Positions 1 through 64,000 of a stretch of 64,000 bases of DNA are shown here, one piece after another. The notes beneath the pieces are model-generated. The model had not been told where the DNA came from and did not search any database. It was given only the letters and a program-made list of their open reading frames with translations. The DNA is from Flavobacterium anseongense (lineage in GTDB: Bacteria > Bacteroidota > Bacteroidia > Flavobacteriales > Flavobacteriaceae), in the NCBI RefSeq assembly GCF_021608185.1, contig NZ_JAKIHN010000002.1:248001-312000 (forward strand), written 5' to 3'. Positions within the stretch are counted from its first letter, which is position 1. Each line of letters opens with the position of its first letter. The position numbers and the translations under genes were made by a program.

Positions 1-1581
1 ATGTTAGACAACTTCCCCTTCTACCTCATTCTCATCTTCTCTATAGTCCTCATAATGATGATTGCCGAGAAGATTAAGGTTGCCTATCCAATCTTATTGA
101 TCATAGCCGGATTATTGATTAGTTTCATTCCCGGTATTCCAAGCATAAAAATAAATCCGGAGTTTATATTTTTAATATTTCTTCCTCCGCTGTTATATGA
201 AGCAGCCTGGTCTATCTCCTGGAAAGAGCTGTGGCATTGGCGTAGGATTATATTAAGCTTTGCCTTTGTCGTGGTATTCCTGACCGCATTCTCTGTTGCT
301 TTAGTTGCAGAATATTTTATACCCGGATTCGGACTGGCATTAGGTTTTTTATTAGGCGGCATAGTATCACCTCCTGATGCCGTGAGTGCCGGTGCCATTT
401 TAAAATTTGTAAAAGTCCCGCGCACCATATCTTCTATATTGGAAGGCGAGAGTCTTTTGAACGACGCTTCGTCGCTAATCATTTTTAGGTTCTCATTAGT
501 TGCAGTTAGTACGACTCAGTTTGTCTTTTCGAAAGCGGTGGTTAGTTTCTCCTGGATGGTAATAGGCGGCGTTATCATTGGTCTTTTGATTGGTCTGCTA
601 TTTATGAAACTCCACAAATATTTGCCTACCGATGCCAATATGGATATAGTGTTTACCTTGGTAATGCCTTATATCATCTATCTTACTGCAGAGGAAGCCC
701 ATTGTTCGGGAGTGCTGTCTGTCGTAAGCGCGGGTTTATATTTATCCTATAACCGACATTCTTTCCTTACGAGTACCTCGCGGGTACAGGGTTATAATGT
801 GTGGCAGAGTCTTATTTTTGTATTGAATGGGCTTGTGTTTACCTTAATTGGGCTTTCGCTTCCGGAGGTTATGGACGGACTTGAAAAGGAAGGTATACTC
901 TTTACTTCGGCGGTTGGCTATGGAATCCTGATTACATTGGTTCTGATTATAGTCAGAATGCTGGCGGCTTATGGTGCAGTAATCATTACGTTAGTTATGC
1001 GTAATTTTATTACGGTAGCCCTTACAACTAACCCCGGATATAAAGCCCCATTCATCATTGGGTGGACTGGAATGCGTGGTGTAGTATCGTTGGCAGCGGC
1101 CTTATCGATTCCGGAATACTTAAATAACGGGAATCCTTTTCCGCAACGGAACCTTATCCTTTTTATCACTTTTGTAGTCATACTGCTCACTCTGATTTTA
1201 CAGGGATTAACACTACCTTACTTTTTACGCAGAATGCAGCTAACAACACCCGAACAGGAGGCAGAAGAACAACAACAGTATAAACTTCTAAAATACGAAA
1301 TGGCGGCCTTTGCCCTGGAAAAATTAAAAAGCCAATACGGAAAAGCGTTGAAAGAGCAACCATTACTGCAAAAAATAGCCGACAAATGGGAAGCCAGCAA
1401 GATGCTGACCGAAGACACCGAAATGACTGCCGATGGTAAAATCATCTACCTCAACATTCTACGCCAACAACGAAAATGGCTGATTCAAAAGAACCGAAAG
1501 AACGGCAATCTAGATGAGGCAATCGTTCGCAAACTACAGCATAGTTTGGATATGGAGGAAGAAAAGGTTAGGCACCTTTAA
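1..1581 (+). CDS. CPA1-family Na+/H+ (cation/proton) antiporter
   Basis: An inner-membrane antiporter of the CPA1/NhaP type, exchanging protons for Na+ or K+ and serving pH and salt homeostasis. The 526-residue product has about twelve hydrophobic segments over residues 5-415, then a hydrophilic charged tail (about 416-526). Ion-binding signatures are visible: SPPDAVSA at 123-130, in the position of the family's TDPVAV-like motif, and EGESLLNDASSL at 148-159 with the conserved Asn-Asp pair. The ATG is the first base of the window and the protein starts with a normal first membrane helix, so it looks complete. Its promoter lies outside the window. Substrate specificity cannot be read from sequence. 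Confidence 0.9.
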   Translation: MLDNFPFYLILIFSIVLIMMIAEKIKVAYPILLIIAGLLISFIPGIPSIKINPEFIFLIFLPPLLYEAAWSISWKELWHWRRIILSFAFVVVFLTAFSVALVAEYFIPGFGLALGFLLGGIVSPPDAVSAGAILKFVKVPRTISSILEGESLLNDASSLIIFRFSLVAVSTTQFVFSKAVVSFSWMVIGGVIIGLLIGLLFMKLHKYLPTDANMDIVFTLVMPYIIYLTAEEAHCSGVLSVVSAGLYLSYNRHSFLTSTSRVQGYNVWQSLIFVLNGLVFTLIGLSLPEVMDGLEKEGILFTSAVGYGILITLVLIIVRMLAAYGAVIITLVMRNFITVALTTNPGYKAPFIIGWTGMRGVVSLAAALSIPEYLNNGNPFPQRNLILFITFVVILLTLILQGLTLPYFLRRMQLTTPEQEAEEQQQYKLLKYEMAAFALEKLKSQYGKALKEQPLLQKIADKWEASKMLTEDTEMTADGKIIYLNILRQQRKWLIQKNRKNGNLDEAIVRKLQHSLDMEEEKVRHL

Positions 1582-1661
1582 TTACGAATTAGAAATTACG
1601 AAGTTAAGGAAGCCTTTTGTCATTCCCACTTTTTTTTGTCTTTCCAGCAAAGGCGGGAATC
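1581..1661. repeat. Intergenic dispersed repeats downstream of the antiporter
   Basis: Two kinds of short repeat lie side by side. First, ATTACGAATT at 1581-1590 and AATTACGAA at 1594-1602, the same motif as at 3138-3175. Second, an inverted repeat ATTCCC (1622-1627) / GGGAAT (1655-1660), related to the elements at 2261-2284 and 46181-46204. The element can be read through as an apparent minus-strand ORF, which is not believed to be a gene. Such short palindromic elements are common between genes in Flavobacteriaceae; their role is unknown. Confidence 0.5.
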
Positions 1662-1776
1662 TATTTTTATCACGCTTACGATCAAATAGTTGTCGAAGCC
1701 GTCCCTCCACTTCCTCACAAAACCTTTCGAGTGGTAACGAAAAAATACTTCCTTCGTAAGTATGACAATAATAGGA

Positions 1777-2151
1777 CTACTTAATCTCATCCAAAGCCAA
1801 CAATAACAACTGTGCTGTGGCTTCATTGGTAGCCAAAGGCACATTGTGTACGTCGCAAATTCTAATCAGCATATTAATATCCGGTTCGTGGGGATGACTT
1901 GAGTTGGGGTCTTTAAAGAACAATACCATTTTGGTTTTTCCTTCGGCAACACGGGCTGCAATCTGAGCATCGCCACCTTGTGGTCCGGAAAGCATTTTCT
2001 TTACTTTAATGCCAACGGCTTCCACTTTCCCGCCAGTTGTTCCGGTAGCGATTAGTTTGATGTTTTCTTTCTGAAGTATGGCTTTGTTTTTATTGATAAA
2101 CTGAACCATATCGGCTTTTTTTCCGTCATGGGCAATGATGGCTATTTCCAT
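1777..2151 (-). CDS. mgsA: Methylglyoxal synthase
   Basis: Converts dihydroxyacetone phosphate to methylglyoxal and phosphate, a bypass of lower glycolysis used when sugar phosphates accumulate. The 124-residue product carries the family signatures: AHDGKK at 7-12, TGTTG at 36-40 (phosphate binding), SGPQGGD at 55-61 with the catalytic Asp61, and HPHEPD at 86-91 with His88 and Asp91. These correspond to Asp71, His98 and Asp101 of the E. coli enzyme. It is slightly shorter than the 152-residue E. coli protein because it lacks an N-terminal extension. It sits downstream of gapA and pfkA on the same strand, but a terminator at 2221-2250 separates it from them, so it probably has its own promoter. 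Confidence 0.93.
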   Translation of the reverse strand: MEIAIIAHDGKKADMVQFINKNKAILQKENIKLIATGTTGGKVEAVGIKVKKMLSGPQGGDAQIAARVAEGKTKMVLFFKDPNSSHPHEPDINMLIRICDVHNVPLATNEATAQLLLLALDEIK

Positions 2152-2180
2152 ATAAACTGTATTTTAATGCAAGTTAAAAT

Positions 2181-2284
2181 TTTAACCACAAAGGCACAAA
2201 GTTTTTCGGAAAGTCCACAAAAAAAGGTCTACCTTATTGTAGACCTTTTTGTATGTTATAGATTCCCAACTGCGCAGGAATGAC
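2181..2284. repeat. Dispersed repeat remnants between mgsA and the kinase gene
   Basis: Two motifs flank the terminator. ACCACAAAGGCACAAAG lies near 2185-2201. GATTCCCA (2261-2268) followed by CAGGAATGAC (2275-2284) resembles the ATTCC/GGAAT palindromes elsewhere in the window. The stretch GCAGGAATGACTT recurs at 31780-31792. The last bases abut the stop codon of the kinase gene. Confidence 0.45.
2221..2250 (-). terminator. Rho-independent terminator after the kinase gene
   Basis: A 12-bp perfect stem (2221-2232 with 2239-2250) and a 6-nt loop CTTATT. The A-run and T-run on either side let it work on both strands. On the minus strand it closes the pfkA/gapA/kinase group before mgsA. Confidence 0.85.
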
Positions 2285-3136
2285 TTATTTGTTTAAAACG
2301 TGGTATGCAATCAAACCGTCTATTGGTCTTCGTAGTACGTTGCCTATTTTGATATCGTATTTTGCTAAAATGGCTTCCAATTCGTCTTTTAGATAAAATG
2401 CTATTGAACCCACAAAATGCACCGGCACTTCTTTGTGGTTTTCAAATTGCATGATATAGTTTTTGGTAAACGATTTTAATTCTTTCTTGATGATTTTTTT
2501 ACAAAACGGATTGTCTTTGTGCTTAATGATAAACTTAGCAAAAGTCGCTAAATACGCATTCGGATTGGCTTCCTTGTATAAATTGGCTTTGATATAATCG
2601 GCGTCAACATTGTATTCTTCTTCAAATTCTCTAGCCAATTCTTTAGGCATACTGTTAAAATAATACCCCCGAAGTAAATGTCTTCCAAAACGATTTCCCG
2701 AACCGTCATCCATCGCAATATAACCTAGAGACTGTACTTTTTGGTGTAGTACTTTACCATCAAAATAGCTACAGTTAGAACCTGTTCCAAGGATGCAGAC
2801 TATGGCTTCCTCATCTTTTGGTGTAGTTGCATAAACCGCCGCATAGGTATCTTCATGAACAGAAACAATAGCATTCGAAAAATACTCCTGAAACACTTTA
2901 GTCAAAAAATCTTTCATTCTATCGGTTCCGCAACCGGCACCATAAAAATAAAGATGCGTTGCTTTGTCTTTGTTGTGTTCGATATCAAACTTGTCGTCAA
3001 GACGAGCAATGACTTCTTCCTTATCTAAAACTTCCGGATTTAAACCCAGTGTCTGCGTAGTGAAAAGTACTTTTCCGTTATCATCAATGGCAATCCAATC
3101 GGCTTTGGTAGATCCACTGTCAACTAGTAATTTCAT
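2285..3136 (-). CDS. BadF/BadG-type ATPase, probable N-acetylglucosamine kinase
   Basis: A sugar kinase of the ASKHA fold that most likely phosphorylates N-acetylglucosamine or a related amino sugar in the cytoplasm. The 283-residue sequence shows the phosphate-1 loop DSGSTKADW (6-14), YGAGC (65-69), the phosphate-2 motif LGTGSNC (116-122) and the substrate-side motif MDDGSGNRFGRHLL (142-155). Length and motif order fit the BadF/BadG/BcrA/BcrD family, whose Bacteroidota members are usually annotated as N-acetylglucosamine kinases. It follows gapA by 58 bp on the same strand and ends at a strong terminator, so it may belong to a glycolytic transcription unit. Substrate assignment is by family only. 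Confidence 0.8.
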   Translation of the reverse strand: MKLLVDSGSTKADWIAIDDNGKVLFTTQTLGLNPEVLDKEEVIARLDDKFDIEHNKDKATHLYFYGAGCGTDRMKDFLTKVFQEYFSNAIVSVHEDTYAAVYATTPKDEEAIVCILGTGSNCSYFDGKVLHQKVQSLGYIAMDDGSGNRFGRHLLRGYYFNSMPKELAREFEEEYNVDADYIKANLYKEANPNAYLATFAKFIIKHKDNPFCKKIIKKELKSFTKNYIMQFENHKEVPVHFVGSIAFYLKDELEAILAKYDIKIGNVLRRPIDGLIAYHVLNK

Positions 3137-3137
3137 A

Positions 3138-3175
3138 TTTAATTACGAATTACGAATTAGTAATTACGAATTGTA
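3138..3175. repeat. ATTACGAATT-type intergenic repeat
   Basis: Three near-copies of ATTACGAATT occur in 38 bp between the kinase gene and gapA. The same motif occurs after the antiporter at 1581-1602. It lies inside a probable polycistronic mRNA. Confidence 0.55.
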
Positions 3176-3194
3176 AAACTAACCCTTTTTATTA

Positions 3195-4289
<1,095 letters not shown>

Positions 4290-4295
4290 CTATTT

Positions 4296-5282
4296 TTATG
4301 TTGACATGATATCGGAAACTCTTAATAAATCCCTGTCTATTTCCGAATGTCCTTTGATAGCTTGCTCTAGCGGAGTTAGCGCTACTTTATCATTTAACAT
4401 TCCGACCATGAAATTTGATTTTCCTTCTAATAATGATTCTACTGCTTTTACTCCAAGACGGGAAGCTAAAACCCTGTCGAAACAAGATGGCGAACCACCT
4501 CGTTGCATATGACCCAAAACCGAAACACGAATGTCATATTCAGGGAAATTCTCTTCGATATAGTCTTTTAATTCGAATACGTTTTTACCTATTTTATCGC
4601 CTTCGGCAATAACTACGATACTTGATGATTTTCCGGAAGCTTTACTTCTACGCAATGATTCTAAAAGACGCTCTAATCCTAAATCTTCTTCGGGAATTAA
4701 AATCTCTTCTGCTCCTGCTCCAATTCCGGCATTCAAAGCAATATGTCCGGCATCTCTTCCCATAACTTCGACAAGAAAAAGACGGTTGTGCGAACTCGCC
4801 GTATCTCTGATTTTATCGATACAATCAACAACGGTATTTAATGCGGTATCAAATCCTAAAGTATGACTTGTCCCAAAAATATCATTATCAATCGTTCCCG
4901 GAATTCCCATTACAGGATAGCCAAATTCATTGTTAAAAATTTCAGCACCCGTAAAAGTTCCGTCTCCGCCAATAACTACAAGAGCATCAATGTTGGCATT
5001 AACTAAATTCTGGTGTGCTTTCTTTCTGCCTTCAACTGTCATGAATTCTTTAGAACGTGCCGACTTTAAAATGGTTCCACCTTTGTTAACGATGTTATTA
5101 ACGCTTCTTGCTCCCATCTCTTTAAAATCGCCTTCAATCATTCCTTGATATCCTCTATAAATACCGGTACATTCAATATTATGATAGGCACAAGTTCTAA
5201 CGACAGAACGAATGGCAGCATTCATTCCCGGAGAATCACCTCCTGAAGTAAGTACACCTATTTTTTTTATATTTTTTGACAT
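4296..5282 (-). CDS. pfkA: ATP-dependent 6-phosphofructokinase
   Basis: Phosphorylates fructose-6-phosphate to fructose-1,6-bisphosphate, the committed glycolytic step. The 328-residue length matches the bacterial ATP-PFK family. Visible motifs are LTSGGDSPGMNAA (11-23), the nucleotide-binding IGGDGT (104-109) and the catalytic GIPGTIDND (126-134), where the first Asp is the general base. It heads a minus-strand cluster pfkA-gapA-sugar kinase, so upper and lower glycolysis genes are likely co-expressed. No exact TAnnTTTG promoter element was found in the 142 bp upstream. Confidence 0.96.
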   Translation of the reverse strand: MSKNIKKIGVLTSGGDSPGMNAAIRSVVRTCAYHNIECTGIYRGYQGMIEGDFKEMGARSVNNIVNKGGTILKSARSKEFMTVEGRKKAHQNLVNANIDALVVIGGDGTFTGAEIFNNEFGYPVMGIPGTIDNDIFGTSHTLGFDTALNTVVDCIDKIRDTASSHNRLFLVEVMGRDAGHIALNAGIGAGAEEILIPEEDLGLERLLESLRRSKASGKSSSIVVIAEGDKIGKNVFELKDYIEENFPEYDIRVSVLGHMQRGGSPSCFDRVLASRLGVKAVESLLEGKSNFMVGMLNDKVALTPLEQAIKGHSEIDRDLLRVSDIMST

Positions 5283-5424
5283 TTTTCAAGTATTAAAATG
5301 TAAAATTAGCAAAGAAGAACCATTGTTTTACCCATATTATTATATTATTAATAAAATGAACAAATTCAAACGTTTTAGTTGATAAGTTTTTTAATTTATT
5401 TAGGGTTTTAGTGCTATTGCGAAG

Positions 5425-8400
5425 CTATTCATCGGTCGGAATTGCCTCTTGGTTTGGTCTTGGATCTTCTTTTTTCTTATCCTTTTTATCTTTGATTTGT
5501 ATGTCATCTCGGGACATACTGGAATCGTGTACTTCACTGGTATTCGAATTAGCTCTTTCTATTTTGGCATTTTTGAAAATCTTGTTTACCAATTCCTTTA
5601 AAGTATCAAAGTCAACTTCATAAGACATTCCGATACCTTGTGTGTATCCAATTCCCTGACCTATGTAAGTAATATCGTTTTCTTTATTGAATACTCTTAG
5701 ATTAAGCGTACCATCTCTGTTCACACGATATTGGATTTCAAGGTCACCAACAATCGCCGTTTCTGTAATTCCTCCAATTGGCACACCCACTTTTCCGTTA
5801 ACAGTAATTCTGTCATTGATTTTAGAAGAAACGGTAACACCAAATCGTCCGTCAGTTTGTTGTCCCGGAGTTCTGTCGGCAACTATATATTCAGGCGCTA
5901 TAGAAATTTTATCATTATCACCCGAAAATATATCGCTAAAAAGACTGCTCGCCTTTTCAAATAAATTATTAGACAATTGATTTTGATTAACTCCTTCCTG
6001 ACTTAAGAAACTACCTGTAGAAAGTAGATAAAGTGCCTGTGTTTGTCTGGCATCTTTATCGTCAAGTTTATATTGAATCTCCGATTTTAATGAACTACTA
6101 ACATTCGGGAAATTGATATTAAAATCTGGCTCAGGGCTGGTCAAATTTCCTTTGACACCAATAATAACTTCAACATCAACTTTTTTATTGAACGATGGAT
6201 TATCAATTAAAACCGCAGGATTTGCGGTAGTTTTATAAACAGCTTCAAGATTTAAAACAGCAGCCATTGGATCACCTGTCCAATTTATAGAACCTCCTTT
6301 TTTTACATCGAATTTTTTGTCTATTAATCCACCATATTTAAAATTATAGGAACCGGAAACAACCGAGAAATCTCCAAACATTTGAAATTTCCCTAAGGTG
6401 TTAATTCTAAAGAGCAGCGTTCCGTTTCCTTTGCCCTTCATACCGTGGCCGCTTTCTCTATTAAGAATTACTTCAATATTGGCAATCTCTGTAATCTCAA
6501 AATTAAAATCTAGTTCAAGTCCGTTATAATTTTTAGTCTGTATACCGTTTGCATTTGCCTTTTTCTTCTTTTCTTCAGGCGTTTTAATATGTATGTATTT
6601 GCTGTCTTCCACAGCTTCGGCATCGTTTATCGGAATTTTAATATCGGTTCCTTTAGCGGATTCCGCATCTACTTTTATCATCAAATTCTCTGTTGGTCCT
6701 TTTATACTTGCCGAACCATTCATAAAAGCATTTCCATAATAAGCCGCATCTTCTTTGTCAACTGTATTTAAAGCCAAAAGACGTTTGGCATAAACAGACA
6801 AATCCAACTGCCAGTCACCAAACTGCTTGTGTTTGATATAGCCGCTCAAACTTCCTTTAGTATTGAATTTCGTATCGGTAATATTGGTTTCCCTGATGAT
6901 GAATTTGTTTTCAGTAACATCAACTACAGAATTCTCATCAAACACATAATCGGTATTTAGATATGGAATTGTTAATCCGGCCTTATCAACAAACAATCTT
7001 CCGTTATAATCTAAATTGTTAACATCACCATCAATTCGGGCATTTCCCGATGCAAATCCTCTAATATTGGTAATCACATCACCGCCAATTTTTCCTAAAA
7101 CGCCGAGGTTGAACTTGTCAAAATTCAAATCAACATCTAACAAGGTTTTGTCATCAACAATCTGAATGTCACCTTTAGCACTAAAAGCTTCTACATTTTC
7201 ATTTTCTAAATTGGAATTCAAATAGAATTTACGCAGTGTTTCATCGCCCTGAATATCTAAATTCATTTTTCCGAGCGCAATGTCATTGACTTTCAGACTG
7301 TCTATCTGCAAGGTTGATGTAGGCTGAAAAATGGCATTACTTTGTTTGAAATTGATCTTCCCGTTTAGGTTTCCGTCAAACTTAAATTTCTCGACATCGG
7401 GCGTAACTTTATTCAGATTGACATTATCAAATGTGAGCTGTAAATCCTTATTCTTCTTGCCATTCCATGAGCCAATAAAATTCATGCTTTCATTTCCGTG
7501 TGAAAGAACTATATCATTAAACGAGAAATTGCTGAGTTTTTTATCAAAGACTATTTTACTCTTTTCAGGGTTTTCTTTTTCATTTAAAAACCATAGATAA
7601 TCCTTGAACTGCAGTTCCGATTTATTAAACCCAACTACATTATTATTTTCTTTATTTATGGTGTGATAAAAATTCAGATTGTAGAAATCATTACCTCTTT
7701 TTCCACCTTTAAACTCGGTTCTAAATTGCAGCGTATCATTAGAAAACGTATTAATCATACTAAAATCCCGGATTTTATAATGCTTTGTTTTTATAGAATC
7801 TAACTGAACGTAGGCATTATACAAAGGATTTCTGTTATCGACCTGAACCAAAATATTGTCAAACGTATTGTCATAGGCAACTATTTTTGGGGAACTGAAA
7901 TCGAGTTTGAAATTCTTGCTGTCCGAACTGATATTTCCTTTTAATTTGGTGCTTTTGGCAAGGGAAATATCCGGATTAAATATTTCTATAATCTTACTGT
8001 TTAAATCGAAATCAAATTTTAAATATTGGTTCGGCAGCACTTTATTGGGTTTATAATTGGAATAAAAACTTCCCAAAGAATTCTCCACCATTTTCTGCAA
8101 TTGGTTGAATTTATATTTTCCAACCACCGAACCTTCAATCGCATCAGGAGAATTGATAATAATTGCTCTTTCTCCATTGTCATCAAAACTCGAATTGATG
8201 TTTAGGTAATCCACAAAAAACAAGTCCTTTTTATTCTGATAAGAAGCATTAGTCAGCAACAGATTTCCTTTTAGATTATCAAAAGAATTTCCTGTAGCAT
8301 TTACAACGATATCACCTTTAAAAACAGAAATGGAATCTTTAATAAAATTCAGTTTTACCAAATTGGCATAATCAATTTTGGAATGGAAATCATAGATGTT

Positions 8401-9945
8401 TTCTTTTTTGGATAAGTCCAGAATTCCTTTGAAATCCATAAACAAATTGGGATCATTCACATAGAATTCTCCTTTAAATATAGGCTGCTTGAAACTTCCG
8501 TCAACAATGATTTTGGTGTAATTATAACCGTTGTATTTCAATTGATAAACATCGCCTGCAAAAGAAGTATTGATATATTTTTGGGTAAATCCTTTCCCAT
8601 CAACATCGAGATTCATACTTACTTTTCCGATGGTTTTGTCGTTCATAATAGCACCAACATCAAAATTATCCAGGATGATATTTCCGTTGTATTTTGCATT
8701 GTCAATATTATTGATATCGGACATATGCAAATCAGATTCGATGATACCCAATGCGGTATTCATGACAAAATCAGAATTGATATAGTGTTGTGTGACTTCT
8801 ACACTTCCGGCAAAATTAAATTGCCCTAACTTCTGCAAAGACGTTGGCAGCTTTTTCCCGAGAATATTTGGCAATAGCTTGGTTAAATCGCTGTAATTTG
8901 AAGATATTTTATTAAAATCACCATTCATATAAAACTCGCCCGGAGCACGTGGAAACAAGTTCTTGAAATTCACATCGCCTTTGATAATTGAGTTTTTTTG
9001 ATCTTTTAAATACAAACGAGTAGCATAAAAATTATTCAGCGTTCCTTTGATTTTTGAATTCAGAGAAAACTTCTGATTCTTGGCTAATTCCTTATAAAAA
9101 TAACGAATGTCATTGGTTGCCAAAGTCGCACTGTCAAGGGTAACATCGAATTTTACCCGGTTATTGAAGTCGCTGAAATCGCGATTGTCTTTGTTATAAT
9201 TCAATACGACCCGACCTTTCAAAAAAGATTCTTTGGTGGTAACTTCGAGCTTTTCGAGTTTGATACTTTTCTTGGTATACTCAAAATCTGCGATTAAATT
9301 ATCGACCTGAACGCCACGATGGTCGTGGAAATTCATTCGTTTAATTGCTGCATTTACATTAGGCCCTTTGATTTGAAAATCTTTTAAATGCGCATTTAGC
9401 TTCGTAAAATCGACATCTTTTGGATTGGCTCTGTTGTAATCCAACATAACAAAACGGCTGTTGGTAAGATAAACATTTTTCGACTTCATTAAAAACTTGC
9501 CACTAGCCTTTTTCCCATCATCAAAAGCATCAACAAATACATCCAAACTCGTGTGCTTCTCTCCTTTGTAATTCTTGATTTGTAAATAAAAATAATCCAG
9601 TCGCAAATCGCCAAAAAGCAACTTCCCATTGATAAGTTTGTTTAAATCTAAAATACTGGTTTTAATACGTTGTGAATAAATCAGCGTATCGTTATGATGA
9701 TCTAAAATCAATACATTTTTAAGTTTTACGCCACCAAAAAAAGTTATTGCAACTTCTTCGATATTGATATTAGTCCCAAAATCTTTATTGATTCTGTCAG
9801 TAGTATAATCTGCGATTTTAGTTTGCACAATCGGAAGGGAAAGCGCTATGCTTAGTATTAATAAGAGTAAAAGAAGTCCAACTATTGTCCGAAAAAGAAC
9901 TTTTCGAAACTTTTTAAAACGGGTATTTGACTTAATTTTTTCCAA
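5425..9945 (-). CDS. TamB-like translocation/assembly module protein (giant periplasm-spanning protein)
   Basis: A 1506-residue envelope protein. Residues 1-18 are basic, followed by one strong transmembrane helix (about 19-39). The rest is a long beta-rich repetitive region typical of AsmA/TamB proteins that bridge inner and outer membrane. The C-terminal 400 or so residues match the TamB (DUF490) style and contain VSGSYNFKYGG and GKVGVPIGG. A hydrophilic charged tail (about 1465-1506) rich in K, D and E ends the protein. TamB relatives help insert outer-membrane proteins or move phospholipids; which applies here is unknown. The gene is divergent from tsaD, with 100 bp between the starts. 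Confidence 0.88.
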   Translation of the reverse strand: MEKIKSNTRFKKFRKVLFRTIVGLLLLLLILSIALSLPIVQTKIADYTTDRINKDFGTNINIEEVAITFFGGVKLKNVLILDHHNDTLIYSQRIKTSILDLNKLINGKLLFGDLRLDYFYLQIKNYKGEKHTSLDVFVDAFDDGKKASGKFLMKSKNVYLTNSRFVMLDYNRANPKDVDFTKLNAHLKDFQIKGPNVNAAIKRMNFHDHRGVQVDNLIADFEYTKKSIKLEKLEVTTKESFLKGRVVLNYNKDNRDFSDFNNRVKFDVTLDSATLATNDIRYFYKELAKNQKFSLNSKIKGTLNNFYATRLYLKDQKNSIIKGDVNFKNLFPRAPGEFYMNGDFNKISSNYSDLTKLLPNILGKKLPTSLQKLGQFNFAGSVEVTQHYINSDFVMNTALGIIESDLHMSDINNIDNAKYNGNIILDNFDVGAIMNDKTIGKVSMNLDVDGKGFTQKYINTSFAGDVYQLKYNGYNYTKIIVDGSFKQPIFKGEFYVNDPNLFMDFKGILDLSKKENIYDFHSKIDYANLVKLNFIKDSISVFKGDIVVNATGNSFDNLKGNLLLTNASYQNKKDLFFVDYLNINSSFDDNGERAIIINSPDAIEGSVVGKYKFNQLQKMVENSLGSFYSNYKPNKVLPNQYLKFDFDLNSKIIEIFNPDISLAKSTKLKGNISSDSKNFKLDFSSPKIVAYDNTFDNILVQVDNRNPLYNAYVQLDSIKTKHYKIRDFSMINTFSNDTLQFRTEFKGGKRGNDFYNLNFYHTINKENNNVVGFNKSELQFKDYLWFLNEKENPEKSKIVFDKKLSNFSFNDIVLSHGNESMNFIGSWNGKKNKDLQLTFDNVNLNKVTPDVEKFKFDGNLNGKINFKQSNAIFQPTSTLQIDSLKVNDIALGKMNLDIQGDETLRKFYLNSNLENENVEAFSAKGDIQIVDDKTLLDVDLNFDKFNLGVLGKIGGDVITNIRGFASGNARIDGDVNNLDYNGRLFVDKAGLTIPYLNTDYVFDENSVVDVTENKFIIRETNITDTKFNTKGSLSGYIKHKQFGDWQLDLSVYAKRLLALNTVDKEDAAYYGNAFMNGSASIKGPTENLMIKVDAESAKGTDIKIPINDAEAVEDSKYIHIKTPEEKKKKANANGIQTKNYNGLELDFNFEITEIANIEVILNRESGHGMKGKGNGTLLFRINTLGKFQMFGDFSVVSGSYNFKYGGLIDKKFDVKKGGSINWTGDPMAAVLNLEAVYKTTANPAVLIDNPSFNKKVDVEVIIGVKGNLTSPEPDFNINFPNVSSSLKSEIQYKLDDKDARQTQALYLLSTGSFLSQEGVNQNQLSNNLFEKASSLFSDIFSGDNDKISIAPEYIVADRTPGQQTDGRFGVTVSSKINDRITVNGKVGVPIGGITETAIVGDLEIQYRVNRDGTLNLRVFNKENDITYIGQGIGYTQGIGMSYEVDFDTLKELVNKIFKNAKIERANSNTSEVHDSSMSRDDIQIKDKKDKKKEDPRPNQEAIPTDE

Positions 9946-9952
9946 TTATTAT

Positions 9953-9980
9953 TTTGACTTGGGAAAGAAAATTACCTTTG
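9953..9980 (+). promoter_or_regulatory. Candidate Bacteroidota promoter for tsaD
   Basis: TTTG at 9953-9956 and an exact TAnnTTTG element (TACCTTTG) at 9973-9980, with a 16-bp spacer, slightly shorter than typical. It lies 65 bp upstream of the tsaD ATG in the tamB/tsaD divergent region. Confidence 0.5.
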
Positions 9981-10045
9981 TAAAAATCTTTACATTTGAT
10001 TTTCTTAGATCGACTGTCAAATATAAATCAAAAATTGCGCCTTTT

Positions 10046-11068
10046 ATGCATACCGAAGAAGTTTTTATACTGGCTATTGAAAGTTCATGTGACGATACTG
10101 CTGCTGCGGTTTTAAGAAATGATAAAGTGCTTTCGAATGTAGTTGCCCGACAAAACATTCATGAAGAATATGGTGGTGTGGTTCCTGAGCTGGCTTCTAG
10201 AGCACACCAACAGAATATCGTACCTGTAATTGATGTGGCTTTAAAGAAAGCTAACATCACTAAAAATAAGTTGTCAGCCATTGCTTTTACACAAGGTCCC
10301 GGATTGATGGGTTCACTTTTAGTAGGCACTTCTTTTGCCAAATCATTGGCTATGGCTTTGAGAATTCCGTTGATTGCGGTGAATCATATGCACGCTCATA
10401 TTCTGGCTCATTTTATTGACGAGGAAGGTTTTGACAAACCGGAATTTCCGTTTTTGGCATTGACCATTTCCGGTGGACATACACAAATTGTCAAAGTCAA
10501 TGACTTTTTCAATATGGAAATTATTGGCGAAACTACCGACGATGCTGTTGGTGAAGCTTTTGACAAAACTGCAAAAATATTAGGCTTTCCTTATCCCGGC
10601 GGACCATTGATTGACCAATTTGCCAAAGAAGGTAATCCCAAAAAATATCCGTTTACCAAACCTAAAATTCCGGGTTTGAACTTTAGTTTCTCTGGTTTAA
10701 AAACTCAGATACTCTATTTTGTTCAAAAAAATGTATTGGAAAATCCAAACTTCATCGAAGAAAACAAAGCCGACATCTGCGCATCCGTACAGCATACGAT
10801 TATCGAAATTTTAATGGATAAATTGAAATTGGCTGTGGCCGAAACAGGTATCAATCAGATTGCGATTGGTGGTGGTGTTTCTGCAAATTCGGGTATTCGC
10901 CAAACGTTGAATGATGCTGAAAGCAAATACGGCTGGAAGACTTTTGTGCCAAAATTTGAATACACTACAGACAATGCGGCAATGATTGGAATTGTGGGTT
11001 ATCAAAAATATTTACATGATAAATTTTCGAATGCTGATGTGGTTTCTAAAGCGAGGATAGAGTTTTAA
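10046..11068 (+). CDS. tsaD: tRNA N6-threonylcarbamoyladenosine (t6A37) transferase subunit TsaD
   Basis: Transfers the threonylcarbamoyl group onto A37 of ANN-decoding tRNAs, together with TsaB and TsaE. From the ATG at 10046 the product has 340 residues, the usual family length. Motifs: ILAIESSCDDTAAAV (8-22), the metal-binding HMHAH (114-118), ISGGHTQ (141-147) and a C-terminal GGGVSANSGIR. An upstream in-frame extension to 9848 would overlap the start of tamB and add an unrelated basic N-terminus, so it is rejected. It is the first gene of a plus-strand run that continues with a lipoprotein, rsmE and a DUF4159 protein. Confidence 0.96.
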   Translation: MHTEEVFILAIESSCDDTAAAVLRNDKVLSNVVARQNIHEEYGGVVPELASRAHQQNIVPVIDVALKKANITKNKLSAIAFTQGPGLMGSLLVGTSFAKSLAMALRIPLIAVNHMHAHILAHFIDEEGFDKPEFPFLALTISGGHTQIVKVNDFFNMEIIGETTDDAVGEAFDKTAKILGFPYPGGPLIDQFAKEGNPKKYPFTKPKIPGLNFSFSGLKTQILYFVQKNVLENPNFIEENKADICASVQHTIIEILMDKLKLAVAETGINQIAIGGGVSANSGIRQTLNDAESKYGWKTFVPKFEYTTDNAAMIGIVGYQKYLHDKFSNADVVSKARIEF

Positions 11069-11086
11069 TTTTTTTATTTAGATCTC

Positions 11087-11659
11087 ATGAAAAATGCATT
11101 ACTATTTTTTGCTCTAGCTATTTTGTTATCTTGTTCTTCGACAAAACAAATACCTTACAGTAAGTGTCCGTCTATGGATGAAAATAATTATGAAAGCATT
11201 TTGGAAGATAAATTTAAGACCGTCATAAAAAATGATACAATAGAGTTAAATGAAATTAAATTTTTATGTGTTCGAACTGCTTTCTATTTAGACAAAGGAA
11301 TGTTTGATAGATTTGGGAAATGGCATCAAACAATTCACCCCGATGGTAAAACACCATTTTTATTGTGGCAAAGAGTTAGGCTATTTCCTAACGATACAAC
11401 CAAATTTACTGTCGCTACAAGAGGATATGAAGGTTTAGAAACAATAAATACTTCTGTTTTAGTTTTTGATGAAAATAACAAAGATTTATTAACTGCTAAT
11501 TCAGAATATAAATCAAAACTTATTGAATATTTTTCAAATATGATACATACAAACGACAAACGAAAAAAAGACTTTTATGAGCACTTTTGGAAAGAAATTG
11601 ATCCAGCCCGTTGGGAAGAATTAGAAAAATATAGAAAATTAGGACTACCTACATATTAA
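11087..11659 (+). CDS. Putative lipoprotein of unknown function
   Basis: A 190-residue protein with a short hydrophobic signal and a lipobox (LLSC, Cys16), so probably lipid-anchored in the envelope. The remainder is hydrophilic with no recognised domain. It fits snugly between tsaD (18 bp upstream) and rsmE (1 bp downstream), so it is probably co-transcribed. Since tsaD and rsmE are housekeeping genes, this lipoprotein may be an accessory insertion in the run. I do not recognise the family. Confidence 0.7.
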   Translation: MKNALLFFALAILLSCSSTKQIPYSKCPSMDENNYESILEDKFKTVIKNDTIELNEIKFLCVRTAFYLDKGMFDRFGKWHQTIHPDGKTPFLLWQRVRLFPNDTTKFTVATRGYEGLETINTSVLVFDENNKDLLTANSEYKSKLIEYFSNMIHTNDKRKKDFYEHFWKEIDPARWEELEKYRKLGLPTY

Positions 11660-11660
11660 A

Positions 11661-12368
11661 ATGCAACTATTCTACAATCCAAATATCACTGAAACCCAAA
11701 CTTCCTTTGTTTTTGACAAAGAAGAAAGCAAACATATAATTAAAGTACTTCGTAAAAAAGAAAGCGATATTTTACACGTTACAAATGGTTTAGGTTTTTT
11801 ATTTACAACCAAAATTACCATTGCTTCAGATAATAAATGTACCGTAAAAATTGTTTCTTTTGAAAAACAGCAAGCGTCAAAATTCCATTTGCATTTAGCT
11901 GTTGCGCCAACCAAAATGAACGAACGCTACGAATGGTTTTTAGAAAAAGCTACCGAAATTGGAATTCAGGAAATCACACCAATTATCTGTGAGCATTCCG
12001 AAAGAAAGGTAATCAAAATAGATAGATTTCAGAAGATTTTAGAATCAGCTATGAAGCAATCTTTGCATTATTATTTACCAAAATTAAACGAACCAATCTC
12101 TTTTAAAGATTTTGTCAAAACTCAAAATTCCGGACAATTGTTCATCGCGCATTGCGAGGAAACAGCTAAGAAATCGTTGAAAAATGAATTAAAACCCAAT
12201 GAAGATGTAACCATACTCATTGGTCCTGAAGGCGATTTTTCTGTTAAAGAAATCCAACAGGCTATTGCTGCTAATTTTATTCCTGTATCTTTGGGAACAA
12301 CACGTTTACGTACAGAGACCGCAGCAATAGTAGCTTGTCATAGTGTAGTTTTTAAGAATGAAGCATAA
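11661..12368 (+). CDS. rsmE: 16S rRNA (uracil1498-N3)-methyltransferase
   Basis: Methylates U1498 of 16S rRNA using S-adenosylmethionine, a SPOUT-class enzyme with a trefoil knot. The 235-residue product shows an N-terminal PUA-like segment (HIIKVLRKK at 25-33), the KATEIG motif (96-101), the SAM-binding IGPEGDF (187-193) and LGTTRLRTETAA (211-222) in the knot. The start follows the upstream lipoprotein stop directly and the end overlaps the region just before the DUF4159 gene, consistent with translational coupling. Confidence 0.95.
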   Translation: MQLFYNPNITETQTSFVFDKEESKHIIKVLRKKESDILHVTNGLGFLFTTKITIASDNKCTVKIVSFEKQQASKFHLHLAVAPTKMNERYEWFLEKATEIGIQEITPIICEHSERKVIKIDRFQKILESAMKQSLHYYLPKLNEPISFKDFVKTQNSGQLFIAHCEETAKKSLKNELKPNEDVTILIGPEGDFSVKEIQQAIAANFIPVSLGTTRLRTETAAIVACHSVVFKNEA

Positions 12369-12375
12369 CGAATTT

Positions 12376-13014
12376 ATGAGAAAACTGACTTATCTTTTTT
12401 TATTGATTTCAGCAGTAAGCTTTTCCCAGGAAATTGCATTGCTAAAATACAGTGGCGGTGGCGATTGGTATGCCAATCCAACTTCATTACCCAATTTGAT
12501 AAAATACTCGAATCAAACGATTAATACTAATATCAAATCAAAAGCAGCCACAGTTGAACCCGGAAGTTCTGAAATCTTCTCCTACCCTTTCGTGCACATG
12601 ACCGGTCATGGCAATGTCGTTTTTAGCGATGCCGAAATCATCAACCTTAGAAACTATTTACTTTCCGGTGGATTTCTTCATGCCGATGACAATTATGGCA
12701 TGGATCAATACATACGCAGAGAAATAAAACGTATTTTTCCTAACAATGATTTAATCGAAATACCGGCAAATCATCCTATTTTTCAAAAACCAAATGTTTT
12801 TGCCAATGGATTACCAAAAATCCATGAGCATGATGGCAAACGTCCACAAGCATTTGGAATTTTTGTAGACAACCGATTAGTGTTACTCTACACTTCTGAA
12901 TGTGATTTGGGCGATGGTTGGGAAGATCCTGAAGTTCACAATGACCCAAAAGAAGTGCGCGAAAAAGCATTGAAAATGGGTGCTAATATTTTGAACTACA
13001 TCTTCAATAATTAA
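12376..13014 (+). CDS. DUF4159 domain-containing secreted protein
   Basis: A 212-residue protein with a signal peptide (MRKLTYLFLLISAVSFSQE) that likely exports it to the periplasm. The body matches the DUF4159 pattern: a GGGDWYANPTSLPNL segment, FVHMTGHG and LLSGGFLHADDNYGMD. DUF4159 domains resemble glutamine-amidotransferase-like folds, but no activity is established. The ATG at 12376 is preferred over 12358 because it begins the signal peptide directly; the earlier start would overlap rsmE by 11 bp. The 196 bp that follow hold a TTTAGCA/TGCTAAA hairpin (13109-13125) and a short GC-richer patch (about 13158-13196) with no gene. Confidence 0.85.
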   Translation: MRKLTYLFLLISAVSFSQEIALLKYSGGGDWYANPTSLPNLIKYSNQTINTNIKSKAATVEPGSSEIFSYPFVHMTGHGNVVFSDAEIINLRNYLLSGGFLHADDNYGMDQYIRREIKRIFPNNDLIEIPANHPIFQKPNVFANGLPKIHEHDGKRPQAFGIFVDNRLVLLYTSECDLGDGWEDPEVHNDPKEVREKALKMGANILNYIFNN

Positions 13015-13210
13015 ACATATAGTTTTTTTCTCTCATTTTTGATTAAATAATTAGCAAATTATAAAAAATGATGTTGTTCATCGATTTGTTGAAAAGTAGC
13101 CTTACTTTTTTAGCAAACTGCTAAATTATTTCCTAAAATTGTGCTAATTAATTAACCACCCGAGGCGAAGCCGAACTGTTTGGAACGCAACGGAAAAAAA
13201 CCAAATAAAA

Positions 13211-14170
13211 ATGAAAAAAATCTGTTTGTCGTTAGCCGTTATGCTTACGATGTTTTCCTGCCAAAAAGAAGATGATTCACAAACTACGGCTAAAGCATCA
13301 AAAAGAGCCTGTGCTTCTCAGGAAGTACTGGAAAGACAATTAAAAGAAAATCCGGAACTGGCTGTGAAGATGAATCAAATCGAAGAGTTTACTGAAAATG
13401 CTTTACGAAACCCAAACCAATATCGTTTGGTAAATGGCAAAATTGAAATTCCGGTTGTGGTAAATGTATTATACAGAACAACCGCTGAAAACCTTTCTTT
13501 AGCTCAGATTCAATCTCAAATTGATGTTTTAAATAAAGATTTTAATGCTCAAAACTCCGATTACAATCAAGTTCCGACTTTATTTGCCGGTGTAAAAGCA
13601 AATGTTGGAATCTCATTTGTTTTAGATCAGGTTATCAGAAAAGCAACTACCAAATCTTCTTGGGGAACAAGAGATGCTATTAAAAAATCGAAACAAGGTG
13701 GATTAGATCCAACGAGTCCAACCACAAAATTAAACTTTTGGGTAGGAAAAATTGGTGGCGGAATTTTAGGTTATGCCCAGTTTCCTGGTGGTTCATCAGC
13801 TACTGATGGTGTTGTGATTGACCCATTGTATTTTGGTGTTTACAGCAATTCGAGTTCAAGCTATCCTTATAACTTAGGAAGAACGGCTACTCACGAAGTG
13901 GGTCACTGGTTAAATCTTCGTCACATTTGGGGAGATGCAACCTGTGGAAATGATTTAGTTGCTGATACGCCATCGCATAACGCACCAAATTATGGCAACC
14001 CAACTTATCCACATTACAGCACTTGTTCAGGAACTCCGGTTGAAATGACCATGAATTATATGGATTATACTGATGACAGAGGAATGTATATGTTCTCTGT
14101 TGGTCAAAAAGCCCGTATGGATGCCATCTTTGTTTCTGGTGGAGCGAGATTTTCTTTTGCACAACCATAA
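13211..14170 (+). CDS. M43-family (pappalysin-like) zinc metalloprotease lipoprotein
   Basis: An extracytoplasmic zinc protease, 319 residues. The signal peptide ends in the lipobox MFSC (Cys17). The metzincin signature HEVGHWLNLRH gives zinc ligands His228, His232 and His238 with catalytic Glu229, and the Met-turn MNYMDY is at 281-286. The length and the C-terminal end just after the catalytic domain mean there is no T9SS sorting domain, unlike many flavobacterial M43 enzymes, so surface or periplasmic lipid anchoring is more likely. It is followed by a terminator at 14195-14225. Confidence 0.88.
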   Translation: MKKICLSLAVMLTMFSCQKEDDSQTTAKASKRACASQEVLERQLKENPELAVKMNQIEEFTENALRNPNQYRLVNGKIEIPVVVNVLYRTTAENLSLAQIQSQIDVLNKDFNAQNSDYNQVPTLFAGVKANVGISFVLDQVIRKATTKSSWGTRDAIKKSKQGGLDPTSPTTKLNFWVGKIGGGILGYAQFPGGSSATDGVVIDPLYFGVYSNSSSSYPYNLGRTATHEVGHWLNLRHIWGDATCGNDLVADTPSHNAPNYGNPTYPHYSTCSGTPVEMTMNYMDYTDDRGMYMFSVGQKARMDAIFVSGGARFSFAQP

Positions 14171-14194
14171 TAATTATTTATATAAATTTGATAT

Positions 14195-14225
14195 AAACTC
14201 GTCTTCATCGGCGAGTTTTTTTTTT
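14195..14225 (+). terminator. Rho-independent terminator after the M43 protease
   Basis: Stem AAACTCG (14195-14201) with CGAGTTT (14212-14218), a 10-nt loop, and a T-run continuing to 14225. Confidence 0.75.
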
Positions 14226-14248
14226 ATTTTTAATGAAATTTATTACCC

Positions 14249-15427
14249 ATGGATAAATCCATTTTATCGGAAGAAATTCAAGAGTTTATTGCTTCAAATA
14301 TAAATGCTGATGTATCTAAATTGGCGTTGCTGAAAAACAAATTTTCAAATGTGGATTGGACAACAATTCTAAATCAAATTGCAGCCAAACAAAAAGCCAA
14401 AACCAAACTTCCTACCTGGTTTCACACTTCGAATATTTATTATCCAAGTAAAATTTCGGTGGAGCAGACGTCTTCCGAAAAAACAGCGGAATACAAATCA
14501 CAATTGGTTTCCGGGGATAAGCTTATTGATTTGACGGGTGGTTTTGGTGTGGATGATTTCTATTTTTCCAAAAAAGTAAATCAGGTTACGCATTGCGAAA
14601 TCAATCCTGAATTATCCAAAATTGTGGCTCATAACTTTAAACTATTACAAATACAAAACATTGAATGTCTTGCTGGCGATAGTACTGAAATTCTGGCTAA
14701 TTTAAATCGAAAATTTGACTGGATTTATATTGATCCTTCCCGAAGAAATGATGTTAAAGGCAAAGTATTTATGCTTAAAGATTGCTTGCCAAATGTTCCT
14801 GAATTGCTTGATTTTTATTTTGAATCTGCCAATAACATCATAATTAAAACTGCTCCAATTCTTGATATTACTGCCGGATTATCCGAATTGAAAAGCGTAA
14901 AAGTCATTCACATTGTTGCGCTTGAAAATGAAGTGAAGGAACTGCTTTGGATTTTAGAAAAGGATTATTATAAAAACATTCAAATCGTTAGCTGCAACCT
15001 GACAAAAGATACAACAGAAACATTTACTTTTGAACTCGGAAATTCATTCATTTCAAATTATAGTCTGCCTAAAAAATATGTTTACGAACCTAATGCTGCG
15101 ATAATGAAATCGGGTGGATTTGATGAAATTACGGCAAATTTTAATGTTGAAAAACTGCACCAGCATTCGCATTTATTCACTTCGGATATGTTGATTGATT
15201 TTCCGGGAAGAGTATTTGAAATTGAAAACAGCTTTGAGTACAACAAACAAAACATGAAATCATTTTTAGAAAACAAAAAAGCCAACATTACTACACGGAA
15301 TTTTCCGGAAACGGTAGAAAACATTCGCAAAAAATGGAAAATTAAAGATGGTGGAACTATGTATTGTTTTTTTACAACTGATGCAAATAATAATAAAATA
15401 GTTTTACTTTGCGCCAAATTAAAATAG
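14249..15427 (+). CDS. Class I SAM-dependent methyltransferase with THUMP-like C-terminus
   Basis: A 392-residue predicted methyltransferase. The SAM-binding loop reads LIDLTGGFGVDDFYFSK (about residues 91-107), and the later FDWIYIDPSRR is a DPPY-like catalytic strand end. The family is annotated in Bacteroidota as a THUMP-like-domain methyltransferase; the substrate (probably RNA) is not known. It starts 24 bp after the terminator T-run of the previous gene and is followed after 3 bp by a secreted protein gene. An ATG within the first 30 bases after the terminator leaves little space for a promoter, so read-through from upstream is possible. Confidence 0.8.
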   Translation: MDKSILSEEIQEFIASNINADVSKLALLKNKFSNVDWTTILNQIAAKQKAKTKLPTWFHTSNIYYPSKISVEQTSSEKTAEYKSQLVSGDKLIDLTGGFGVDDFYFSKKVNQVTHCEINPELSKIVAHNFKLLQIQNIECLAGDSTEILANLNRKFDWIYIDPSRRNDVKGKVFMLKDCLPNVPELLDFYFESANNIIIKTAPILDITAGLSELKSVKVIHIVALENEVKELLWILEKDYYKNIQIVSCNLTKDTTETFTFELGNSFISNYSLPKKYVYEPNAAIMKSGGFDEITANFNVEKLHQHSHLFTSDMLIDFPGRVFEIENSFEYNKQNMKSFLENKKANITTRNFPETVENIRKKWKIKDGGTMYCFFTTDANNNKIVLLCAKLK

Positions 15428-15430
15428 ATA

Positions 15431-16000
15431 ATGAACAAGATAATTTTAGCCCTATTTCTTTTTACCGACCTAATTGCATTTGCTCAAAAGCCATGCGAAA
15501 TAGATACCAATGTTAGCGATAGTTTAGGCACTTATAAATCAACCAAACAATTCATCATTTTTGAGAGAAGCTTTGCAGGCAATTCTACAGATATCTTTTT
15601 TTCATTAGCAAACAACAACAACATTTTAAGCCTTGAAACACAAATACTAAGAAGAAGCAGCGGTTTTGTTAACGCTTATTGTTTTAATTCAAGTTCACGC
15701 ATTTATTTGCAATTAAATAATGGTAAAATTGTGACTTTGCTTTATGTAGGAAATGATACTTGCGGCACTTTAATTCAAAATGAAAGTAGTCTAAATAGCC
15801 GAATTATGATAGGTTCATTTGTGTTCTCAAAAGAAAATTTTGATGAGTTAAAAGTATCGCCTGTAACCTTTATGAGAATAAAATTTGCCGGAGAAACAAT
15901 TGATTATCCTTTTAAAACAGAATTCACGGCCGAGCTCGACAAAAAGACCTATCAACCCGAAAGTTACTTTATCAACTATCTAAAGTGTGTTGAAAATTAA
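15431..16000 (+). CDS. Secreted protein of unknown function
   Basis: A 189-residue protein with an N-terminal signal peptide ending near FAFAQ (about residue 19). The remainder is a beta-rich sequence with a few Cys residues and no recognised domain. It lies 3 bp after the methyltransferase and its stop codon overlaps that of the convergent VanX-like gene by 4 bp. I do not recognise the family. Confidence 0.65.
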   Translation: MNKIILALFLFTDLIAFAQKPCEIDTNVSDSLGTYKSTKQFIIFERSFAGNSTDIFFSLANNNNILSLETQILRRSSGFVNAYCFNSSSRIYLQLNNGKIVTLLYVGNDTCGTLIQNESSLNSRIMIGSFVFSKENFDELKVSPVTFMRIKFAGETIDYPFKTEFTAELDKKTYQPESYFINYLKCVEN

Positions 16001-16656
16001 TCAGCGCAACGCCATTTCTGGTTAGAAACTTCGTCTTTATTACTTCCGTTTAAATTATAATGCCACCATTCTGAATCAAATGATTTGAAGTTGTGCTGCA
16101 GCATAATTTCTTTTAGAAACTTTCTGTTAGCCAAAATTTCTTCTGAAAGGTTTTGATACTTATGGCTGGCTTCTTCTCCAAAGAAATCAAATTTGGTTCC
16201 CATATTTACTTCTACACCAAGCGAATCAACCAGTGAAATATCGACTGCACCACCACGATTGTGAATCGAACCTTTCTTCGGATTGGCTACAAAATTAGCA
16301 TCAGGGACGATTTTCCACATCTTTTTCTGAATAGCTTTTGGCCGATAACAATCGTAGAGTTTTATTCTGAAGCCTTTAGTTAAAAACGATTTATTGGCTT
16401 CCAATAAAGCCTTCACAGTTTTCACCCGAAGGAAACATTCATCGCAAGGATATACTTTTTCTTTGAGGAAATTATCAGCTGTGGCATATTTCATATCAAA
16501 CACAAAATCGCTGCTGTAATTTCTAAGATTGACAAAAGCATTGCTGTCATTTTCCTTAGTTATATCTAGTAAAGCTGGTGATTTTTTTGAATCAAGATAG
16601 GTTGATTTGCAGGACAACAATAAACCAATCAGCAACAAACAAATTATCTTTTTCAT
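15997..16656 (-). CDS. D-alanyl-D-alanine dipeptidase (VanX/DdpX-type, M15D) lipoprotein
   Basis: Hydrolyses D-Ala-D-Ala, probably for cell-wall dipeptide recycling outside the cytoplasm. The 219-residue product has a lipobox (LLLSCKS, Cys16) and M15 zinc-site motifs: SIHNRGGAVDISLVD, with the His and Asp ligands, and SEWWHYNL, with the catalytic Glu and third His ligand. The ATG at 16656 is chosen because it starts the signal peptide directly; an in-frame ATG at 16674 would overlap the NDH-2 stop. It is the last gene of a rhodanese/NDH-2/dipeptidase run. Chromosomal VanX homologues are common and do not by themselves indicate vancomycin resistance. Confidence 0.88.
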   Translation of the reverse strand: MKKIICLLLIGLLLSCKSTYLDSKKSPALLDITKENDSNAFVNLRNYSSDFVFDMKYATADNFLKEKVYPCDECFLRVKTVKALLEANKSFLTKGFRIKLYDCYRPKAIQKKMWKIVPDANFVANPKKGSIHNRGGAVDISLVDSLGVEVNMGTKFDFFGEEASHKYQNLSEEILANRKFLKEIMLQHNFKSFDSEWWHYNLNGSNKDEVSNQKWRCAD

Positions 16657-16660
16657 AATT

Positions 16661-17965
16661 CTAAACTTCATCACTCGTAAACGTAATAAAACTTTTCTTT
16701 TTAAATGGTCTGATGATTAATCGTCCTTCGCGGTCAAAACGAATATAATTATAAACCCAATTGAGGAAAACAACAGCTTTGTTTTTGAATCCAATCAACG
16801 AAAACAAATGCACAAACATCCATACAAACCAGGCAAAAATGCCACTAAAATGATAATGCGGTAAATCGACAACTGCCAAATTTCTGCCAATGGTTGCCAT
16901 CGAACCCTTATCATTGTATTCAAAAGGCGTCATTGGTTTTTTATGAATAAGTTTAATCAGGTTTTCTCCCAATAATTTTCCCTGCTGAATTGCCGGTTGC
17001 GCCATCATAGGATGCCCTTGCGGATAGTCCTCTGATTCCATCGAACAAATATCACCAATGGCAAAAACATTGCTATAACCAACCACTTGATTGTATTGGT
17101 TTACCCTAATTCGTTCTACTTTTTCAACTAACGATTTAGCATCTAATCCGGGAATTTTAGCTCCTTGAACTCCGGCTGTCCAAATTACAGTAGCAGAATC
17201 AAAGCTTAAATCGGTATTGGTGCTTATCGTTCTTCCATCGTAATTGGTTACGCGAACATTTTTCCAAATTTTCACACCTAAATCCAGTAGAAATTTTTCA
17301 GCCGCTTGCGATGATTTCTCGCTCATTGTATTCAAAATCCGGTCACCGCTTTGAATAAGGTTAATTTCCATTTTATCGATATCCAAATCGGGATAATCTT
17401 TTTGAAGAATGGCTTTTTTCATTTCGGCCAAAGCTCCGGCAAGCTCTACACCTGTTGGTCCGGCTCCAACCAAAACAAAATTGATTAACGTATTTCTATC
17501 CGCTTCATTTGTTGTTAAAACCGCTTGTTCAAAATTTTCCAAAATCAAACTACGAATATTTAACGATTGTGGAATGGTTTTCATTGACATCGAATAGCGT
17601 TCGATTTCTTTATTGCCAAAATAATTAGTTTTGGAACCCGTAGCAATGATTAGATAATCGTAATTCAAATCCCCAATTTCGGAAATTATTGTTTGGTTTT
17701 TGGTGTCAATTTCCTTGACGGATGTCAATCGGAAGAAGAAATCATTATACTCCTGAATGACTTTCCGAATCGGATAAGCAATCGAACCGGCTTCTAATCC
17801 GCCCGTGGCCACCTGATATAATAAAGGTTGAAAGGTGTGGTAATTGTGTTTGTCGATCAGTACCACCTGAACATTCTTATTTCGAAGTTTTTTGGAAATT
17901 GCTATTCCGGCAAAACCGCCACCAATAATAACAACACGAGGTTTTTTTGAAGTTGGAATGTTCAT
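16661..17965 (-). CDS. ndh: Type II NADH dehydrogenase (NDH-2)
   Basis: A peripheral-membrane flavoprotein that passes electrons from NADH to quinone without pumping protons. The 434-residue sequence has the FAD-binding VVIIGGGFAGIAISKKL near the start, the NAD-binding NFVLVGAGPTGVELAGALAE in the middle, and a FAIGDIC motif (second FAD contact). The C-terminus is hydrophobic and aromatic-rich (AWFVWMFVHLFSLIGF) and ends in basic residues, as expected for membrane anchoring. It follows the rhodanese gene by 9 bp and precedes the VanX-like gene by 4 bp, so the three are probably one operon. Confidence 0.92.
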   Translation of the reverse strand: MNIPTSKKPRVVIIGGGFAGIAISKKLRNKNVQVVLIDKHNYHTFQPLLYQVATGGLEAGSIAYPIRKVIQEYNDFFFRLTSVKEIDTKNQTIISEIGDLNYDYLIIATGSKTNYFGNKEIERYSMSMKTIPQSLNIRSLILENFEQAVLTTNEADRNTLINFVLVGAGPTGVELAGALAEMKKAILQKDYPDLDIDKMEINLIQSGDRILNTMSEKSSQAAEKFLLDLGVKIWKNVRVTNYDGRTISTNTDLSFDSATVIWTAGVQGAKIPGLDAKSLVEKVERIRVNQYNQVVGYSNVFAIGDICSMESEDYPQGHPMMAQPAIQQGKLLGENLIKLIHKKPMTPFEYNDKGSMATIGRNLAVVDLPHYHFSGIFAWFVWMFVHLFSLIGFKNKAVVFLNWVYNYIRFDREGRLIIRPFKKKSFITFTSDEV

Positions 17966-17974
17966 TTGACTTGT

Positions 17975-18295
17975 TTAATTTTCATCTCGAAAAGCAACAT
18001 TGCCTTTCCATTTCATAAATCCGCCTTCCAGATTAAAAGTGTTTTCAAAACCCATTTGGTTCATAATGGCACATGCCTGCGCACTTCTTGCACCTGCTTT
18101 ACAATAGACATAATAGTTTTTGGTTTTGTCTAATTCGTCTAATTTATAAATAAAACCTTGACCCTTATATATATCATTTAAAACGGCATTCGGAATAATT
18201 CCTTCATTCCACTCTTCTTCTGTTCTAACATCCAGGATAACCGCATTAGGATCGTTTTCTAATTTTGTTTTCCATTCTTCTTGTGATAAATTCAT
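17975..18295 (-). CDS. Single-domain rhodanese-like protein
   Basis: A 106-residue single rhodanese domain without a signal peptide. It has the VILDVRTEEEWNEGIIPNA entry motif and the active-site loop YCKAGARSAQA, whose Cys would carry a persulfide in sulfur transfer. The sulfur acceptor is unknown. It is the first gene of the NDH-2 run; the -7-like element TATATTTG (minus strand, 18316-18323) lies 20 bp upstream of the ATG, but no clear -33 element was seen. Confidence 0.88.
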   Translation of the reverse strand: MNLSQEEWKTKLENDPNAVILDVRTEEEWNEGIIPNAVLNDIYKGQGFIYKLDELDKTKNYYVYCKAGARSAQACAIMNQMGFENTFNLEGGFMKWKGNVAFRDEN

Positions 18296-18401
18296 CGCTT
18301 CTAATTTTTGAATAACAAATATACTTTATTGTTAATTTAAATCCCATTGATTAAAGAGCAAACTTCTACTCTACTAAAAAATTAACAAAAAAATAACAAA
18401 C

Positions 18402-18448
18402 ATTTGTATATACAAATAAAAATATGTTATACATTTGTATCTACAAAT
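18402..18448 (+). promoter_or_regulatory. Two palindromic operators overlapping the marR promoter
   Basis: A perfect 16-bp palindrome ATTTGTATATACAAAT (18402-18417) and a one-mismatch copy ATTTGTATCTACAAAT (18433-18448), with starts 31 bp apart, close to three helical turns. The first contains a TTTG -33 element (18403-18406). The second contains the last part of an exact TAnnTTTG -7 element, TACATTTG (18430-18437). The spacer is 23 bp. Dimeric MarR proteins bind such palindromes, so this is inferred to be the autoregulatory site of the next gene. Confidence 0.8.
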
Positions 18449-18463
18449 ATTGTACTGGTAATT

Positions 18464-18922
18464 ATGAAAATAGAAGACGTGATAAAATCAACAGTAACAT
18501 TAGATGATTCCAAAAAAGTCATACTAAATATTATGTTTACCCAAAACGTTATCAATGACAAGTTTACCGAAATAATGAAGCCTTATGATTTATCGGGAGA
18601 ACAATATAATGTTTTGAGGATACTACGGGGTCAAAAAGGTTGTCCTGCTAATATGTGCATCATTCAGGAACGAATGTTAGCCAAAAACAGCAACACTACC
18701 CGACTGATAGACAAATTACTTTTAAAGGATTTTGTAACTCGTGAAGTTTGCCCTGATAACCGCAGAAAAATAGAAGTCATGATTACACAAAAAGGATTAG
18801 ATGTTCTAAATGAATTAGATCCATTTGTACTGGAGCACGAACAACTTTTTGCCAAAAACCTAACTCAAGCCGAGTTGGAACAATTGAATACCTTATTAGA
18901 AAAATACAGAACATTAAAATAA
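18464..18922 (+). CDS. MarR-family transcriptional regulator
   Basis: A 152-residue winged-helix regulator. The central region (LSGEQYNVLRILRG, then NMCIIQERMLAKNSNTTRLIDKLLLKDFVTRE, then the wing CPDNRRKIEVMITQKG) follows the MarR fold order. A Cys-containing stretch (KGCPANMC) in the DNA-binding half could be a redox sensor, but this is speculation. The ATG at 18464 is chosen; an upstream extension to 18404 would translate the operator DNA. It heads an operon with a nitroreductase and a YceI protein and probably represses its own promoter through the two palindromes. Confidence 0.92.
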   Translation: MKIEDVIKSTVTLDDSKKVILNIMFTQNVINDKFTEIMKPYDLSGEQYNVLRILRGQKGCPANMCIIQERMLAKNSNTTRLIDKLLLKDFVTREVCPDNRRKIEVMITQKGLDVLNELDPFVLEHEQLFAKNLTQAELEQLNTLLEKYRTLK

Positions 18923-18934
18923 TTAATTACACCT

Positions 18935-19567
18935 ATGACAAATTTTATAAAAAACGCCAACTGGCGTTACGCCACCAAAAAATTTGATGCTACAAAAAAA
19001 GTGTCAGCAGAAGATTTAGAAACTTTAAAAGAAGCGATTCGTTTATCAGCTTCGTCTTATGGGCTACAACCATACAAAGTTTTAATTATTGACAATCCCG
19101 AATTAAGAGCGCAATTGCAACCGGCAGCTTGGGGACAGTCGCAAATTGTAGATGCTTCTCAATTATTAATATTTGCAAATATTACTGACTTTGGTGATGC
19201 TCAAATTGACACTTATTTGGAGAATATTTCAGAAACCAGAGGAATTCCGGCTGAAGCCATACAAGGATATGGTGATTTTATGAAATCAAAAATTTCAACA
19301 CTTCCGGTTGAGAAAAGAAATACTTGGACAGCTAAACAAACCTATTTAGCTTTGGGCAATCTTTTAAATGCTGCAGCCGAATTAAACATTGATGTAACAC
19401 CAATGGAAGGATTTGAACCTGAAAAAGTTAACGAAATCCTTGGTCTGGACAAATTAGGACTAAACGCTTCTTTAATAGCAACTGTTGGTTACCGTCATGA
19501 AGAAGATGCAACCCAACACTATGTTAAAGTGCGCAAATCAAACGAAGAATTATTTATCAATTTATAA
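18935..19567 (+). CDS. NAD(P)H-dependent nitroreductase-family oxidoreductase
   Basis: A 210-residue FMN-dependent reductase of the nitroreductase (NfsB-like) fold. The N-terminus (NWRYATKKFDATKKVSAEDL...RLSASSYGLQPYKVLI) matches the Arg/Lys-Ser FMN phosphate-binding pattern of the family. The TWTAKQTYLALGNLLNAAAEL helix is also typical. Likely substrates are quinones or nitroaromatics, the usual targets of MarR-controlled reductases. It lies 12 bp after marR and 23 bp before yceI. Confidence 0.9.
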   Translation: MTNFIKNANWRYATKKFDATKKVSAEDLETLKEAIRLSASSYGLQPYKVLIIDNPELRAQLQPAAWGQSQIVDASQLLIFANITDFGDAQIDTYLENISETRGIPAEAIQGYGDFMKSKISTLPVEKRNTWTAKQTYLALGNLLNAAAELNIDVTPMEGFEPEKVNEILGLDKLGLNASLIATVGYRHEEDATQHYVKVRKSNEELFINL

Positions 19568-19590
19568 TCAATACTTAAATATTAAAAACA

Positions 19591-20157
19591 ATGAAAAATT
19601 TAAAAACAATTGCAATCGCATTAGTAGTAGCTTTCGGAACAACAATAGCTACAGCACAAAGTAAAAAAATCAACGTAGAGAAAAGCACCATCAACTGGAA
19701 CGCTAAAAAAGTAACCGGAGAACACTCGGGAACAGTTAATTTTCAAGATGGAACTCTAATTTTCAAAAAAGGAAAAGTGGCTGGTGGAAATTTCACAGTT
19801 GACATGACTTCTGTAAATACTACTGATTTATCAGGTGAATGGAAAGGAAAATTAGACGGACATTTAAAATCTCCAGATTTCTTTAGCACAGAAAAATTCA
19901 AAACATCGACTTTAGTATTCAAAAAAATTGCTGCAAAAGCAAACGGAGTTTATACAGTAACTGCTGATTTAACTATCAAGGGAATCACAAATCCGGTAAC
20001 TTTTGATTTGGCTGTAAAAGGAAATACAGCTTCAACATTGGTAAAAATTGACAGAACTAAATACGATATCAAATACGGTTCTAAAAGCTTCTTTGAAAGC
20101 ATTGGAGACAAAGCTATCAATGATGATTTCGACTTAACTGTAAACCTACAGTTCTAA
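19591..20157 (+). CDS. YceI-family periplasmic lipid-binding protein
   Basis: A 188-residue secreted protein with a signal peptide ending near ATAQS (about residue 23). The mature part matches the YceI lipocalin-like beta-barrel: VEKSTINWNAKKVTGEHSGTV, then LDGHLKSPDFFSTEKF, then TADLTIKGITNPVTFD. YceI proteins bind isoprenoid chains such as polyprenols or quinone tails in the periplasm. Co-transcription with a reductase under MarR control suggests a role in quinone or redox stress. A terminator follows at 20177-20217. Confidence 0.93.
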   Translation: MKNLKTIAIALVVAFGTTIATAQSKKINVEKSTINWNAKKVTGEHSGTVNFQDGTLIFKKGKVAGGNFTVDMTSVNTTDLSGEWKGKLDGHLKSPDFFSTEKFKTSTLVFKKIAAKANGVYTVTADLTIKGITNPVTFDLAVKGNTASTLVKIDRTKYDIKYGSKSFFESIGDKAINDDFDLTVNLQF

Positions 20158-20176
20158 AAAGGGAACTATTGCTATG

Positions 20177-20217
20177 AAAAACCTCGTCTCGTTTTTAGAA
20201 CGAGAGAGGTTTTTTTT
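20177..20217 (+). terminator. Rho-independent terminator after yceI
   Basis: Outer stem AAAAACCTC (20177-20185) with GAGGTTTTT (20206-20214), an inner stem TCTCGTT (20187-20193) with AACGAGA (20199-20205), one bulged base, and a T-run to 20217. Confidence 0.88.
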
Positions 20218-20225
20218 ATTTTTTG

Positions 20226-20256
20226 TTTGGAAATTAAAAACACATTCCTATATTTG
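20226..20256 (+). promoter_or_regulatory. Promoter of the trp operon
   Basis: TTTG at 20226-20229, a 19-bp spacer, then an exact TAnnTTTG element, TATATTTG, at 20249-20256. This is the canonical Bacteroidota arrangement. The leader peptide ATG begins 18 bp after the -7 element, so the transcript would have a very short 5' end before the leader. Confidence 0.8.
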
Positions 20257-20274
20257 TTAAATACAAATTCAAAA

Positions 20275-20331
20275 ATGAAAAACGTTTTAAATAATACTTG
20301 GTGGTGGAATAGTTTACGTCAGTCGTCGTGA
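20275..20331 (+). CDS. trpL: trp operon leader peptide with three consecutive Trp codons
   Basis: An 18-codon ORF reading MKNVLNNTWWWNSLRQSS, then TGA. Three consecutive TGG codons occupy 20299-20307. Trp is the rarest amino acid, so a WWW run in a tiny ORF between a trp promoter and trpE is very unlikely by chance. The ORF is too short for standard gene callers. Its role is inferred to be sensing: a ribosome starved of charged tRNA-Trp would stall on the WWW codons and change the folding of the downstream RNA. The peptide itself probably has no function. Confidence 0.88.
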   Translation: MKNVLNNTWWWNSLRQSS

Positions 20332-20400
20332 AGTAGTCCGTTATTGGTATCATTTATCCAAATAATATAAAAGACTTGTCATTCACGACAGGTCTTTTTT
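20305..20400 (+). promoter_or_regulatory. Ribosome-mediated transcription attenuator of the trp operon
   Basis: Three alternative RNA structures are visible. Segment 1 (20305-20318) can pair with segment 2 (20327-20340), with two mismatches; segment 1 starts at the third Trp codon. Segment 2 also contains GTCGTGAA (20325-20332), which pairs perfectly with TTCACGAC (20382-20389). That pairing would consume the loop and 3' arm of the terminator. The terminator itself is AAGACTTGTC (20371-20380) with GACAGGTCTT (20387-20396), one G-U pair, followed by a T-run to 20400. Stalling at Trp codons would free segment 2, form the antiterminator and allow transcription of trpE. Confidence 0.85.
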
Positions 20401-20419
20401 CATTTAAACAACTTTGAAC

Positions 20420-21814
20420 ATGCAACAGTTTAAATTACATACACAGCACAAACAAATCCTCGCCGACACGATTACGCCGGTAAGCATTTATCTCAAAATT
20501 CGGGATAAGTTTCCGAATAGCATTTTGTTAGAAAGTAGCGATTATCATACTGCCGACAATAGTTTCTCCTATATCTGCTGCAATCCTATCGCTTCGATAA
20601 AAATCGAAAATAATAGCATTGTGAGTTCTTTTCCTGATGGAACTTCAGATAAAATTGCCATTTCCACTTCCGTGAATGTGCCGAAGATTATTGAAGAATT
20701 CGCTTCTAAATTCCAACCCGAAAAGAATAACTTCAAGTTCATCAACAATGGCTTGTTTGGTTATATCAACTACGATGCGGTGCAATATTTCGAAAAAATA
20801 AGTATTCAAAAAAGAACCGATGATTTGGCGATTCCCGATTTGTATTATGCGGTTTACCAAAACATTATTGCTATTAATCATTTCAAAAACGAAGCGTATA
20901 TCTTTTGCCACAGCATTGATAACAGCAATAACATCAAGGAAATTGAACAACTATTGCAAACCAAAACCTTTGCGAGTTACCGTTTTACCAAAGAAGGAAA
21001 TTCGGTTTCCAATTTAACTGATGCCGAATTTAAATCGAATGTGGCTTTAGCCAAAAAACACTGTCATCGTGGCGATGTGTTTCAGTTGGTTTTGTCACGT
21101 CGATTTTCACAGGCTTTTAAAGGTGATGAATTTAATGTTTACAGAGCTTTGCGAAATATTAATCCTTCACCCTATTTGTTCTTTTTTGATTATGGAAATT
21201 TCAAGATTTTTGGGTCTTCGCCCGAAGCACAACTCGTAATTTCAAATAAGCATGCCGAAATTCATCCAATCGCCGGAACTTTTAAACGTACAGGAAACGA
21301 TGAACAGGATGCCGAATTAGCTAAAAAATTATCCGAAGACGCCAAAGAAAACAGCGAACATGTTATGTTAGTTGATTTGGCCAGAAATGATTTAAGCAGA
21401 AATTGCACTGAGGTAAAAGTCGAAAAATACAAAGAAGTCCAATTCTTTTCTCATGTCATTCATTTGGTTTCCAAAGTCACCGGAAAACTAACCGGAAGTT
21501 CGATGAAGTTAGTTGCTAATACTTTTCCCGCGGGAACCTTAAGCGGCGCACCAAAACACAAAGCAATGCAATTGATAGAAGAAATCGAAAACACAAACCG
21601 AACATTTTATGGTGGTGCCATTGGTTTCATGGATTTTGAAGGCAATTTTAATCACGCGATTATGATTCGAACTTTCCTTTCCAAAAATCATCAACTGCAT
21701 TATCAGGCTGGCGCCGGAATCGTAGAAAGTTCCTCAGAAGAAAACGAAATGCTGGAAGTTTACAATAAATTAGGAGCTCTCAACAAAGCACTCGAATTAG
21801 CAGAAACAATATAG
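20420..21814 (+). CDS. trpE: Anthranilate synthase component I
   Basis: The chorismate-using subunit; with TrpG-supplied ammonia it makes anthranilate, the first step of tryptophan synthesis. The 464-residue protein has the chorismate-binding C-terminal half: QLVLSRRFSQAF, SPSPYLFFFDYGN-like, GSSPEAQLVI, PIAGTFKRTG, ENSEHVMLVDLARND and FPAGTLSGAPKHKAMQLIEE, GGAIGF. The ATG at 20420 is chosen over a TTG six bases earlier. It begins 19 bp after the attenuator T-run and is the first structural gene of trpEGDCFBA. Feedback control by tryptophan is usual for the family. Confidence 0.96.
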   Translation: MQQFKLHTQHKQILADTITPVSIYLKIRDKFPNSILLESSDYHTADNSFSYICCNPIASIKIENNSIVSSFPDGTSDKIAISTSVNVPKIIEEFASKFQPEKNNFKFINNGLFGYINYDAVQYFEKISIQKRTDDLAIPDLYYAVYQNIIAINHFKNEAYIFCHSIDNSNNIKEIEQLLQTKTFASYRFTKEGNSVSNLTDAEFKSNVALAKKHCHRGDVFQLVLSRRFSQAFKGDEFNVYRALRNINPSPYLFFFDYGNFKIFGSSPEAQLVISNKHAEIHPIAGTFKRTGNDEQDAELAKKLSEDAKENSEHVMLVDLARNDLSRNCTEVKVEKYKEVQFFSHVIHLVSKVTGKLTGSSMKLVANTFPAGTLSGAPKHKAMQLIEEIENTNRTFYGGAIGFMDFEGNFNHAIMIRTFLSKNHQLHYQAGAGIVESSSEENEMLEVYNKLGALNKALELAETI

Positions 21815-21816
21815 TT

Positions 21817-22386
21817 ATGAAGAAGATAGCAGTCATCGACAATTACGATAGTTTTACATACAATCTCGTTCATTATCTGGAAGATTTGAATACAAAAGTC
21901 ACAGTATTCAGAAACGACGAATTTGACTTGGAAGAATTACAATCTTTCGACAAGATTCTCCTTTCGCCTGGTCCGGGAATTCCGGATGAAGCTGGTTTGC
22001 TAAAAGCTGTGATTTCAAAATATGCCGAAAGCAAAAGCATACTTGGTGTTTGTTTGGGTCAACAAGCCATCGGAGAAGTCTTTGGCGGAAGCCTTATAAA
22101 CCTTGATAAAGTATATCACGGTGTTGCTACAAAAGTGACGCAATCTGTTATAGACGAAACGCTTTTTAATGGTTTGCCAAATGATTTTGAAGTCGGACGT
22201 TACCACTCCTGGGTGGTTGCCAATGCTGATTTCCCTGCTGTTTTGGAAATCACTTCAACAGATGAAAACGGACAAATCATGTCATTACGCCACAAAACAT
22301 TAGACGTAAAAGGTGTGCAATTCCATCCTGAAAGTGTTCTGACGCCTTTTGGCAAACAAATTTTAGAAAATTGGGTAAACTCATGA
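21817..22386 (+). CDS. trpG: Anthranilate synthase component II (glutamine amidotransferase)
   Basis: Releases ammonia from glutamine for TrpE. The 189-residue class I amidotransferase has IDNYDSFTYNL at the N-terminus, LSPGPGIP (49-56), the nucleophile loop GVCLGQQA with Cys79, and the His-Glu pair in VQFHPES near the end. It follows trpE by 2 bp and overlaps trpD by an ATGA, so translation is coupled. No fused TrpD or TrpE domain is present. Confidence 0.96.
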   Translation: MKKIAVIDNYDSFTYNLVHYLEDLNTKVTVFRNDEFDLEELQSFDKILLSPGPGIPDEAGLLKAVISKYAESKSILGVCLGQQAIGEVFGGSLINLDKVYHGVATKVTQSVIDETLFNGLPNDFEVGRYHSWVVANADFPAVLEITSTDENGQIMSLRHKTLDVKGVQFHPESVLTPFGKQILENWVNS

Positions 22387-23381
22387 AAACAATTTTAAAC
22401 CGATTAATAAATCACGAAACGCTTTCAAAAGCAGAAGCCAAAGAAGTCTTAGTTAACATTTCCTCGGGACAATACAATCCGAGTCAGATTGCTTCGTTTT
22501 TGACAGTCTATATGATGCGAAACATTACCATTGAAGAACTTTCCGGCTTTCGCGAAGCACTTTTAGAGCTTTGCATTCCCGTTGACTTTTCAGCCTACAA
22601 TACCATCGATTTATGCGGAACCGGTGGCGATGGAAAAGATACGTTCAACATCTCAACCTTGGCTTCCTTTGTTGTTGCCGGAAGCGGAATTCACGTTGCC
22701 AAGCATGGAAACTATGGAGTTTCTTCCATTTCAGGTTCGAGTAATGTGATGGAAACTTTGGGCGTAAAATTCAGCAATGAAAAAGATTTCTTAGCCAAAT
22801 GTATTGACCAAGCGAATATTGCCATTCTTCACGCACCTTTGTTTCATCCGGCAATGAAGAACGTTGGTCCGATTCGAAAAGAACTTGGCGTTAAAACGTT
22901 CTTTAATATGCTTGGACCTATGGTAAATCCATCCTTTCCAAAGAACCAATTGGTAGGTGTTTTTAGTTTGGAATTGGCTCGTATGTATGCATATCTGTAT
23001 CAAAATACGAATGTAAATTATACGATTCTTCACGCTTTGGATGGTTATGACGAAATTTCATTAACTGCCGATGCCAAGATGATTACCAAAAACTCCGAAA
23101 GCATTGTCAATGCTGATGATTATCAATTGTCCAAACTATATTTTGAAGAAATAAAAGGCGGTGAAACCATTGAAGAATCAGCTAATATTTTCATGAATAT
23201 TATTTCCGGAAAAGGAACTGAAGCCCAACAAAATGTGGTTTGTGCCAATGCTGCGTTAGCGATTGCAACAGTTGAGAATTCATCTATAATTAATGCATTT
23301 GCGAAAGCTAAAGAAAGTTTACAATCCGGAAAAGCCTTAGAGAAACTACAAAAACTGCAACAAATCAGTCAAAACTCATGA
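22383..23381 (+). CDS. trpD: Anthranilate phosphoribosyltransferase
   Basis: Joins anthranilate to PRPP. The 332-residue product has the PRPP/anthranilate-binding DLCGTGGDGKDTFNISTLASF, KHGNYGVSSISGSSNVME and NVGPIRKELGVKTFFNMLGPMVNP segments. The start is the ATG at 22383, overlapping the trpG stop by ATGA; a TTG 12 bases upstream is less likely. Its stop overlaps the trpC start in the same way. Confidence 0.96.
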   Translation: MKTILNRLINHETLSKAEAKEVLVNISSGQYNPSQIASFLTVYMMRNITIEELSGFREALLELCIPVDFSAYNTIDLCGTGGDGKDTFNISTLASFVVAGSGIHVAKHGNYGVSSISGSSNVMETLGVKFSNEKDFLAKCIDQANIAILHAPLFHPAMKNVGPIRKELGVKTFFNMLGPMVNPSFPKNQLVGVFSLELARMYAYLYQNTNVNYTILHALDGYDEISLTADAKMITKNSESIVNADDYQLSKLYFEEIKGGETIEESANIFMNIISGKGTEAQQNVVCANAALAIATVENSSIINAFAKAKESLQSGKALEKLQKLQQISQNS

Positions 23382-24163
23382 GTATTTTAGATCAAATAAT
23401 CGCCAGTAAAAAGAAAGAAATAGCTTTAAAGAAGGCCGTGGTTTCGGTTGCGCAATTGGAAAACGCTGATTTGTTCAACAAAAAAACGAACTCTTTGAGC
23501 AAGTCGATTGTCAATTCGCCATTCGGAATTATAGCCGAACACAAACGCCGGTCGCCTTCAAAAGCTACAATTAATAGCAGTTTTTCAGTTGAAGAAATCG
23601 TGAAAGGTTATGAAAACGGAGGCGCTTCCGGGATATCTGTTTTAACCGATATGCAGTATTTTGGAGGTTCGTTGGAAGATTTGCTTTTAGCACGAGCTGC
23701 TGTTCAAATTCCGTTATTGCGAAAAGAATTCATTGTAGATGAATATCAGTTATTGGAAGCCAAAGCCTTTGGTGCTGATGCTATACTGCTGATTGCAGCC
23801 GTTTTATCCAAAAATGAAATCAAACAACTTTCAGAGTTTGCGCATTCATTGGCTTTAGAAGTTTTATTGGAAGTGCATAATCGTGAAGAATTAGATAAAA
23901 GCATCATGCCAAGTCTTGATTTGATTGGCGTGAACAACCGAAACCTGAAAACCTTTGAAGTGAGTTTGCAGAACAGCATCGATTTATCAAACCATATTCC
24001 GAACAACTTTGTAAAAATTTCCGAAAGTGGAATAACCACAACTGATGACATAAAATTACTGAGAAGCTACGGGTTTGAAGGCTTTCTGATTGGTGAAAAC
24101 TTTATGAAAACCGACAATCCAGGGAAAAGTCTGGAGCAATTTATCAATCAACTAAAAGGATAA
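23378..24163 (+). CDS. trpC: Indole-3-glycerol phosphate synthase
   Basis: Ring closure and decarboxylation of carboxyphenylamino-deoxyribulose phosphate. The 261-residue TIM-barrel shows IIAEHKRRSPSKATIN, with the catalytic Lys-rich loop, GASGISVLTDMQYFGGS, LRKEFIVDEYQ, IGVNNRNLKTFE and SESGITTTDD. It is a separate gene, not fused to trpF. Overlaps: ATGA with trpD, and one base (TAATG) with trpF. Confidence 0.96.
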   Translation: MSILDQIIASKKKEIALKKAVVSVAQLENADLFNKKTNSLSKSIVNSPFGIIAEHKRRSPSKATINSSFSVEEIVKGYENGGASGISVLTDMQYFGGSLEDLLLARAAVQIPLLRKEFIVDEYQLLEAKAFGADAILLIAAVLSKNEIKQLSEFAHSLALEVLLEVHNREELDKSIMPSLDLIGVNNRNLKTFEVSLQNSIDLSNHIPNNFVKISESGITTTDDIKLLRSYGFEGFLIGENFMKTDNPGKSLEQFINQLKG

Positions 24164-24789
24164 TGGCAATCAAAATCAAAATATGTGGTATGAAATTCAC
24201 TGAAAACATAAGTGAAATTGTTGAGTTGCAGCCTGATTATTTGGGTTTCATCTTCTATGAAAAGTCTCCGCGTAATTTTGAAAATACAATTCCAAACATT
24301 GATAAATCCATTCAAAAAGTGGGCGTTTTTGTCAATGCATCGTTTGAAATAATTCAGGAAAAAGTAAAACAACATGAATTAGATTTGGTTCAATTACATG
24401 GAGATGAAAGTCCCGAATTTTGTCATCTGTTACTACAAAATAAATTTAAAGTAATCAAAGCATTTAGTATTGATAACCAATTTAATTTTAATACTTTAAA
24501 CAATTATACTAATTATTGCGATCACTTTCTTTTTGACACTAAAGGAACAAATTACGGCGGCAATGGAATTACTTTCGATTGGTCAGTTTTAGAAAACTAT
24601 CATTTGGATAAGCCTTATTTTTTAAGTGGTGGAATTGGAGCAGAAAATATCGAAGAAGTAAAATCATTTCTATCAAAAGACTATTCCAAAAACTGTATCG
24701 CAATCGACTGTAACAGTAAACTAGAACTATCACCAGGATTAAAATCAACAGAAAAAACAAACCAGCTTATAAACGCTTTTAAAGAATAA
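24163..24789 (+). CDS. trpF: Phosphoribosylanthranilate isomerase
   Basis: Amadori rearrangement of phosphoribosylanthranilate. The 208-residue TIM-barrel shows the catalytic Cys in IKICGMKFTENI near the start, YLGFIFYEKSPR, VGVFVN and LVQLHGDESPEFC, then FDTKGTNYGGNG and FLSGGIGAENI. It is part of the coupled trp operon with a 1-base overlap to trpC. Confidence 0.95.
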   Translation: MAIKIKICGMKFTENISEIVELQPDYLGFIFYEKSPRNFENTIPNIDKSIQKVGVFVNASFEIIQEKVKQHELDLVQLHGDESPEFCHLLLQNKFKVIKAFSIDNQFNFNTLNNYTNYCDHFLFDTKGTNYGGNGITFDWSVLENYHLDKPYFLSGGIGAENIEEVKSFLSKDYSKNCIAIDCNSKLELSPGLKSTEKTNQLINAFKE

Positions 24790-24792
24790 ACT

Positions 24793-25980
24793 ATGAAAAC
24801 GAGTTACAATGTAAACGAAAAAGGATTTTACGGCGAGTTTGGTGGTGCATTCATTCCGGAAATGCTATATCCGAATGTAGAGGAATTACGTCAACAGTAT
24901 TTATCCGCAACAGCCGAACCTTCATTTCAGGAAGAATTTCATTCGCTTTTAAAAGAATATGTAGGCAGACCAACGCCATTGTACTTTGCCAAGCGATTGT
25001 CGGAACAGTTCAATACCAAAATTTATTTAAAGCGCGAAGACTTGTGTCATACCGGCGCACATAAAATCAATAATACCATTGGACAAATTTTGTTAGCCAA
25101 AAAACTGGGGAAAACCAGAATAATAGCCGAAACCGGCGCAGGGCAACACGGCGTGGCAACTGCGACAGTTTGTGCGCTTATGGGTTTGCAATGCATTGTA
25201 TACATGGGAGAAATTGATATTGAACGCCAAGCTCCAAATGTAGCCCGAATGAAAATGCTTGGAGCTGAAGTGCGTCCGGCAACTTCTGGATCTAAAACTT
25301 TAAAAGACGCAACGAATGAAGCAATTCGCGATTGGATTAACAATCCAGTTGATACTTTTTATATCATTGGTTCTGTAGTTGGACCTCATCCGTATCCAGA
25401 TATGGTGGCGCGGTTTCAGAGTGTGATTTCAGAGGAAATTCAGAAACAGCTTTTAGAACACGAAAATAGAGAAAACCCGGATTATGTAATTGCGTGTGTT
25501 GGTGGTGGAAGCAATGCAGCCGGAGCTTTCTATCATTTTTTAGATAATGAAAACGTAAAACTAATCGCTGTAGAAGCAGCCGGAAAAGGTGTTGATTCCG
25601 GAGAAAGCGCTGCAACTTCTATTCTTGGAAAGATCGGCGTTATTCATGGAAGCAAGACGCTTTTGATGCAAACCAAAGATGGACAAATCACTGAACCCTA
25701 CTCTATTTCGGCAGGTTTGGATTATCCCGGTGTTGGACCAATGCATTCGCATTTGTTTGAAACCAAAAGAGCCGAATTTATTGCTATTACTGACGATGAT
25801 GCGATGAAAGCCGGAATAGCATTAGCCAAAACCGAAGGTATTATTCCGGCGATTGAAAGCTCACATGCTTTGGCAGTTTTACATCAAAAGAAATTCAAGC
25901 CCGAAGATGTTGTTGTGATTAATTTGTCTGGTCGTGGCGATAAGGATCTGAATACGTATATCAACTATTTTAACTTATAA
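24793..25980 (+). CDS. trpB: Tryptophan synthase beta subunit
   Basis: PLP-dependent condensation of indole with serine. The 395-residue protein has [10 protein letters not shown] at the start, [15 protein letters not shown] with the PLP Lys, [15 protein letters not shown], and the phosphate-binding [16 protein letters not shown] 1:1 partner with TrpA in an indole-channelling complex. It follows trpF by 3 bp and precedes trpA by 2 bp. Confidence 0.97.
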
Positions 25981-25982
25981 AA

Positions 25983-26744
25983 ATGAATAGAATTCAAAAC
26001 AAATTATCAGAGAATAAAAAAATACTATCTATTTATTTTTCAGCAGGTTTTCCTAATTTAAACGACACTAAAAGTTTAATTGAAAACTTAGCCAAAAATA
26101 ATGTTGATATGATTGAAATCGGTTTGCCGTTTAGCGACCCTTTAGCCGACGGACCAACCATACAAGCCAGCTCTACACAAGCTTTAAAAAATGGAATGAC
26201 AACCGAAATTTTGTTTGAACAAATCAAAGACATTCGGGAAACCGTAGAAATTCCGTTAATCATCATGGGGTATTTCAATCCGATTTTACAATTTGGAATT
26301 GAAAACTTTCTGAAAAAATGTCGCGAAATTGGCATTGACGGCTTAATAATTCCGGATTTACCATTAGAAATATACCTTTCAGAACACAAACAGCTCTTTG
26401 AAGATTATGGCATTGCAATGATTTTCCTGATTACGCCTCAAACATCAGAAGAACGCATCCGTTTGATTGATGAGAATTCGAATGCATTTATTTATATGGT
26501 TAGCAGTTCTAGTGTAACGGGAAGCAGAGATAGTTTTGACGACAATCAATTGGCATATTTTGAAAGAATCGCGTCCATGAATTTAAAAAATCCACAAATA
26601 GTTGGATTCGGAATTAGCAACAAAACTACTTTTCAACAAGCTGTAAAACATCAAAAAGGAGCTATTATTGGCAGTAGTTTTATTCAATTTATTGCTAACA
26701 ATCCAATAGTAAACATTTCTGTATTCATCCAAAATTTGCTTTAG
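25983..26744 (+). CDS. trpA: Tryptophan synthase alpha subunit
   Basis: Cleaves indole-3-glycerol phosphate to indole and glyceraldehyde-3-phosphate. The 253-residue TIM-barrel shows IEIGLPFSDPLADGPTIQ with the catalytic Glu and Asp, GYFNPILQFG, DGLIIPDLPLE, and the phosphate-binding VGFGISNKTTF and GAIIGSSFIQ. It is the last gene of the operon. No strong terminator is visible in the AT-rich DNA that follows. Confidence 0.96.
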   Translation: MNRIQNKLSENKKILSIYFSAGFPNLNDTKSLIENLAKNNVDMIEIGLPFSDPLADGPTIQASSTQALKNGMTTEILFEQIKDIRETVEIPLIIMGYFNPILQFGIENFLKKCREIGIDGLIIPDLPLEIYLSEHKQLFEDYGIAMIFLITPQTSEERIRLIDENSNAFIYMVSSSSVTGSRDSFDDNQLAYFERIASMNLKNPQIVGFGISNKTTFQQAVKHQKGAIIGSSFIQFIANNPIVNISVFIQNLL

Positions 26745-27115
26745 ATAATTTTACATATAGTATTGATAATTAATTTTATAAATATTTACTATAGTATTTA
26801 TCTATGGCGATAGTTTTGTGATTTTATATTAAAAAGCAGTACTAAAGTTAAAACTTTGGCGCTACTTTAGATTTTGGTATTACCAAACAAAGTTCTGTAT
26901 TGTCATATGGCATTTTTCTTTACTGTATAATTGTAATTTCTATTTAGCATTCGGTTTTTACTGATGGCAAAAAAAAGGAAAAAGCAAAGTTGATTTGAGT
27001 GAAGCTATTTACTAATTAACTATTTTTCAAGTTATTAACAATTTATAGATTTTCTAAAAACAATTCCTTAAATTTGGTTTAGCTGTTAAACATCAACCTT
27101 TTAAATCAAAGTATC
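26745..27115. other. 371-bp AT-rich stretch without a recognised gene
   Basis: No plausible protein gene or RNA gene is visible. A weak inverted repeat CTAAAGT / ACTTTAG lies near 26843-26871. A TAnnTTTG-like element, TAAATTTG, at 27069-27076 could be the -7 element for the following small gene; no good -33 partner was seen. The only ATG ORFs are under 15 codons. Confidence 0.6.
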
Positions 27116-27466
27116 ATGGGACTTTTTGGTAAGAATCAAAAGAAAATCATCGAAGAGCTTCACAAGAAAAGTGAAGACCATTGCAAGGAAATCAGCAAGG
27201 AAATCGACGAGTTGTTAGACGATTTGAAAACTGATTATGATGAGAATCGTGAAGTCGTTAAAGAGTTCACTTCATTTGTGGATGAATTAAAAACAAAACT
27301 CAGCCCGGAAGATGCCAATAGATTAATAGACTTTTCATCAAGATTGACTAAAATAAAGCGTTGTGCTAAGAAAGGTGTAGAAGCTATGAGAGAATTGGCG
27401 AGAGACCAACGCAAAGTAACCCGAGAAACCCACATGGAATATGAAGAGTATTTCTATTTGAAATAA
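27116..27466 (+). CDS. Small coiled-coil-like protein of unknown function
   Basis: A 116-residue, highly charged protein rich in Lys and Glu. It is predicted by eye to be almost entirely helical with heptad-like spacing (IIEELHKK, EISKEIDELLDDLK, VKEFTSFVDELKTKL). There is no signal peptide or membrane segment. It ends in the arms of a bidirectional terminator shared with yaaA, so it is a single-gene transcript. I do not recognise the family. Confidence 0.7.
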   Translation: MGLFGKNQKKIIEELHKKSEDHCKEISKEIDELLDDLKTDYDENREVVKEFTSFVDELKTKLSPEDANRLIDFSSRLTKIKRCAKKGVEAMRELARDQRKVTRETHMEYEEYFYLK

Positions 27467-27496
27467 AAAAAAGCCTCAATAAATTGAGGCTTTTTT
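27467..27496. terminator. Bidirectional terminator between the coiled-coil gene and yaaA
   Basis: Stem AAAAAAGCCTCAA (27467-27479) with TTGAGGCTTTTTT (27484-27496), 4-nt loop TAAA, A-run and T-run on the two sides. Serves both convergent genes. Confidence 0.92.
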
Positions 27497-28255
27497 TTAT
27501 CTGGTAAACACTAAGGTATTCCCTGTACTCAAATTCGCATCAAAAGCATAGCCTTCATAATTAAATCCTTTTAGGTCGTCGATAGTTTCTGCATTGGTAT
27601 CAATGATATAACGCACCATCATGCCTCTCGCCTTTTTGGCAAAAAAACTAATCATCTTCAGTTGTCCGTCTTTGTAATCTTTAAACTCCGGTGTGATTAC
27701 AGGAACTTTCAATGCCTTCGCATCAACAGCACTAAAATATTCATTACTTGCTAAGTTGATAAACAGTTCTCCTTTTTTCAATTCGCTGTTTAGTTCTTTG
27801 GTAATGGTCTTTTTCCAAAACTCATACAAATTTTTATTTTTTCCGATAGGCAGTGAAGTACCCATTTCCAATCGATATGCCTGTATCAAATCTAATGGTT
27901 TTAGTAATCCATACAAACCCGACAGAATTCGGAGTTTATCCTGCAGCACTTCTAATTTATCCAATGGTAAGCTATAGGCATCTAAACCCAAATAAACATC
28001 GCCATCAAAAGCATAAACCGCTTGGCGTGCGTTTTCCGTTGTAAAAGGCGTATTCCAATCCTGATTGCGTTGCCAATTCAGTTCCGCCAGTTTTTCAGAA
28101 ATATCCATAAGTTGGGATAGCGCTTTTGGCTTTTTCTTTTTTAAGGTTCTTTGAATGGTAGTGGCTTGCTTTAAAAACTGTGGTTCCGAAAAAGTAGTTG
28201 TAGGCAATTCTTTTTCAAAATTCAACGATTTGGCAGGCGATATGACGATTTTCAT
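27497..28255 (-). CDS. yaaA: Peroxide-stress protein YaaA (DUF328)
   Basis: A 252-residue cytoplasmic protein of the YaaA family, which lowers free iron under peroxide stress in E. coli and binds DNA with unusual structures. The N-terminus MKIVISPAKSLNFE is diagnostic, and the YLGLDAYSL, LYGLLKPLDLIQAYRLEMGT and NLASNEYFSAV segments follow the family order. The ATG at 28255 is used; an in-frame start at 28291 would add a 12-residue leader without family support. Confidence 0.93.
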   Translation of the reverse strand: MKIVISPAKSLNFEKELPTTTFSEPQFLKQATTIQRTLKKKKPKALSQLMDISEKLAELNWQRNQDWNTPFTTENARQAVYAFDGDVYLGLDAYSLPLDKLEVLQDKLRILSGLYGLLKPLDLIQAYRLEMGTSLPIGKNKNLYEFWKKTITKELNSELKKGELFINLASNEYFSAVDAKALKVPVITPEFKDYKDGQLKMISFFAKKARGMMVRYIIDTNAETIDDLKGFNYEGYAFDANLSTGNTLVFTR

Positions 28256-28314
28256 TTGATGAATATTAGATTTCCAAAAATACAAATTCAATATTGAAAA
28301 CCATATACGCTGAA

Positions 28315-28398
28315 ATGAATTATTCCGATGAACCTATTGGCAAATCTTATAAGCATTCTGCAAAATTTTATAACGACCAAACTCAAACGACATTCTAA
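28315..28398 (+). CDS. Possible 27-residue small ORF
   Basis: An ATG ORF of 27 codons, polar and Lys/Tyr/Thr-rich, in the 259-bp gap between yaaA and the next lipoprotein. It has neither a recognised homologue nor a clear promoter. An exact TAnnTTTG element, TAATTTTG, lies at its 3' end (28396-28403) and more likely serves the downstream lipoprotein. It could be a degraded gene or chance. Confidence 0.2.
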   Translation: MNYSDEPIGKSYKHSAKFYNDQTQTTF

Positions 28399-28514
28399 TT
28401 TTGTATAGATTAAATCTTTAATACTTGCTAAACTTAAATCTCATGAAATCGAAGATTATTACATCAGTTCGCCTTTCAGGCTCGGGTCACGAATACCAAC
28501 AAAGATATTTAAGA

Positions 28515-28973
28515 ATGAGTAAAAGAATTATTTTGTTTTGCTGTGTGTTGCTGATTGTTGCCTGTAAAAGCAAAAAAGCAGCTGTCGAAAATAATATTAC
28601 CTTAGTAAAACCAAACGAAGTAGAAGTCGCTAAGAAAAAACGCGCTGACGATTTGGGAACAAGATTATTGGAAACCTGCAATATCTCGAGATTTAAGGGG
28701 TTCAACGCTACCGAAGCTACTGATAAGGTTCGACAAAATGCTACTAAAGAAAAAATATCGGCTATTTGCCAAAAAATTAATCAAAGAAACGGAAGGTTTT
28801 TGGGGATTAATCTGATTGATATAACACGTAACAAGATTACCGATGAATATACTTTTCGCTACAACATCAATTATGAAAAGAAACTTTATAAAAGAGAACT
28901 CTTTGTGACCATTAATACTGATAACAAAGTTTCTGCCATCTCCACTAAAGAAGTTACTCCGAAGCCTTTGTAA
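28515..28973 (+). CDS. Putative lipoprotein of unknown function
   Basis: A 152-residue lipoprotein with a signal peptide and lipobox LLIVACKS (Cys16). The mature part is Lys-rich and polar (about residues 17-50), then shows alternating hydrophobic strands. An in-frame extension back to 28425 would translate a repeat-like segment and place the signal peptide in mid-protein, so 28515 is used. A -7 element TAATTTTG lies at 28396-28403. I do not recognise the domain. Confidence 0.75.
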   Translation: MSKRIILFCCVLLIVACKSKKAAVENNITLVKPNEVEVAKKKRADDLGTRLLETCNISRFKGFNATEATDKVRQNATKEKISAICQKINQRNGRFLGINLIDITRNKITDEYTFRYNINYEKKLYKRELFVTINTDNKVSAISTKEVTPKPL

Positions 28974-29051
28974 AAAGCAAGTTAAAGCTTGCAATTCGGG
29001 CAAATTGTTGTATATTGACCAATAGTTAAATGATCTAAAAACAACAATCAT

Positions 29052-30020
29052 ATGAATTCATTTTGGCAGAAAATAGTAATCCGAACCATACTCAAAAAGC
29101 CTAAAAAGAAAAGTACAAAATATTCAAATTATGCTTTAGCCAAAGGCTATCGTGAATTTGTGATTCTGGCTAAACGCCATGTTAAAGATTTCTTTTTAAT
29201 TACATTAGGAATTTTTTCTGCAACATTCGGCTTCAAAGGTTTTTTGTTAACAAATCATTTTATTGATGGTGGCGCAACCGGAATTTCGTTACTTGTTTCG
29301 GCGTTAACCTCAATCCCACTCTATTTTTTAATCATTGGCGTTAATATTCCTTTTATCATTTTGGGTTACCGAATAATGGGGCAGGCATTTGCTGTTAAGA
29401 CCGCTTTAGCCATCACCGGACTTTCGGTTTGTTTGGCAACCGTTAATTTCCCTGATGTTACCACAGATAACTTACTGGTTGCCGTTTTTGGAGGTTTCTT
29501 TCTCGGTGCCGGTATTGGACTATCTGTTAGAGGCGGTGCAGTCATTGACGGTACAGAAGTGTTGGCTATTTATCTCAGTCGAAAATTTGGAACAACAATT
29601 GGAGATATTATCGTCGTAATTAATGTAATTATTTTCTCAGCTGCCGCTTATTTTTTGGGTATAGAAATAGCACTTTATTCCATGATAACTTATTTGGCCG
29701 CTTCCAAAACACTCGACTTTATTGTTGAAGGTATTGATGAATATATTGGCGTAACCATAATTTCATCACGCAGCGAAAAAATGCGTCAAATGATTATTGA
29801 AAAAATGGGACGTGGCGTAACCGTTTACAGCGGAAAAGGCGGCTACGGTAAACGTGGGGAAACCAAAGAAGTTGATATTATTTACACCGTAATCACCCGA
29901 TTAGAACTCAACAAACTCAACACCGAAATCGAGAAAATAGAGCCAACTGCTTTTGTTGTAATGAACAGTATCAAAGACACCAAAGGCGGCATGATTAAAA
30001 AAAGACCTCTAAAACATTAA
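29052..30020 (+). CDS. YitT-family membrane protein (DUF161/DUF2179)
   Basis: A 322-residue inner-membrane protein with about five to six hydrophobic helices between residues 45 and 215, and a soluble C-terminal DUF2179-like domain (VTIISSRSEKMRQMIIEKMGRGVTVYSGKGGYGKR..DIIYTVITRLELNKL). The GGATGISLLV and GAGIGLSVRGGAVIDGTEVLAIYLSRKFG segments are typical of YitT proteins. The transported molecule is unknown. The N-terminal 40 residues are basic and cytoplasmic. The next gene starts 4 bp downstream. Confidence 0.9.
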   Translation: MNSFWQKIVIRTILKKPKKKSTKYSNYALAKGYREFVILAKRHVKDFFLITLGIFSATFGFKGFLLTNHFIDGGATGISLLVSALTSIPLYFLIIGVNIPFIILGYRIMGQAFAVKTALAITGLSVCLATVNFPDVTTDNLLVAVFGGFFLGAGIGLSVRGGAVIDGTEVLAIYLSRKFGTTIGDIIVVINVIIFSAAAYFLGIEIALYSMITYLAASKTLDFIVEGIDEYIGVTIISSRSEKMRQMIIEKMGRGVTVYSGKGGYGKRGETKEVDIIYTVITRLELNKLNTEIEKIEPTAFVVMNSIKDTKGGMIKKRPLKH

Positions 30021-30024
30021 TAGT

Positions 30025-30495
30025 ATGAAATCAAGAATCTTATTCTCAATTGCTTTTTTAACGCTTTTTATAAGTTGCAAAAAGGAAACTGTTACTCCAA
30101 CTAAAGTTATTGAAAAACCAATGAAATCTCCATCAAACAATGAATGCTATACCTATGATTTGAAAGGCGATAAAATTGAATTGCAATTACACTATATGTT
30201 GGATTCAGACAGCGTAACCGGAAAATTAAATTTTGCTTTTGCTGAAAAGGATAGCAATAATGGATTTATTATAGGTAAACTTACAGATCAAATTCTTATT
30301 GCAGATTATACTTTTCGCTCAGAAGGTAAAACAAGTAAGAGACAGGTTGCCTTTGAGTTAAATGATGATAAAGCAATTCTTGGCTATGGCGAAATGACTC
30401 CGGACGGAACTCATTTTAAAGATGTTACTAAAGTTAAGTTTGATTCAGGGGTGTCATTAGTTAAAGTAGACTGCAGCTCTGCTTACGATAACTAA
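30025..30495 (+). CDS. Putative lipoprotein of unknown function
   Basis: A 156-residue lipoprotein with signal peptide and lipobox LFISCKK (Cys16). The mature chain is beta-rich (YDLKGDKIELQLHYML, VTGKLNFAFAEKD, NGFIIGKL). It follows the YitT gene by 4 bp and is probably co-transcribed with it. Its stop overlaps the stop of the convergent propeller gene by 4 bp. Confidence 0.75.
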   Translation: MKSRILFSIAFLTLFISCKKETVTPTKVIEKPMKSPSNNECYTYDLKGDKIELQLHYMLDSDSVTGKLNFAFAEKDSNNGFIIGKLTDQILIADYTFRSEGKTSKRQVAFELNDDKAILGYGEMTPDGTHFKDVTKVKFDSGVSLVKVDCSSAYDN

Positions 30496-31748
30496 TTCAG
30501 TTTACAACTAAAAAGTATCGGATTACTAACCTTATTCACATCCAAAACACCATTTTTATCATAAGCTTTCCATGGACAATTGGCAAAGAAATATACTTTG
30601 CCTCCAACTACAGTTGCTAAGGCAGGTTCATCAAACTCAGGTCTGTTATTGTCAAGTATTTTGAAACTGCTGATTTGATTTTGTTCCGAATTGAGTTTCA
30701 ATGCAGTAATTCTAATCGGCTTTACTCCGTTTTGTATAGCTATTAAAGTATTGTTGTAAAACACCAATCCGTCAATTCCTTTGGATGCTATATTTTTAGG
30801 AAAAGTAAGCCAGGTTTTGGTTTTGGTTTGCATATCAATAACCGCAACTCCTTTTAAATAATCGGCTATAAAGAGTTTACTTTGATTATTATTGAATGCC
30901 AATCCTTGCAGATTAAATCCATCTTTTTCAAACGAAACAAATTCGGTTAGAACATCATTTTCTATTTTATAAAGTATTGGTTTACCGCTATCCGAAACAT
31001 AAACAACATCATTATTACCTAAAATCAAATCGCCAAAAACATGGTTTCCCGGAATTGCAAACCTATTTACTATTTGCTTAGTTTTAATACTAACTTTCAA
31101 AACTTCGGCTTCGCCAGTCATACTTTTATTAAAGTTTTCCATTTCCGGGAATGCTGCTGTGGCAACCCAAAGAAATTCTTCTTTACTATCTGCTTTCAAA
31201 GCTAAAACAGCAAGCATTTTATTGTCTATAAGCCAATCCCTACATTGCCCCGTTTTAATATCAAAAGCCACTATCTTTCTTTTTCTGATACTTGATGCCA
31301 ACCATGTTTTGGACTTTCCCAAATAAGTCAAACCTTCGGGATGCAGTTCTTTTTCACTTAATGTTATAATTGGATTAGAAGTGGCTATAACATCATTTTG
31401 AGTATTCTTTAGTGCAACAACTGATTTAAATTCTTCAGTTTCTTTCAATGATTTGAAATCGTCATCTTTTTCAAAATCGATAGTATTATTCATTAAAACC
31501 ATTTTTTGCAATGTAATCAATGCATTTTCCGTATTGTCATTCAAAGCATAGGCCGAAGCTAAATTATAGGTATAAGTTGGATGAAAAGGCCGAAGACTGT
31601 CTAATTTTCGTGTAAGCTGCAAAAAAGTTTTATAGTCTTTACTTTCGTAAGCTTTGACACTGGAGTTATAGATTTCACTTTGTGTCTGAGCGGCACTAAA
31701 TGTTGCGTTTAGCATAACTAAAATCAAAAACAAATTCCAATATTTCAT
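30492..31748 (-). CDS. Secreted beta-propeller (SMP-30/gluconolactonase-like) protein with N-terminal TPR-like region
   Basis: A 418-residue exported protein: signal peptide to about residue 20 (ATFSAAQ), then a helical region (about 20-115) with TPR-like spacing (SSVKAYESKDYKTFLQLTRKLDSL, HPTYTYNLASAYALNDNTENALITLQKM). A repetitive beta-strand region follows (about 130-418), with WLASSIRKRKIVAFDI and LIALQN-like blades typical of SMP-30/NHL propellers. No catalytic residues could be assigned with confidence. The gene is alone on its strand here. Confidence 0.72.
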   Translation of the reverse strand: MKYWNLFLILVMLNATFSAAQTQSEIYNSSVKAYESKDYKTFLQLTRKLDSLRPFHPTYTYNLASAYALNDNTENALITLQKMVLMNNTIDFEKDDDFKSLKETEEFKSVVALKNTQNDVIATSNPIITLSEKELHPEGLTYLGKSKTWLASSIRKRKIVAFDIKTGQCRDWLIDNKMLAVLALKADSKEEFLWVATAAFPEMENFNKSMTGEAEVLKVSIKTKQIVNRFAIPGNHVFGDLILGNNDVVYVSDSGKPILYKIENDVLTEFVSFEKDGFNLQGLAFNNNQSKLFIADYLKGVAVIDMQTKTKTWLTFPKNIASKGIDGLVFYNNTLIAIQNGVKPIRITALKLNSEQNQISSFKILDNNRPEFDEPALATVVGGKVYFFANCPWKAYDKNGVLDVNKVSNPILFSCKLN

Positions 31749-31774
31749 TTGATTGAATTTAAATGGTTTCAGGT

Positions 31775-31930
31775 TTGACGCAGGAATGACTTGTTTATTA
31801 CAGTTTGACGTTTTTTTATTCCTTACAAATTTCTATTTTAGTGGCTTAATAAACAAACATATAAAACTACTAGATTTGATATTAAGAGGAGGACTGCCAG
31901 TGGCAGTCAGGTATGCGAACTTTAGTTCGC
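31775..31930. repeat. Dispersed repeat and two adjacent perfect palindromes
   Basis: GCAGGAATGACTT (31780-31792) repeats the motif found at the end of the kinase gene. ACTGCCA (31893-31899) and TGGCAGT (31901-31907) form a palindrome around one base. GCGAACT (31915-31921) and AGTTCGC (31924-31930) form a second one with a 2-nt centre. These lie in the 225-bp gap between the propeller gene and the next gene; an apparent 70-codon ORF across them is not believed. Confidence 0.5.
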
Positions 31931-31973
31931 CTTATTACTCAGTATCAAAAACTAACATAAAATAATATAATAT

Positions 31974-32498
31974 ATGAAACTACTAGGAATTGGTTCCAGA
32001 ATAAATCATGCCGAATACGGTAAAGGCGTTGTAACTAACGTTTCCTCAAAAGACTATTGGGTAACTTTTATCGACGGTGGTTTAGAGACCATCGCAATCG
32101 ATAGTGAATTTGAAGTAATCGAAGCAGCAGAAAACGAAGTTGACACCATTAGTTTCTACGACGTAGAGCAAAGTCTTCTTTCTATCTTAAAAAAATGGAA
32201 CGGACTCGGAGAACCGGTTGCCATTGGCGACAAATGGAAAGGTGGCAACATGAAATTAGAACCGGGACAAGCCGGCTTGGCTCACAAAGATGTACCGATA
32301 GATGTCTTTTTTCATAAAATTGTAATGCTTCGTGATCGTTTGCGTGTTATGGAACAAAAAATCAACGCAAGTAATCTGGAAGAAATAGAAAAAGTAGAAC
32401 TTCAACAATACATCACGCGTATTTATGGCAGTTTGACGACTTTCAATGTCTTATTCAAATCGCAAAGCGATTATTTTGTTGGCGAAAAAAGTAAATAA
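31974..32498 (+). CDS. Conserved-looking cytoplasmic protein of unknown function
   Basis: A 174-residue soluble protein. The N-terminus (MKLLGIGSRINHAEYGKGVV, then YWVTFIDGGLETI) resembles the small SH3/Tudor-like beta-barrels found at the C-termini of some helicases and RNA-binding proteins. The rest is helical and acidic. This resemblance is by pattern only. It sits alone, followed 67 bp later by sodC. Confidence 0.75.
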   Translation: MKLLGIGSRINHAEYGKGVVTNVSSKDYWVTFIDGGLETIAIDSEFEVIEAAENEVDTISFYDVEQSLLSILKKWNGLGEPVAIGDKWKGGNMKLEPGQAGLAHKDVPIDVFFHKIVMLRDRLRVMEQKINASNLEEIEKVELQQYITRIYGSLTTFNVLFKSQSDYFVGEKSK

Positions 32499-32565
32499 AC
32501 TTTAACGTTATTTGAAGTTCCTAATCTCATTTATTGCTTACTTTTATATTTCAAAATCGAACTTT

Positions 32566-33093
32566 ATGAAAAAGATATTTTTAGGTATAGCAGCTCTCGG
32601 ATTATTTATATTTAGCTGCAAAAGTTCAAGTGCAGGTGGCGATTCTAAAAAGGTTACAATTTCCTTTGAATCAAAAAGTGGCAGTAACGTACAAGGAACT
32701 GCGGCATTCATTGAAAAGAACGGTGTCGTAAGTTTAGAAGCCAAATTAACCGGATTAAAACCCGGAGTGCACGCTATCCATATTCATGAAAAATCGGATT
32801 GTTCTGCAGTGGATGCCGCTTCTGCTGGTGGACATTGGAATCCAACATTCAAAAAACACGGAAAATGGGGTGATGCTGAATATCATAAAGGTGATATTGG
32901 CAATTTCACTGCAGATGTTGACGGAAATGCAACCGTACTTTTCAAAACCGATGAATGGTGCATTGGCTGCGGCGATGCCACCAAAGATATTCTTGGCAAA
33001 GGCTTGATTGTTCACGACAAACCAGATGATTTTGTTACACAACCAACAGGAAATGCCGGAGCAAGAGTTGCTTGTTCGGCGATTATACAGTAG
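32566..33093 (+). CDS. sodC: Cu/Zn superoxide dismutase lipoprotein
   Basis: Dismutates superoxide outside the cytoplasm. The 175-residue product has a lipobox LFIFSCKS (Cys18), then the SodC fold: HAIHIHEKSDC with copper ligands His72 and His74, GGHWNP (His90, bridging), His98, EYHKGD with His107 and Asp110 for zinc, and LIVHDKPDDF with His150. Cys79 and Cys170 can form the conserved disulfide. All metal ligands are present. The ATG at 32566 starts the signal peptide; the in-frame TTG at 32512 is rejected. Confidence 0.95.
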   Translation: MKKIFLGIAALGLFIFSCKSSSAGGDSKKVTISFESKSGSNVQGTAAFIEKNGVVSLEAKLTGLKPGVHAIHIHEKSDCSAVDAASAGGHWNPTFKKHGKWGDAEYHKGDIGNFTADVDGNATVLFKTDEWCIGCGDATKDILGKGLIVHDKPDDFVTQPTGNAGARVACSAIIQ

Positions 33094-33129
33094 TTAGTGG
33101 CAAGCCGAATCCACATTTAACTAAATCAT

Positions 33130-33312
33130 ATGAAAGCACAAGTTTCAAAGAACAGAAAGATATTGAGAACGATATTATTATTACAATTCATTGCTAGTTT
33201 TATTTTATTTTTCTTTGATAATGAATTTACTCGAAACACTTATGTAAAGCTTATTTATATAATTTTTAGTTTAGGGATTTATGTTTGGTATTTAAAGTTT
33301 TACAAAGAATAA
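33130..33312 (+). CDS. Small membrane protein with two predicted helices
   Basis: A 60-residue protein: a basic N-terminus, helix about 13-29, a short acidic loop (NEFTRNT), helix about 36-53, and a basic end. This is compatible with a two-pass inner-membrane protein. It has no recognised family and no neighbours that explain it. The 90 bp between it and the next gene contain a short GC-richer patch (33343-33393). Confidence 0.5.
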   Translation: MKAQVSKNRKILRTILLLQFIASFILFFFDNEFTRNTYVKLIYIIFSLGIYVWYLKFYKE

Positions 33313-33402
33313 TTAATATTTAAAGTAAAATTTAGTAAATAGATGTGGCCAGCAGCTACTTCGCCAAGCATCGAAACGTCAGCGATCAGTTTAAAAGACG
33401 AA

Positions 33403-33915
33403 ATGGACAGAAAACAAAAAAATACTTTGATAAAAATAAATTTTATTATTGCATTTTTGCTAACACCCTGTTTACAAATTTTTGGACAACATTCAGGCTT
33501 GACTTTTCAGGAAGCTGAAAAACAAGGTATTTCAATTAAGTATTTAGACAGTATCTATACGAGTGCTTTACACAACAACATTTCATTAGCTGTTTTTAAA
33601 ACAGAAACCGAGCAAAAAGCAATGCAGCAAGCATATGCCAAACTATTACAAGACTTTGGCATATTCCTATCTGAAAACAACTTCAAATGGGAAAAGCCGA
33701 CAAGATGCTTCAATAGAATATATTTTAACTCAGATGGAACAATAGATTATTTCCTATTTAATTTTATGGATAAGACAGAAAACAAACCTTCTGAAAATGT
33801 TGAAAAGGAATTTCAAAGGCTACTTACTATTTTTATTTCAGACTATAAAATTTCACTAACAGCTAAAACCAAGTTTGCCCAATGTAGTCCGACAACCTAT
33901 ATGCCACATAAGTGA
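33403..33915 (+). CDS. Secreted protein of unknown function
   Basis: A 170-residue protein with an N-terminal hydrophobic signal (INFIIAFLLTPCLQIFGQ) following a Lys-rich start. The mature part is mixed helix and strand with no recognised domain. The ATG at 33403 is preferred to one at 33343, which would add a 20-residue GC-richer leader unlike the rest of the protein. The next gene, ydeI-like, begins 19 bp after its stop. Confidence 0.6.
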   Translation: MDRKQKNTLIKINFIIAFLLTPCLQIFGQHSGLTFQEAEKQGISIKYLDSIYTSALHNNISLAVFKTETEQKAMQQAYAKLLQDFGIFLSENNFKWEKPTRCFNRIYFNSDGTIDYFLFNFMDKTENKPSENVEKEFQRLLTIFISDYKISLTAKTKFAQCSPTTYMPHK

Positions 33916-33934
33916 AAAATTATCACAAGATGAC

Positions 33935-34549
33935 ATGAAAAAAGCATACGATGTAACTGAAAAAGAAAACCGATTGGAAGAAAAAGAACTTTTATACTTT
34001 AAAAATGCTCAGGAATGGCGCGAATGGCTGCACGACAACCATCATACGTCAAAAGGAGTTCATTTAGTTTTCTATAAAGTTGGTAGCGAAGCTGAAAGCA
34101 TGCGTTGGGAAGAAGCAGTTCAAGTAGCCATTTGTTATGGTTGGATTGATTCTACCGTAAAGAGATTAGACGACGAACGCAGACGCCAAATGTTTACGCC
34201 GCGAAAAGACAAAAGTGTTTGGAGCAAACTCAACAAAACCTATATAGAGAAACTTATTGCTGATAATCTGATGCACGAAAGCGGTTTAAAAAAGATTGAA
34301 ATCGCTAAACAAAACGGTTCCTGGACAACGCTTGATGCTGTAGAGAATTTAGAAATGCCAAAAGAGTTAGAAGTTGCATTTTTAAAAAATAAAAAAGCTT
34401 TGGATAATTACAATTCCTTTAGTCCATCTTACAGAAAAAGCTATCTGTATTGGCTTAATCAGGCCAAAAGAGAGGAAACACGAAAAGCCCGTATTTTAGA
34501 AATCATAAGCCTTTGTGAACAAAATATTAAATCAAGAGATACATTCTAA
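33935..34549 (+). CDS. YdeI/OmdA-family protein
   Basis: A 204-residue cytoplasmic protein of the YdeI family (OmpD-associated, named for a role in bacteriocin or peptide resistance). Recognisable parts are YFKNAQEWREWLHDNHHTSKGVHLVFYKVGS, then the MRWEEAVQVAICYGWIDS motif, then FTPRKDKSVWSKLNKTYIEKLIADNLM. The C-terminal SPSYRKSYLYWLNQAKREETRKARI is the typical helical end. The ATG at 33935 is chosen; the earlier in-frame ATG at 33875 overlaps the previous gene. The molecular activity is not established. Confidence 0.9.
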   Translation: MKKAYDVTEKENRLEEKELLYFKNAQEWREWLHDNHHTSKGVHLVFYKVGSEAESMRWEEAVQVAICYGWIDSTVKRLDDERRRQMFTPRKDKSVWSKLNKTYIEKLIADNLMHESGLKKIEIAKQNGSWTTLDAVENLEMPKELEVAFLKNKKALDNYNSFSPSYRKSYLYWLNQAKREETRKARILEIISLCEQNIKSRDTF

Positions 34550-34605
34550 ATTTGGTTTCAATCATCGCAAAAATGATTTAGTTTTGCAAAGTAAAAGTAT
34601 TTCAA

Positions 34606-35811
34606 ATGATTAACCCATCGGCACCAGGTTGGATAGATAAATTTTTTGTTGAACAAAAAGTAGCCAAATCGGATTTATCTTTAAATGAGGTTGAGTTTTA
34701 TATACGAACTCGGGCTACAGGATTTATATTTGGGCATATTGTTAGCTTTGATGTACCTAGTCCAATAAGTATTACAGATAGACTTCCTGAAGAAATTTCA
34801 AAAATCGGAATGCTGAATACGCTTTATGGAATGTACTGCCTGACCAAAAACGATACAGATGCGAATCATTTCATAGCTGAAGCAGTTGTTTTTTATGATT
34901 TGCTTATACCTAAAGGCTTCAATCCTTTGGAAAAGATATTACCAAGCAGTTCTGAATCGAGTAAACTCGAAAAAATCATACACGACAGAGTTCAGACTAA
35001 CGAAGATTTGTTTAGTAAAAGTTTCTCTCATGTAATTACCAATGCGTTACTTTTTGTAGATGTGCTGGCATTCAAAAAATACTTGGAAAAAGGTTCGCTT
35101 CCTGAGAAATACTTCAACAAAATTGAGGATATTGTTATTAGTATTATTTCGCTTTCGCTGAAATCAAAGACCGGAATTTCGGTTCATGATGATTTGTTAG
35201 CTAAACTTTTTGAATCTTCTGTGCGCTACAATAAGTTTTCATCTTCAAAAATTGTAACAATCGATGACTTAGATTTAAGTTATCTCAGTAATGATTTGGA
35301 AAAATTTTATGTGCTTGATTTGGCCGGAATCAGTTTGTGGAGCGATGAAAAAGTAGAAAATGAGGAGCGCTATTTTTTGTATAAATTAGGTGAAAAACTA
35401 GCGATTACCGAATCTTTCATTACAAAAAGTATCGATTTTATTAATGATTTCATTGTAAAATACAAAAACCAAATTCCTTATTTCAACAATTCCAATCCGG
35501 TAAAAAATTTCTATGATCACACTACCGAAAGCGTACAAATCCTAATCAACAGAAACAAAAAAAGATTAGTTAAAGAATTATCGCAAAGCAAGGAACTGAT
35601 GCAACTGCTGGCAAAATCAACTCATAAGGAATTGGATAAAGAAGAAAAGAAAAAAATTAAGGTTCAACTGCTTGACATTTGTAAATCGGTGCCGTCATTA
35701 ACTATTTTTCTTTTGCCTGGCGGAGCTTTATTACTGCCAATTCTGATAAAGTTCATTCCACAGTTATTACCGTCAGCTTTTAACGAAAACGAAGAAAGAG
35801 AATCAGAATAA
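34606..35811 (+). CDS. LETM1-related protein
   Basis: A 401-residue protein whose last 80 residues match the LETM1 core: LMQLLAKSTHKELDKEEKKKIKVQLLDICKSVPSLTIFLLPGGALLLPILIKF, one hydrophobic helix flanked by charged segments, ending in an acidic tail. In mitochondria LETM1 acts in K+/Ca2+ to H+ exchange; in Flavobacteriaceae such proteins are sometimes annotated as biofilm-associated. The N-terminal 300 residues are soluble and helical with no recognised domain. A TTTG at 34583-34586 lies upstream, but no full promoter was found. Confidence 0.82.
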   Translation: MINPSAPGWIDKFFVEQKVAKSDLSLNEVEFYIRTRATGFIFGHIVSFDVPSPISITDRLPEEISKIGMLNTLYGMYCLTKNDTDANHFIAEAVVFYDLLIPKGFNPLEKILPSSSESSKLEKIIHDRVQTNEDLFSKSFSHVITNALLFVDVLAFKKYLEKGSLPEKYFNKIEDIVISIISLSLKSKTGISVHDDLLAKLFESSVRYNKFSSSKIVTIDDLDLSYLSNDLEKFYVLDLAGISLWSDEKVENEERYFLYKLGEKLAITESFITKSIDFINDFIVKYKNQIPYFNNSNPVKNFYDHTTESVQILINRNKKRLVKELSQSKELMQLLAKSTHKELDKEEKKKIKVQLLDICKSVPSLTIFLLPGGALLLPILIKFIPQLLPSAFNENEERESE

Positions 35812-35837
35812 ATAAAAAAATCGCCCGAAGACGATTT
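35812..35837 (-). terminator. Rho-independent terminator after the first carbonic anhydrase
   Basis: On the minus strand AAATCGTC, tetraloop TTCG, GGCGATTT (35837-35818), with one G-U pair, followed by a T-run. The UUCG tetraloop and directional T-run indicate it serves the minus-strand gene. Confidence 0.82.
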
Positions 35838-35842
35838 ACTTT

Positions 35843-36478
35843 TTAAAACTTTAACTGATACACTTCATCTAAATCTTTATTGGAACTAATGTTGACTTTT
35901 AAATCGGTTACGTAACCCGAGTTCAAACCATAAACCCAACCGTGTAAAGTAAGCTCCTGCCCGTTTCTCCATGCTGCCTGAACTATAGAGGTTTTAGACA
36001 AATCAAAAACCTGTTCTTTGGTATTGATTTCAACAAAAGCATTGAAACGATCGTCTTCGTTGGTGATTGAGTCCAGATATTGATCGTGCAAACGATAAAC
36101 ATCTTTGATATGGCGAATCCAATTATCAATAATTCCGATAGAATCATTTCCCATTGCGGCTTTTATACCACCACAACCATAATGTCCGCAAACAATTACG
36201 TGCTTTACTTTTAAAACATTCACAGCATAATCAAGAACACTTAACATATTCATATCGGAATGAACAACCATATTGGCAATGTTTCTGTGTACAAAAACTT
36301 CTCCCGGTTTGGCGCCAATAATTTCATTTGCAGGAACACGGCTGTCAGAACATCCAATCCACAATAACGGCGGTGTTTGACCTTTTGCTAAATCTTTAAA
36401 ATAATTGGGGTCTTTTTCCAATGTTTTTTCAACCCATTCCTTATTGTTGTCTAATATTTTTTTATAAAAATCGCTCAT
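35843..36478 (-). CDS. can: Beta-class carbonic anhydrase
   Basis: Interconverts CO2 and bicarbonate. The 211-residue protein has the zinc site CSDSR (Cys43, Asp45, Arg47) and CGHYGCGG (His99, Cys102), plus HRNIAN (64-69). It has its own promoter candidate upstream and terminator downstream, so it is probably a single-gene unit. The second carbonic anhydrase gene next to it (36612-37286) is clearly different in sequence. Confidence 0.95.
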   Translation of the reverse strand: MSDFYKKILDNNKEWVEKTLEKDPNYFKDLAKGQTPPLLWIGCSDSRVPANEIIGAKPGEVFVHRNIANMVVHSDMNMLSVLDYAVNVLKVKHVIVCGHYGCGGIKAAMGNDSIGIIDNWIRHIKDVYRLHDQYLDSITNEDDRFNAFVEINTKEQVFDLSKTSIVQAAWRNGQELTLHGWVYGLNSGYVTDLKVNISSNKDLDEVYQLKF

Positions 36479-36519
36479 TGAAAATGATTTAGTTTTTCAT
36501 CCTTTATTGGTATAAAATT

Positions 36520-36553
36520 CAAATATATAAAATATAAAAACCATTAACCACAA
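36520..36553 (-). promoter_or_regulatory. Candidate promoter of the can gene
   Basis: On the minus strand, TTG (36553-36551), a 23-bp spacer, then TATATTTG (36527-36520), 41 bp before the ATG. It matches TTG-spacer-TAnnTTTG at the long end of the spacing range. Confidence 0.5.
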
Positions 36554-36611
36554 TTTATTGCTAGCATGTGATTAATGGCACTAACTATAACCAAGTTAAT
36601 TTTTTTTATTC

Positions 36612-37286
36612 TTATTCAGCTACGGTGAAACTTGCATTCAATTGTTCATTAATAAATTCAGCGTCTTTATAAAAAGTAACTTCTCCTGTTTCAATATTAT
36701 GCATAGCTCCCACAATTCCGATTTCTCCTTTTGCAATCATTTGCTCTAGTACATTACTGCGCTCAATAATATTTTTTACGCTTCGCTTCACATTAATTTC
36801 AGCAACATTTTCAACAAAAGTAGCATTAGCGGCATTTCGTTCTTCCTTGGTTTCTATCTCTTGATAAACTGCCGGTTGAATCTTTGACAACAATTCTGTT
36901 AAATTCCCCATTTCCACATGATCACATGCTCCTTTTATTGCACCACATTTACTGTGTCCAAGCACTACAATTAGCTTTGAGCCCGCAACTTTACAGGCAA
37001 ACTCCATGCTGCCTAAAATATCAGTATTAACTATATTCCCTGCAATTCTAACTGAAAAAATATCTCCTAATCCTTGATCAAAAATTAATTCAGCCGATGT
37101 TCTACTGTCTATACAACTCAAAATTGTTGCAAATGGCCACTGTCCATCTCGGGTATCGTTAACTTGTTCCAGTAAATTTCTGTGTGCTTTTAAGTTGTTT
37201 ATAAATCTGGTATTTCCTTCTTTTAATATTTCTAAAGCTTTTCTTGGTGTAATAGAAGCTTGCATTTCTTTATTTAACGTTTTCAT
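36612..37286 (-). CDS. Second beta-class carbonic anhydrase
   Basis: A 224-residue beta-carbonic anhydrase with the zinc ligands in SCIDSR (Cys58, Asp60, Arg62) and GHSKCGA (His111, Cys114), and VRIAGNIVN. The N-terminal half differs from the neighbouring can product and lacks a signal peptide. It begins 10 bp after the SulP transporter, so the two are almost certainly co-transcribed. This pairing is known for SulP bicarbonate transporters; the enzyme would equilibrate imported bicarbonate with CO2. Confidence 0.93.
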   Translation of the reverse strand: MKTLNKEMQASITPRKALEILKEGNTRFINNLKAHRNLLEQVNDTRDGQWPFATILSCIDSRTSAELIFDQGLGDIFSVRIAGNIVNTDILGSMEFACKVAGSKLIVVLGHSKCGAIKGACDHVEMGNLTELLSKIQPAVYQEIETKEERNAANATFVENVAEINVKRSVKNIIERSNVLEQMIAKGEIGIVGAMHNIETGEVTFYKDAEFINEQLNASFTVAE

Positions 37287-37296
37287 ATTTCAGTTT

Positions 37297-38952
37297 TTAA
37301 TCATTAAATTTTTCATCAATAATTTCTCTCTTAACGGTTTTCCTTTTCATAACATCATAATAATGTTCGATACTAACTTTGTTGACGGTTTCATCACTGT
37401 TTTCCAGCTGATACGCCTTTTTGAATCCTTTTAATTTTACTTTAATATTTTCATCTTTTGCCCTGGTTGTTTTAAACTCTCGAATCAAATCCAAAATATC
37501 ATGGGCAATATATACCGTATCTTCTGCATTAATAATCACTCTCGAGTTTTCCGGAATAGCCATTAGGGTTGATTTAATTGCGGCTTTGTTCAAAAATGAA
37601 ACTTCCTGAGCCAAATCGATATGAATGACATCGCCATCGGCATATTCTTCTTTTCTGAAATTGTAGGCACGCTTCAGGTTTCCCTTCAAAACAAAAATAA
37701 TACTGATTATAATTCCCAATGCGACACCTTTTAACAAATCGGTAAAAACAACACCAACAAATGTTGCTATAAAAGGGACAAATTGGTATTTACCTTTTTC
37801 CCAAAAATGCTTAATTGTTTTTGGATTGGCCAATTTATAGCCTATCAATAATAAAATAGCTGCCAAAGTGGCCAACGGAATTTTATTCAGAAGTGCCGGA
37901 ATAGACAAAACACTTACCAATAACAAAGTCCCATGAATTATGGTTGACATTTTAGATTTTGCTCCGGCATTATTATTCGCTGAAGTTCTTACTACAACTG
38001 ATGTCATTGGCAAACCGCCAAGTAATGAACTGATAATGTTTCCGACACCTTGTGCTTTCAATTCGACATTAGTGTCAGTATATCGTTTTTGTGCATCCAT
38101 TCTATCGGCAGCTTCAACGCATAATAAAGTTTCAATAGAAGCCACAACTGCAATTGTTACACCGACAATCCAAACTTTGCTATTGGTAATCGATGAAAAA
38201 TCAGGAGCGACAAATATTGCTTTGAATTCCTCAAAAGATGTCGGTACCGGCAATGCAACTAAATGCTCTGCTCCGATGGCTAAACTACTTCCTGTTTGAA
38301 TAAAAAATTCATTTAAAAGAATACCAATTACCACAGCAATCAAAGCAGCTGGAACTAATTTTAGTTTTTTCAAAAAATCAATTTTTGTCCATGCAATTAA
38401 AATAGTTAGCGAAACTAAAGTGATGACTATGGCTCCTGGTTGTACATGATTTACCATTTGGAAAATTTCCGAAAAAGTGTTTTCTCCATCGGGTTGAAAG
38501 AAACCTAAATCACCTTCGTGATCTGGGTCATAGCCAAAGGCGTGTGGAATTTGTTTCAGGAAAATAATTACTCCAATACCGGCCAGCATACCTTCGATAA
38601 CATTTGTCGGAAAATAATTGGAAATACTTCCTGCTTTGATAAAACCAAGCAGCAACTGAATAGCACCGGCAATCAGACCTGCCATCAGAAACACATCAAA
38701 AGCACCTAAATCACTTATGGCTGTTAAAACTATGGCTGTTAAACCCGCAGCCGGACCGGAAACACTAAGATGGGATTGGCTCAGATAACCTACTACAAGT
38801 CCACCAACAACACCGGAAATAATGCCGGCAAATAAAGGCGCACCGGAAGCCAAAGCAATTCCTAAACAAAGCGGAAGTGCTACTAAGAAAACCACTAAAC
38901 CTGATGAAAAATCAGATTTAAGGTTAGCAAAAAGATTGATTTTTTTTGTCAT
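37297..38952 (-). CDS. SulP-family anion transporter with STAS-like C-terminus
   Basis: A 551-residue inner-membrane transporter with 12-14 helices over residues 15-420 and a C-terminal cytoplasmic domain (about 440-551) with STAS-like strands (DGDVIHIDLAQEVSFLNKAAIKSTL, then RVIINAEDTVYIAHDILDLIREF). Membrane signatures include SVSGPAAGLTAIV and GMLAGIGVIIFLKQIPHAFGYD. The linkage with two carbonic anhydrases favours bicarbonate over sulfate as substrate; this is inference from context. Its 5' region (38953-39011) shows a CCATCA/TGATGG inverted repeat but no clean promoter. Confidence 0.88.
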   Translation of the reverse strand: MTKKINLFANLKSDFSSGLVVFLVALPLCLGIALASGAPLFAGIISGVVGGLVVGYLSQSHLSVSGPAAGLTAIVLTAISDLGAFDVFLMAGLIAGAIQLLLGFIKAGSISNYFPTNVIEGMLAGIGVIIFLKQIPHAFGYDPDHEGDLGFFQPDGENTFSEIFQMVNHVQPGAIVITLVSLTILIAWTKIDFLKKLKLVPAALIAVVIGILLNEFFIQTGSSLAIGAEHLVALPVPTSFEEFKAIFVAPDFSSITNSKVWIVGVTIAVVASIETLLCVEAADRMDAQKRYTDTNVELKAQGVGNIISSLLGGLPMTSVVVRTSANNNAGAKSKMSTIIHGTLLLVSVLSIPALLNKIPLATLAAILLLIGYKLANPKTIKHFWEKGKYQFVPFIATFVGVVFTDLLKGVALGIIISIIFVLKGNLKRAYNFRKEEYADGDVIHIDLAQEVSFLNKAAIKSTLMAIPENSRVIINAEDTVYIAHDILDLIREFKTTRAKDENIKVKLKGFKKAYQLENSDETVNKVSIEHYYDVMKRKTVKREIIDEKFND

Positions 38953-39011
38953 ACCAAAAATTTAGTTTAATAAAAGTATTGCCATCAAAAGAATGATGGT
39001 TTGAATTTTTA

Positions 39012-39299
39012 TTAACTAAAATCGGGCGGTGGTGAAAAGATTTCCGAAGCAACATTATCATGTCGTGACAAATTTTCAGAAATAATGGCGGTATTTTTAT
39101 CGATTTGTAATTCCAAGAAAGGATAATCAAAGTGTTGCTTTACTTCGGCTTTAACTTCTTTTATTTCTTTATGGATTTCTTCTTCCGCAAAACTATAAAA
39201 CATAGATGTGTCTGTATTTTTCTTAATCAACGTAACCAAAGTTGGTGTTGAAAGAAATGTTACAAATACTATTAATATCAATCTTGCTATGAATTTCAT
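39012..39299 (-). CDS. Small membrane-anchored protein of unknown function
   Basis: A 95-residue protein with one N-terminal hydrophobic helix (about 3-24, MKFIARLILIVFVTFLSTPT) that can act as signal or anchor. A charged helical segment follows (EEEIHKEIKEVKAEVKQHF), then a Pro-rich end (SPPPDFS). The ATG at 39299 is chosen over 39320. It is followed on the same strand by the SulP gene 59 bp downstream, possibly in one transcript. Confidence 0.6.
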   Translation of the reverse strand: MKFIARLILIVFVTFLSTPTLVTLIKKNTDTSMFYSFAEEEIHKEIKEVKAEVKQHFDYPFLELQIDKNTAIISENLSRHDNVASEIFSPPPDFS

Positions 39300-39413
39300 G
39301 ACACAAAAATAGGCATTCATAATAGGTTTTGAAAAGGATTATAATATTTTTAACATTCATTAACTATAAATTAAATTTATAGGTTTTATATTTGTATCAA
39401 ATTTTACTATATA

Positions 39414-40355
39414 ATGACAATTACACAATTAAAATACGTTCTGGCAGTTGCTGAACATAAGAACTTTACACTCGCAGCCGAAAAATGTTTTGTTACCCAA
39501 CCAACCTTAAGCATGCAAATTCAGAAAATTGAAGAGGAATTAGGCATACAAATTTTTGACAGAACCAAGAAACCTATTCAGTTGACGGAAATCGGTCAAC
39601 AAATTGTCAATCAATCTAAGAATATTGTTAACGAAGCGGATAGAATTCAGGATATTGTTGACCAGCAAAAAGGATTTATTGGTGGTGAATTTCGTTTGGG
39701 AATCATTCCAACGATAATGCCAACCTTATTACCTATGTTTCTAAATAACTTTATCAAAAAATACCCAAAAGTAAAACTCATTATTGAAGAGTTAAATACA
39801 GATGAAATTATTCTCAAACTTAATAACGGACATCTCGATGCCGCTATAGCAGCAACACCATTGCAGGAAGAAAAAATAAAAGAAGTTGTTTTGTATTTTG
39901 AGCCTTTTGTAGCATACATCCCGGAAGGTCACAGCAATTTTCAAAAACGGGAAATTGAAGTTGATGACTTAAATATAGATGAAATCCTGTTGCTTCAGGA
40001 CGGGCACTGTTTTAGAGATGGAATATTGAACTTGTGCAGAAATGTAGCTGCCAATGAAAAAGCACATTTTCAAATTGAAAGCGGAAGTTTTGAAACACTT
40101 ATAAAACTGGCTGATGAAGGTTTGGGAACAACGCTACTTCCTTATTTGCATACTTTGGATTTAAAAGAAAAAGACCAACATAAATTGCGTCATTTTAAAG
40201 AACCAAAACCAGCACGTGAAGTAAGTTTAATTTTTCCGAAAAGTGAATTAAAAATTCATATTATTGATGCTTTGAGAAGCACAATTGCAGGAGTAGTAAA
40301 AGGTGCGATTGTTTTTCAGAATGTACAAATCATAAGTCCACTGCAAAAAAAATAA
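39414..40355 (+). CDS. oxyR: OxyR-type LysR-family peroxide-responsive regulator
   Basis: A 313-residue LysR-type regulator: an N-terminal winged helix (1-60) and an effector domain containing HCFRDGILNLC with Cys199 and Cys208. This is the same numbering and 9-residue spacing as the redox disulfide of E. coli OxyR. It would activate catalase, AhpC and related genes after peroxide oxidation. Upstream there is an exact -7-like element, TATATTTG, at 39387-39394, 19 bp before the ATG; the -33 element is unclear. It ends in a terminator shared with the small-protein gene on the other strand. Confidence 0.93.
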   Translation: MTITQLKYVLAVAEHKNFTLAAEKCFVTQPTLSMQIQKIEEELGIQIFDRTKKPIQLTEIGQQIVNQSKNIVNEADRIQDIVDQQKGFIGGEFRLGIIPTIMPTLLPMFLNNFIKKYPKVKLIIEELNTDEIILKLNNGHLDAAIAATPLQEEKIKEVVLYFEPFVAYIPEGHSNFQKREIEVDDLNIDEILLLQDGHCFRDGILNLCRNVAANEKAHFQIESGSFETLIKLADEGLGTTLLPYLHTLDLKEKDQHKLRHFKEPKPAREVSLIFPKSELKIHIIDALRSTIAGVVKGAIVFQNVQIISPLQKK

Positions 40356-40382
40356 GGAGCTTTTGCACAAACTCCTTATTTT
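40349..40382. terminator. Bidirectional terminator between oxyR and the first small paralogue
   Basis: Stem AAAATAAGGAG (40349-40359) with CTCCTTATTTT (40372-40382), 12-nt loop. The 5' arm contains the oxyR stop codon. Usable by both convergent genes. Confidence 0.8.
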
Positions 40383-40389
40383 CTTTCTG

Positions 40390-40584
40390 CTAACTAACTA
40401 CAGACAAACATTGCTTTAATTCAGGATGCTCACTCGTAAAGAATTGCAGCCATTTTTTTAATTGTTCAACCTCGTAAGGCAATAAATTTTTAATCGCCTT
40501 TTTTAGTTCTTTTGTAAAAAGAACAGGATCGAAGCTCACTCTTTCGAGTACCGATTTTGTGTAATCATAGATCATTCTAGGCAT
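40390..40584 (-). CDS. Small protein, tandem family member 1 (function unknown)
   Basis: A 64-residue protein and one of three tandem paralogues. Shared landmarks with the other two: a D-(Y/H)-TK motif (residues 7-10), VS (16-17), LF (22-23), KEL-x-KA (25-30), LLP-x-E (34-38), WL (45-46), F and PE (54-55). It is roughly half identical to member 3. All-helical by appearance, without signal peptide or membrane segment; cytoplasmic. Upstream on the minus strand, TTG (40658-40656), a 20-bp spacer and TACTTTTA (40635-40628) form a near-consensus promoter. Function unknown. Confidence 0.72.
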   Translation of the reverse strand: MPRMIYDYTKSVLERVSFDPVLFTKELKKAIKNLLPYEVEQLKKWLQFFTSEHPELKQCLSVVS

Positions 40585-40733
40585 ATTTGGTTAAGATTTG
40601 GGGTTATCTTATTGTAAGAACGTTTAGTAAAAGTATATTAAAAAAAGTTTCCGTACAAAAAAATATGCTAAAAAATATCGTTTAAACACTATTTTAGTCG
40701 ATGAAATGCAATTATTAACATTTTTTTAAAGTT

Positions 40734-40949
40734 TTAACTTACTAAAATGTTTTTATCAAGAAGCTCATAAAGCCATTTTTGCATTTCAGGTTTATCAGCA
40801 GTAAAATAAAATAACCAGTTGATTAGATTTTCTCTTTCATGAGGTAGCAGCGTTTTGGATGCCTTAATCAACTCTTTTACAAACAGCTCTTTGTTTTTAC
40901 TAACTTTTACGATTGAAGATTTTGTATAATCATACATCAGTTGTCCCAT
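40734..40949 (-). CDS. Small protein, tandem family member 2 (function unknown)
   Basis: A 71-residue paralogue, the most divergent of the three: DYTK (7-10), VS (16-17), LF (22-23), KEL-x-KA (25-30), LLP-x-E (34-38), WL (45-46), KPE (53-55), and a longer hydrophobic C-terminus (KWLYELLDKNILVS). It lacks the Cys near the end that members 1 and 3 have. Separate intergenic DNA on each side (149 and 102 bp) suggests it is transcribed on its own. No clear promoter was found by eye. Confidence 0.7.
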   Translation of the reverse strand: MGQLMYDYTKSSIVKVSKNKELFVKELIKASKTLLPHERENLINWLFYFTADKPEMQKWLYELLDKNILVS

Positions 40950-41014
40950 AATAGTATAGTTTAAAATAATACACTTTATATACGAAACAATTAGGTTGAA
41001 AGTTTCCCTAACTC

Positions 41015-41047
41015 AAAATAAAAAAAGGAACCGTTTAAGTTCCTTTT
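41015..41047 (-). terminator. Rho-independent terminator after small family member 3
   Basis: Stem AAAAGGAAC (41031-41023 region) with GTTCCTTTT (41039-41047), 7-nt loop, and on the minus strand a T-run before 41015. It stands between members 3 and 2, so at least member 3 is an independent transcript. Confidence 0.82.
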
Positions 41048-41051
41048 AGTT

Positions 41052-41252
41052 TTATTTATTATTAATAAGCAACATACAATGCTGCAGTTCTGGTTTTTCC
41101 TTAATGAATTTTGAAAGCCATGATGCTAATTCTTCTAATTCAAAAGGCAACAAAACTTTACATGCTTTTTCAAGTTCTTTACTGAAAAGTGAGACATCAA
41201 AGCTGACTCTTTTCAGCACATTCTTAGTGTGGTCTAACATTGATTTAGACAT
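41052..41252 (-). CDS. Small protein, tandem family member 3 (function unknown)
   Basis: A 66-residue paralogue: DHTK (7-10), RVSFD (15-19), LF (22-23), KEL-x-KA (25-30), LLP-x-E (34-38), WL (45-46), KPEL (53-56) and a Cys at 59 as in member 1. The leader regions of members 1 and 3 both contain CGTTCTTAC before the start, so expression may be shared. A -7-like TACATTTG lies on the minus strand at 41315-41308. A 22-bp perfect palindrome lies further upstream (41337-41358). Confidence 0.72.
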   Translation of the reverse strand: MSKSMLDHTKNVLKRVSFDVSLFSKELEKACKVLLPFELEELASWLSKFIKEKPELQHCMLLINNK

Positions 41253-41336
41253 AGAAAATTACTTGGATTAAGTTAATATAATAAGGTAAGAACGGGTTTA
41301 GGTATTTCAAATGTAAAAAATTTAATTTTCCGCTTA

Positions 41337-41358
41337 TTAAATTTTACGTAAAATTTAA
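41337..41358. promoter_or_regulatory. 22-bp perfect palindrome upstream of small family member 3
   Basis: TTAAATTTTAC (41337-41347) is followed at once by its exact reverse complement (41348-41358). With no loop it is a poor hairpin but a good dimeric protein-binding site. It lies 85 bp before the ATG of member 3 and 22 bp beyond the mnmD stop. Confidence 0.45.
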
Positions 41359-41379
41359 CGGTTTAAAAATGTTAAAATT

Positions 41380-42042
41380 TCAAAGCGCTTTATTGGCGCG
41401 TAACATCTCTCTTTTGCCCGGAGCACCTGGCAATTTTTCTACAGAAAAACCTGCCGATATCATCGCATTTTTTATTGAAGTCCGACAAGCATAGGTCACC
41501 AAAACACCATTTGGTTTTAAAGCTCGGAACATAGAAGCAAATATTGCTTCTGACCAAAGCTCAGGTTGCACTCTAAAACCAAATGCATCAAAATAAATCA
41601 AATCAAAAGCGGCTACATCCTGAATATCCTGAAAAAACTGTTTGCGCTTGGTCAGTGTAAATTTATCCGAAAGCGTGTTCTTTTGTTCCCAATGACATTC
41701 ATGAATTTGTTTAAACACATTAATTTCTCTTATATTAATTTCTTTTGGGTAATTCATTTGCATGGCTTCATCCATCGCAACAGGATAAGCTTCTACTCCA
41801 ACATAATCAATAGCCTGATTATTTTTTTTTGATTCTAAATACGTTATAAAACAATTTAAGCCAGTTCCGAAACCAATCTCTAAAATAGCAATGGGTTGTC
41901 CTTCAGAGAGTGACAACCCATTTTTTATGAATACATGATAAGCTTCCTGAATCGCGCCGTGTTTTGAGTGATAACTTTCATCCCATTCCGGCAAATGAAT
42001 GGTAGTAGAACCATCTTTGGTTTGGATAATTTCGCGTTTCAA
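41380..42042 (-). CDS. mnmD: tRNA (mnm5s2U34) methyltransferase MnmD
   Basis: Methylates the aminomethyl group on U34 of certain tRNAs; here the stand-alone MnmD without the MnmC oxidase half. Recognisable: TKDGSTTIHLPEWDESYHSKHGAIQEAYHVF, the SAM loop ILEIGFGTGLNCF and the catalytic FDLIYFDAFGFRVQPELWS. A TTG start at 42042 is preferred, two bases after the stop of the upstream gene; the product begins at KREIIQTKDG and has 220 residues. An ATG at 42090 in frame would overlap the upstream gene by 46 bp. It is the last of a three-gene run with a haem-motif lipoprotein and a DUF4920 protein. Confidence 0.88.
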   Translation of the reverse strand: MKREIIQTKDGSTTIHLPEWDESYHSKHGAIQEAYHVFIKNGLSLSEGQPIAILEIGFGTGLNCFITYLESKKNNQAIDYVGVEAYPVAMDEAMQMNYPKEINIREINVFKQIHECHWEQKNTLSDKFTLTKRKQFFQDIQDVAAFDLIYFDAFGFRVQPELWSEAIFASMFRALKPNGVLVTYACRTSIKNAMISAGFSVEKLPGAPGKREMLRANKAL

Positions 42043-42044
42043 AA

Positions 42045-42512
42045 TTATTTGATATACAATTTCTTTATTCTCGGAATTGGTCCGCCACATTTACTCTCGT
42101 GACATTTTAAACAAGCATCAACTCCGGCATTGAAATGTTCCTTTGCATTTTTCGGATCACTGTAAATCAACTGTTGTGCTGTTATATAGTCTTTTGCTTT
42201 TTGTTTAAAGAATAAATCATTATCCGTTTCATCAGTAAATTTTGCGGTATAAATTTTTAAAAAGTGTTTTGGAAATACACCAAGAGTATCGCCCTTTTGA
42301 ATGCGTTCTTTCAATCGTTTATTGTCAACATACATTTGCTCCATCAAAGCCGCCATTTCAGACATTTGATACATTTCCAGTTTCTTTTCTTTGCCCGGAG
42401 CACATTTTTCCTCTTCTACTTTCTCCTCTTTCTTTTGACATGACACGAGCGTAAGCGAACTGACGAAACAAAACAAACCAAAAATTAAAACAAGTGCAAT
42501 TATTTTTTTCAT
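42045..42512 (-). CDS. Lipoprotein with a C-terminal CxxCH haem-binding motif
   Basis: A 155-residue lipoprotein (lipobox LVSC, Cys25) with a Lys/Glu-rich linker and a helical body. Near the end is CLKCH (134-138), the c-type haem attachment motif, followed by ESKCGGPIPRIKKLYI. A monohaem cytrochrome-like role in the periplasm is plausible, but a metal site is also possible since only one motif is present and no distal Met was assigned. It lies between the DUF4920 and mnmD genes, 12 bp and 2 bp apart, so all three are probably one transcript. Confidence 0.72.
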   Translation of the reverse strand: MKKIIALVLIFGLFCFVSSLTLVSCQKKEEKVEEEKCAPGKEKKLEMYQMSEMAALMEQMYVDNKRLKERIQKGDTLGVFPKHFLKIYTAKFTDETDNDLFFKQKAKDYITAQQLIYSDPKNAKEHFNAGVDACLKCHESKCGGPIPRIKKLYIK

Positions 42513-42524
42513 CCGAATGGAAAA

Positions 42525-43019
42525 TTATTTTTTGATGTAAACACCATCCGCCAAAAACGAATAAGTAACTTCGGGCTTGGTGATTTTAGCAATTTCTGCT
42601 GCCGATTTTCCGCCGTCTTTTGCATAATGTCTTAACGATTCAACCGATTCTACATCAACAAACGCCTTTCCGCTTATGATTGCTTCGCTGTTATCTGCAT
42701 TTAGCGGAACAAAGAAACCATAATCTTTAAATTTTACAAATGATTCATCATTACCTGCCAAATTCATTTTCATCCAACAACCTTTCTTTTTGCAAACTGC
42801 TTTAATATTCGATTGAAACTGAACCGTAATTGTATCTCCTTTTTTTAGTGTTTTATACTTCTTCAACATTTGTTCTTTAGTATAAACTTTAGTTACTTTG
42901 AATTTATCGCCAAACGAAGCGTATTCTTTAGCATCAAAAGATTTAGCTTTTTGCTGAGCCATCACTGCTGTTCCTAAACATAATAACAGCATAATTAGGA
43001 TAACATTAATTTTTCTCAT
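42525..43019 (-). CDS. DUF4920 domain-containing secreted protein
   Basis: A 164-residue exported protein with a signal peptide ending near AVMAQQK. The mature part follows the DUF4920 pattern: FDAKEYASFGDKFKVTKVYT, then GDTITVQFQSNIKAVCKKKGCWMKM with two Cys five residues apart, and ISGKAFVDVESVESLRHYAKDGGKS. The KKKGCWMKM motif suggests redox or metal contact, but function is unknown. First gene of the run ending in mnmD. Confidence 0.85.
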   Translation of the reverse strand: MRKINVILIMLLLCLGTAVMAQQKAKSFDAKEYASFGDKFKVTKVYTKEQMLKKYKTLKKGDTITVQFQSNIKAVCKKKGCWMKMNLAGNDESFVKFKDYGFFVPLNADNSEAIISGKAFVDVESVESLRHYAKDGGKSAAEIAKITKPEVTYSFLADGVYIKK

Positions 43020-43168
43020 ACGAATTATTTTTAATGAATTGCGAATATAAACAGTTTGGGAAAACCAATTACAAAATTAACAATTATTTTGAGCTTTTAT
43101 TGTGAAATCAATCCCTGAAATAGGGAAAAGAACATCATTTTGAAAAAAGTATTCAATTTTTTTTTGCG

Positions 43169-43225
43169 ATGCAAAAAACAATCATATTTTTATTAGTTTT
43201 ACAAAAACTAACAGCACAATTATAA
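43169..43225 (+). CDS. Possible leader-like small ORF upstream of ilvE
   Basis: An 18-codon ORF (MQKTIIFLLVLQKLTAQL) in the 279-bp gap before ilvE. Eight of 18 residues are Ile, Leu or Val, which recalls ilv leader peptides. However, no terminator hairpin with a T-run is visible between it and ilvE; a TTCAGAAA/TTTCTGAA repeat (about 43228-43280) has a long loop. In AT-rich DNA such hydrophobic ORFs arise easily, so this is a weak candidate. Confidence 0.2.
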   Translation: MQKTIIFLLVLQKLTAQL

Positions 43226-43298
43226 TTTTCAGAAAGTAAATTACAAAGAGTTAATTGCCAATTATTTGAAATGTTTTCTGAAGTAAATCCATCATTAA

Positions 43299-44366
43299 AT
43301 GACTTTAAAAACTACCAACGAAATCGATATAGTTAGAGCGAATTCTACTAAAATAAATGATGTCGATTTCGAAAATCTTACCTTCGGAAGTGTATTTACA
43401 GACCATATGTTGGTTTGTGATTTCAAAGATGGTAAATGGGGAAAACCTGTAATCAAACCTTACGAACCATTCTTAATTGATCCTTCAGCCAAAGTTTTTC
43501 ACTATGGTCAAGCTATTTTTGAAGGTATGAAAGCGTATAAAGATGAAAACGATGATGTATGGCTTTTCAGACCTGATGAAAATTTCCATCGTTTCAATAA
43601 ATCAGCTATAAGAATGGCAATGCCCGAAATTCCTGAAGAAATCTTCATAGGCGGTTTAAAAACTATTATAGATTTAGAAAGTGATTGGGTACGAAAAGGA
43701 GATGGAGATTCACTATACATCAGACCATTTATGATAGCCATTGGCTCTGGAGTCATTGCTAATCCTTCAACACAGTATCGATTCATGATTATTCTTTCAC
43801 CAGCTCGCTCTTATTTTGCAGGCGAAGTAAAAGTAATTATAGCAGATCATTTCAGCCGTGCAGCCAATGGCGGAATAGGAGCAGCAAAAGCAGCTGGCAA
43901 TTATGCAGGGCAATTTTATCCAACAAAATTGGCAAATGAAAAAGGTTACCAACAAGTAATTTGGACCGATGATGCTACGCATACCAAACTGGAAGAAGCC
44001 GGTACTATGAATGTTTTTGTTAGAATAAACGATACCTTAATAACAGCGCCTATAAGCGATAGGATTCTAGATGGTATTACACGAAAAAGTTTAATTGATA
44101 TAGCTAAACGAGATGGTATTAAAGTAGAAGAACGTTCTGTTTTAGTAGACGAATTATTAACCGCTGCAAAAAATGGAAGTCTGAAAGAGCTTTTTGGTGC
44201 CGGTACCGCTGCTGTGGTAAGTCCGATTGTTGGATTTTCTTGTCAAGATGTGTATTATGAATTACCAAAGATTGAAAATTCAGTTGCTCTTGACATCAAG
44301 GAAAAATTAACAAAAATTCAATGCAAACAAGCAGAAGACACCTTTGGATGGACAGTTAAGGTTTAG
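43299..44366 (+). CDS. ilvE: Branched-chain-amino-acid aminotransferase
   Basis: Transaminates the last step of Val, Leu and Ile synthesis and the first step of their breakdown. The 355-residue class IV PLP enzyme shows FHYGQAIFEGMKAY, LFRPDENFHRFNKSA, the PLP-binding Lys197 in AAKAAGNYAGQF, and TNVFVRINDTLITAP-like, then ISDRILDGITRKSLIDIAK. The ATG at 43299 fits the family N-terminus. A terminator follows at 44393-44420, so it is a single-gene unit. Confidence 0.95.
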   Translation: MTLKTTNEIDIVRANSTKINDVDFENLTFGSVFTDHMLVCDFKDGKWGKPVIKPYEPFLIDPSAKVFHYGQAIFEGMKAYKDENDDVWLFRPDENFHRFNKSAIRMAMPEIPEEIFIGGLKTIIDLESDWVRKGDGDSLYIRPFMIAIGSGVIANPSTQYRFMIILSPARSYFAGEVKVIIADHFSRAANGGIGAAKAAGNYAGQFYPTKLANEKGYQQVIWTDDATHTKLEEAGTMNVFVRINDTLITAPISDRILDGITRKSLIDIAKRDGIKVEERSVLVDELLTAAKNGSLKELFGAGTAAVVSPIVGFSCQDVYYELPKIENSVALDIKEKLTKIQCKQAEDTFGWTVKV

Positions 44367-44392
44367 TTTTTAGTTACACTTTACAGCTATAG

Positions 44393-44420
44393 AACTTCGG
44401 GGAAACCCGGAGTTTTTTTT
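44393..44420 (+). terminator. Rho-independent terminator after ilvE
   Basis: Stem AACTTCGGG (44393-44401), GAAA tetraloop (44402-44405), CCCGGAGTT (44406-44414) with one G-U pair, then a T-run to 44420. The GNRA tetraloop and GC-rich stem make it strong. Confidence 0.9.
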
Positions 44421-44482
44421 GCGTGAATTTTATTTAAATCTTTTACCTTTAGCAAAAACTTGTCTCTTACAAAAACAAACAC

Positions 44483-45478
44483 ATGACAACTAAAAAGATA
44501 TATACTACCGACATTCGTTGGGGCATTATAGGATGTGGAAACGTAACCGAAGTTAAAAGTGGTCCAGCCTATAAACAGGTAGACGGATTTCAATTAGCCG
44601 CTGTCATGAGACGAGATATAGACAAACTGAAAGACTATGCGCAAAGGCACAATATTGCCAAATACTATTCGTCAGCAGAAGAATTGATTAATGATCCTGA
44701 TATAGATGCGGTTTATATCGCTACGCCACCCGATTCGCATAAGTACTATGCGCTTAAAGTGGCTACTGCAGGAAAACCTTGTTGTATAGAAAAACCTTTG
44801 GCACCTTGTTATCAGGATAGCCTTGCAATATATGAGGCTTTTAAAAATAAAGAGATTCCTTTATTTGTTGCGTATTACCGTCGTTCTTTACCTCGATTCC
44901 AACAGGTAAAAACATGGTTAGACAACAACGCTATTGGTGACCTAAGACATATAAGTTGGAAATTTAGTAAAGCTCCAAATGCCAACGATTTGTCGGGAAC
45001 TTATAACTGGCGAACAGATGCAAAAGTAGCTCCGGGTGGCTATTTTGATGATTTAGCCAGTCACGGTTTGGATTTATTCACTTATCTGTTGGGAGATGTT
45101 AAAGAAGTTTATGGTATTAGTGAAAACCAACAACAATTGTATTTGGCCAAAGACGCTATAACCGCCTGCTGGATTCATGAGACCAATATAACCGGGACAG
45201 GATTTTGGAACTTTGGTTGCGAACGTACAGAAGATAAAGTGGAACTCTATGGAAGCAAAGGAAAAATCACCTTCTCTGTTTTTGAAGAAAATCCGCTACT
45301 GCTGGAAATCAATGGTTTGCTCGAGGATGTTTATATTGATAATCCTCAAACAGTACAATTACCCCACGTAGAAAACATGAAAAGAGAGTTATTTGAAAAA
45401 GAATTTTATCATCCTTCTAATGGCACTACAGCCACACATACGAGTTGGGTGATGGATAAAATTCTTGGGGTTTTATAA
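44483..45478 (+). CDS. Gfo/Idh/MocA-family NAD(P)-dependent oxidoreductase
   Basis: A 331-residue sugar or inositol dehydrogenase-type enzyme. The Rossmann loop WGIIGCGNVTEVKSGP is near the N-terminus, and the diagnostic EKPLAPC motif follows with the catalytic Lys. The substrate cannot be read from sequence; many relatives act on sugars, inositols or their derivatives. It is alone on its strand between ilvE and the MazG-like gene. Confidence 0.85.
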   Translation: MTTKKIYTTDIRWGIIGCGNVTEVKSGPAYKQVDGFQLAAVMRRDIDKLKDYAQRHNIAKYYSSAEELINDPDIDAVYIATPPDSHKYYALKVATAGKPCCIEKPLAPCYQDSLAIYEAFKNKEIPLFVAYYRRSLPRFQQVKTWLDNNAIGDLRHISWKFSKAPNANDLSGTYNWRTDAKVAPGGYFDDLASHGLDLFTYLLGDVKEVYGISENQQQLYLAKDAITACWIHETNITGTGFWNFGCERTEDKVELYGSKGKITFSVFEENPLLLEINGLLEDVYIDNPQTVQLPHVENMKRELFEKEFYHPSNGTTATHTSWVMDKILGVL

Positions 45479-45523
45479 ACCTGATGATATGGATTTACAA
45501 TCCAAACAAAGTAAAAACTGTGA

Positions 45524-45907
45524 CTATCTCAGTATCTCCTCAAAACTTGGCTTAAAGTAATTTGGGCCTTTCATCACTTTGCCGTCTTCGCGATAAATTG
45601 GATTTCCGTCTTCGCCGAGTTTACTCATGTTTGAACGTTGAATTTCATCAAACACTTCTTCTATTTTGTGTTGTAGTCCGTGTTCTAAAATCGTTCCGCA
45701 AAGTATGTATAACATATCGCCAAGCGCATCAGCTATTTCAATCAAATCATTATTCTGAACCGCTTCCAGATATTCTTCGTTTTCTTCTTTCATTAAATTA
45801 AAACGAAGCATGTTTTTTTGTTCGCCTAAATCTCCTTTCATTTCGTGGCTTACGCCCAATCCGAATGCGGTGTGGAATTCTTTTACTGCGTTGATTTGCT
45901 TTTGCAT
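45524..45907 (-). CDS. MazG-like nucleoside-triphosphate pyrophosphohydrolase
   Basis: A 127-residue all-alpha NTP pyrophosphatase of the MazG superfamily. The metal site is EENEEYLEA, with paired Glu residues, and EIADALGDML, the second-helix Glu and Asp. The C-terminus continues helical with KVMKGPNYFKPSF. It would hydrolyse a dNTP or damaged NTP to the monophosphate; the substrate is unknown. The ATG at 45907 is used, since the extension to 46003 lacks family support. A small membrane protein gene is divergent from it. Confidence 0.82.
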   Translation of the reverse strand: MQKQINAVKEFHTAFGLGVSHEMKGDLGEQKNMLRFNLMKEENEEYLEAVQNNDLIEIADALGDMLYILCGTILEHGLQHKIEEVFDEIQRSNMSKLGEDGNPIYREDGKVMKGPNYFKPSFEEILR

Positions 45908-45985
45908 TTTGTAGTGAAATTTATTGTTGATGCAAATTACAACTTTCCGATACATTTGAGTAAATTTGTTGAAAATTTGAAATAA

Positions 45986-46174
45986 ATGTTCACAACTGGT
46001 CAATGGACTTTCGCCGCAATATTTTTTGTTTGTTTTGTAATCGCAGCTTATATCGCTTACGGAAAAGACAAATCACTCCACCAAAAAGTATATAAAGGGA
46101 GCTATAAAATACTAATTGCTTTTCTGCTTTTTATCGCTTTACTGTTTGTTATTAAGATTGTGACCAAACATTAG
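45986..46174 (+). CDS. Small two-helix membrane protein
   Basis: A 62-residue protein with hydrophobic segments at about 6-25 and 41-58 around a basic loop (YGKDKSLHQKVYKGSYK). It is divergent from the MazG-like gene with 78 bp between, a position that argues it is a real gene with its own promoter. Similar short proteins occur in Flavobacteriaceae, but no function is known. Confidence 0.6.
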   Translation: MFTTGQWTFAAIFFVCFVIAAYIAYGKDKSLHQKVYKGSYKILIAFLLFIALLFVIKIVTKH

Positions 46175-46180
46175 GATGTG

Positions 46181-46204
46181 GATTCCCGCCTTAGCGGGAA
46201 TGGC
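46181..46204. repeat. Palindromic dispersed repeat (ATTCCCGC/GCGGGAAT)
   Basis: ATTCCCGC (46182-46189) pairs with GCGGGAAT (46194-46201) around CTTA, between two convergent genes. It is the best-preserved copy of the element family at 1621-1661 and 2261-2284. It may act as a weak transcription barrier here, though no T-run follows. Confidence 0.65.
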
Positions 46205-46213
46205 AAGCGGCGG

Positions 46214-47821
46214 TTATTTTCCTTTCAAAAGATTAACACTTACTGTTGCTATATCAGAATTTGGAAATTTGGTAAAAACATTTGCATTTGAAAACAGTCC
46301 GGCTTCGGCGGCAATTTTATGCAAGACATCAATCTCTACAATATACTGATCGGAAAAACCATGTGTAGCATCATAAGCTGTTGCTGCAGTTCTTCCAAGA
46401 TTATTGGCTGTTAATTCGGGAGCAATAGTGTGTAGCTCTATCAATAGTAACCCAAATTTATCTACAAACGGCGACCATTTTTTTAAATGTTCCAGTAAGT
46501 TGTCTTCCACTTCAGTATTACTGATTCTTTGTCCACGATGTGCAAAAGCTCCGGTTGAAGAACTTATTCTGTTTGGTGTTTTCGCGGTTGGTGTTTCCCA
46601 AATTCGGTTGTGGTCTAAAAAGGTTCTTACGTTGAGTAATTCTTTCAAGTCAATATTGTAATCTTCCTTTAATGTTTCGGCTAATAATTGTGGTTTCCCA
46701 ATGTCACCCCAAATTACTTTCGCCCAAATATCGGCTTTGATTAAATTAGCACGGGTAACTTTTATCGCGGCTTCGTTATAATCGACACCAACTAAAAACA
46801 ACGGATGTTCATCGAGCATTCTGCCTCTAGCAGTTTGGCGTTCAATCACATCAAACATATGTTCCAAAAAAGCACCATTGCCACAACCCATATCCAGAAT
46901 TCCAATTGGTTGTTCCGCAATCGGACGATTGAACAGTTCGATAATTATCTGATCTACAATTTTGAAATATTCAGCATGTGCGCCACCGCTTCCCCAAACA
47001 TTCATTTTTCTGTCAACATGCAGTTCTTCTTCGTGTTCACCAATATTTCTAAGTATAGACGGATTACCAAAAAGCAAGTCATCCATTTTTCTAAGTGTTG
47101 GAATATAAGAAACTGTAACACCGTAAGCAGCAGCTCTTTTGGCATAAAACAAACCGGTTTCGGTAAATTGGTAATTGCCATTTTTCTTTGTAAACCAATT
47201 TAGATGTGACAAGAAGTCGAGGATTTCTTTAAAGCATTCCGGGTTCTTGTGAAACTCTTCCGGGCGAAAAGAGGTTTCCATAAAATACTTATGAAACATT
47301 CCGGTCATACCAAGCATCACAATTGTTGGCCCAACCAAAACGCCTTCGATATGGTATAAAACCTGTTCCTGAATAGCTTTGATTTTATCATCATCAGAAA
47401 ACTGAATTCCGAAGTTTGATTTGTATTTCGAAAACAATTCATTGAGTAATTCAAAAGGTTCTACTTCAAATTTCCGCGGATGAAAATGCTCTGAAAACTG
47501 CATCAAATTAAAAACATCATTATATAGCGGAATCAATGAAAAAGCCGTTTCGCTTTTATCATTTGTAATGAAAGCTACTTCATCTTTATGATTATCAATT
47601 TGTTGAATAAGCCAACCCTGAGAAGCCAAAACGCGAAGTGCTACATTAAGATAACCTTCATTGGCATTAAACTTTTCTGTAAGTTCCTGAAGTGACACCT
47701 TTTGCTGTTGCAGTATATACTCTAAAACACCTTTCTTGTGTAGGGAAAATGCCGTTGGAATTGTTACTATACCATCTAAATGCCTGAATAAAATACCTCG
47801 AAGTTCGCTTTTTGTCTTCAT
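46214..47821 (-). CDS. Large class I SAM-dependent methyltransferase with winged-helix-like N-terminus
   Basis: A 535-residue methyltransferase with the SAM loop ILDMGCGNGAFLEHM (308-322). Ahead of it are two winged-helix-like segments (about 1-75 and 190-235) of the kind used for dimerisation in O-methyltransferases. The central stretch contains HAEYF and GVDYNEAAIKVTRAN. It is unusually long; the size and layout resemble enzymes annotated as AprA-related, but the substrate is unknown. A minus-strand -7-like element TATATTTG (47850-47843) lies 22 bp upstream. Divergent from the SRPBCC gene. Confidence 0.75.
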   Translation of the reverse strand: MKTKSELRGILFRHLDGIVTIPTAFSLHKKGVLEYILQQQKVSLQELTEKFNANEGYLNVALRVLASQGWLIQQIDNHKDEVAFITNDKSETAFSLIPLYNDVFNLMQFSEHFHPRKFEVEPFELLNELFSKYKSNFGIQFSDDDKIKAIQEQVLYHIEGVLVGPTIVMLGMTGMFHKYFMETSFRPEEFHKNPECFKEILDFLSHLNWFTKKNGNYQFTETGLFYAKRAAAYGVTVSYIPTLRKMDDLLFGNPSILRNIGEHEEELHVDRKMNVWGSGGAHAEYFKIVDQIIIELFNRPIAEQPIGILDMGCGNGAFLEHMFDVIERQTARGRMLDEHPLFLVGVDYNEAAIKVTRANLIKADIWAKVIWGDIGKPQLLAETLKEDYNIDLKELLNVRTFLDHNRIWETPTAKTPNRISSSTGAFAHRGQRISNTEVEDNLLEHLKKWSPFVDKFGLLLIELHTIAPELTANNLGRTAATAYDATHGFSDQYIVEIDVLHKIAAEAGLFSNANVFTKFPNSDIATVSVNLLKGK

Positions 47822-47906
47822 CAATTTAAATTTGAATGGACACAAATATAATCAATATTGGTACTATAAAATTCATAACTTTGTGACACTTTACAAACAT
47901 AGTTTC

Positions 47907-49013
47907 ATGAGAATCTTAAAATATATCTTCTTGCTTATCCTTTTAGCGCTGGTTGGAATTACAGTTTATGTAGCCACACAAAAAGGAGATTTTGAGGTTA
48001 CTAAAAGTAGTGTCATCAAAACACCAAGAAGTACTGTTTTTGATTATGTTAATGATTATAAAAATTGGGAAACCTTTGGTTCCTGGATGCAGAAAGATAC
48101 TGATATCAAATTCAATTATGATGCAAAAACCATAGGTGCCGGAGCAAAATGTGCTTTTGAAAGCGGTTCAGATAGTGGTGATATTAAAACGTATTTTGTA
48201 AAAGAAAATGACAGTCTTGCTCAAAAAGCAAACTTCAACGGAACAACAGCTACCATTTCATGGAAATTTAAAGATACTGTTGGCGGAACTAAAATAACGG
48301 TTTACAGTAAAGGTAAAATGGACATTATGACCAAAATCACCACCTTTTTCAAAGGTGGCATAAGTTCAATTTTGGGAGATGTTTATGAAAAAAGCCTACG
48401 TAATCTTGATAAAACATTGCACTACGAAATGAAAACCTATTCCATTAAAGTAAATGGAATTGTACAACGACCGTCTGGTTTTTGTTTAAAACAAACTGTT
48501 TCCTGTCGTATTAAAAGTGTGGGTAAGAACACCAAAATCCTGATGGCACGAATGGTTCACTTTTTCAAAAAGAATAAAATTCCTATGGCCGGAAAACCAT
48601 TTGTGAATTACGACAGATATGATGTTGCCAATGATTTTGCTACTATTTCTATTTGCATTCCGGTTAGACAACAAATTTCAATCACAGACGGAAGTGATGT
48701 AGCTTCGGGAGAAATCATTGCTTTTACTTGTTTAAAAACTACTCTGACCGGTGATTATTCGCATACCAAAGAAGCTTGGGCAAAAGCCAAAAAATACATA
48801 GCCGATAATGGTTTAAAAGAAAACTTCGCCGGAAGCTATACCGAAGTTTATGTCAAAACTATTGATGATATCAAGCAGCCTTCAAAATGGATTACGGAGA
48901 TTTATATTCCGGTTTTTCCAAAAGCAATAGAGTTACCAAATCCTATTGTTGCTCCTGTAAATCCTGCTGTTGAGACTCCACAAACAACCACTACTCCAAC
49001 TGAAAACCCATAA
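47907..49013 (+). CDS. SRPBCC-domain membrane-anchored protein with GyrI-like C-terminal domain
   Basis: A 368-residue protein: one N-terminal helix (5-24), an SRPBCC/polyketide-cyclase-like domain (about 30-170, SSVIKTPRSTVFDYVNDYKNWETFGSW), then an effector-binding GyrI/AraC-like domain (about 180-345, containing VPVRQQISITDGSDVASGEII-like and AGSYTEVYVKTIDDIKQPSKWITEIYIPV), and a Pro/Thr tail. Together these suggest a ligand-binding role at the membrane. The ATG at 47907 is used; a longer reading from 47736 would overlap the divergent methyltransferase gene. An exact -7 element TAACTTTG is at 47876-47883, with a short 15-bp spacer to TTG. Confidence 0.8.
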   Translation: MRILKYIFLLILLALVGITVYVATQKGDFEVTKSSVIKTPRSTVFDYVNDYKNWETFGSWMQKDTDIKFNYDAKTIGAGAKCAFESGSDSGDIKTYFVKENDSLAQKANFNGTTATISWKFKDTVGGTKITVYSKGKMDIMTKITTFFKGGISSILGDVYEKSLRNLDKTLHYEMKTYSIKVNGIVQRPSGFCLKQTVSCRIKSVGKNTKILMARMVHFFKKNKIPMAGKPFVNYDRYDVANDFATISICIPVRQQISITDGSDVASGEIIAFTCLKTTLTGDYSHTKEAWAKAKKYIADNGLKENFAGSYTEVYVKTIDDIKQPSKWITEIYIPVFPKAIELPNPIVAPVNPAVETPQTTTTPTENP

Positions 49014-49071
49014 TTTTTCAGTAGATTAAACCTTTTCTGCTATCTTTATTCCAATTAGCTAAATTTTCACT

Positions 49072-49614
49072 TTGCAAGACGAAAAGGATTTTATTCAGGA
49101 ATTATTAAACCCGAAAACGCAGAATGCTGCGTTTCAAAAACTCTTGCGGGATTATCAACGGCCGTTGTATAATCATATTCGGAATATTGTTTTAAATCAC
49201 GATGATGCTGATGATGTTTTGCAAAATACATTTGTCAAAGTCTTTCAACATTTAAAAAATTTCAAAGGTGAAAGCAAATTATTTTCCTGGATGTATCGGA
49301 TAGCTACCAATGAAGCCATTACATTCATCAATCAAAAAGCCAAGCGAAATGGTATGACCAGCGAAGCATTGCAGACCAAAATTGTAGATAACCTCAAAGC
49401 AGATATTTATTTTGATGGAAATGAAATGCAAATCAAGTTACAAAAAGCGATTGCACAGCTTCCTGAAAAACAACAGTTGGTTTTTAAAATGAAATATTAC
49501 GAAGAACTGAAATATGAAGAGTTGTCTGAAATTCTCGGAACATCAGTTGGTGCGTTGAAAGCGTCATATCATCACGCTGTTAAGAAAATTGAAGATTTTG
49601 TGAAAAGCAATTAA
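49072..49614 (+). CDS. ECF-type RNA polymerase sigma-70 factor
   Basis: A 180-residue group 4 sigma factor with sigma2 (YNHIRNIVLNHDDADDVLQNTFVKVFQHL..FSWMYRIATNEAITFINQ) and sigma4 (LPEKQQLVFKMKYYEELKYEELSEILGTSVGALKASYHHAVKKI). The start is a TTG at 49072; no ATG precedes the sigma2 region in frame. It lies 58 bp after the SRPBCC gene and is followed by a membrane protein gene and a CpxP-like gene, so it probably forms a sigma/anti-sigma unit. Confidence 0.92.
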   Translation: MQDEKDFIQELLNPKTQNAAFQKLLRDYQRPLYNHIRNIVLNHDDADDVLQNTFVKVFQHLKNFKGESKLFSWMYRIATNEAITFINQKAKRNGMTSEALQTKIVDNLKADIYFDGNEMQIKLQKAIAQLPEKQQLVFKMKYYEELKYEELSEILGTSVGALKASYHHAVKKIEDFVKSN

Positions 49615-49644
49615 ACCATTTAACATTACCTTTGTCAAAAGCCC

Positions 49645-50058
49645 ATGAAAGATTTTAAACTAGATAACGAACCTAAAATAACCTCAGGATTTACAACGCC
49701 TGATGGCTATTTTGATACATTCTCAGAGAAAGTTTTCGCACAATTACCAAAACAGGAACCAAAGGTTATTTCTATTTTTAGTTCGAGAAAGACTTGGTAT
49801 TTTGCTGCGGCAGCAGTTCTTGTTTTGATGCTGTCTGTTCCAATATATACTAAATATTCAACCCAACAGGAAGAAATTGATTCGGCTACTTTAGAAAATT
49901 ATCTTGCGTATCAATCCAACATTTCCGAAGAAGAAATTGTAGATTTATTGCAACAGGAAGATTTAGACAAAATGAAAGTGGAATTCAATATTGATGACTC
50001 AGCCATCGAAGACGCATTAAACTCAAATTCAAATTTAGAACAATACATAATAGATTAA
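49645..50058 (+). CDS. Putative anti-sigma factor (single-pass membrane protein)
   Basis: A 137-residue protein: an N-terminal cytoplasmic part (about 1-48) with a Gly/Asp-rich TPDGYFDTFSEKVFAQL, one transmembrane helix (about 50-70, WYFAAAAVLVLMLSVPIY) and a periplasmic acidic segment of mainly Asp/Glu. The topology matches flavobacterial anti-sigma proteins but the anti-sigma domain itself is not provable here. An exact TAnnTTTG element (TACCTTTG, 49627-49634) lies upstream, so it may have its own promoter. Confidence 0.7.
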   Translation: MKDFKLDNEPKITSGFTTPDGYFDTFSEKVFAQLPKQEPKVISIFSSRKTWYFAAAAVLVLMLSVPIYTKYSTQQEEIDSATLENYLAYQSNISEEEIVDLLQQEDLDKMKVEFNIDDSAIEDALNSNSNLEQYIID

Positions 50059-50062
50059 TACT

Positions 50063-50524
50063 ATGAAAATTTCAAAAATATTTCCACTACTCATAGCTTT
50101 CATTTCTTTGAATGCTATTGCGCAAGACGGTCCGTTTGCCCGCAAAAAGAAAGAACAAATTAAAGCATTAAAAGTGGCCTTCATAACAGATGAATTGTCA
50201 TTAACTCCTGATGAAGCCACCAAATTTTGGCCTTTGTTCAATGCTTTTGAAGAGAAGCAACAAGAAATTAAAAAGCAAAAACTGAAAGGTTATTTAAACA
50301 GAATGGATGATGAATCGTTTGATAAATTATCTGAAAAAGATGCCGCAACAATGTTAACTCAAATGGAAAGTACCGAAGACGAATTATATCAGTTGAAAAA
50401 GAAATTTGTGAACAGTTTAAAAGGAGTCATTTCTCCAATAAAAATTCTGAAACTCAAAAAAGCAGAAGAAAACTTCAACCGTAAATTATTGCAACAATAC
50501 AGAGATAAGAAATTAGGAAAATAA
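50063..50524 (+). CDS. Secreted CpxP/Spy-like helical protein
   Basis: A 153-residue exported protein (signal peptide ending near NAIAQDG) with a helical body: KKKEQIKALKVAFITDELSLTPDEATKFWPLFNAFEEKQQEIKKQKLKGYL, then LTQMESTEDELYQLKKKFVNSLKG. It resembles periplasmic stress-sensor proteins of the CpxP/Spy family that report misfolded proteins. It starts 4 bp after the anti-sigma gene, so the trio is likely one envelope-stress unit. A terminator follows at 50529. Confidence 0.8.
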   Translation: MKISKIFPLLIAFISLNAIAQDGPFARKKKEQIKALKVAFITDELSLTPDEATKFWPLFNAFEEKQQEIKKQKLKGYLNRMDDESFDKLSEKDAATMLTQMESTEDELYQLKKKFVNSLKGVISPIKILKLKKAEENFNRKLLQQYRDKKLGK

Positions 50525-50528
50525 GAAT

Positions 50529-50555
50529 AAGAGAGCTAAATGCTCTCTTTTTTTT
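50529..50555 (+). terminator. Rho-independent terminator after the CpxP-like gene
   Basis: Stem AAGAGAGC (50529-50536) with GCTCTCTT (50542-50549), 5-nt loop, T-run to 50555. Confidence 0.85.
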
Positions 50556-50670
50556 GAATTCAATTCAGGGTTTGATTAAGTTAAGATTAGGTTAAAATTT
50601 ATTCAAAAATTCTTGTGGCACAGTAATTGGTTGATTCAAAAAAAAGTATTCAATGCTAAAAAATATAATT

Positions 50671-52011
50671 ATGAAAACAAAGATTTTATCCCTCATGATG
50701 CTGTCTATATTGAGTATTACAAGTGTTTTTGCTCAGGACAGAACTACGGTTACGGCAAACAATTCTGAAATTAGTGATAATTTAGATTTGCGGGCTGTTG
50801 CTTCTATTTTTGGTGATTCTAAAAATTTAGATGATTTCGAAAGACGTCTGAATGATCCAAAAATTCAAATCTCTAACTTAGATTTAAACGGAGACAATAA
50901 AGTGGATTATTTACGTGTCATTGAAACTGTTGAAGGTAATGTACATTTAATCGTTATTCAATCTGTGCTTGGTCGCGATACTTTCCAGGATATCGCTACC
51001 GTTGAAGTTGAACGAGACAGAAATAACAGAGTTCAGGTTCAAGTTGTTGGCGACGTTTATATGTATGGTGACAATTATATTTATGAGCCTGTTTATGCTT
51101 ATACTCCGGTGATTTATACTTCATTTTGGGTTTCTAATTACCGTCCATACTATTCTTCATGGTATTGGGGATACTATCCTAGCTTTTATATTGCATGGAC
51201 ACCATTTCCTATATATACTTACAGAAGTCACATCAATATCTGTATAAATAATTACCATCATTATAATTATGTAAATTACAGAAGATGTAGTGTTGCTTAT
51301 AACAATTATTACTATTACGGAAGAAGAGGAAATGGTTATGAGAGACAATATCCAAATCGCTCATTTGAACGCAGAAATACCGGTTATACAAACCGATATG
51401 AATTAGAGAATAACAGAAACAATAGAAATCAGGTTGCTTATAATAACACCAGAAACAATTCTTACGTTACAAATTCTACAAGAAATGTTAGAACTCAAAA
51501 TAGCACTCGAGAAGTAAGCAGTGAATCGCCATCAAGAACATACGGAAACGTGAGAAATCAAGAATCAACCAGAAATGTGACAGTTGAAAGCAATTCGAGA
51601 AACGAGAGAGCCGAAAATCCAAGAAGCTATGGAAATGTGAGAAACCAAGAATCAACGAGAAATGTAACAGTTGAAAGCAATTCGAGAAACGAGAGAGCTG
51701 AAACTCCAAGAAGTTATGGAAATGTGAGAAACCAAGAATCAACGAGAAATGTGACAGTTGAAAGCAATTCGAGAAATGAGAGAGCTGAAACTCCAAGAAG
51801 TTATGGAAATGTGAGAAACCAAGAATCAGCGAGAACATACGGTAATGTTGGAAATAACAGAAATTCGGAATCTCAAAGAAATTATGGAACTCAGAGAAGT
51901 GCTGAACCTCAAAGAAATTCAAATCCAAGAGATTTTTCACAACAAAGAGGAAATTCACAAAGAAGTGAAGGAAATTCAAGAGGTAATGGTAATGGAAATA
52001 GAAGAAGTTAG
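50671..52011 (+). CDS. Secreted Tyr/Asn/Arg-rich protein with tandem repeats
   Basis: A 446-residue exported protein. The signal peptide ends near SVFAQDR. An N-terminal ordered region (about 20-135) includes DLNGDNKVDYLRV, like an EF-hand loop in form, and VHLIVIQSVLGRDTFQDIATVEVERD. A Tyr/Trp/His-rich stretch (about 140-220, NNYHHYNYVNYRR) follows, then an Asn/Arg/Ser/Gln-rich disordered part with three 29-residue repeats (from 51541) and a Gly/Asn/Arg-rich end. No T9SS sorting domain. Function unknown; it follows the envelope-stress trio, separated by a terminator. The ATG at 50671 starts the signal peptide directly; one at 50653 is also in frame. Confidence 0.8.
   Translation: MKTKILSLMMLSILSITSVFAQDRTTVTANNSEISDNLDLRAVASIFGDSKNLDDFERRLNDPKIQISNLDLNGDNKVDYLRVIETVEGNVHLIVIQSVLGRDTFQDIATVEVERDRNNRVQVQVVGDVYMYGDNYIYEPVYAYTPVIYTSFWVSNYRPYYSSWYWGYYPSFYIAWTPFPIYTYRSHINICINNYHHYNYVNYRRCSVAYNNYYYYGRRGNGYERQYPNRSFERRNTGYTNRYELENNRNNRNQVAYNNTRNNSYVTNSTRNVRTQNSTREVSSESPSRTYGNVRNQESTRNVTVESNSRNERAENPRSYGNVRNQESTRNVTVESNSRNERAETPRSYGNVRNQESTRNVTVESNSRNERAETPRSYGNVRNQESARTYGNVGNNRNSESQRNYGTQRSAEPQRNSNPRDFSQQRGNSQRSEGNSRGNGNGNRRS
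51541..51834 (+). repeat. 87-bp tandem repeats inside a coding region
   Basis: Three full copies of an 87-bp unit (51541-51627, 51628-51714, 51715-51801) and a partial fourth of about 33 bp. Copies are nearly identical at the DNA level and keep frame, since 87 is divisible by three. Each encodes a 29-residue unit beginning YGNVRNQES. The near-identity suggests recent expansion. Confidence 0.92.
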
Positions 52012-52039
52012 TTTGAATAAATAAGTTAAGTTGTTAGGT

Positions 52040-52067
52040 AAAGACATTGCTTTGGCAATGTCTTTTT
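52040..52067 (+). terminator. Rho-independent terminator after the repeat-protein gene
   Basis: Stem AAAGACATTGC (52040-52050) with GCAATGTCTTT (52055-52065), TTTG loop, then a T-run. Confidence 0.88.
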
Positions 52068-52143
52068 GTTTTTAAAAATAATTGACCTTTACATAATGAG
52101 ATATTTCAAAAAGATATAAATTTGCACTCTTTAACTTTTCATT

Positions 52144-54123
52144 ATGAGTTCGCATAATCATAGTCTTCATAGCAAATTATCCGTTGGTGGATTATTAGTA
52201 GCATTAGGAATAATTTATGGAGATATTGGTACTTCACCGCTCTATGTAATGAAAGCCATTCTTGGTGTTCATGAAATTTCGAGAGATATTGTTCTTGGCG
52301 GAATATCATGCGTTTTTTGGACACTTACTCTACAAACAACTATCAAATACGTAATTATAACACTAAGCGCCGATAATCATGGTGAAGGTGGAATCTTTGC
52401 TTTATTTGCCTTAGTCAAACGAACCAAAATAAAATGGCTAATTGTGCCTGCTATAATTGGTGGTAGTGCCTTATTAGCAGACGGAATTATTACACCTCCT
52501 ATTTCGGTTTCGGCAGCAGTTGAAGGGATTAACACCTTCTATGACATGGAAACCCGAACTATACAAATTATAGTAATTTGTATTCTGTTTGTATTATTTA
52601 CCATTCAACAATTTGGGTCTAAATTGGTAGGGAAGTTTTTTGCACCAATGATGTTAATTTGGTTTACGATGTTAGGAGTTCTAGGATCACTGCAAATTAT
52701 GAGCGATTTATCTGTTTTTAATGCAATCAACCCTTATTATGCCTACGAATTATTATTGATTCACCCTGAAGGATTCTTTGTTCTGGGAGCCGTCTTTCTA
52801 TGTACAACCGGAGCCGAAGCTTTGTATTCAGATATGGGACATTGCGGAAGAAAAAACATCCGTATCAGTTGGATTTTTGTAAAAGTTATGCTTTTGCTTA
52901 ATTACTTTGGGCAAGGTGCATATTTGATAAGTCATGAAGGAAAAACATTGGAGCAATTAGGTGGAAAAGACGGGAATCCATTCTACCTGATTATGGCCGA
53001 TTGGTTCCAACCTATTGGAGTTGTAATAGCGACATTGGCAGCTGTTATTGCTTCTCAAGCTTTAATCAGTGGTTCATTTACTTTGATTAATGAAGCAATG
53101 CGTTTGAATTTTTGGCCAAAAGTAAAAATCAAATACCCTACAGAGTTAAAAGGACAATTATACATTCCATCCATCAACTGGTTATTGCTTTTAGGTTGTA
53201 TTGGTATCGTTTGGTATTTTGAAAAATCAAGTGCCATGGAACATGCTTATGGTTTAGCCATCGTTCTTTGTATGATTATGACCACCATTTTATTGAATTT
53301 TTATTTGATAATGAGAAGAGTGAAATGGTATATCATTGGAGCAATCATTACCGCTTATCTTGTTATAGAGTCCAGTTTCTTGGCAGCAATTCTACCAAAA
53401 TTTATACACGGAGGATTTGTAACTTTAATCATTGCCTCTGCTTTAATTGGCGTTATGGCAACCTGGTATTTGGCCAAACAAATCAGTAAAAATTACACCA
53501 AAATTGTTAAAATTGATGATTATAAAAAGGTCTTGGCCGAATTAAGTGTTGACCTTTCAATTCCAAAATATGCCACGCATTTGGTATATATGACCAACTC
53601 CAATCGCAGTGATGAAATTGAAGAAAAAGTAATGTATTCTATACTTCAAAAACGCCCAAAACGTGCTGACTTGTATTGGTTTATCCACGTAAATGTATTA
53701 AGCGAACCATATAAAAAAGAATACCGTGTTACCGAAATAATTAAAGACGACATCTATCGTATAGATTTCTATCTTGGCTTTAGAGAACCTACCAAAATTA
53801 ATTTGATGTTCAAACAAGTAATCAAGGAAATGGTGGAACGTGGTGAGGTTGATATTACGAGTCGTTATGAGTCATTAAACAAAAATAATATCATCGGTGA
53901 CTTTAAATTTGTATTATCTGAAAAATTCCTTTCAAATGACAGTGATTTATCTTTCTTTGAGAAAGTTGTCATGAATACCTATTTCATGATGAAAAAATTA
54001 AGTTTGTCTGAAGAAAAAGGATTTGGATTGGATAGCAGTTCCGTAAAAATTGAACAGTTTCCCCTTGTACTTCACGCACCCGAAAAAATCGAAATGAAGC
54101 GAATAGAAAAAGTGTATGAATAA
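52144..54123 (+). CDS. kup: KUP/HAK/KT-type potassium uptake transporter
   Basis: A 659-residue inner-membrane K+/H+ symporter. About 12 transmembrane helices span residues 12-450, and the long C-terminal cytoplasmic domain is typical of bacterial Kup. Signatures: IYGDIGTSPLYVMKAI near the N-terminus, HGEGGIFALFALVKR, and ADGIITPPISVSAAVEG. The -7-like element TAAATTTG is at 52117-52124, 19 bp before the ATG, but the -33 element is unclear. It is alone on its strand between two terminated genes. Confidence 0.95.
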   Translation: MSSHNHSLHSKLSVGGLLVALGIIYGDIGTSPLYVMKAILGVHEISRDIVLGGISCVFWTLTLQTTIKYVIITLSADNHGEGGIFALFALVKRTKIKWLIVPAIIGGSALLADGIITPPISVSAAVEGINTFYDMETRTIQIIVICILFVLFTIQQFGSKLVGKFFAPMMLIWFTMLGVLGSLQIMSDLSVFNAINPYYAYELLLIHPEGFFVLGAVFLCTTGAEALYSDMGHCGRKNIRISWIFVKVMLLLNYFGQGAYLISHEGKTLEQLGGKDGNPFYLIMADWFQPIGVVIATLAAVIASQALISGSFTLINEAMRLNFWPKVKIKYPTELKGQLYIPSINWLLLLGCIGIVWYFEKSSAMEHAYGLAIVLCMIMTTILLNFYLIMRRVKWYIIGAIITAYLVIESSFLAAILPKFIHGGFVTLIIASALIGVMATWYLAKQISKNYTKIVKIDDYKKVLAELSVDLSIPKYATHLVYMTNSNRSDEIEEKVMYSILQKRPKRADLYWFIHVNVLSEPYKKEYRVTEIIKDDIYRIDFYLGFREPTKINLMFKQVIKEMVERGEVDITSRYESLNKNNIIGDFKFVLSEKFLSNDSDLSFFEKVVMNTYFMMKKLSLSEEKGFGLDSSSVKIEQFPLVLHAPEKIEMKRIEKVYE

Positions 54124-54243
54124 ATCAATGAAAGGCTTTATCTAAAAGAATTTTACTGCTATTTTTTGCTTCATAATTGACTATTTAAATGAATAATTAA
54201 AGATCATCAAAGAAATTTAAAACGGTAAGCATTAATTAAATTT

Positions 54244-55419
54244 TTATTCTTTTATAAATTTTCCATTACTCAAATTATTACCACTACTTTTTACTGAATA
54301 AGTATAAAGTCCTTTAGGAAGTTCTGAAATATTAATTAAAGTTTCATTTTCAAATTTTTTAGTCAAAATAAGTTTCGCAGACATATCAAAAACAGAAATC
54401 AGGTAGATTACACCAACTTTACCTGAAATTTTTATAAAATCTTTTGACGGATTTGGAGACAAAATAATTTGATTTGTCAAAATCAAATTCTCATTATTTA
54501 AGCTATTACATTGAATGCAGTTTTTTTGAAATGTAATTGAATTATCGACCACAATTTGATTATCAAACAAATTTCCTTGATCACAATTTCCTTTTAGTTG
54601 ATACTCTAACCATGGCAAAATATAGCTGTTAATTATATTTTGCTGCACTATTCTGGTTATTGTCGGCTGTGGCGAACAGGATGATTCTCCAATTCCACAA
54701 AATAAATTACTGTTTGCCATTTGGCAATGACTTCCTCCAATAATATTTATAAGCGTTTTACATGAACTAACCAAATCATCATACATAAGGATTTGATTTG
54801 ATATTGGTGGTGTTACGCAATCATTAACTCCGGCAAAAATTAATGATGGAATTGTTACAGAAGCTGCCGCCTGAACTGCTGAAGGTGTTGTTTCTGCTGC
54901 AGCAAAATTTACTAATGTTTTAATATTTGGATTTAATTGAGCAGCTAAAAAAGAAGCACCGCCTCCCATACTATGCCCCATAACAGCATTCATGACGCTT
55001 ATTCTATTGTAAAAAAGAGAAGAAGAATTATTCCCTAAAACTGTCATTTGATCTAAAACAAATGACAAATCCTTTCCAAAATCAAGATGAGATGGAGAAA
55101 ATGTGCCTTCTGTTTTTGGAAAAATCATAATATAACCATTGGGAACTAAAAAATTCCAATAATTTTGATAAGCATCCCAAGTCATTAGAAATCCATGACC
55201 AAAACTTAAAACCGGAAAAGTAGCACTAGTTGAAGTAGTCATGGCAACATTATCGCCTGTTACATCAGATGGATAATATATTTCTGTTGCAATAACTCGA
55301 TTACCTCTTGAAGAATCTGTAAAATTAATAGTTGTATGTCCTATTTGAAATGGCTGGGAAAAACTAAAATGAATAACAAAAAGTAATAAAATGGTAATTA
55401 TAAATTTCGTTGTTTTCAT
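54244..55419 (-). CDS. Secreted alpha/beta-hydrolase (esterase-like) with T9SS sorting domain
   Basis: A 391-residue secreted enzyme. Signal peptide to about residue 21. Hydrolase core: FGHGF (oxyanion region), GHSMGGG (nucleophile Ser150) and a later GGSHC with the likely catalytic His. The C-terminal 75 residues (ILSPNPSKDFIKI..LPKGLYTYSVKSSG..GKFIKE) form a type A sorting domain for export by the type IX system. Cutinase/chlorophyllase-like polyester or lipid cleavage is possible; the substrate is unknown. The 120 bp between kup and this gene show nothing recognisable. Confidence 0.87.
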   Translation of the reverse strand: MKTTKFIITILLLFVIHFSFSQPFQIGHTTINFTDSSRGNRVIATEIYYPSDVTGDNVAMTTSTSATFPVLSFGHGFLMTWDAYQNYWNFLVPNGYIMIFPKTEGTFSPSHLDFGKDLSFVLDQMTVLGNNSSSLFYNRISVMNAVMGHSMGGGASFLAAQLNPNIKTLVNFAAAETTPSAVQAAASVTIPSLIFAGVNDCVTPPISNQILMYDDLVSSCKTLINIIGGSHCQMANSNLFCGIGESSCSPQPTITRIVQQNIINSYILPWLEYQLKGNCDQGNLFDNQIVVDNSITFQKNCIQCNSLNNENLILTNQIILSPNPSKDFIKISGKVGVIYLISVFDMSAKLILTKKFENETLINISELPKGLYTYSVKSSGNNLSNGKFIKE

Positions 55420-55442
55420 CCTGAAGATTTTATTTGTAATAT

Positions 55443-55471
55443 CAAATATATCGAATAAAAAATCTATTCAA
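55443..55471 (-). promoter_or_regulatory. Promoter of the T9SS esterase gene
   Basis: On the minus strand, TTG (55471-55469), an 18-bp spacer, then TATATTTG (55450-55443), 23 bp before the ATG. This fits the Bacteroidota consensus well. Confidence 0.65.
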
Positions 55472-55487
55472 TATTTAGCTAGTTAAA

Positions 55488-55521
55488 TTTGAGTTAAGAT
55501 AACAAAAAAGCAATATCTTTG
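55488..55521 (+). promoter_or_regulatory. Promoter of the RsmB/NOP methyltransferase gene
   Basis: TTTG (55488-55491), a 22-bp spacer, then TATCTTTG (55514-55521), 20 bp before the ATG. It lies back to back with the promoter of the divergent esterase. Confidence 0.68.
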
Positions 55522-55541
55522 CCCGCTGATTTTTTTACACT

Positions 55542-56762
55542 ATGCGATTACATCGAAATTTAGTTTACACCACGATTGACTCTTTAAACGCTATCTTCAA
55601 CGAAGGAGAATACGCCGATAAAGTAGTTGCCCGTGCTTTAAAAAAAGACAAACGTTGGGGAAGTTCCGATAGAAAATTTGTTGCCGAAACTATCTACGAA
55701 GTAGTTCGCTGGAAAAGACTATATGCCGAAATTGCCGAAGTAAAAGAACCTTTCAACCGTGAAGATTTATGGAGAATGTTTGCTGTTTGGGCTGTTTTAA
55801 GAGGTTATCCAATTCCGGATTGGAGACAATTAGAAGGAACTCCGGAAAGGAAAATAAAAGGAAGATTTGATGAACTTTCTAAAATTAGAAAAATGCGCGA
55901 ATCTATTCCGGATTGGATGGATGAATTAGGCGTAAAAGAATTAGGAGAATCTGTTTGGACCAAAGAAATTGCAGCACAAAACCAACCTGCAAAAGTTATC
56001 CTTCGCGTAAATACCTTAAAAACTACAAAGGAAAATCTGCGTTCACTTTTGATGGATTTAAACATCGAAACCGAATTTTTGAAAGACCAACCCGATGCAC
56101 TAGTCTTAAAAGAAAGAGCAAATGTCTTTTTGACCGATGCATTCAAAGAAGGAATGTTTGAAGTTCAGGATGCATCTTCACAATTAGTAGCTGCTTTCCT
56201 GGATGTTCAACCCGGAATGAGAGTTGTTGATACTTGTGCCGGTGCCGGTGGAAAAACATTACACATGGCTTCATTAATGCAAAACAAAGGGCAATTAATT
56301 GCAATGGATTTGTATGAAAGTAAACTAAAACAATTAAAATTAAGAGCCAAAAGAAATGGCGCTTTCAATATAGAATATCGTATAATTGACACTACTAAAG
56401 TGATCAAGAAATTACACGAAAAAGCAGACAGAGTCTTAATTGACGCACCATGTAGCGGCTTGGGAGTTTTAAAAAGAAATCCAGATGCCAAATGGAAATT
56501 GCAACCTGAATTTATCGATAATATCAAAAAAGTACAGGCCGAAGTTTTAGAAAATTATTCTAAAATAGTAAAGCCCGGCGGTAAGTTAGTTTATGCAACC
56601 TGCTCTGTCTTACCTTCTGAAAATCAGGAACAAATTAAGCGTTTCTTAACAACTGAAACCGGAAAAACATTTAATTTTGTTAAAGAAACAAAAATCCTTG
56701 CCCAGGAAACCGGATTTGATGGATTTTACATGGCACTCTTAGAAAGAAAAAAAGAAATATAA
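55542..56762 (+). CDS. RsmB/NOP-family RNA (m5C) methyltransferase
   Basis: A 406-residue RNA cytosine-C5 methyltransferase. An N-terminal helical domain (about 1-140) is followed by the catalytic domain: VVDTCAGAGGKTLHMAS for SAM, VLIDAPCSGLGVLKRNPD with the release Cys, and LVYATCSVLPSENQEQI with the catalytic Cys. Both Cys are present. It resembles enzymes that modify 16S rRNA, but tRNA targets cannot be excluded. Its own promoter and a gap of only 8 bp to the next gene suggest a two-gene unit with endonuclease I. Confidence 0.9.
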   Translation: MRLHRNLVYTTIDSLNAIFNEGEYADKVVARALKKDKRWGSSDRKFVAETIYEVVRWKRLYAEIAEVKEPFNREDLWRMFAVWAVLRGYPIPDWRQLEGTPERKIKGRFDELSKIRKMRESIPDWMDELGVKELGESVWTKEIAAQNQPAKVILRVNTLKTTKENLRSLLMDLNIETEFLKDQPDALVLKERANVFLTDAFKEGMFEVQDASSQLVAAFLDVQPGMRVVDTCAGAGGKTLHMASLMQNKGQLIAMDLYESKLKQLKLRAKRNGAFNIEYRIIDTTKVIKKLHEKADRVLIDAPCSGLGVLKRNPDAKWKLQPEFIDNIKKVQAEVLENYSKIVKPGGKLVYATCSVLPSENQEQIKRFLTTETGKTFNFVKETKILAQETGFDGFYMALLERKKEI

Positions 56763-56769
56763 AAAACAA

Positions 56770-57870
56770 ATGAAAAAAATTACCTCACTTTTATTATTAT
56801 TAAACATTGCCATAGCTTTTTCACAAAATGGAGCTCCTGCCAGTCCATATTATAACGGATTCAACTGGACTCTAACAGGAAGCAACTTGAAAAATGCATT
56901 AGCAACAAAAATCATAACTACGCATACACATGAATTAGTTTATTCACAAACAGATAATGCACTAGCTATTTTAGATCTGGATCCTGCAGATGCTACTAAC
57001 ACCAATGTATTACTTGTTTATGGATTTAGCAGCAACCTATGTCCAGCAGCTTCGAGCGATGACAAAGATCATAGAAGAAGAGATGCCAGCATGCAAGATG
57101 ACGGATCTGCAAATCCTTGTCTTTATAATAGAGAACACACTTTCCCTAAAGCGTTGGGAGTTCCTGATTTGGGAACATCCGGACCTGGTGCGGATTTACA
57201 TCACTTAAGAGCAGCAGACAAAAAAAGAAACGCTGATAGGGATAATGATAAATTTTTTAATGGATCGGGGAATTCATTTGAAAGTGGAACGAACTGGTAT
57301 CCCGGCGATGAATGGAAAGGTGATATAGCACGAATGATGATGTATATGTATTTGAGATATGGTGATCAATGCCTTCCGATAAATGTTGGAGTAGGAACAC
57401 CAGTAGCATCCGATGCAAATATGATAGATTTATTTTTGCAATGGAATGCAGAAGACCCTGTTTCCCAATTTGAAGACAACCGAAACACCTATTTAGGAAA
57501 CGCTTCAAACACTTACGGACAAGGAAATAGAAACCCATTCATTGACAATCCTTATTTAGCTACAGTAATTTGGGGCGGACCAACAGCTCAAAACAGATGG
57601 CCTACTATTTTCTTAGCAAACCCAACTTTTGATTTGGCAGATTCAGTTTCAATTTATCCAAATCCAGCTTCTGATGTTGTAAATATTACTACTGATGTTG
57701 TTCTCGATGAAATTGATATTATCACCATAAACGGTCAGGTTTTACAGCAAATAAAAAATCCTGTCATTCAGAATAACACCTATACAATTGGCAATTTGCC
57801 TAAAGGTTTTTATTTCGTGAAATTATCTTCTGCAACTAATTCTGTTACCAAAAAAGTGTTGATAAACTAG
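56770..57870 (+). CDS. Secreted endonuclease I with T9SS sorting domain
   Basis: A 366-residue secreted nuclease: signal peptide to about residue 18 (AIAFSQN), catalytic core with YNREHTFPKALGVP (the conserved His) and GADLHHLRAADKKRNADRDNDKFF. The C-terminal 75 residues (VSIYPNPASDVVNIT..LPKGFYFVKLSSATNSVTKKVLIN) form a type A sorting domain. Nuclease scavenging of external DNA as a phosphate or nucleoside source is likely. It starts 8 bp after the methyltransferase; a terminator follows at 57892. Confidence 0.92.
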   Translation: MKKITSLLLLLNIAIAFSQNGAPASPYYNGFNWTLTGSNLKNALATKIITTHTHELVYSQTDNALAILDLDPADATNTNVLLVYGFSSNLCPAASSDDKDHRRRDASMQDDGSANPCLYNREHTFPKALGVPDLGTSGPGADLHHLRAADKKRNADRDNDKFFNGSGNSFESGTNWYPGDEWKGDIARMMMYMYLRYGDQCLPINVGVGTPVASDANMIDLFLQWNAEDPVSQFEDNRNTYLGNASNTYGQGNRNPFIDNPYLATVIWGGPTAQNRWPTIFLANPTFDLADSVSIYPNPASDVVNITTDVVLDEIDIITINGQVLQQIKNPVIQNNTYTIGNLPKGFYFVKLSSATNSVTKKVLIN

Positions 57871-57891
57871 ATTTATAACTCCAATTTATAG

Positions 57892-57925
57892 AAAAAAGCT
57901 ATTGAAATTCAATAGCTTTTTTTTG
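57892..57925 (+). terminator. Rho-independent terminator after endonuclease I
   Basis: Stem AAAAAAGCTATTG (57892-57904) with CAATAGCTTTTTT (57910-57922), loop AAATT, T-run continuing to 57925. Confidence 0.9.
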
Positions 57926-57974
57926 TTTTTAGTACACCATTAGCATTCCTTTAAACGAGAAAACGTTGATTTTC

Positions 57975-58006
57975 TTTGAATTTTCGGTGCTTCTTTAGTA
58001 TCTTTC
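57975..58006 (+). promoter_or_regulatory. Candidate promoter of the DUF349 gene
   Basis: TTTG (57975-57978), a 20-bp spacer, then TATCTTTC (57999-58006), one mismatch from TAnnTTTG, 36 bp before the ATG. Confidence 0.45.
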
Positions 58007-58042
58007 GCCCTCAAAATGTGTAACCCTTAAAACATTTTCAAA

Positions 58043-60250
58043 ATGTTAGAAGAAAAGAATGATAACCTGCTTGAAGCAGATGGAAACGTAACCGATGAAT
58101 CTCAAGAAGTGACCATCGCTGAAAATCAAGAGATTCTTGTTGAAAATCAAGAAGAAGCAGAAGCTATATCAGAAGAAGAAACTAGCGTTAGCGAACCGAC
58201 GGAGCAAGCTGTTGCTGATGTAGAAGCCGTTGAAGAAGTGGTTGATCTAAAAGCTGCCATTTTAACCGAAGCCCTTACAGAAGATGAACTCGAAGTTGCT
58301 GCCGAAAGAGAAGCACTTGTTGAAGAAACTGTTGAGCCTAAAGTAAAGAAAGCTAAATCAAAAGCTACAACTGAAGTAGTAGAAGAGACAGTTGAATTGA
58401 CTGACGAACAAGTTGCTGATGACTCTCCGGTAATCGAGAGTGACAGCCAATCGGTAATCAATGCCATCGAAGAAGTAAACGCAGAAGAAAGCGAAGACGA
58501 AACATTAAAAGACCGTCATGATATTCCAATGCTCGATTACGATGCTTTATCAATGGAGCAATTGGTTGATGAATTAGGCGAGTTAGTTGTTGTCGAAAAA
58601 CTAATGTCAGTTAAAGACCATGTTGAAGAACTAAAAAAATCATTCTTATCAAAATACCATCATTTTATTGATGAAAAGAAAGAGGAATTTCATGCTGAAA
58701 ATCCGGATACAACCGAAGATTTTCATTATCATTTCCCATTAAAAGTAAAATTTGACCAATTATATTCTCAATACAGAGACAAAAAAAATAGCCATTTCCA
58801 AAGCCTGCAAAACAATCTAAAAGCAAATTTAGAAAATAGATTGGCGATTGTAGAGGAATTGAAAAACCTAATCCACAGCCAAGACAGCATTCCGGTTACT
58901 TTAAAGAAATTTAACGATATCAGAGACCGATGGAAAGTGGCTGGTCCAATTCCGAAAGACAAATACAATCACGTTTGGAATAACTATCACTTTCATTTAG
59001 AGAATTTCTACGATGTGCTTCACTTAGACAGAGAAATTCGCGATTTGGATTTCAAACACAATCTAGTTCAAAAGCTTAAAATCATTGAGCGTGTTGAAGA
59101 ATTGGTAAAAGAAGAAGATATCAACAAAGCTTTCCGTGAATTACAGGATTTACACCGAATCTGGAAAGAAGATATTGGTCCGGTTTCAAGAGAAAATCGT
59201 GAAGAAATTTGGAATAAATTCAGTGAATTAACCAAACAAATGCACGACAAACGCGAAGGTTTATTTGAAAAACTTCGTGAAGTTGAAAAGGCAAATCTGG
59301 AGAAGAAAAAAGAAATCATTGCCCAAATCGAAGTTTTAGCACAAGAGAAAGTAAACTCTCATGCGGCTTGGTTAGGTCAAATCGAAAAAGTAGAAGCCTT
59401 GCGCAATCAGTTCTTCGGCGCAGGAAAAGTTCCGGCTGAAGTTACTGACCAAACTTGGACCGAATTTAAAAATGCAGTAAGAAGTTTCAACGTTTTGAAA
59501 AACTCATTCTACAAAGACATTAAGAAAGACCAAAACGATAACCTTTCTAAAAAACAAGCTTTAGTTGCCAAAGCAATCGAATTAAAAGACAATACAGATT
59601 TTGCTGCCACTACACCACTATTCAAACAAATTCAGGAAGAATGGAAAACGATTGGTCATGTGCCAAGAAAATTTTCGGATAAACTTTGGGCTGAATTCAG
59701 AGGTGCTTGTAACGAATATTTCGAAAAGTTAAAAGAGCAAAAATCTGAAGCCAATGCCGAAGAAATAGAAGCATTCGAAAAGAAAAAAGCTTATTTAGAA
59801 ACCATAAAATCATTTGAACTTATTGGCGAACACAAAGCCGATTTGGATGCTATCAAGGCACATATCGAAACATGGAAAAGCTTTGGAAAAGTTCCTTTTG
59901 CACGCAGACATATCGAAGGTAAATTCAATAAAATCTTAGATGCTTTGTTCGAAAAATTGAGCTCAAGCAAAAAAGACAACGAAATGGCGCGTTATGCAAA
60001 TCGTTTAGACAATCTTTCAGGTGCAGAAAACACCAGAAAATTGGATAATGAAAAAGTATTCATCATGCGCAAGATTGAAGAAGTTCAAAGCAATCTTTTC
60101 CAATTGGAGAATAATATTCAGTTTTTTGCCAATGCTAAAAAAGATAATCCATTAGTAAAAGAAGTAATGAACAATATTGAGAAACAAAAAGAAGAATTAG
60201 CTACTTGGAAAGAAAAGCTAAAACAACTTAGAAGTATCAAATCAGAATAA
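58043..60250 (+). CDS. DUF349 repeat protein with acidic N-terminus
   Basis: A 735-residue cytoplasmic protein. Residues 1-165 are strongly acidic (Glu/Val/Ala-rich) and probably disordered. The rest is a series of helical DUF349 units, each with a W-x-x-x-G-P-(I/V) or W-x-x-(I/V)-G-x-(V/I)-P turn: RWKVAGPIPKDKYNHVW, WKEDIGPVSRENREEIW, FFGAGKVPAEVTDQTW, WKTIGHVPRKFSDKLW, WKSFGKVPFARRHIEGKF. That makes five units. No enzymatic motif is visible. DUF349 proteins are linked to nucleic-acid or ribosome-associated roles in some bacteria, but function here is unknown. Confidence 0.9.
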   Translation: MLEEKNDNLLEADGNVTDESQEVTIAENQEILVENQEEAEAISEEETSVSEPTEQAVADVEAVEEVVDLKAAILTEALTEDELEVAAEREALVEETVEPKVKKAKSKATTEVVEETVELTDEQVADDSPVIESDSQSVINAIEEVNAEESEDETLKDRHDIPMLDYDALSMEQLVDELGELVVVEKLMSVKDHVEELKKSFLSKYHHFIDEKKEEFHAENPDTTEDFHYHFPLKVKFDQLYSQYRDKKNSHFQSLQNNLKANLENRLAIVEELKNLIHSQDSIPVTLKKFNDIRDRWKVAGPIPKDKYNHVWNNYHFHLENFYDVLHLDREIRDLDFKHNLVQKLKIIERVEELVKEEDINKAFRELQDLHRIWKEDIGPVSRENREEIWNKFSELTKQMHDKREGLFEKLREVEKANLEKKKEIIAQIEVLAQEKVNSHAAWLGQIEKVEALRNQFFGAGKVPAEVTDQTWTEFKNAVRSFNVLKNSFYKDIKKDQNDNLSKKQALVAKAIELKDNTDFAATTPLFKQIQEEWKTIGHVPRKFSDKLWAEFRGACNEYFEKLKEQKSEANAEEIEAFEKKKAYLETIKSFELIGEHKADLDAIKAHIETWKSFGKVPFARRHIEGKFNKILDALFEKLSSSKKDNEMARYANRLDNLSGAENTRKLDNEKVFIMRKIEEVQSNLFQLENNIQFFANAKKDNPLVKEVMNNIEKQKEELATWKEKLKQLRSIKSE

Positions 60251-60252
60251 AT

Positions 60253-60282
60253 AAAAATCCTCTCGTTTTGAGAGGATTTTTT
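60253..60282. terminator. Bidirectional terminator between DUF349 and pyrB
   Basis: Stem AAAAATCCTCTC (60253-60264) with GAGAGGATTTTTT (60270-60282), GTTTT loop, A/T-runs on both sides; the end touches the pyrB stop codon at 60282. Confidence 0.9.
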
Positions 60283-61211
60283 TATGGTTGTATTTTAGAA
60301 GCCAAAAGATAAATTACTGCCATTCGTATTGCCACACCATTTTCGACTTGGTCTAATATGACGGATTGCTTAGAGTCGGCGACATCTGAAGTGATTTCAA
60401 CACCTCTATTTATTGGTCCCGGATGCATGATTACGATTTCTTTTGATAAAGAATCTAAAAGTTGCTTGTCAACGCCATATTGTTGGGCATATTCTCTTGT
60501 TGAAGGAAAGTAATTCACATCCATTCTTTCATTCTGCACGCGAAGCATATTTGCTACATCGCACCACTCGAGTGCTTTTCGCAAGTTTGGCTCGACCGTT
60601 ACACCAAGACTTTCAATGTGTTTTGGAATCAAGGTTTTTGGCCCACAAACTTTAACTTCGGCACCTTGCATTTGTAAAGCATAGATGTTTGACAATGCTA
60701 CTCGCGAATGCAATATATCACCTACGATGACCACCTTCTTTCCTCCTACTTCTCCTAATCGCTCTTTGATAGAATAACTATCCAATAAAGCTTGTGTTGG
60801 ATGTTCATGTGCTCCGTCTCCTGCGTTGATGATACTGGCTTTTACATTTTGTGATAAGAAGTAAGCCGCACCCGGATTTGCATGTCGCATAACCACCATA
60901 TCGACTTTCATCGAAAGAATATTGTTCACTGTGTCAATCAGCGTTTCTCCTTTTTTTACGGAAGATTGTGCTGTTGAAAAACTAATCACATCGGCAGATA
61001 ATCTTTTTTGAGCTAATTCGAAAGAGAGTTTGGTTCGTGTACTGTTTTCGAAAAAAATGTTGGCAATGGTAATGTCACGCAGCGAAGGCACTTTTTTGAT
61101 TGGCCGATTAATGACTTCCTTGAAATGGTCAGCTGTATCAAATATCAAATCGATATCCTGCTTATTCAGATATTTTATCCCTAATAAATGGTTGACTGAT
61201 AGTTCGGACAT
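60282..61211 (-). CDS. pyrB: Aspartate carbamoyltransferase catalytic subunit
   Basis: Joins carbamoyl phosphate and aspartate, the committed step of pyrimidine synthesis. The 309-residue product has FFENSTRTKLSFELA with the carbamoyl-phosphate STRT motif, MRHANPGAAY-like, HPTQALLDSYSI, and the MHPGPINRGVEI motif near the end. It follows pyrR by about 110 bp on the same strand, with a dispersed repeat in the gap. No pyrI regulatory subunit was seen in this window. Confidence 0.96.
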   Translation of the reverse strand: MSELSVNHLLGIKYLNKQDIDLIFDTADHFKEVINRPIKKVPSLRDITIANIFFENSTRTKLSFELAQKRLSADVISFSTAQSSVKKGETLIDTVNNILSMKVDMVVMRHANPGAAYFLSQNVKASIINAGDGAHEHPTQALLDSYSIKERLGEVGGKKVVIVGDILHSRVALSNIYALQMQGAEVKVCGPKTLIPKHIESLGVTVEPNLRKALEWCDVANMLRVQNERMDVNYFPSTREYAQQYGVDKQLLDSLSKEIVIMHPGPINRGVEITSDVADSKQSVILDQVENGVAIRMAVIYLLASKIQP

Positions 61212-61268
61212 TTTGTTGTATGTTGTGTTGTATGTTATTGTGTCACCCTGAGCCTGTCGAAGGGCTTT
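61212..61268. repeat. Short repeats in the pyrR-pyrB spacer
   Basis: A direct repeat GTTGTATGTT (61215-61224 and 61227-61236), then TGTCACCCTGAGCCTGTCG (61241-61259) continuing AAGGGC to 61265. The latter, with CCCT/AGGG ends, is a widely dispersed intergenic element in many bacteria. It lies inside the likely pyrR-pyrB transcript. Confidence 0.6.
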
Positions 61269-61320
61269 TCTCTATTATCTTTTTCTTTCTTCTTATCCCT
61301 TATCCCTTTTCCCTCTTGAC

Positions 61321-61854
61321 TTAACTCAAATAAACCGCATCTTCCCCATCCTTTTCTTTCCAGCAGACTTTTACTTTTTCATCGTTAATCACATCTACCT
61401 GACGGCCGCGATAATCGGGTTGTATTGGTAAGTGACGACTAAATCGTCTGTCTATTAATACTAATAACTCTATCTCTGATGGTCTTCCGAAAGACTGTAT
61501 AGCGGTCAACGCAGCTCGAATGCTTCTTCCTGTAAAAAGCACATCGTCAATAAAGACTACTTTTTTATCTTCTACCAGGAAATCGATTTGTGTTTTATTG
61601 GCCTCTAATTGTTTTTCGCCACGACGGAAATCATCGCGAAAAAAAGTGATGTCTAAAAAGCCAAGCGATATATTTTTGATATTGTATTCGGTCTCTAAAA
61701 TGGTCTTCAATCGTTCTGCCAGTGAAACGCCTCGAGGTTGAATGCCTATAAGTACTGAGTTGGAAAAATCGAGGTGATTTTCGATTAACTGACAAGCCAA
61801 ACGATGGAGTATGATATTGACTTCTTTGGAAGTGAGCAATACTTTTTGACTCAT
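61321..61854 (-). CDS. pyrR: PyrR bifunctional protein (pyrimidine regulator / uracil phosphoribosyltransferase)
   Basis: A 177-residue PRTase-fold protein with the PRPP loop VVFIDDVLFTGRSIRAAL and LIGIQPRGVSLAERL. In Firmicutes PyrR binds pyr mRNA and causes attenuation; in other phyla some act mainly as UPRTase. No clear PyrR-type RNA-binding hairpin could be identified upstream of pyrB or pyrR here, so the regulatory role is uncertain. It heads the minus-strand pyrR-pyrB pair. Confidence 0.9.
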   Translation of the reverse strand: MSQKVLLTSKEVNIILHRLACQLIENHLDFSNSVLIGIQPRGVSLAERLKTILETEYNIKNISLGFLDITFFRDDFRRGEKQLEANKTQIDFLVEDKKVVFIDDVLFTGRSIRAALTAIQSFGRPSEIELLVLIDRRFSRHLPIQPDYRGRQVDVINDEKVKVCWKEKDGEDAVYLS

Positions 61855-61997
61855 GATAGTGTTGTTTGGGTGGTAAAAGTAGTATTTTTTATTGAGTGTG
61901 TCAACTGGTGAATAAATTTTAAGTTTATAGTTAAATGTTTTATACCCTTTTTTGCTAATTTTATTAATATTATCAACTCTCAGATTAATTCATATAA

Positions 61998-62456
61998 ATG
62001 ACATCCGAAATAATCCAAACCACACCCGAAAGCGAAATTGTAAGCACCCGAACTGTAAACTTCCCAATAGAACTTGTTTTCAAAGCCTGGTCAGAACCCA
62101 ATCATTTAAAAAACTGGTGGGGACCAAAAGGGTTTACCAATACGTTTAACGAATTCGACTTTAGAGTAGGCGGGAAATGGAGCTTCATCATGCACGGTCC
62201 CGATAAAGGAAATTATGCCAACGAATGTGAGTTTATCAAAATAGAAAAACCAAATCTCATCGCCTGGAAGCGTCATTCAAAACCATTGTTTCAGATTTTA
62301 ACAACCTTTGAAGAACTGTCAAACAATAGCACAAAAATTGTTTTTAAAATGCTTTTTAATACGGTTGAAGAATGCAACAAACTAAGACCGTATGTAGTCG
62401 ATAAAAACGAAGAAAACTTTGATAAGCTCGAAGTAGTATTAGCAAAAATACCTTAA
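61998..62456 (+). CDS. AHSA1/SRPBCC-domain protein
   Basis: A 152-residue START-like (SRPBCC) protein of the AHSA1 family: VSTRTVNFPIELVFKAWSEPNHLKNWWGPKGFTNTFNEFDFRVGGKWSFIMHGPDKGNYANE and TTFEELSNNSTKIVFKMLF. Cytoplasmic. Such proteins bind a hydrophobic ligand or serve as co-chaperones; the ligand is unknown. It lies alone in its stretch, about 140 bp after pyrR on the opposite strand. Confidence 0.88.
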   Translation: MTSEIIQTTPESEIVSTRTVNFPIELVFKAWSEPNHLKNWWGPKGFTNTFNEFDFRVGGKWSFIMHGPDKGNYANECEFIKIEKPNLIAWKRHSKPLFQILTTFEELSNNSTKIVFKMLFNTVEECNKLRPYVVDKNEENFDKLEVVLAKIP

Positions 62457-62578
62457 TTTTTTTGAGGAATTTTTATTTTTCTGAATAAATATCTGACAGT
62501 ATATAAAATATCATTATCTTTATATACCTAAATCTTGAGATGTTACCTGTAGTATTAATAGCTTAAACAAATCAATTT

Positions 62579-63085
62579 ATGAAAAACAAAGTACTTAAAA
62601 GTATTGCTTTGGGCGTTATGATAGCATTCGCTATTGCCTGTCAACCTAAAAAAGAAGAACCAAAAGATGCTGCACCTGCAGTTGATAAAGAAAAAATCAA
62701 AGCCGAAATCGTTGCTATGGAAACCGTAATGGCAGACATGTACAATATGAGAAGTGCTGCTTCTGAAGAATATTATGATGAAAATGCTACCAGTTTCTCC
62801 CAAAACAGACCACCCTTGGTTGGTAAGTTTGCCATTGACAAATCAATAAAAGAAGACTTGGCAAGTTTTCCCGAAGGAGATGTAATTTCTTTCTCTGTAA
62901 ATGAAATATTCCCTTCTAATGATGGCGAACAAGTTGTAGAAATTGGAAGCTATAAAGTAGTAGATGGCAAAGGAGCTGTTAAATTTACCGGAAACTATAT
63001 GAGTCTTTTTGTTAAAAAAGATGGCAAATATGTTTGTATTAGAGACATGGGAGCTTCAGATATGCCTAAAAAAGATACAAAATAA
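62579..63085 (+). CDS. Tandem lipoprotein 1 (NTF2/SnoaL-like)
   Basis: A 168-residue lipoprotein: signal peptide with lipobox AIACQPKK (Cys21), a Lys/Glu/Ala-rich linker, then a mixed alpha/beta domain resembling the SnoaL/DUF4440 (NTF2-like) fold (VAMETVMADMYNMRSAASEEYYDENATSFSQNRPPLVGKFAI, then EVVEIGSYKV, then YVCIRDMGASDMPKK). It is clearly a paralogue of the next gene; they share the start, the domain and the ending. Independently transcribed, as terminators follow each gene. Confidence 0.75.
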   Translation: MKNKVLKSIALGVMIAFAIACQPKKEEPKDAAPAVDKEKIKAEIVAMETVMADMYNMRSAASEEYYDENATSFSQNRPPLVGKFAIDKSIKEDLASFPEGDVISFSVNEIFPSNDGEQVVEIGSYKVVDGKGAVKFTGNYMSLFVKKDGKYVCIRDMGASDMPKKDTK

Positions 63086-63091
63086 AATTAT

Positions 63092-63121
63092 AAAAAGCAC
63101 TTCAATTATGAAGTGCTTTTT
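63092..63121 (+). terminator. Terminator after tandem lipoprotein 1
   Basis: Stem AAAAAGCACTTC (63092-63103) with GAAGTGCTTTTT (63110-63121), loop AATTAT, T-run. Confidence 0.88.
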
Positions 63122-63185
63122 TACTGACTTATCAGCCCTAAATCTTGTTAACCTAAAATTTTATTAATTTTTAATCAACCGATTT

Positions 63186-63689
63186 ATGAAAAACAAGATG
63201 TTAAAAGGGATTGCATTAGCTGTAATTACAGCGGTAGTTATTGCCTGTCAACCAAAAAAAGAAGAAGCTGCTGCAGCACCAGTTGTAGACAAAGAAGCTA
63301 TCAAAGCCGAATTGCAAACGATGGAATCCGCATTTGCTGATGCCATGAACGCCGGAACACCGGAAAAAATTGTCTATTACTCTGATGATGTTATTAGCTA
63401 TGATCAGAATGCCGCACCGCTTAAAGGTAAAAAAGCGGTTGATGCCAAGTTGGCTGACCAAGCAAAAAGTATGGGAAAAGGCAACAAAATCTCCTACACG
63501 GCTAACGAAGTTTTTCCTTCAAGTGATGGTAACCAAGTAGTAGAATTAGGTAGTTACAAATTAGTTGATTCAACTGGAACAGCAAAAGCAAGTGGAAATT
63601 ACATGGCGCTGTTTGAAAAAAGAGATGGCAAATATATCTGCATTCGCGATATGGGCGCGTCAGATATGCCTAAAGAAGAAAAAAAATAA
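63186..63689 (+). CDS. Tandem lipoprotein 2 (NTF2/SnoaL-like)
   Basis: A 167-residue paralogue of the preceding gene: the same MKNKxLKxIAL start and lipobox VIACQPKK (Cys21), an Ala-rich linker, and the same NTF2-like domain with shared EVFPSSDGNQVVELGSYKLVD and GKYICIRDMGASDMPK. A local gene duplication is the simplest explanation. The differing middle segment (YYSDDVISYDQNAAPLKG) suggests divergence of ligand or partner. Confidence 0.75.
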   Translation: MKNKMLKGIALAVITAVVIACQPKKEEAAAAPVVDKEAIKAELQTMESAFADAMNAGTPEKIVYYSDDVISYDQNAAPLKGKKAVDAKLADQAKSMGKGNKISYTANEVFPSSDGNQVVELGSYKLVDSTGTAKASGNYMALFEKRDGKYICIRDMGASDMPKEEKK

Positions 63690-63711
63690 TTCTACCACAG
63701 TTTATTTTGAG

Positions 63712-63740
63712 AAGCACTTCCAATTGGAGGTGCTTTTTTT
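63712..63740 (+). terminator. Terminator after tandem lipoprotein 2
   Basis: Stem AAGCACTTCC (63712-63721) with GGAGGTGCTT (63726-63735), one G-U pair, loop AATT, T-run to 63740. Confidence 0.85.
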
Positions 63741-63767
63741 GTATTTTTAAAATCCAAAATATAATAT

Positions 63768-64000
63768 ATGTCCAAACTTCCGCATATTGGCACGAGCATC
63801 TTTTCTGTCATGACACAAATGGCAACCGAACACAATGCCATTAATCTCTCACAAGGCTTTCCAAACTTTCCTGTAGATAAACAATTAACGGATATAGTCG
63901 CTAAGTTGGCAACTCAAAACGTACATCAGTATACTCCAATGAGTGGCTTTCCGTCACTTTTAGAAAAAGTTGCAAAGCTTACCCAACAATCCTATCACAG
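63768..64000 (+). CDS. Aminotransferase class I, probable methionine aminotransferase (partial)
   Basis: The N-terminal 77 residues of a PLP-dependent aminotransferase, cut by the window end. The start MSKLPHIGTSIFSVMTQMATEHNAINLSQGFPNFPVDKQL, then VHQYTPMSGFPSLLEKVA, matches methionine/kynurenine-type class I enzymes (YbdL-like). Substrate cannot be fixed from this fragment. Confidence 0.82.
   Translation, partial: MSKLPHIGTSIFSVMTQMATEHNAINLSQGFPNFPVDKQLTDIVAKLATQNVHQYTPMSGFPSLLEKVAKLTQQSYH

Follow-up and report, generated by a model that had tools for sequence, protein, structure and literature searches.

The window analyzed here, i.e., the whole 64,000-nucleotide stretch of Flavobacterium anseongense DNA, carries a short leader region between a promoter and the tryptophan biosynthesis genes, and the question raised by this locus is whether transcription of the trp operon is decided there by the position of a translating ribosome and, if so, through which RNA pairings. 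The region is almost certainly a ribosome-mediated transcription attenuator of the trp operon and a member of the Bacteroid-trp family. An attenuator of this kind, in this family and in this genus, is already known and is catalogued in Rfam; what is added here is the antiterminator, which the Rfam model does not cover, the evidence that it is conserved as RNA, and its preference for the loop and 3′ arm of the terminator over the 5′ arm. With the element and a likely mechanism already published, the discovery is a modest one.

All parts of the unit lie on the forward strand. The Bacteroidota-type promoter (20226–20256) consists of TTTG at 20226–20229, the upstream promoter consensus, a 19-bp spacer, and TATATTTG at 20249–20256, with a predicted transcription start at approximately 20261. 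It is followed by the leader peptide ORF MKNVLNNTWWWNSLRQSS of 18 codons (20275–20331), which starts with ATG at 20275, ends with TGA at 20329–20331, and contains three Trp codons in a row (20299–20307) as the sensing site. Both the promoter and the leader had been proposed in the first-pass annotation and were found as described. The intrinsic terminator (20369–20398) has a 12-bp stem (20369–20380/20387–20398), the 6-nt loop ATTCAC, and a T-rich tail; its presence and its T-run had been recognized correctly, and only its position had been given two nucleotides too far downstream (20371–20400). Likewise, trpE does adjoin the terminator, its ATG at 20420 being located 21 nt past the corrected stem; 19 bp had been given for this distance earlier.

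The first structural gene, trpE (20420–21814), has TIGR00564 as the best NCBIfam match of its product, at 424 bits and under the curated cut-off of 518. It is followed by trpG, trpD, trpC, trpF, trpB, and trpA (21817–26744, assigned by NCBIfam), so that an operon of the order trpEGDCFBA stands directly 3′ of the attenuator; trpG, trpD, trpC, trpB, and trpA each pass a curated NCBIfam cut-off, and the best match of trpF is under its own. Upstream, a terminator-like hairpin with T-runs on both strands (20187–20205) was seen between a YceI-like gene and the trp promoter, and because it precedes this promoter, the trp unit is set apart from its upstream neighbor. The leader RNA folds at −34.7 kcal/mol (z = −4.28), a stability that was equaled in none of 200 dinucleotide shuffles. 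When both strands of the window were scanned for short ATG-led ORFs that contain residue runs and precede a terminator, the trp leader was the single site returned, and the control scan of five mononucleotide shuffles, one strand each, returned none.

In Rfam release 15, RF01692 (Bacteroid-trp) matches positions 20255–20380 over model positions 1–131 with 59.8 bits against a gathering score of 49, and this is the sole match above gathering score across the 64-kb window. The E. coli-type trp leader family gave no match in the window at gathering score, nor at E up to 1, and no T-box or riboswitch match above gathering score was obtained there; further Rfam matches at E up to 1 were weak and under the gathering scores of their families. 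T-box and other riboswitch readings were therefore dropped, RF01692 being the only Rfam family matched above gathering score in the window. The setting also agrees with the family, since TrpE shares 96% identity with the Flavobacterium paronense protein, a placement in Bacteroidota, and the trp genes lie downstream; with a full-length match above gathering score in this phylum and position, nothing was found that separates the element from Bacteroid-trp. Note that the model stops within the terminator 5′ arm, and therefore the 3′ arm and the antiterminator pairing fall outside it.

Bacteroid-trp appears in Weinberg et al. (2010, PMC2864571) among the RNAs of Bacteroidetes with a likely cis-regulatory role, and it was placed upstream of the Flavobacterium psychrophilum trp operon and likened to the E. 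coli leader by Rochat et al. (2019, PMC6414381). This element shares its genus and operon with the one in the window, and in the passage concerned it is described without antiterminator anatomy; in some F. psychrophilum strains, trpA is co-transcribed with an elastase gene (PMC6414381). A transcriptome study of 2021 on the same species reported strong clues for leader-peptide attenuation at amino-acid operons, with conserved 5′ elements of pheA and hisG that had no Rfam hits; its passage on attenuation names these two genes and not trp (PMC9723704). In the open-licence literature, no paper was found on the antiterminator or on ribosome-mediated attenuation in Flavobacterium.

The distribution of the family was counted from RF01692 matches at E up to 0.001. 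Matches were obtained in 24 of the 37 genomes of the genus (own genome counted), 208 of 299 in the family (184 above the cut-off), 1 of 23 other genomes of the order, 17 of 198 in another order of the class, and 30 of 296 in a sample of the phylum. That the element is missing from a third of the genus was considered and rejected, because the 13 unmatched genomes comprise two with divergent trpE, one with a fragment, and ten with putative paralogues. The two divergent TrpE proteins (G013 and G024) are 51% identical and have their own WW leader and terminator upstream; in a third genome, only a 54-residue TrpE fragment was present (85% identity); and the TrpE hits of the remaining ten, at 25–33% identity only, are read as paralogues, with the trpE orthologue putatively absent. 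With trpE divergent, fragmentary, or putatively lacking in the unmatched genomes, the element would therefore accompany the trp operon in the genus.

To compare relatives through a sample chosen independently of the RNA, the best 80 of 489 confirmed loci by TrpE similarity were used, the majority of them belonging to records labelled Flavobacterium. All 80 have an ATG-led leader containing Trp codons, and the script counted three Trp in every one; the motif TCGTGA lay between the Trp codons and the terminator in 80/80, and TCACGA lay in the terminator in 78, the exceptions being L100 and L104. One of the contigs (L062) is labelled as a Bifidobacterium breve MAG and carries a TrpE 84% identical to that of the window together with a Flavobacterium-type leader; it is probably mislabelled or part of a mixed bin. 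A larger set of 235 rows, in which some genomes occur twice (e.g., as L020 and L069), combined the window with 24 genus loci, 30 family loci, the 80 trpE-selected loci, and 100 further family hits. Here, an ATG-led WW leader was found in 230 rows, and the other five, inspected by eye, have WWW after GTG or TTG; the script called a terminator in 228 of the 230, and the remaining two showed imperfect hairpins by eye. So, a short Trp-rich leader ORF and an intrinsic terminator ahead of the first structural gene are conserved together, and the absence of Trp codons and hairpins in relatives, which had been named earlier as grounds for abandoning the attenuator, was not what the comparison of trpE upstream regions showed.

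In F. psychrophilum, TAnnTTTG at −12 to −5 is the sigma-A box (PMC9723704); of 229 loci, 220 had this box no more than 60 nt from the leader ATG, compared with 244 of 4580 regions after shuffling. When the start is placed 12 nt after the first base of the box, the leader 5′ length is most commonly 13–14 nt and is 14 nt in the window. No Shine-Dalgarno sequence was visible before the leader ORF, which is usual in the phylum (PMC6847099, PMC9976891), the ribosomes of these bacteria failing to recognize such sequences (PMC9976891).

The antiterminator core, GTCGTGAA (20325–20332), overlaps the leader stop codon and is exactly complementary to TTCACGAC (20382–20389), i.e., to the terminator loop and the first three bases of the 3′ arm, just as had been proposed. 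Its conservation was followed in a 131-row alignment composed of the window, seven loci of the genus chosen by eye for their diversity, and 123 family loci, leaving out the five rows without an ATG-led WW leader and the two without a script-called terminator. These rows were selected with RF01692, whose model includes the core and the Trp codons but not the partner of the core, and for this reason the conservation of the partner, TCACGA, is the fairer test. TCGTGA was exact in 127 of the 131 rows, and the six central pairs between it and TCACGA were standard in 127–131 of them, against just 52 and 78 for the outer two of the eight pairs present in the window. Taken together, the eight pairs were standard in 87% of cells, and this value fell to 19–49% after sliding the partner by one to three bases. 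The near-invariance of the core leaves few rows in which covariation can be seen; in L204, two pairs are altered on both sides as compensatory double changes.

The position of the leader stop codon relative to the core varies (inside it in 69 rows, 5′ of it in 32, and 3′ of it in 30), as does the frame of the core relative to the Trp codons (frame 0 in 100 rows, frame 1 in 27, and frame 2 in 4), and the spacing from the first Trp codon to the core is 27–28 nt in 126 rows. The exact TCGTGA despite differing reading frames means that it is kept as RNA and not as peptide. Moreover, the antiterminator is larger than had been claimed from the exact core pairing, which itself stood: a second block, AGTC at 20335–20338, is predicted to pair with GACT at 20373–20376 in the 5′ arm, and 3 of 200 shuffles of the 70-nt piece folded equally well. 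Across the 131 rows, the stretch after the core formed 6.36 pairs with the terminator 5′ arm, against 3.77–4.53 in five shuffled sets. Where most relatives carry GGC in the terminator arm, the window carries GAC, a change that suits the stem and the antiterminator alike.

Opposed to these pairings is hairpin 1 (20288–20356), predicted to join the Trp-codon region with the post-stop stretch and to enclose the antiterminator core. The shorter pairing suggested previously, of segment 1 (20305–20318) with segment 2 (20327–20340), was recovered within it, 12 of 14 positions being paired and two of these as G-U by our reading. RNAalifold gave no consensus structure for hairpin 1 in the 131-row alignment, and row-by-row folding with shuffles was used for this reason. 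The Trp region and the post-core stretch formed a mean of 16.1 pairs, against 7.4 with that stretch shuffled, and 117 of the 131 rows folded no less well than any of their three shuffles; pairing of the core itself was barely above the shuffles (0.81 vs 0.73).

How these structures would alternate was followed in a nascent-RNA model, placing polymerase three bases past the start of the 3′ arm and scoring the antiterminator when its pairing exceeded 0.5. With a ribosome masking the RNA up to the first or third Trp codon, the antiterminator was predicted in 129 of 131 rows; with the ribosome at the stop codon, it was predicted in none, and with no ribosome, in 44. The two rows without an antiterminator in the modeled register are L218 and L219, and by eye L219, like its relatives L284 and L285, can pair GTGAG(A) with (T)CTCAC in a register displaced towards the 5′ arm. 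Ribosomes cover approximately 15 nt on either side; with this footprint, the core stays exposed when a ribosome sits on the Trp codons, and a ribosome at the stop codon covers it in 130 of 131 rows, L024 being the exception because its ORF runs on for 32 nt. So, the mutual exclusivity of the hairpins held in the folding models, which are consistent with an antiterminator that would exclude the terminator and be freed by a stalled ribosome. At the same time, the alternative states were seen only in the nascent transcript: in the full-length fold the terminator won in 131 (no ribosome), 130 (first Trp), 127 (third Trp), and 131 (stop) of the 131 rows, and equilibrium folding was therefore rejected as a test of the switch. 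Since the terminator wins at equilibrium in nearly every state, antitermination would have to be kinetic, i.e., depend on the order of emergence, which is how E. coli attenuation is also taught to work.

In the mechanism that we infer, comprising stalling, termination, kinetic capture, and a response to Trp, ample charged tRNA-Trp would allow the ribosome to reach the stop codon that overlaps TCGTGA and to mask this motif, and the terminator would form and end transcription ahead of trpE. When charged tRNA-Trp is scarce, the ribosome would stall on the Trp codons and melt hairpin 1, leaving TCGTGA free to capture the terminator loop, the first 3′-arm bases, and part of the 5′ arm while these emerge from polymerase; the terminator would be delayed by this capture, and trpEGDCFBA would be transcribed. 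If no ribosome is present, the core is predicted to be held within hairpin 1 in the majority of relatives, which would again lead to termination. The first-pass proposal of ribosome-mediated attenuation by charged tRNA-Trp is supported to the extent that conservation and folding are consistent with it.

Other readings of the same region have to be weighed against this one. The strength of the terminator, which prevails in every modeled state of the full-length RNA, would suit a plain, unregulated terminator beside which the leader ORF is incidental; however, the upstream gene already has its terminator-like hairpin at 20187–20205, before the promoter, and the conservation of WWW leaders, of the core, and of the nearly fixed Trp-to-core spacing makes such a reading highly improbable. 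Scarcely any probability can be given either to an RNA that senses Trp or uncharged tRNA directly, without translation, in the manner of a riboswitch or T-box: a structured leader ahead of a biosynthetic operon would fit it, but the window yielded no match of that type, and the Trp-codon ORF is conserved though its frame relative to the core varies. The similarity of the peptide within the genus could suggest that the peptide itself is the functional product, a view made very hard to credit by its second half, which varies between genera and ends differently relative to the core among the 131 rows.

A closer competitor accepts attenuation by ribosome position and differs in its last step, where a pseudoknot between the core and the loop would weaken a terminator stem that still forms, instead of replacing it. 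Because the core takes the loop and just three 3′-arm bases, the lower stem could in principle coexist with it by a reading of the sequence; however, the second block pairs with the 5′ arm above shuffles, which would exclude the stem, and this variant is regarded as unlikely.

Additionally, the pairing was sought in distant relatives at 25 sites, namely the window, G013, G024, twenty order- and class-level loci, and two sites in L025. The script found no terminator in L292, L298, and L025b, leaving 22 sites for the pairing test. In 13 of these, an upstream stretch pairs with the terminator hairpin in a way matched by at most 10 of 200 shuffles; the other nine distant loci were not clearly above shuffles (11 to 64 of 200), least of all L025a (64/200). 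In L237 and L283, the pairing falls on the 5′ arm of the terminator, as it does in E. coli, as against the loop and 3′ arm in the family of the window. The mechanism thus appears conserved, with sequence and register moving. In another family of the order (G037), tandem leaders, MQKINTIWWWQSKL and MLNNKINNWWWPVLTQYAGQSCYNII, were observed before trpE (L025:101-360), each followed by its own terminator-like hairpin, the second of which was not called by the script. In two loci of another order (L264 and L298), we read the RF01692 element as standing before a trpB-like start and not before trpE.

Several further candidate attenuators were seen in the same genome. Upstream of hisG (L302), the leader MKNLISQIHHHHSCSQAS precedes a terminator and has no Rfam match; a leader containing a run of three or more His was present upstream of hisG in 27 of 30 loci and in none of L315, L319, and L332. 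Both hisG and pheA 5′ elements are mentioned for F. psychrophilum (PMC9723704). The ORF MKTFNTFYSYFFYFFFGQKKGLVLCYVKK, followed by a T-tailed hairpin upstream of a prephenate dehydratase gene (L333), is likely a Phe attenuator, and MYSDTNIINIVSIIIIPKFG, followed by a strong T-tailed hairpin upstream of ilvD (L303) and without an Rfam match, is likely an Ile/Val attenuator. A weak candidate, possibly a Thr attenuator, is the Ile/Thr-rich ORF MWNNKNIFTSASAANLLAVIIIATTSTTTPFGV with a short hairpin at its end, upstream of an aspartokinase/homoserine dehydrogenase ORF (L336).

The E. coli trp attenuator has a Trp-rich leader with two Trp codons, alternating pairings in which the antiterminator takes the 5′ arm of the terminator, and a terminator before trpE. 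The element in the window has in common with it the Trp-rich leader, the alternating pairings, and the terminator ahead of trpE, and differs in that it has three Trp codons, no Shine-Dalgarno sequence was seen, and its antiterminator acts mainly on the loop and 3′ arm. It may therefore be a structural variant of classical attenuation, with an antiterminator that invades from the loop and 3′ side with partial help from the 5′ arm, although we hold this view tentatively and at somewhat less than even probability. If it is true, the decision would fall within a few bases, between the emergence of the loop and that of the 3′ arm, and the element would provide a genetic read-out of the closeness of ribosome and polymerase in a lineage that does not use Shine-Dalgarno sequences. 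The parts of the attenuator are now mapped in enough detail for a simple reporter assay. In classical attenuation, the first ribosome has to follow close behind polymerase, and an attenuator conserved across Flavobacteriaceae would thus be indirect evidence for ribosome–polymerase coupling in bacteria whose ribosomes do not recognize Shine-Dalgarno sequences (PMC9976891).
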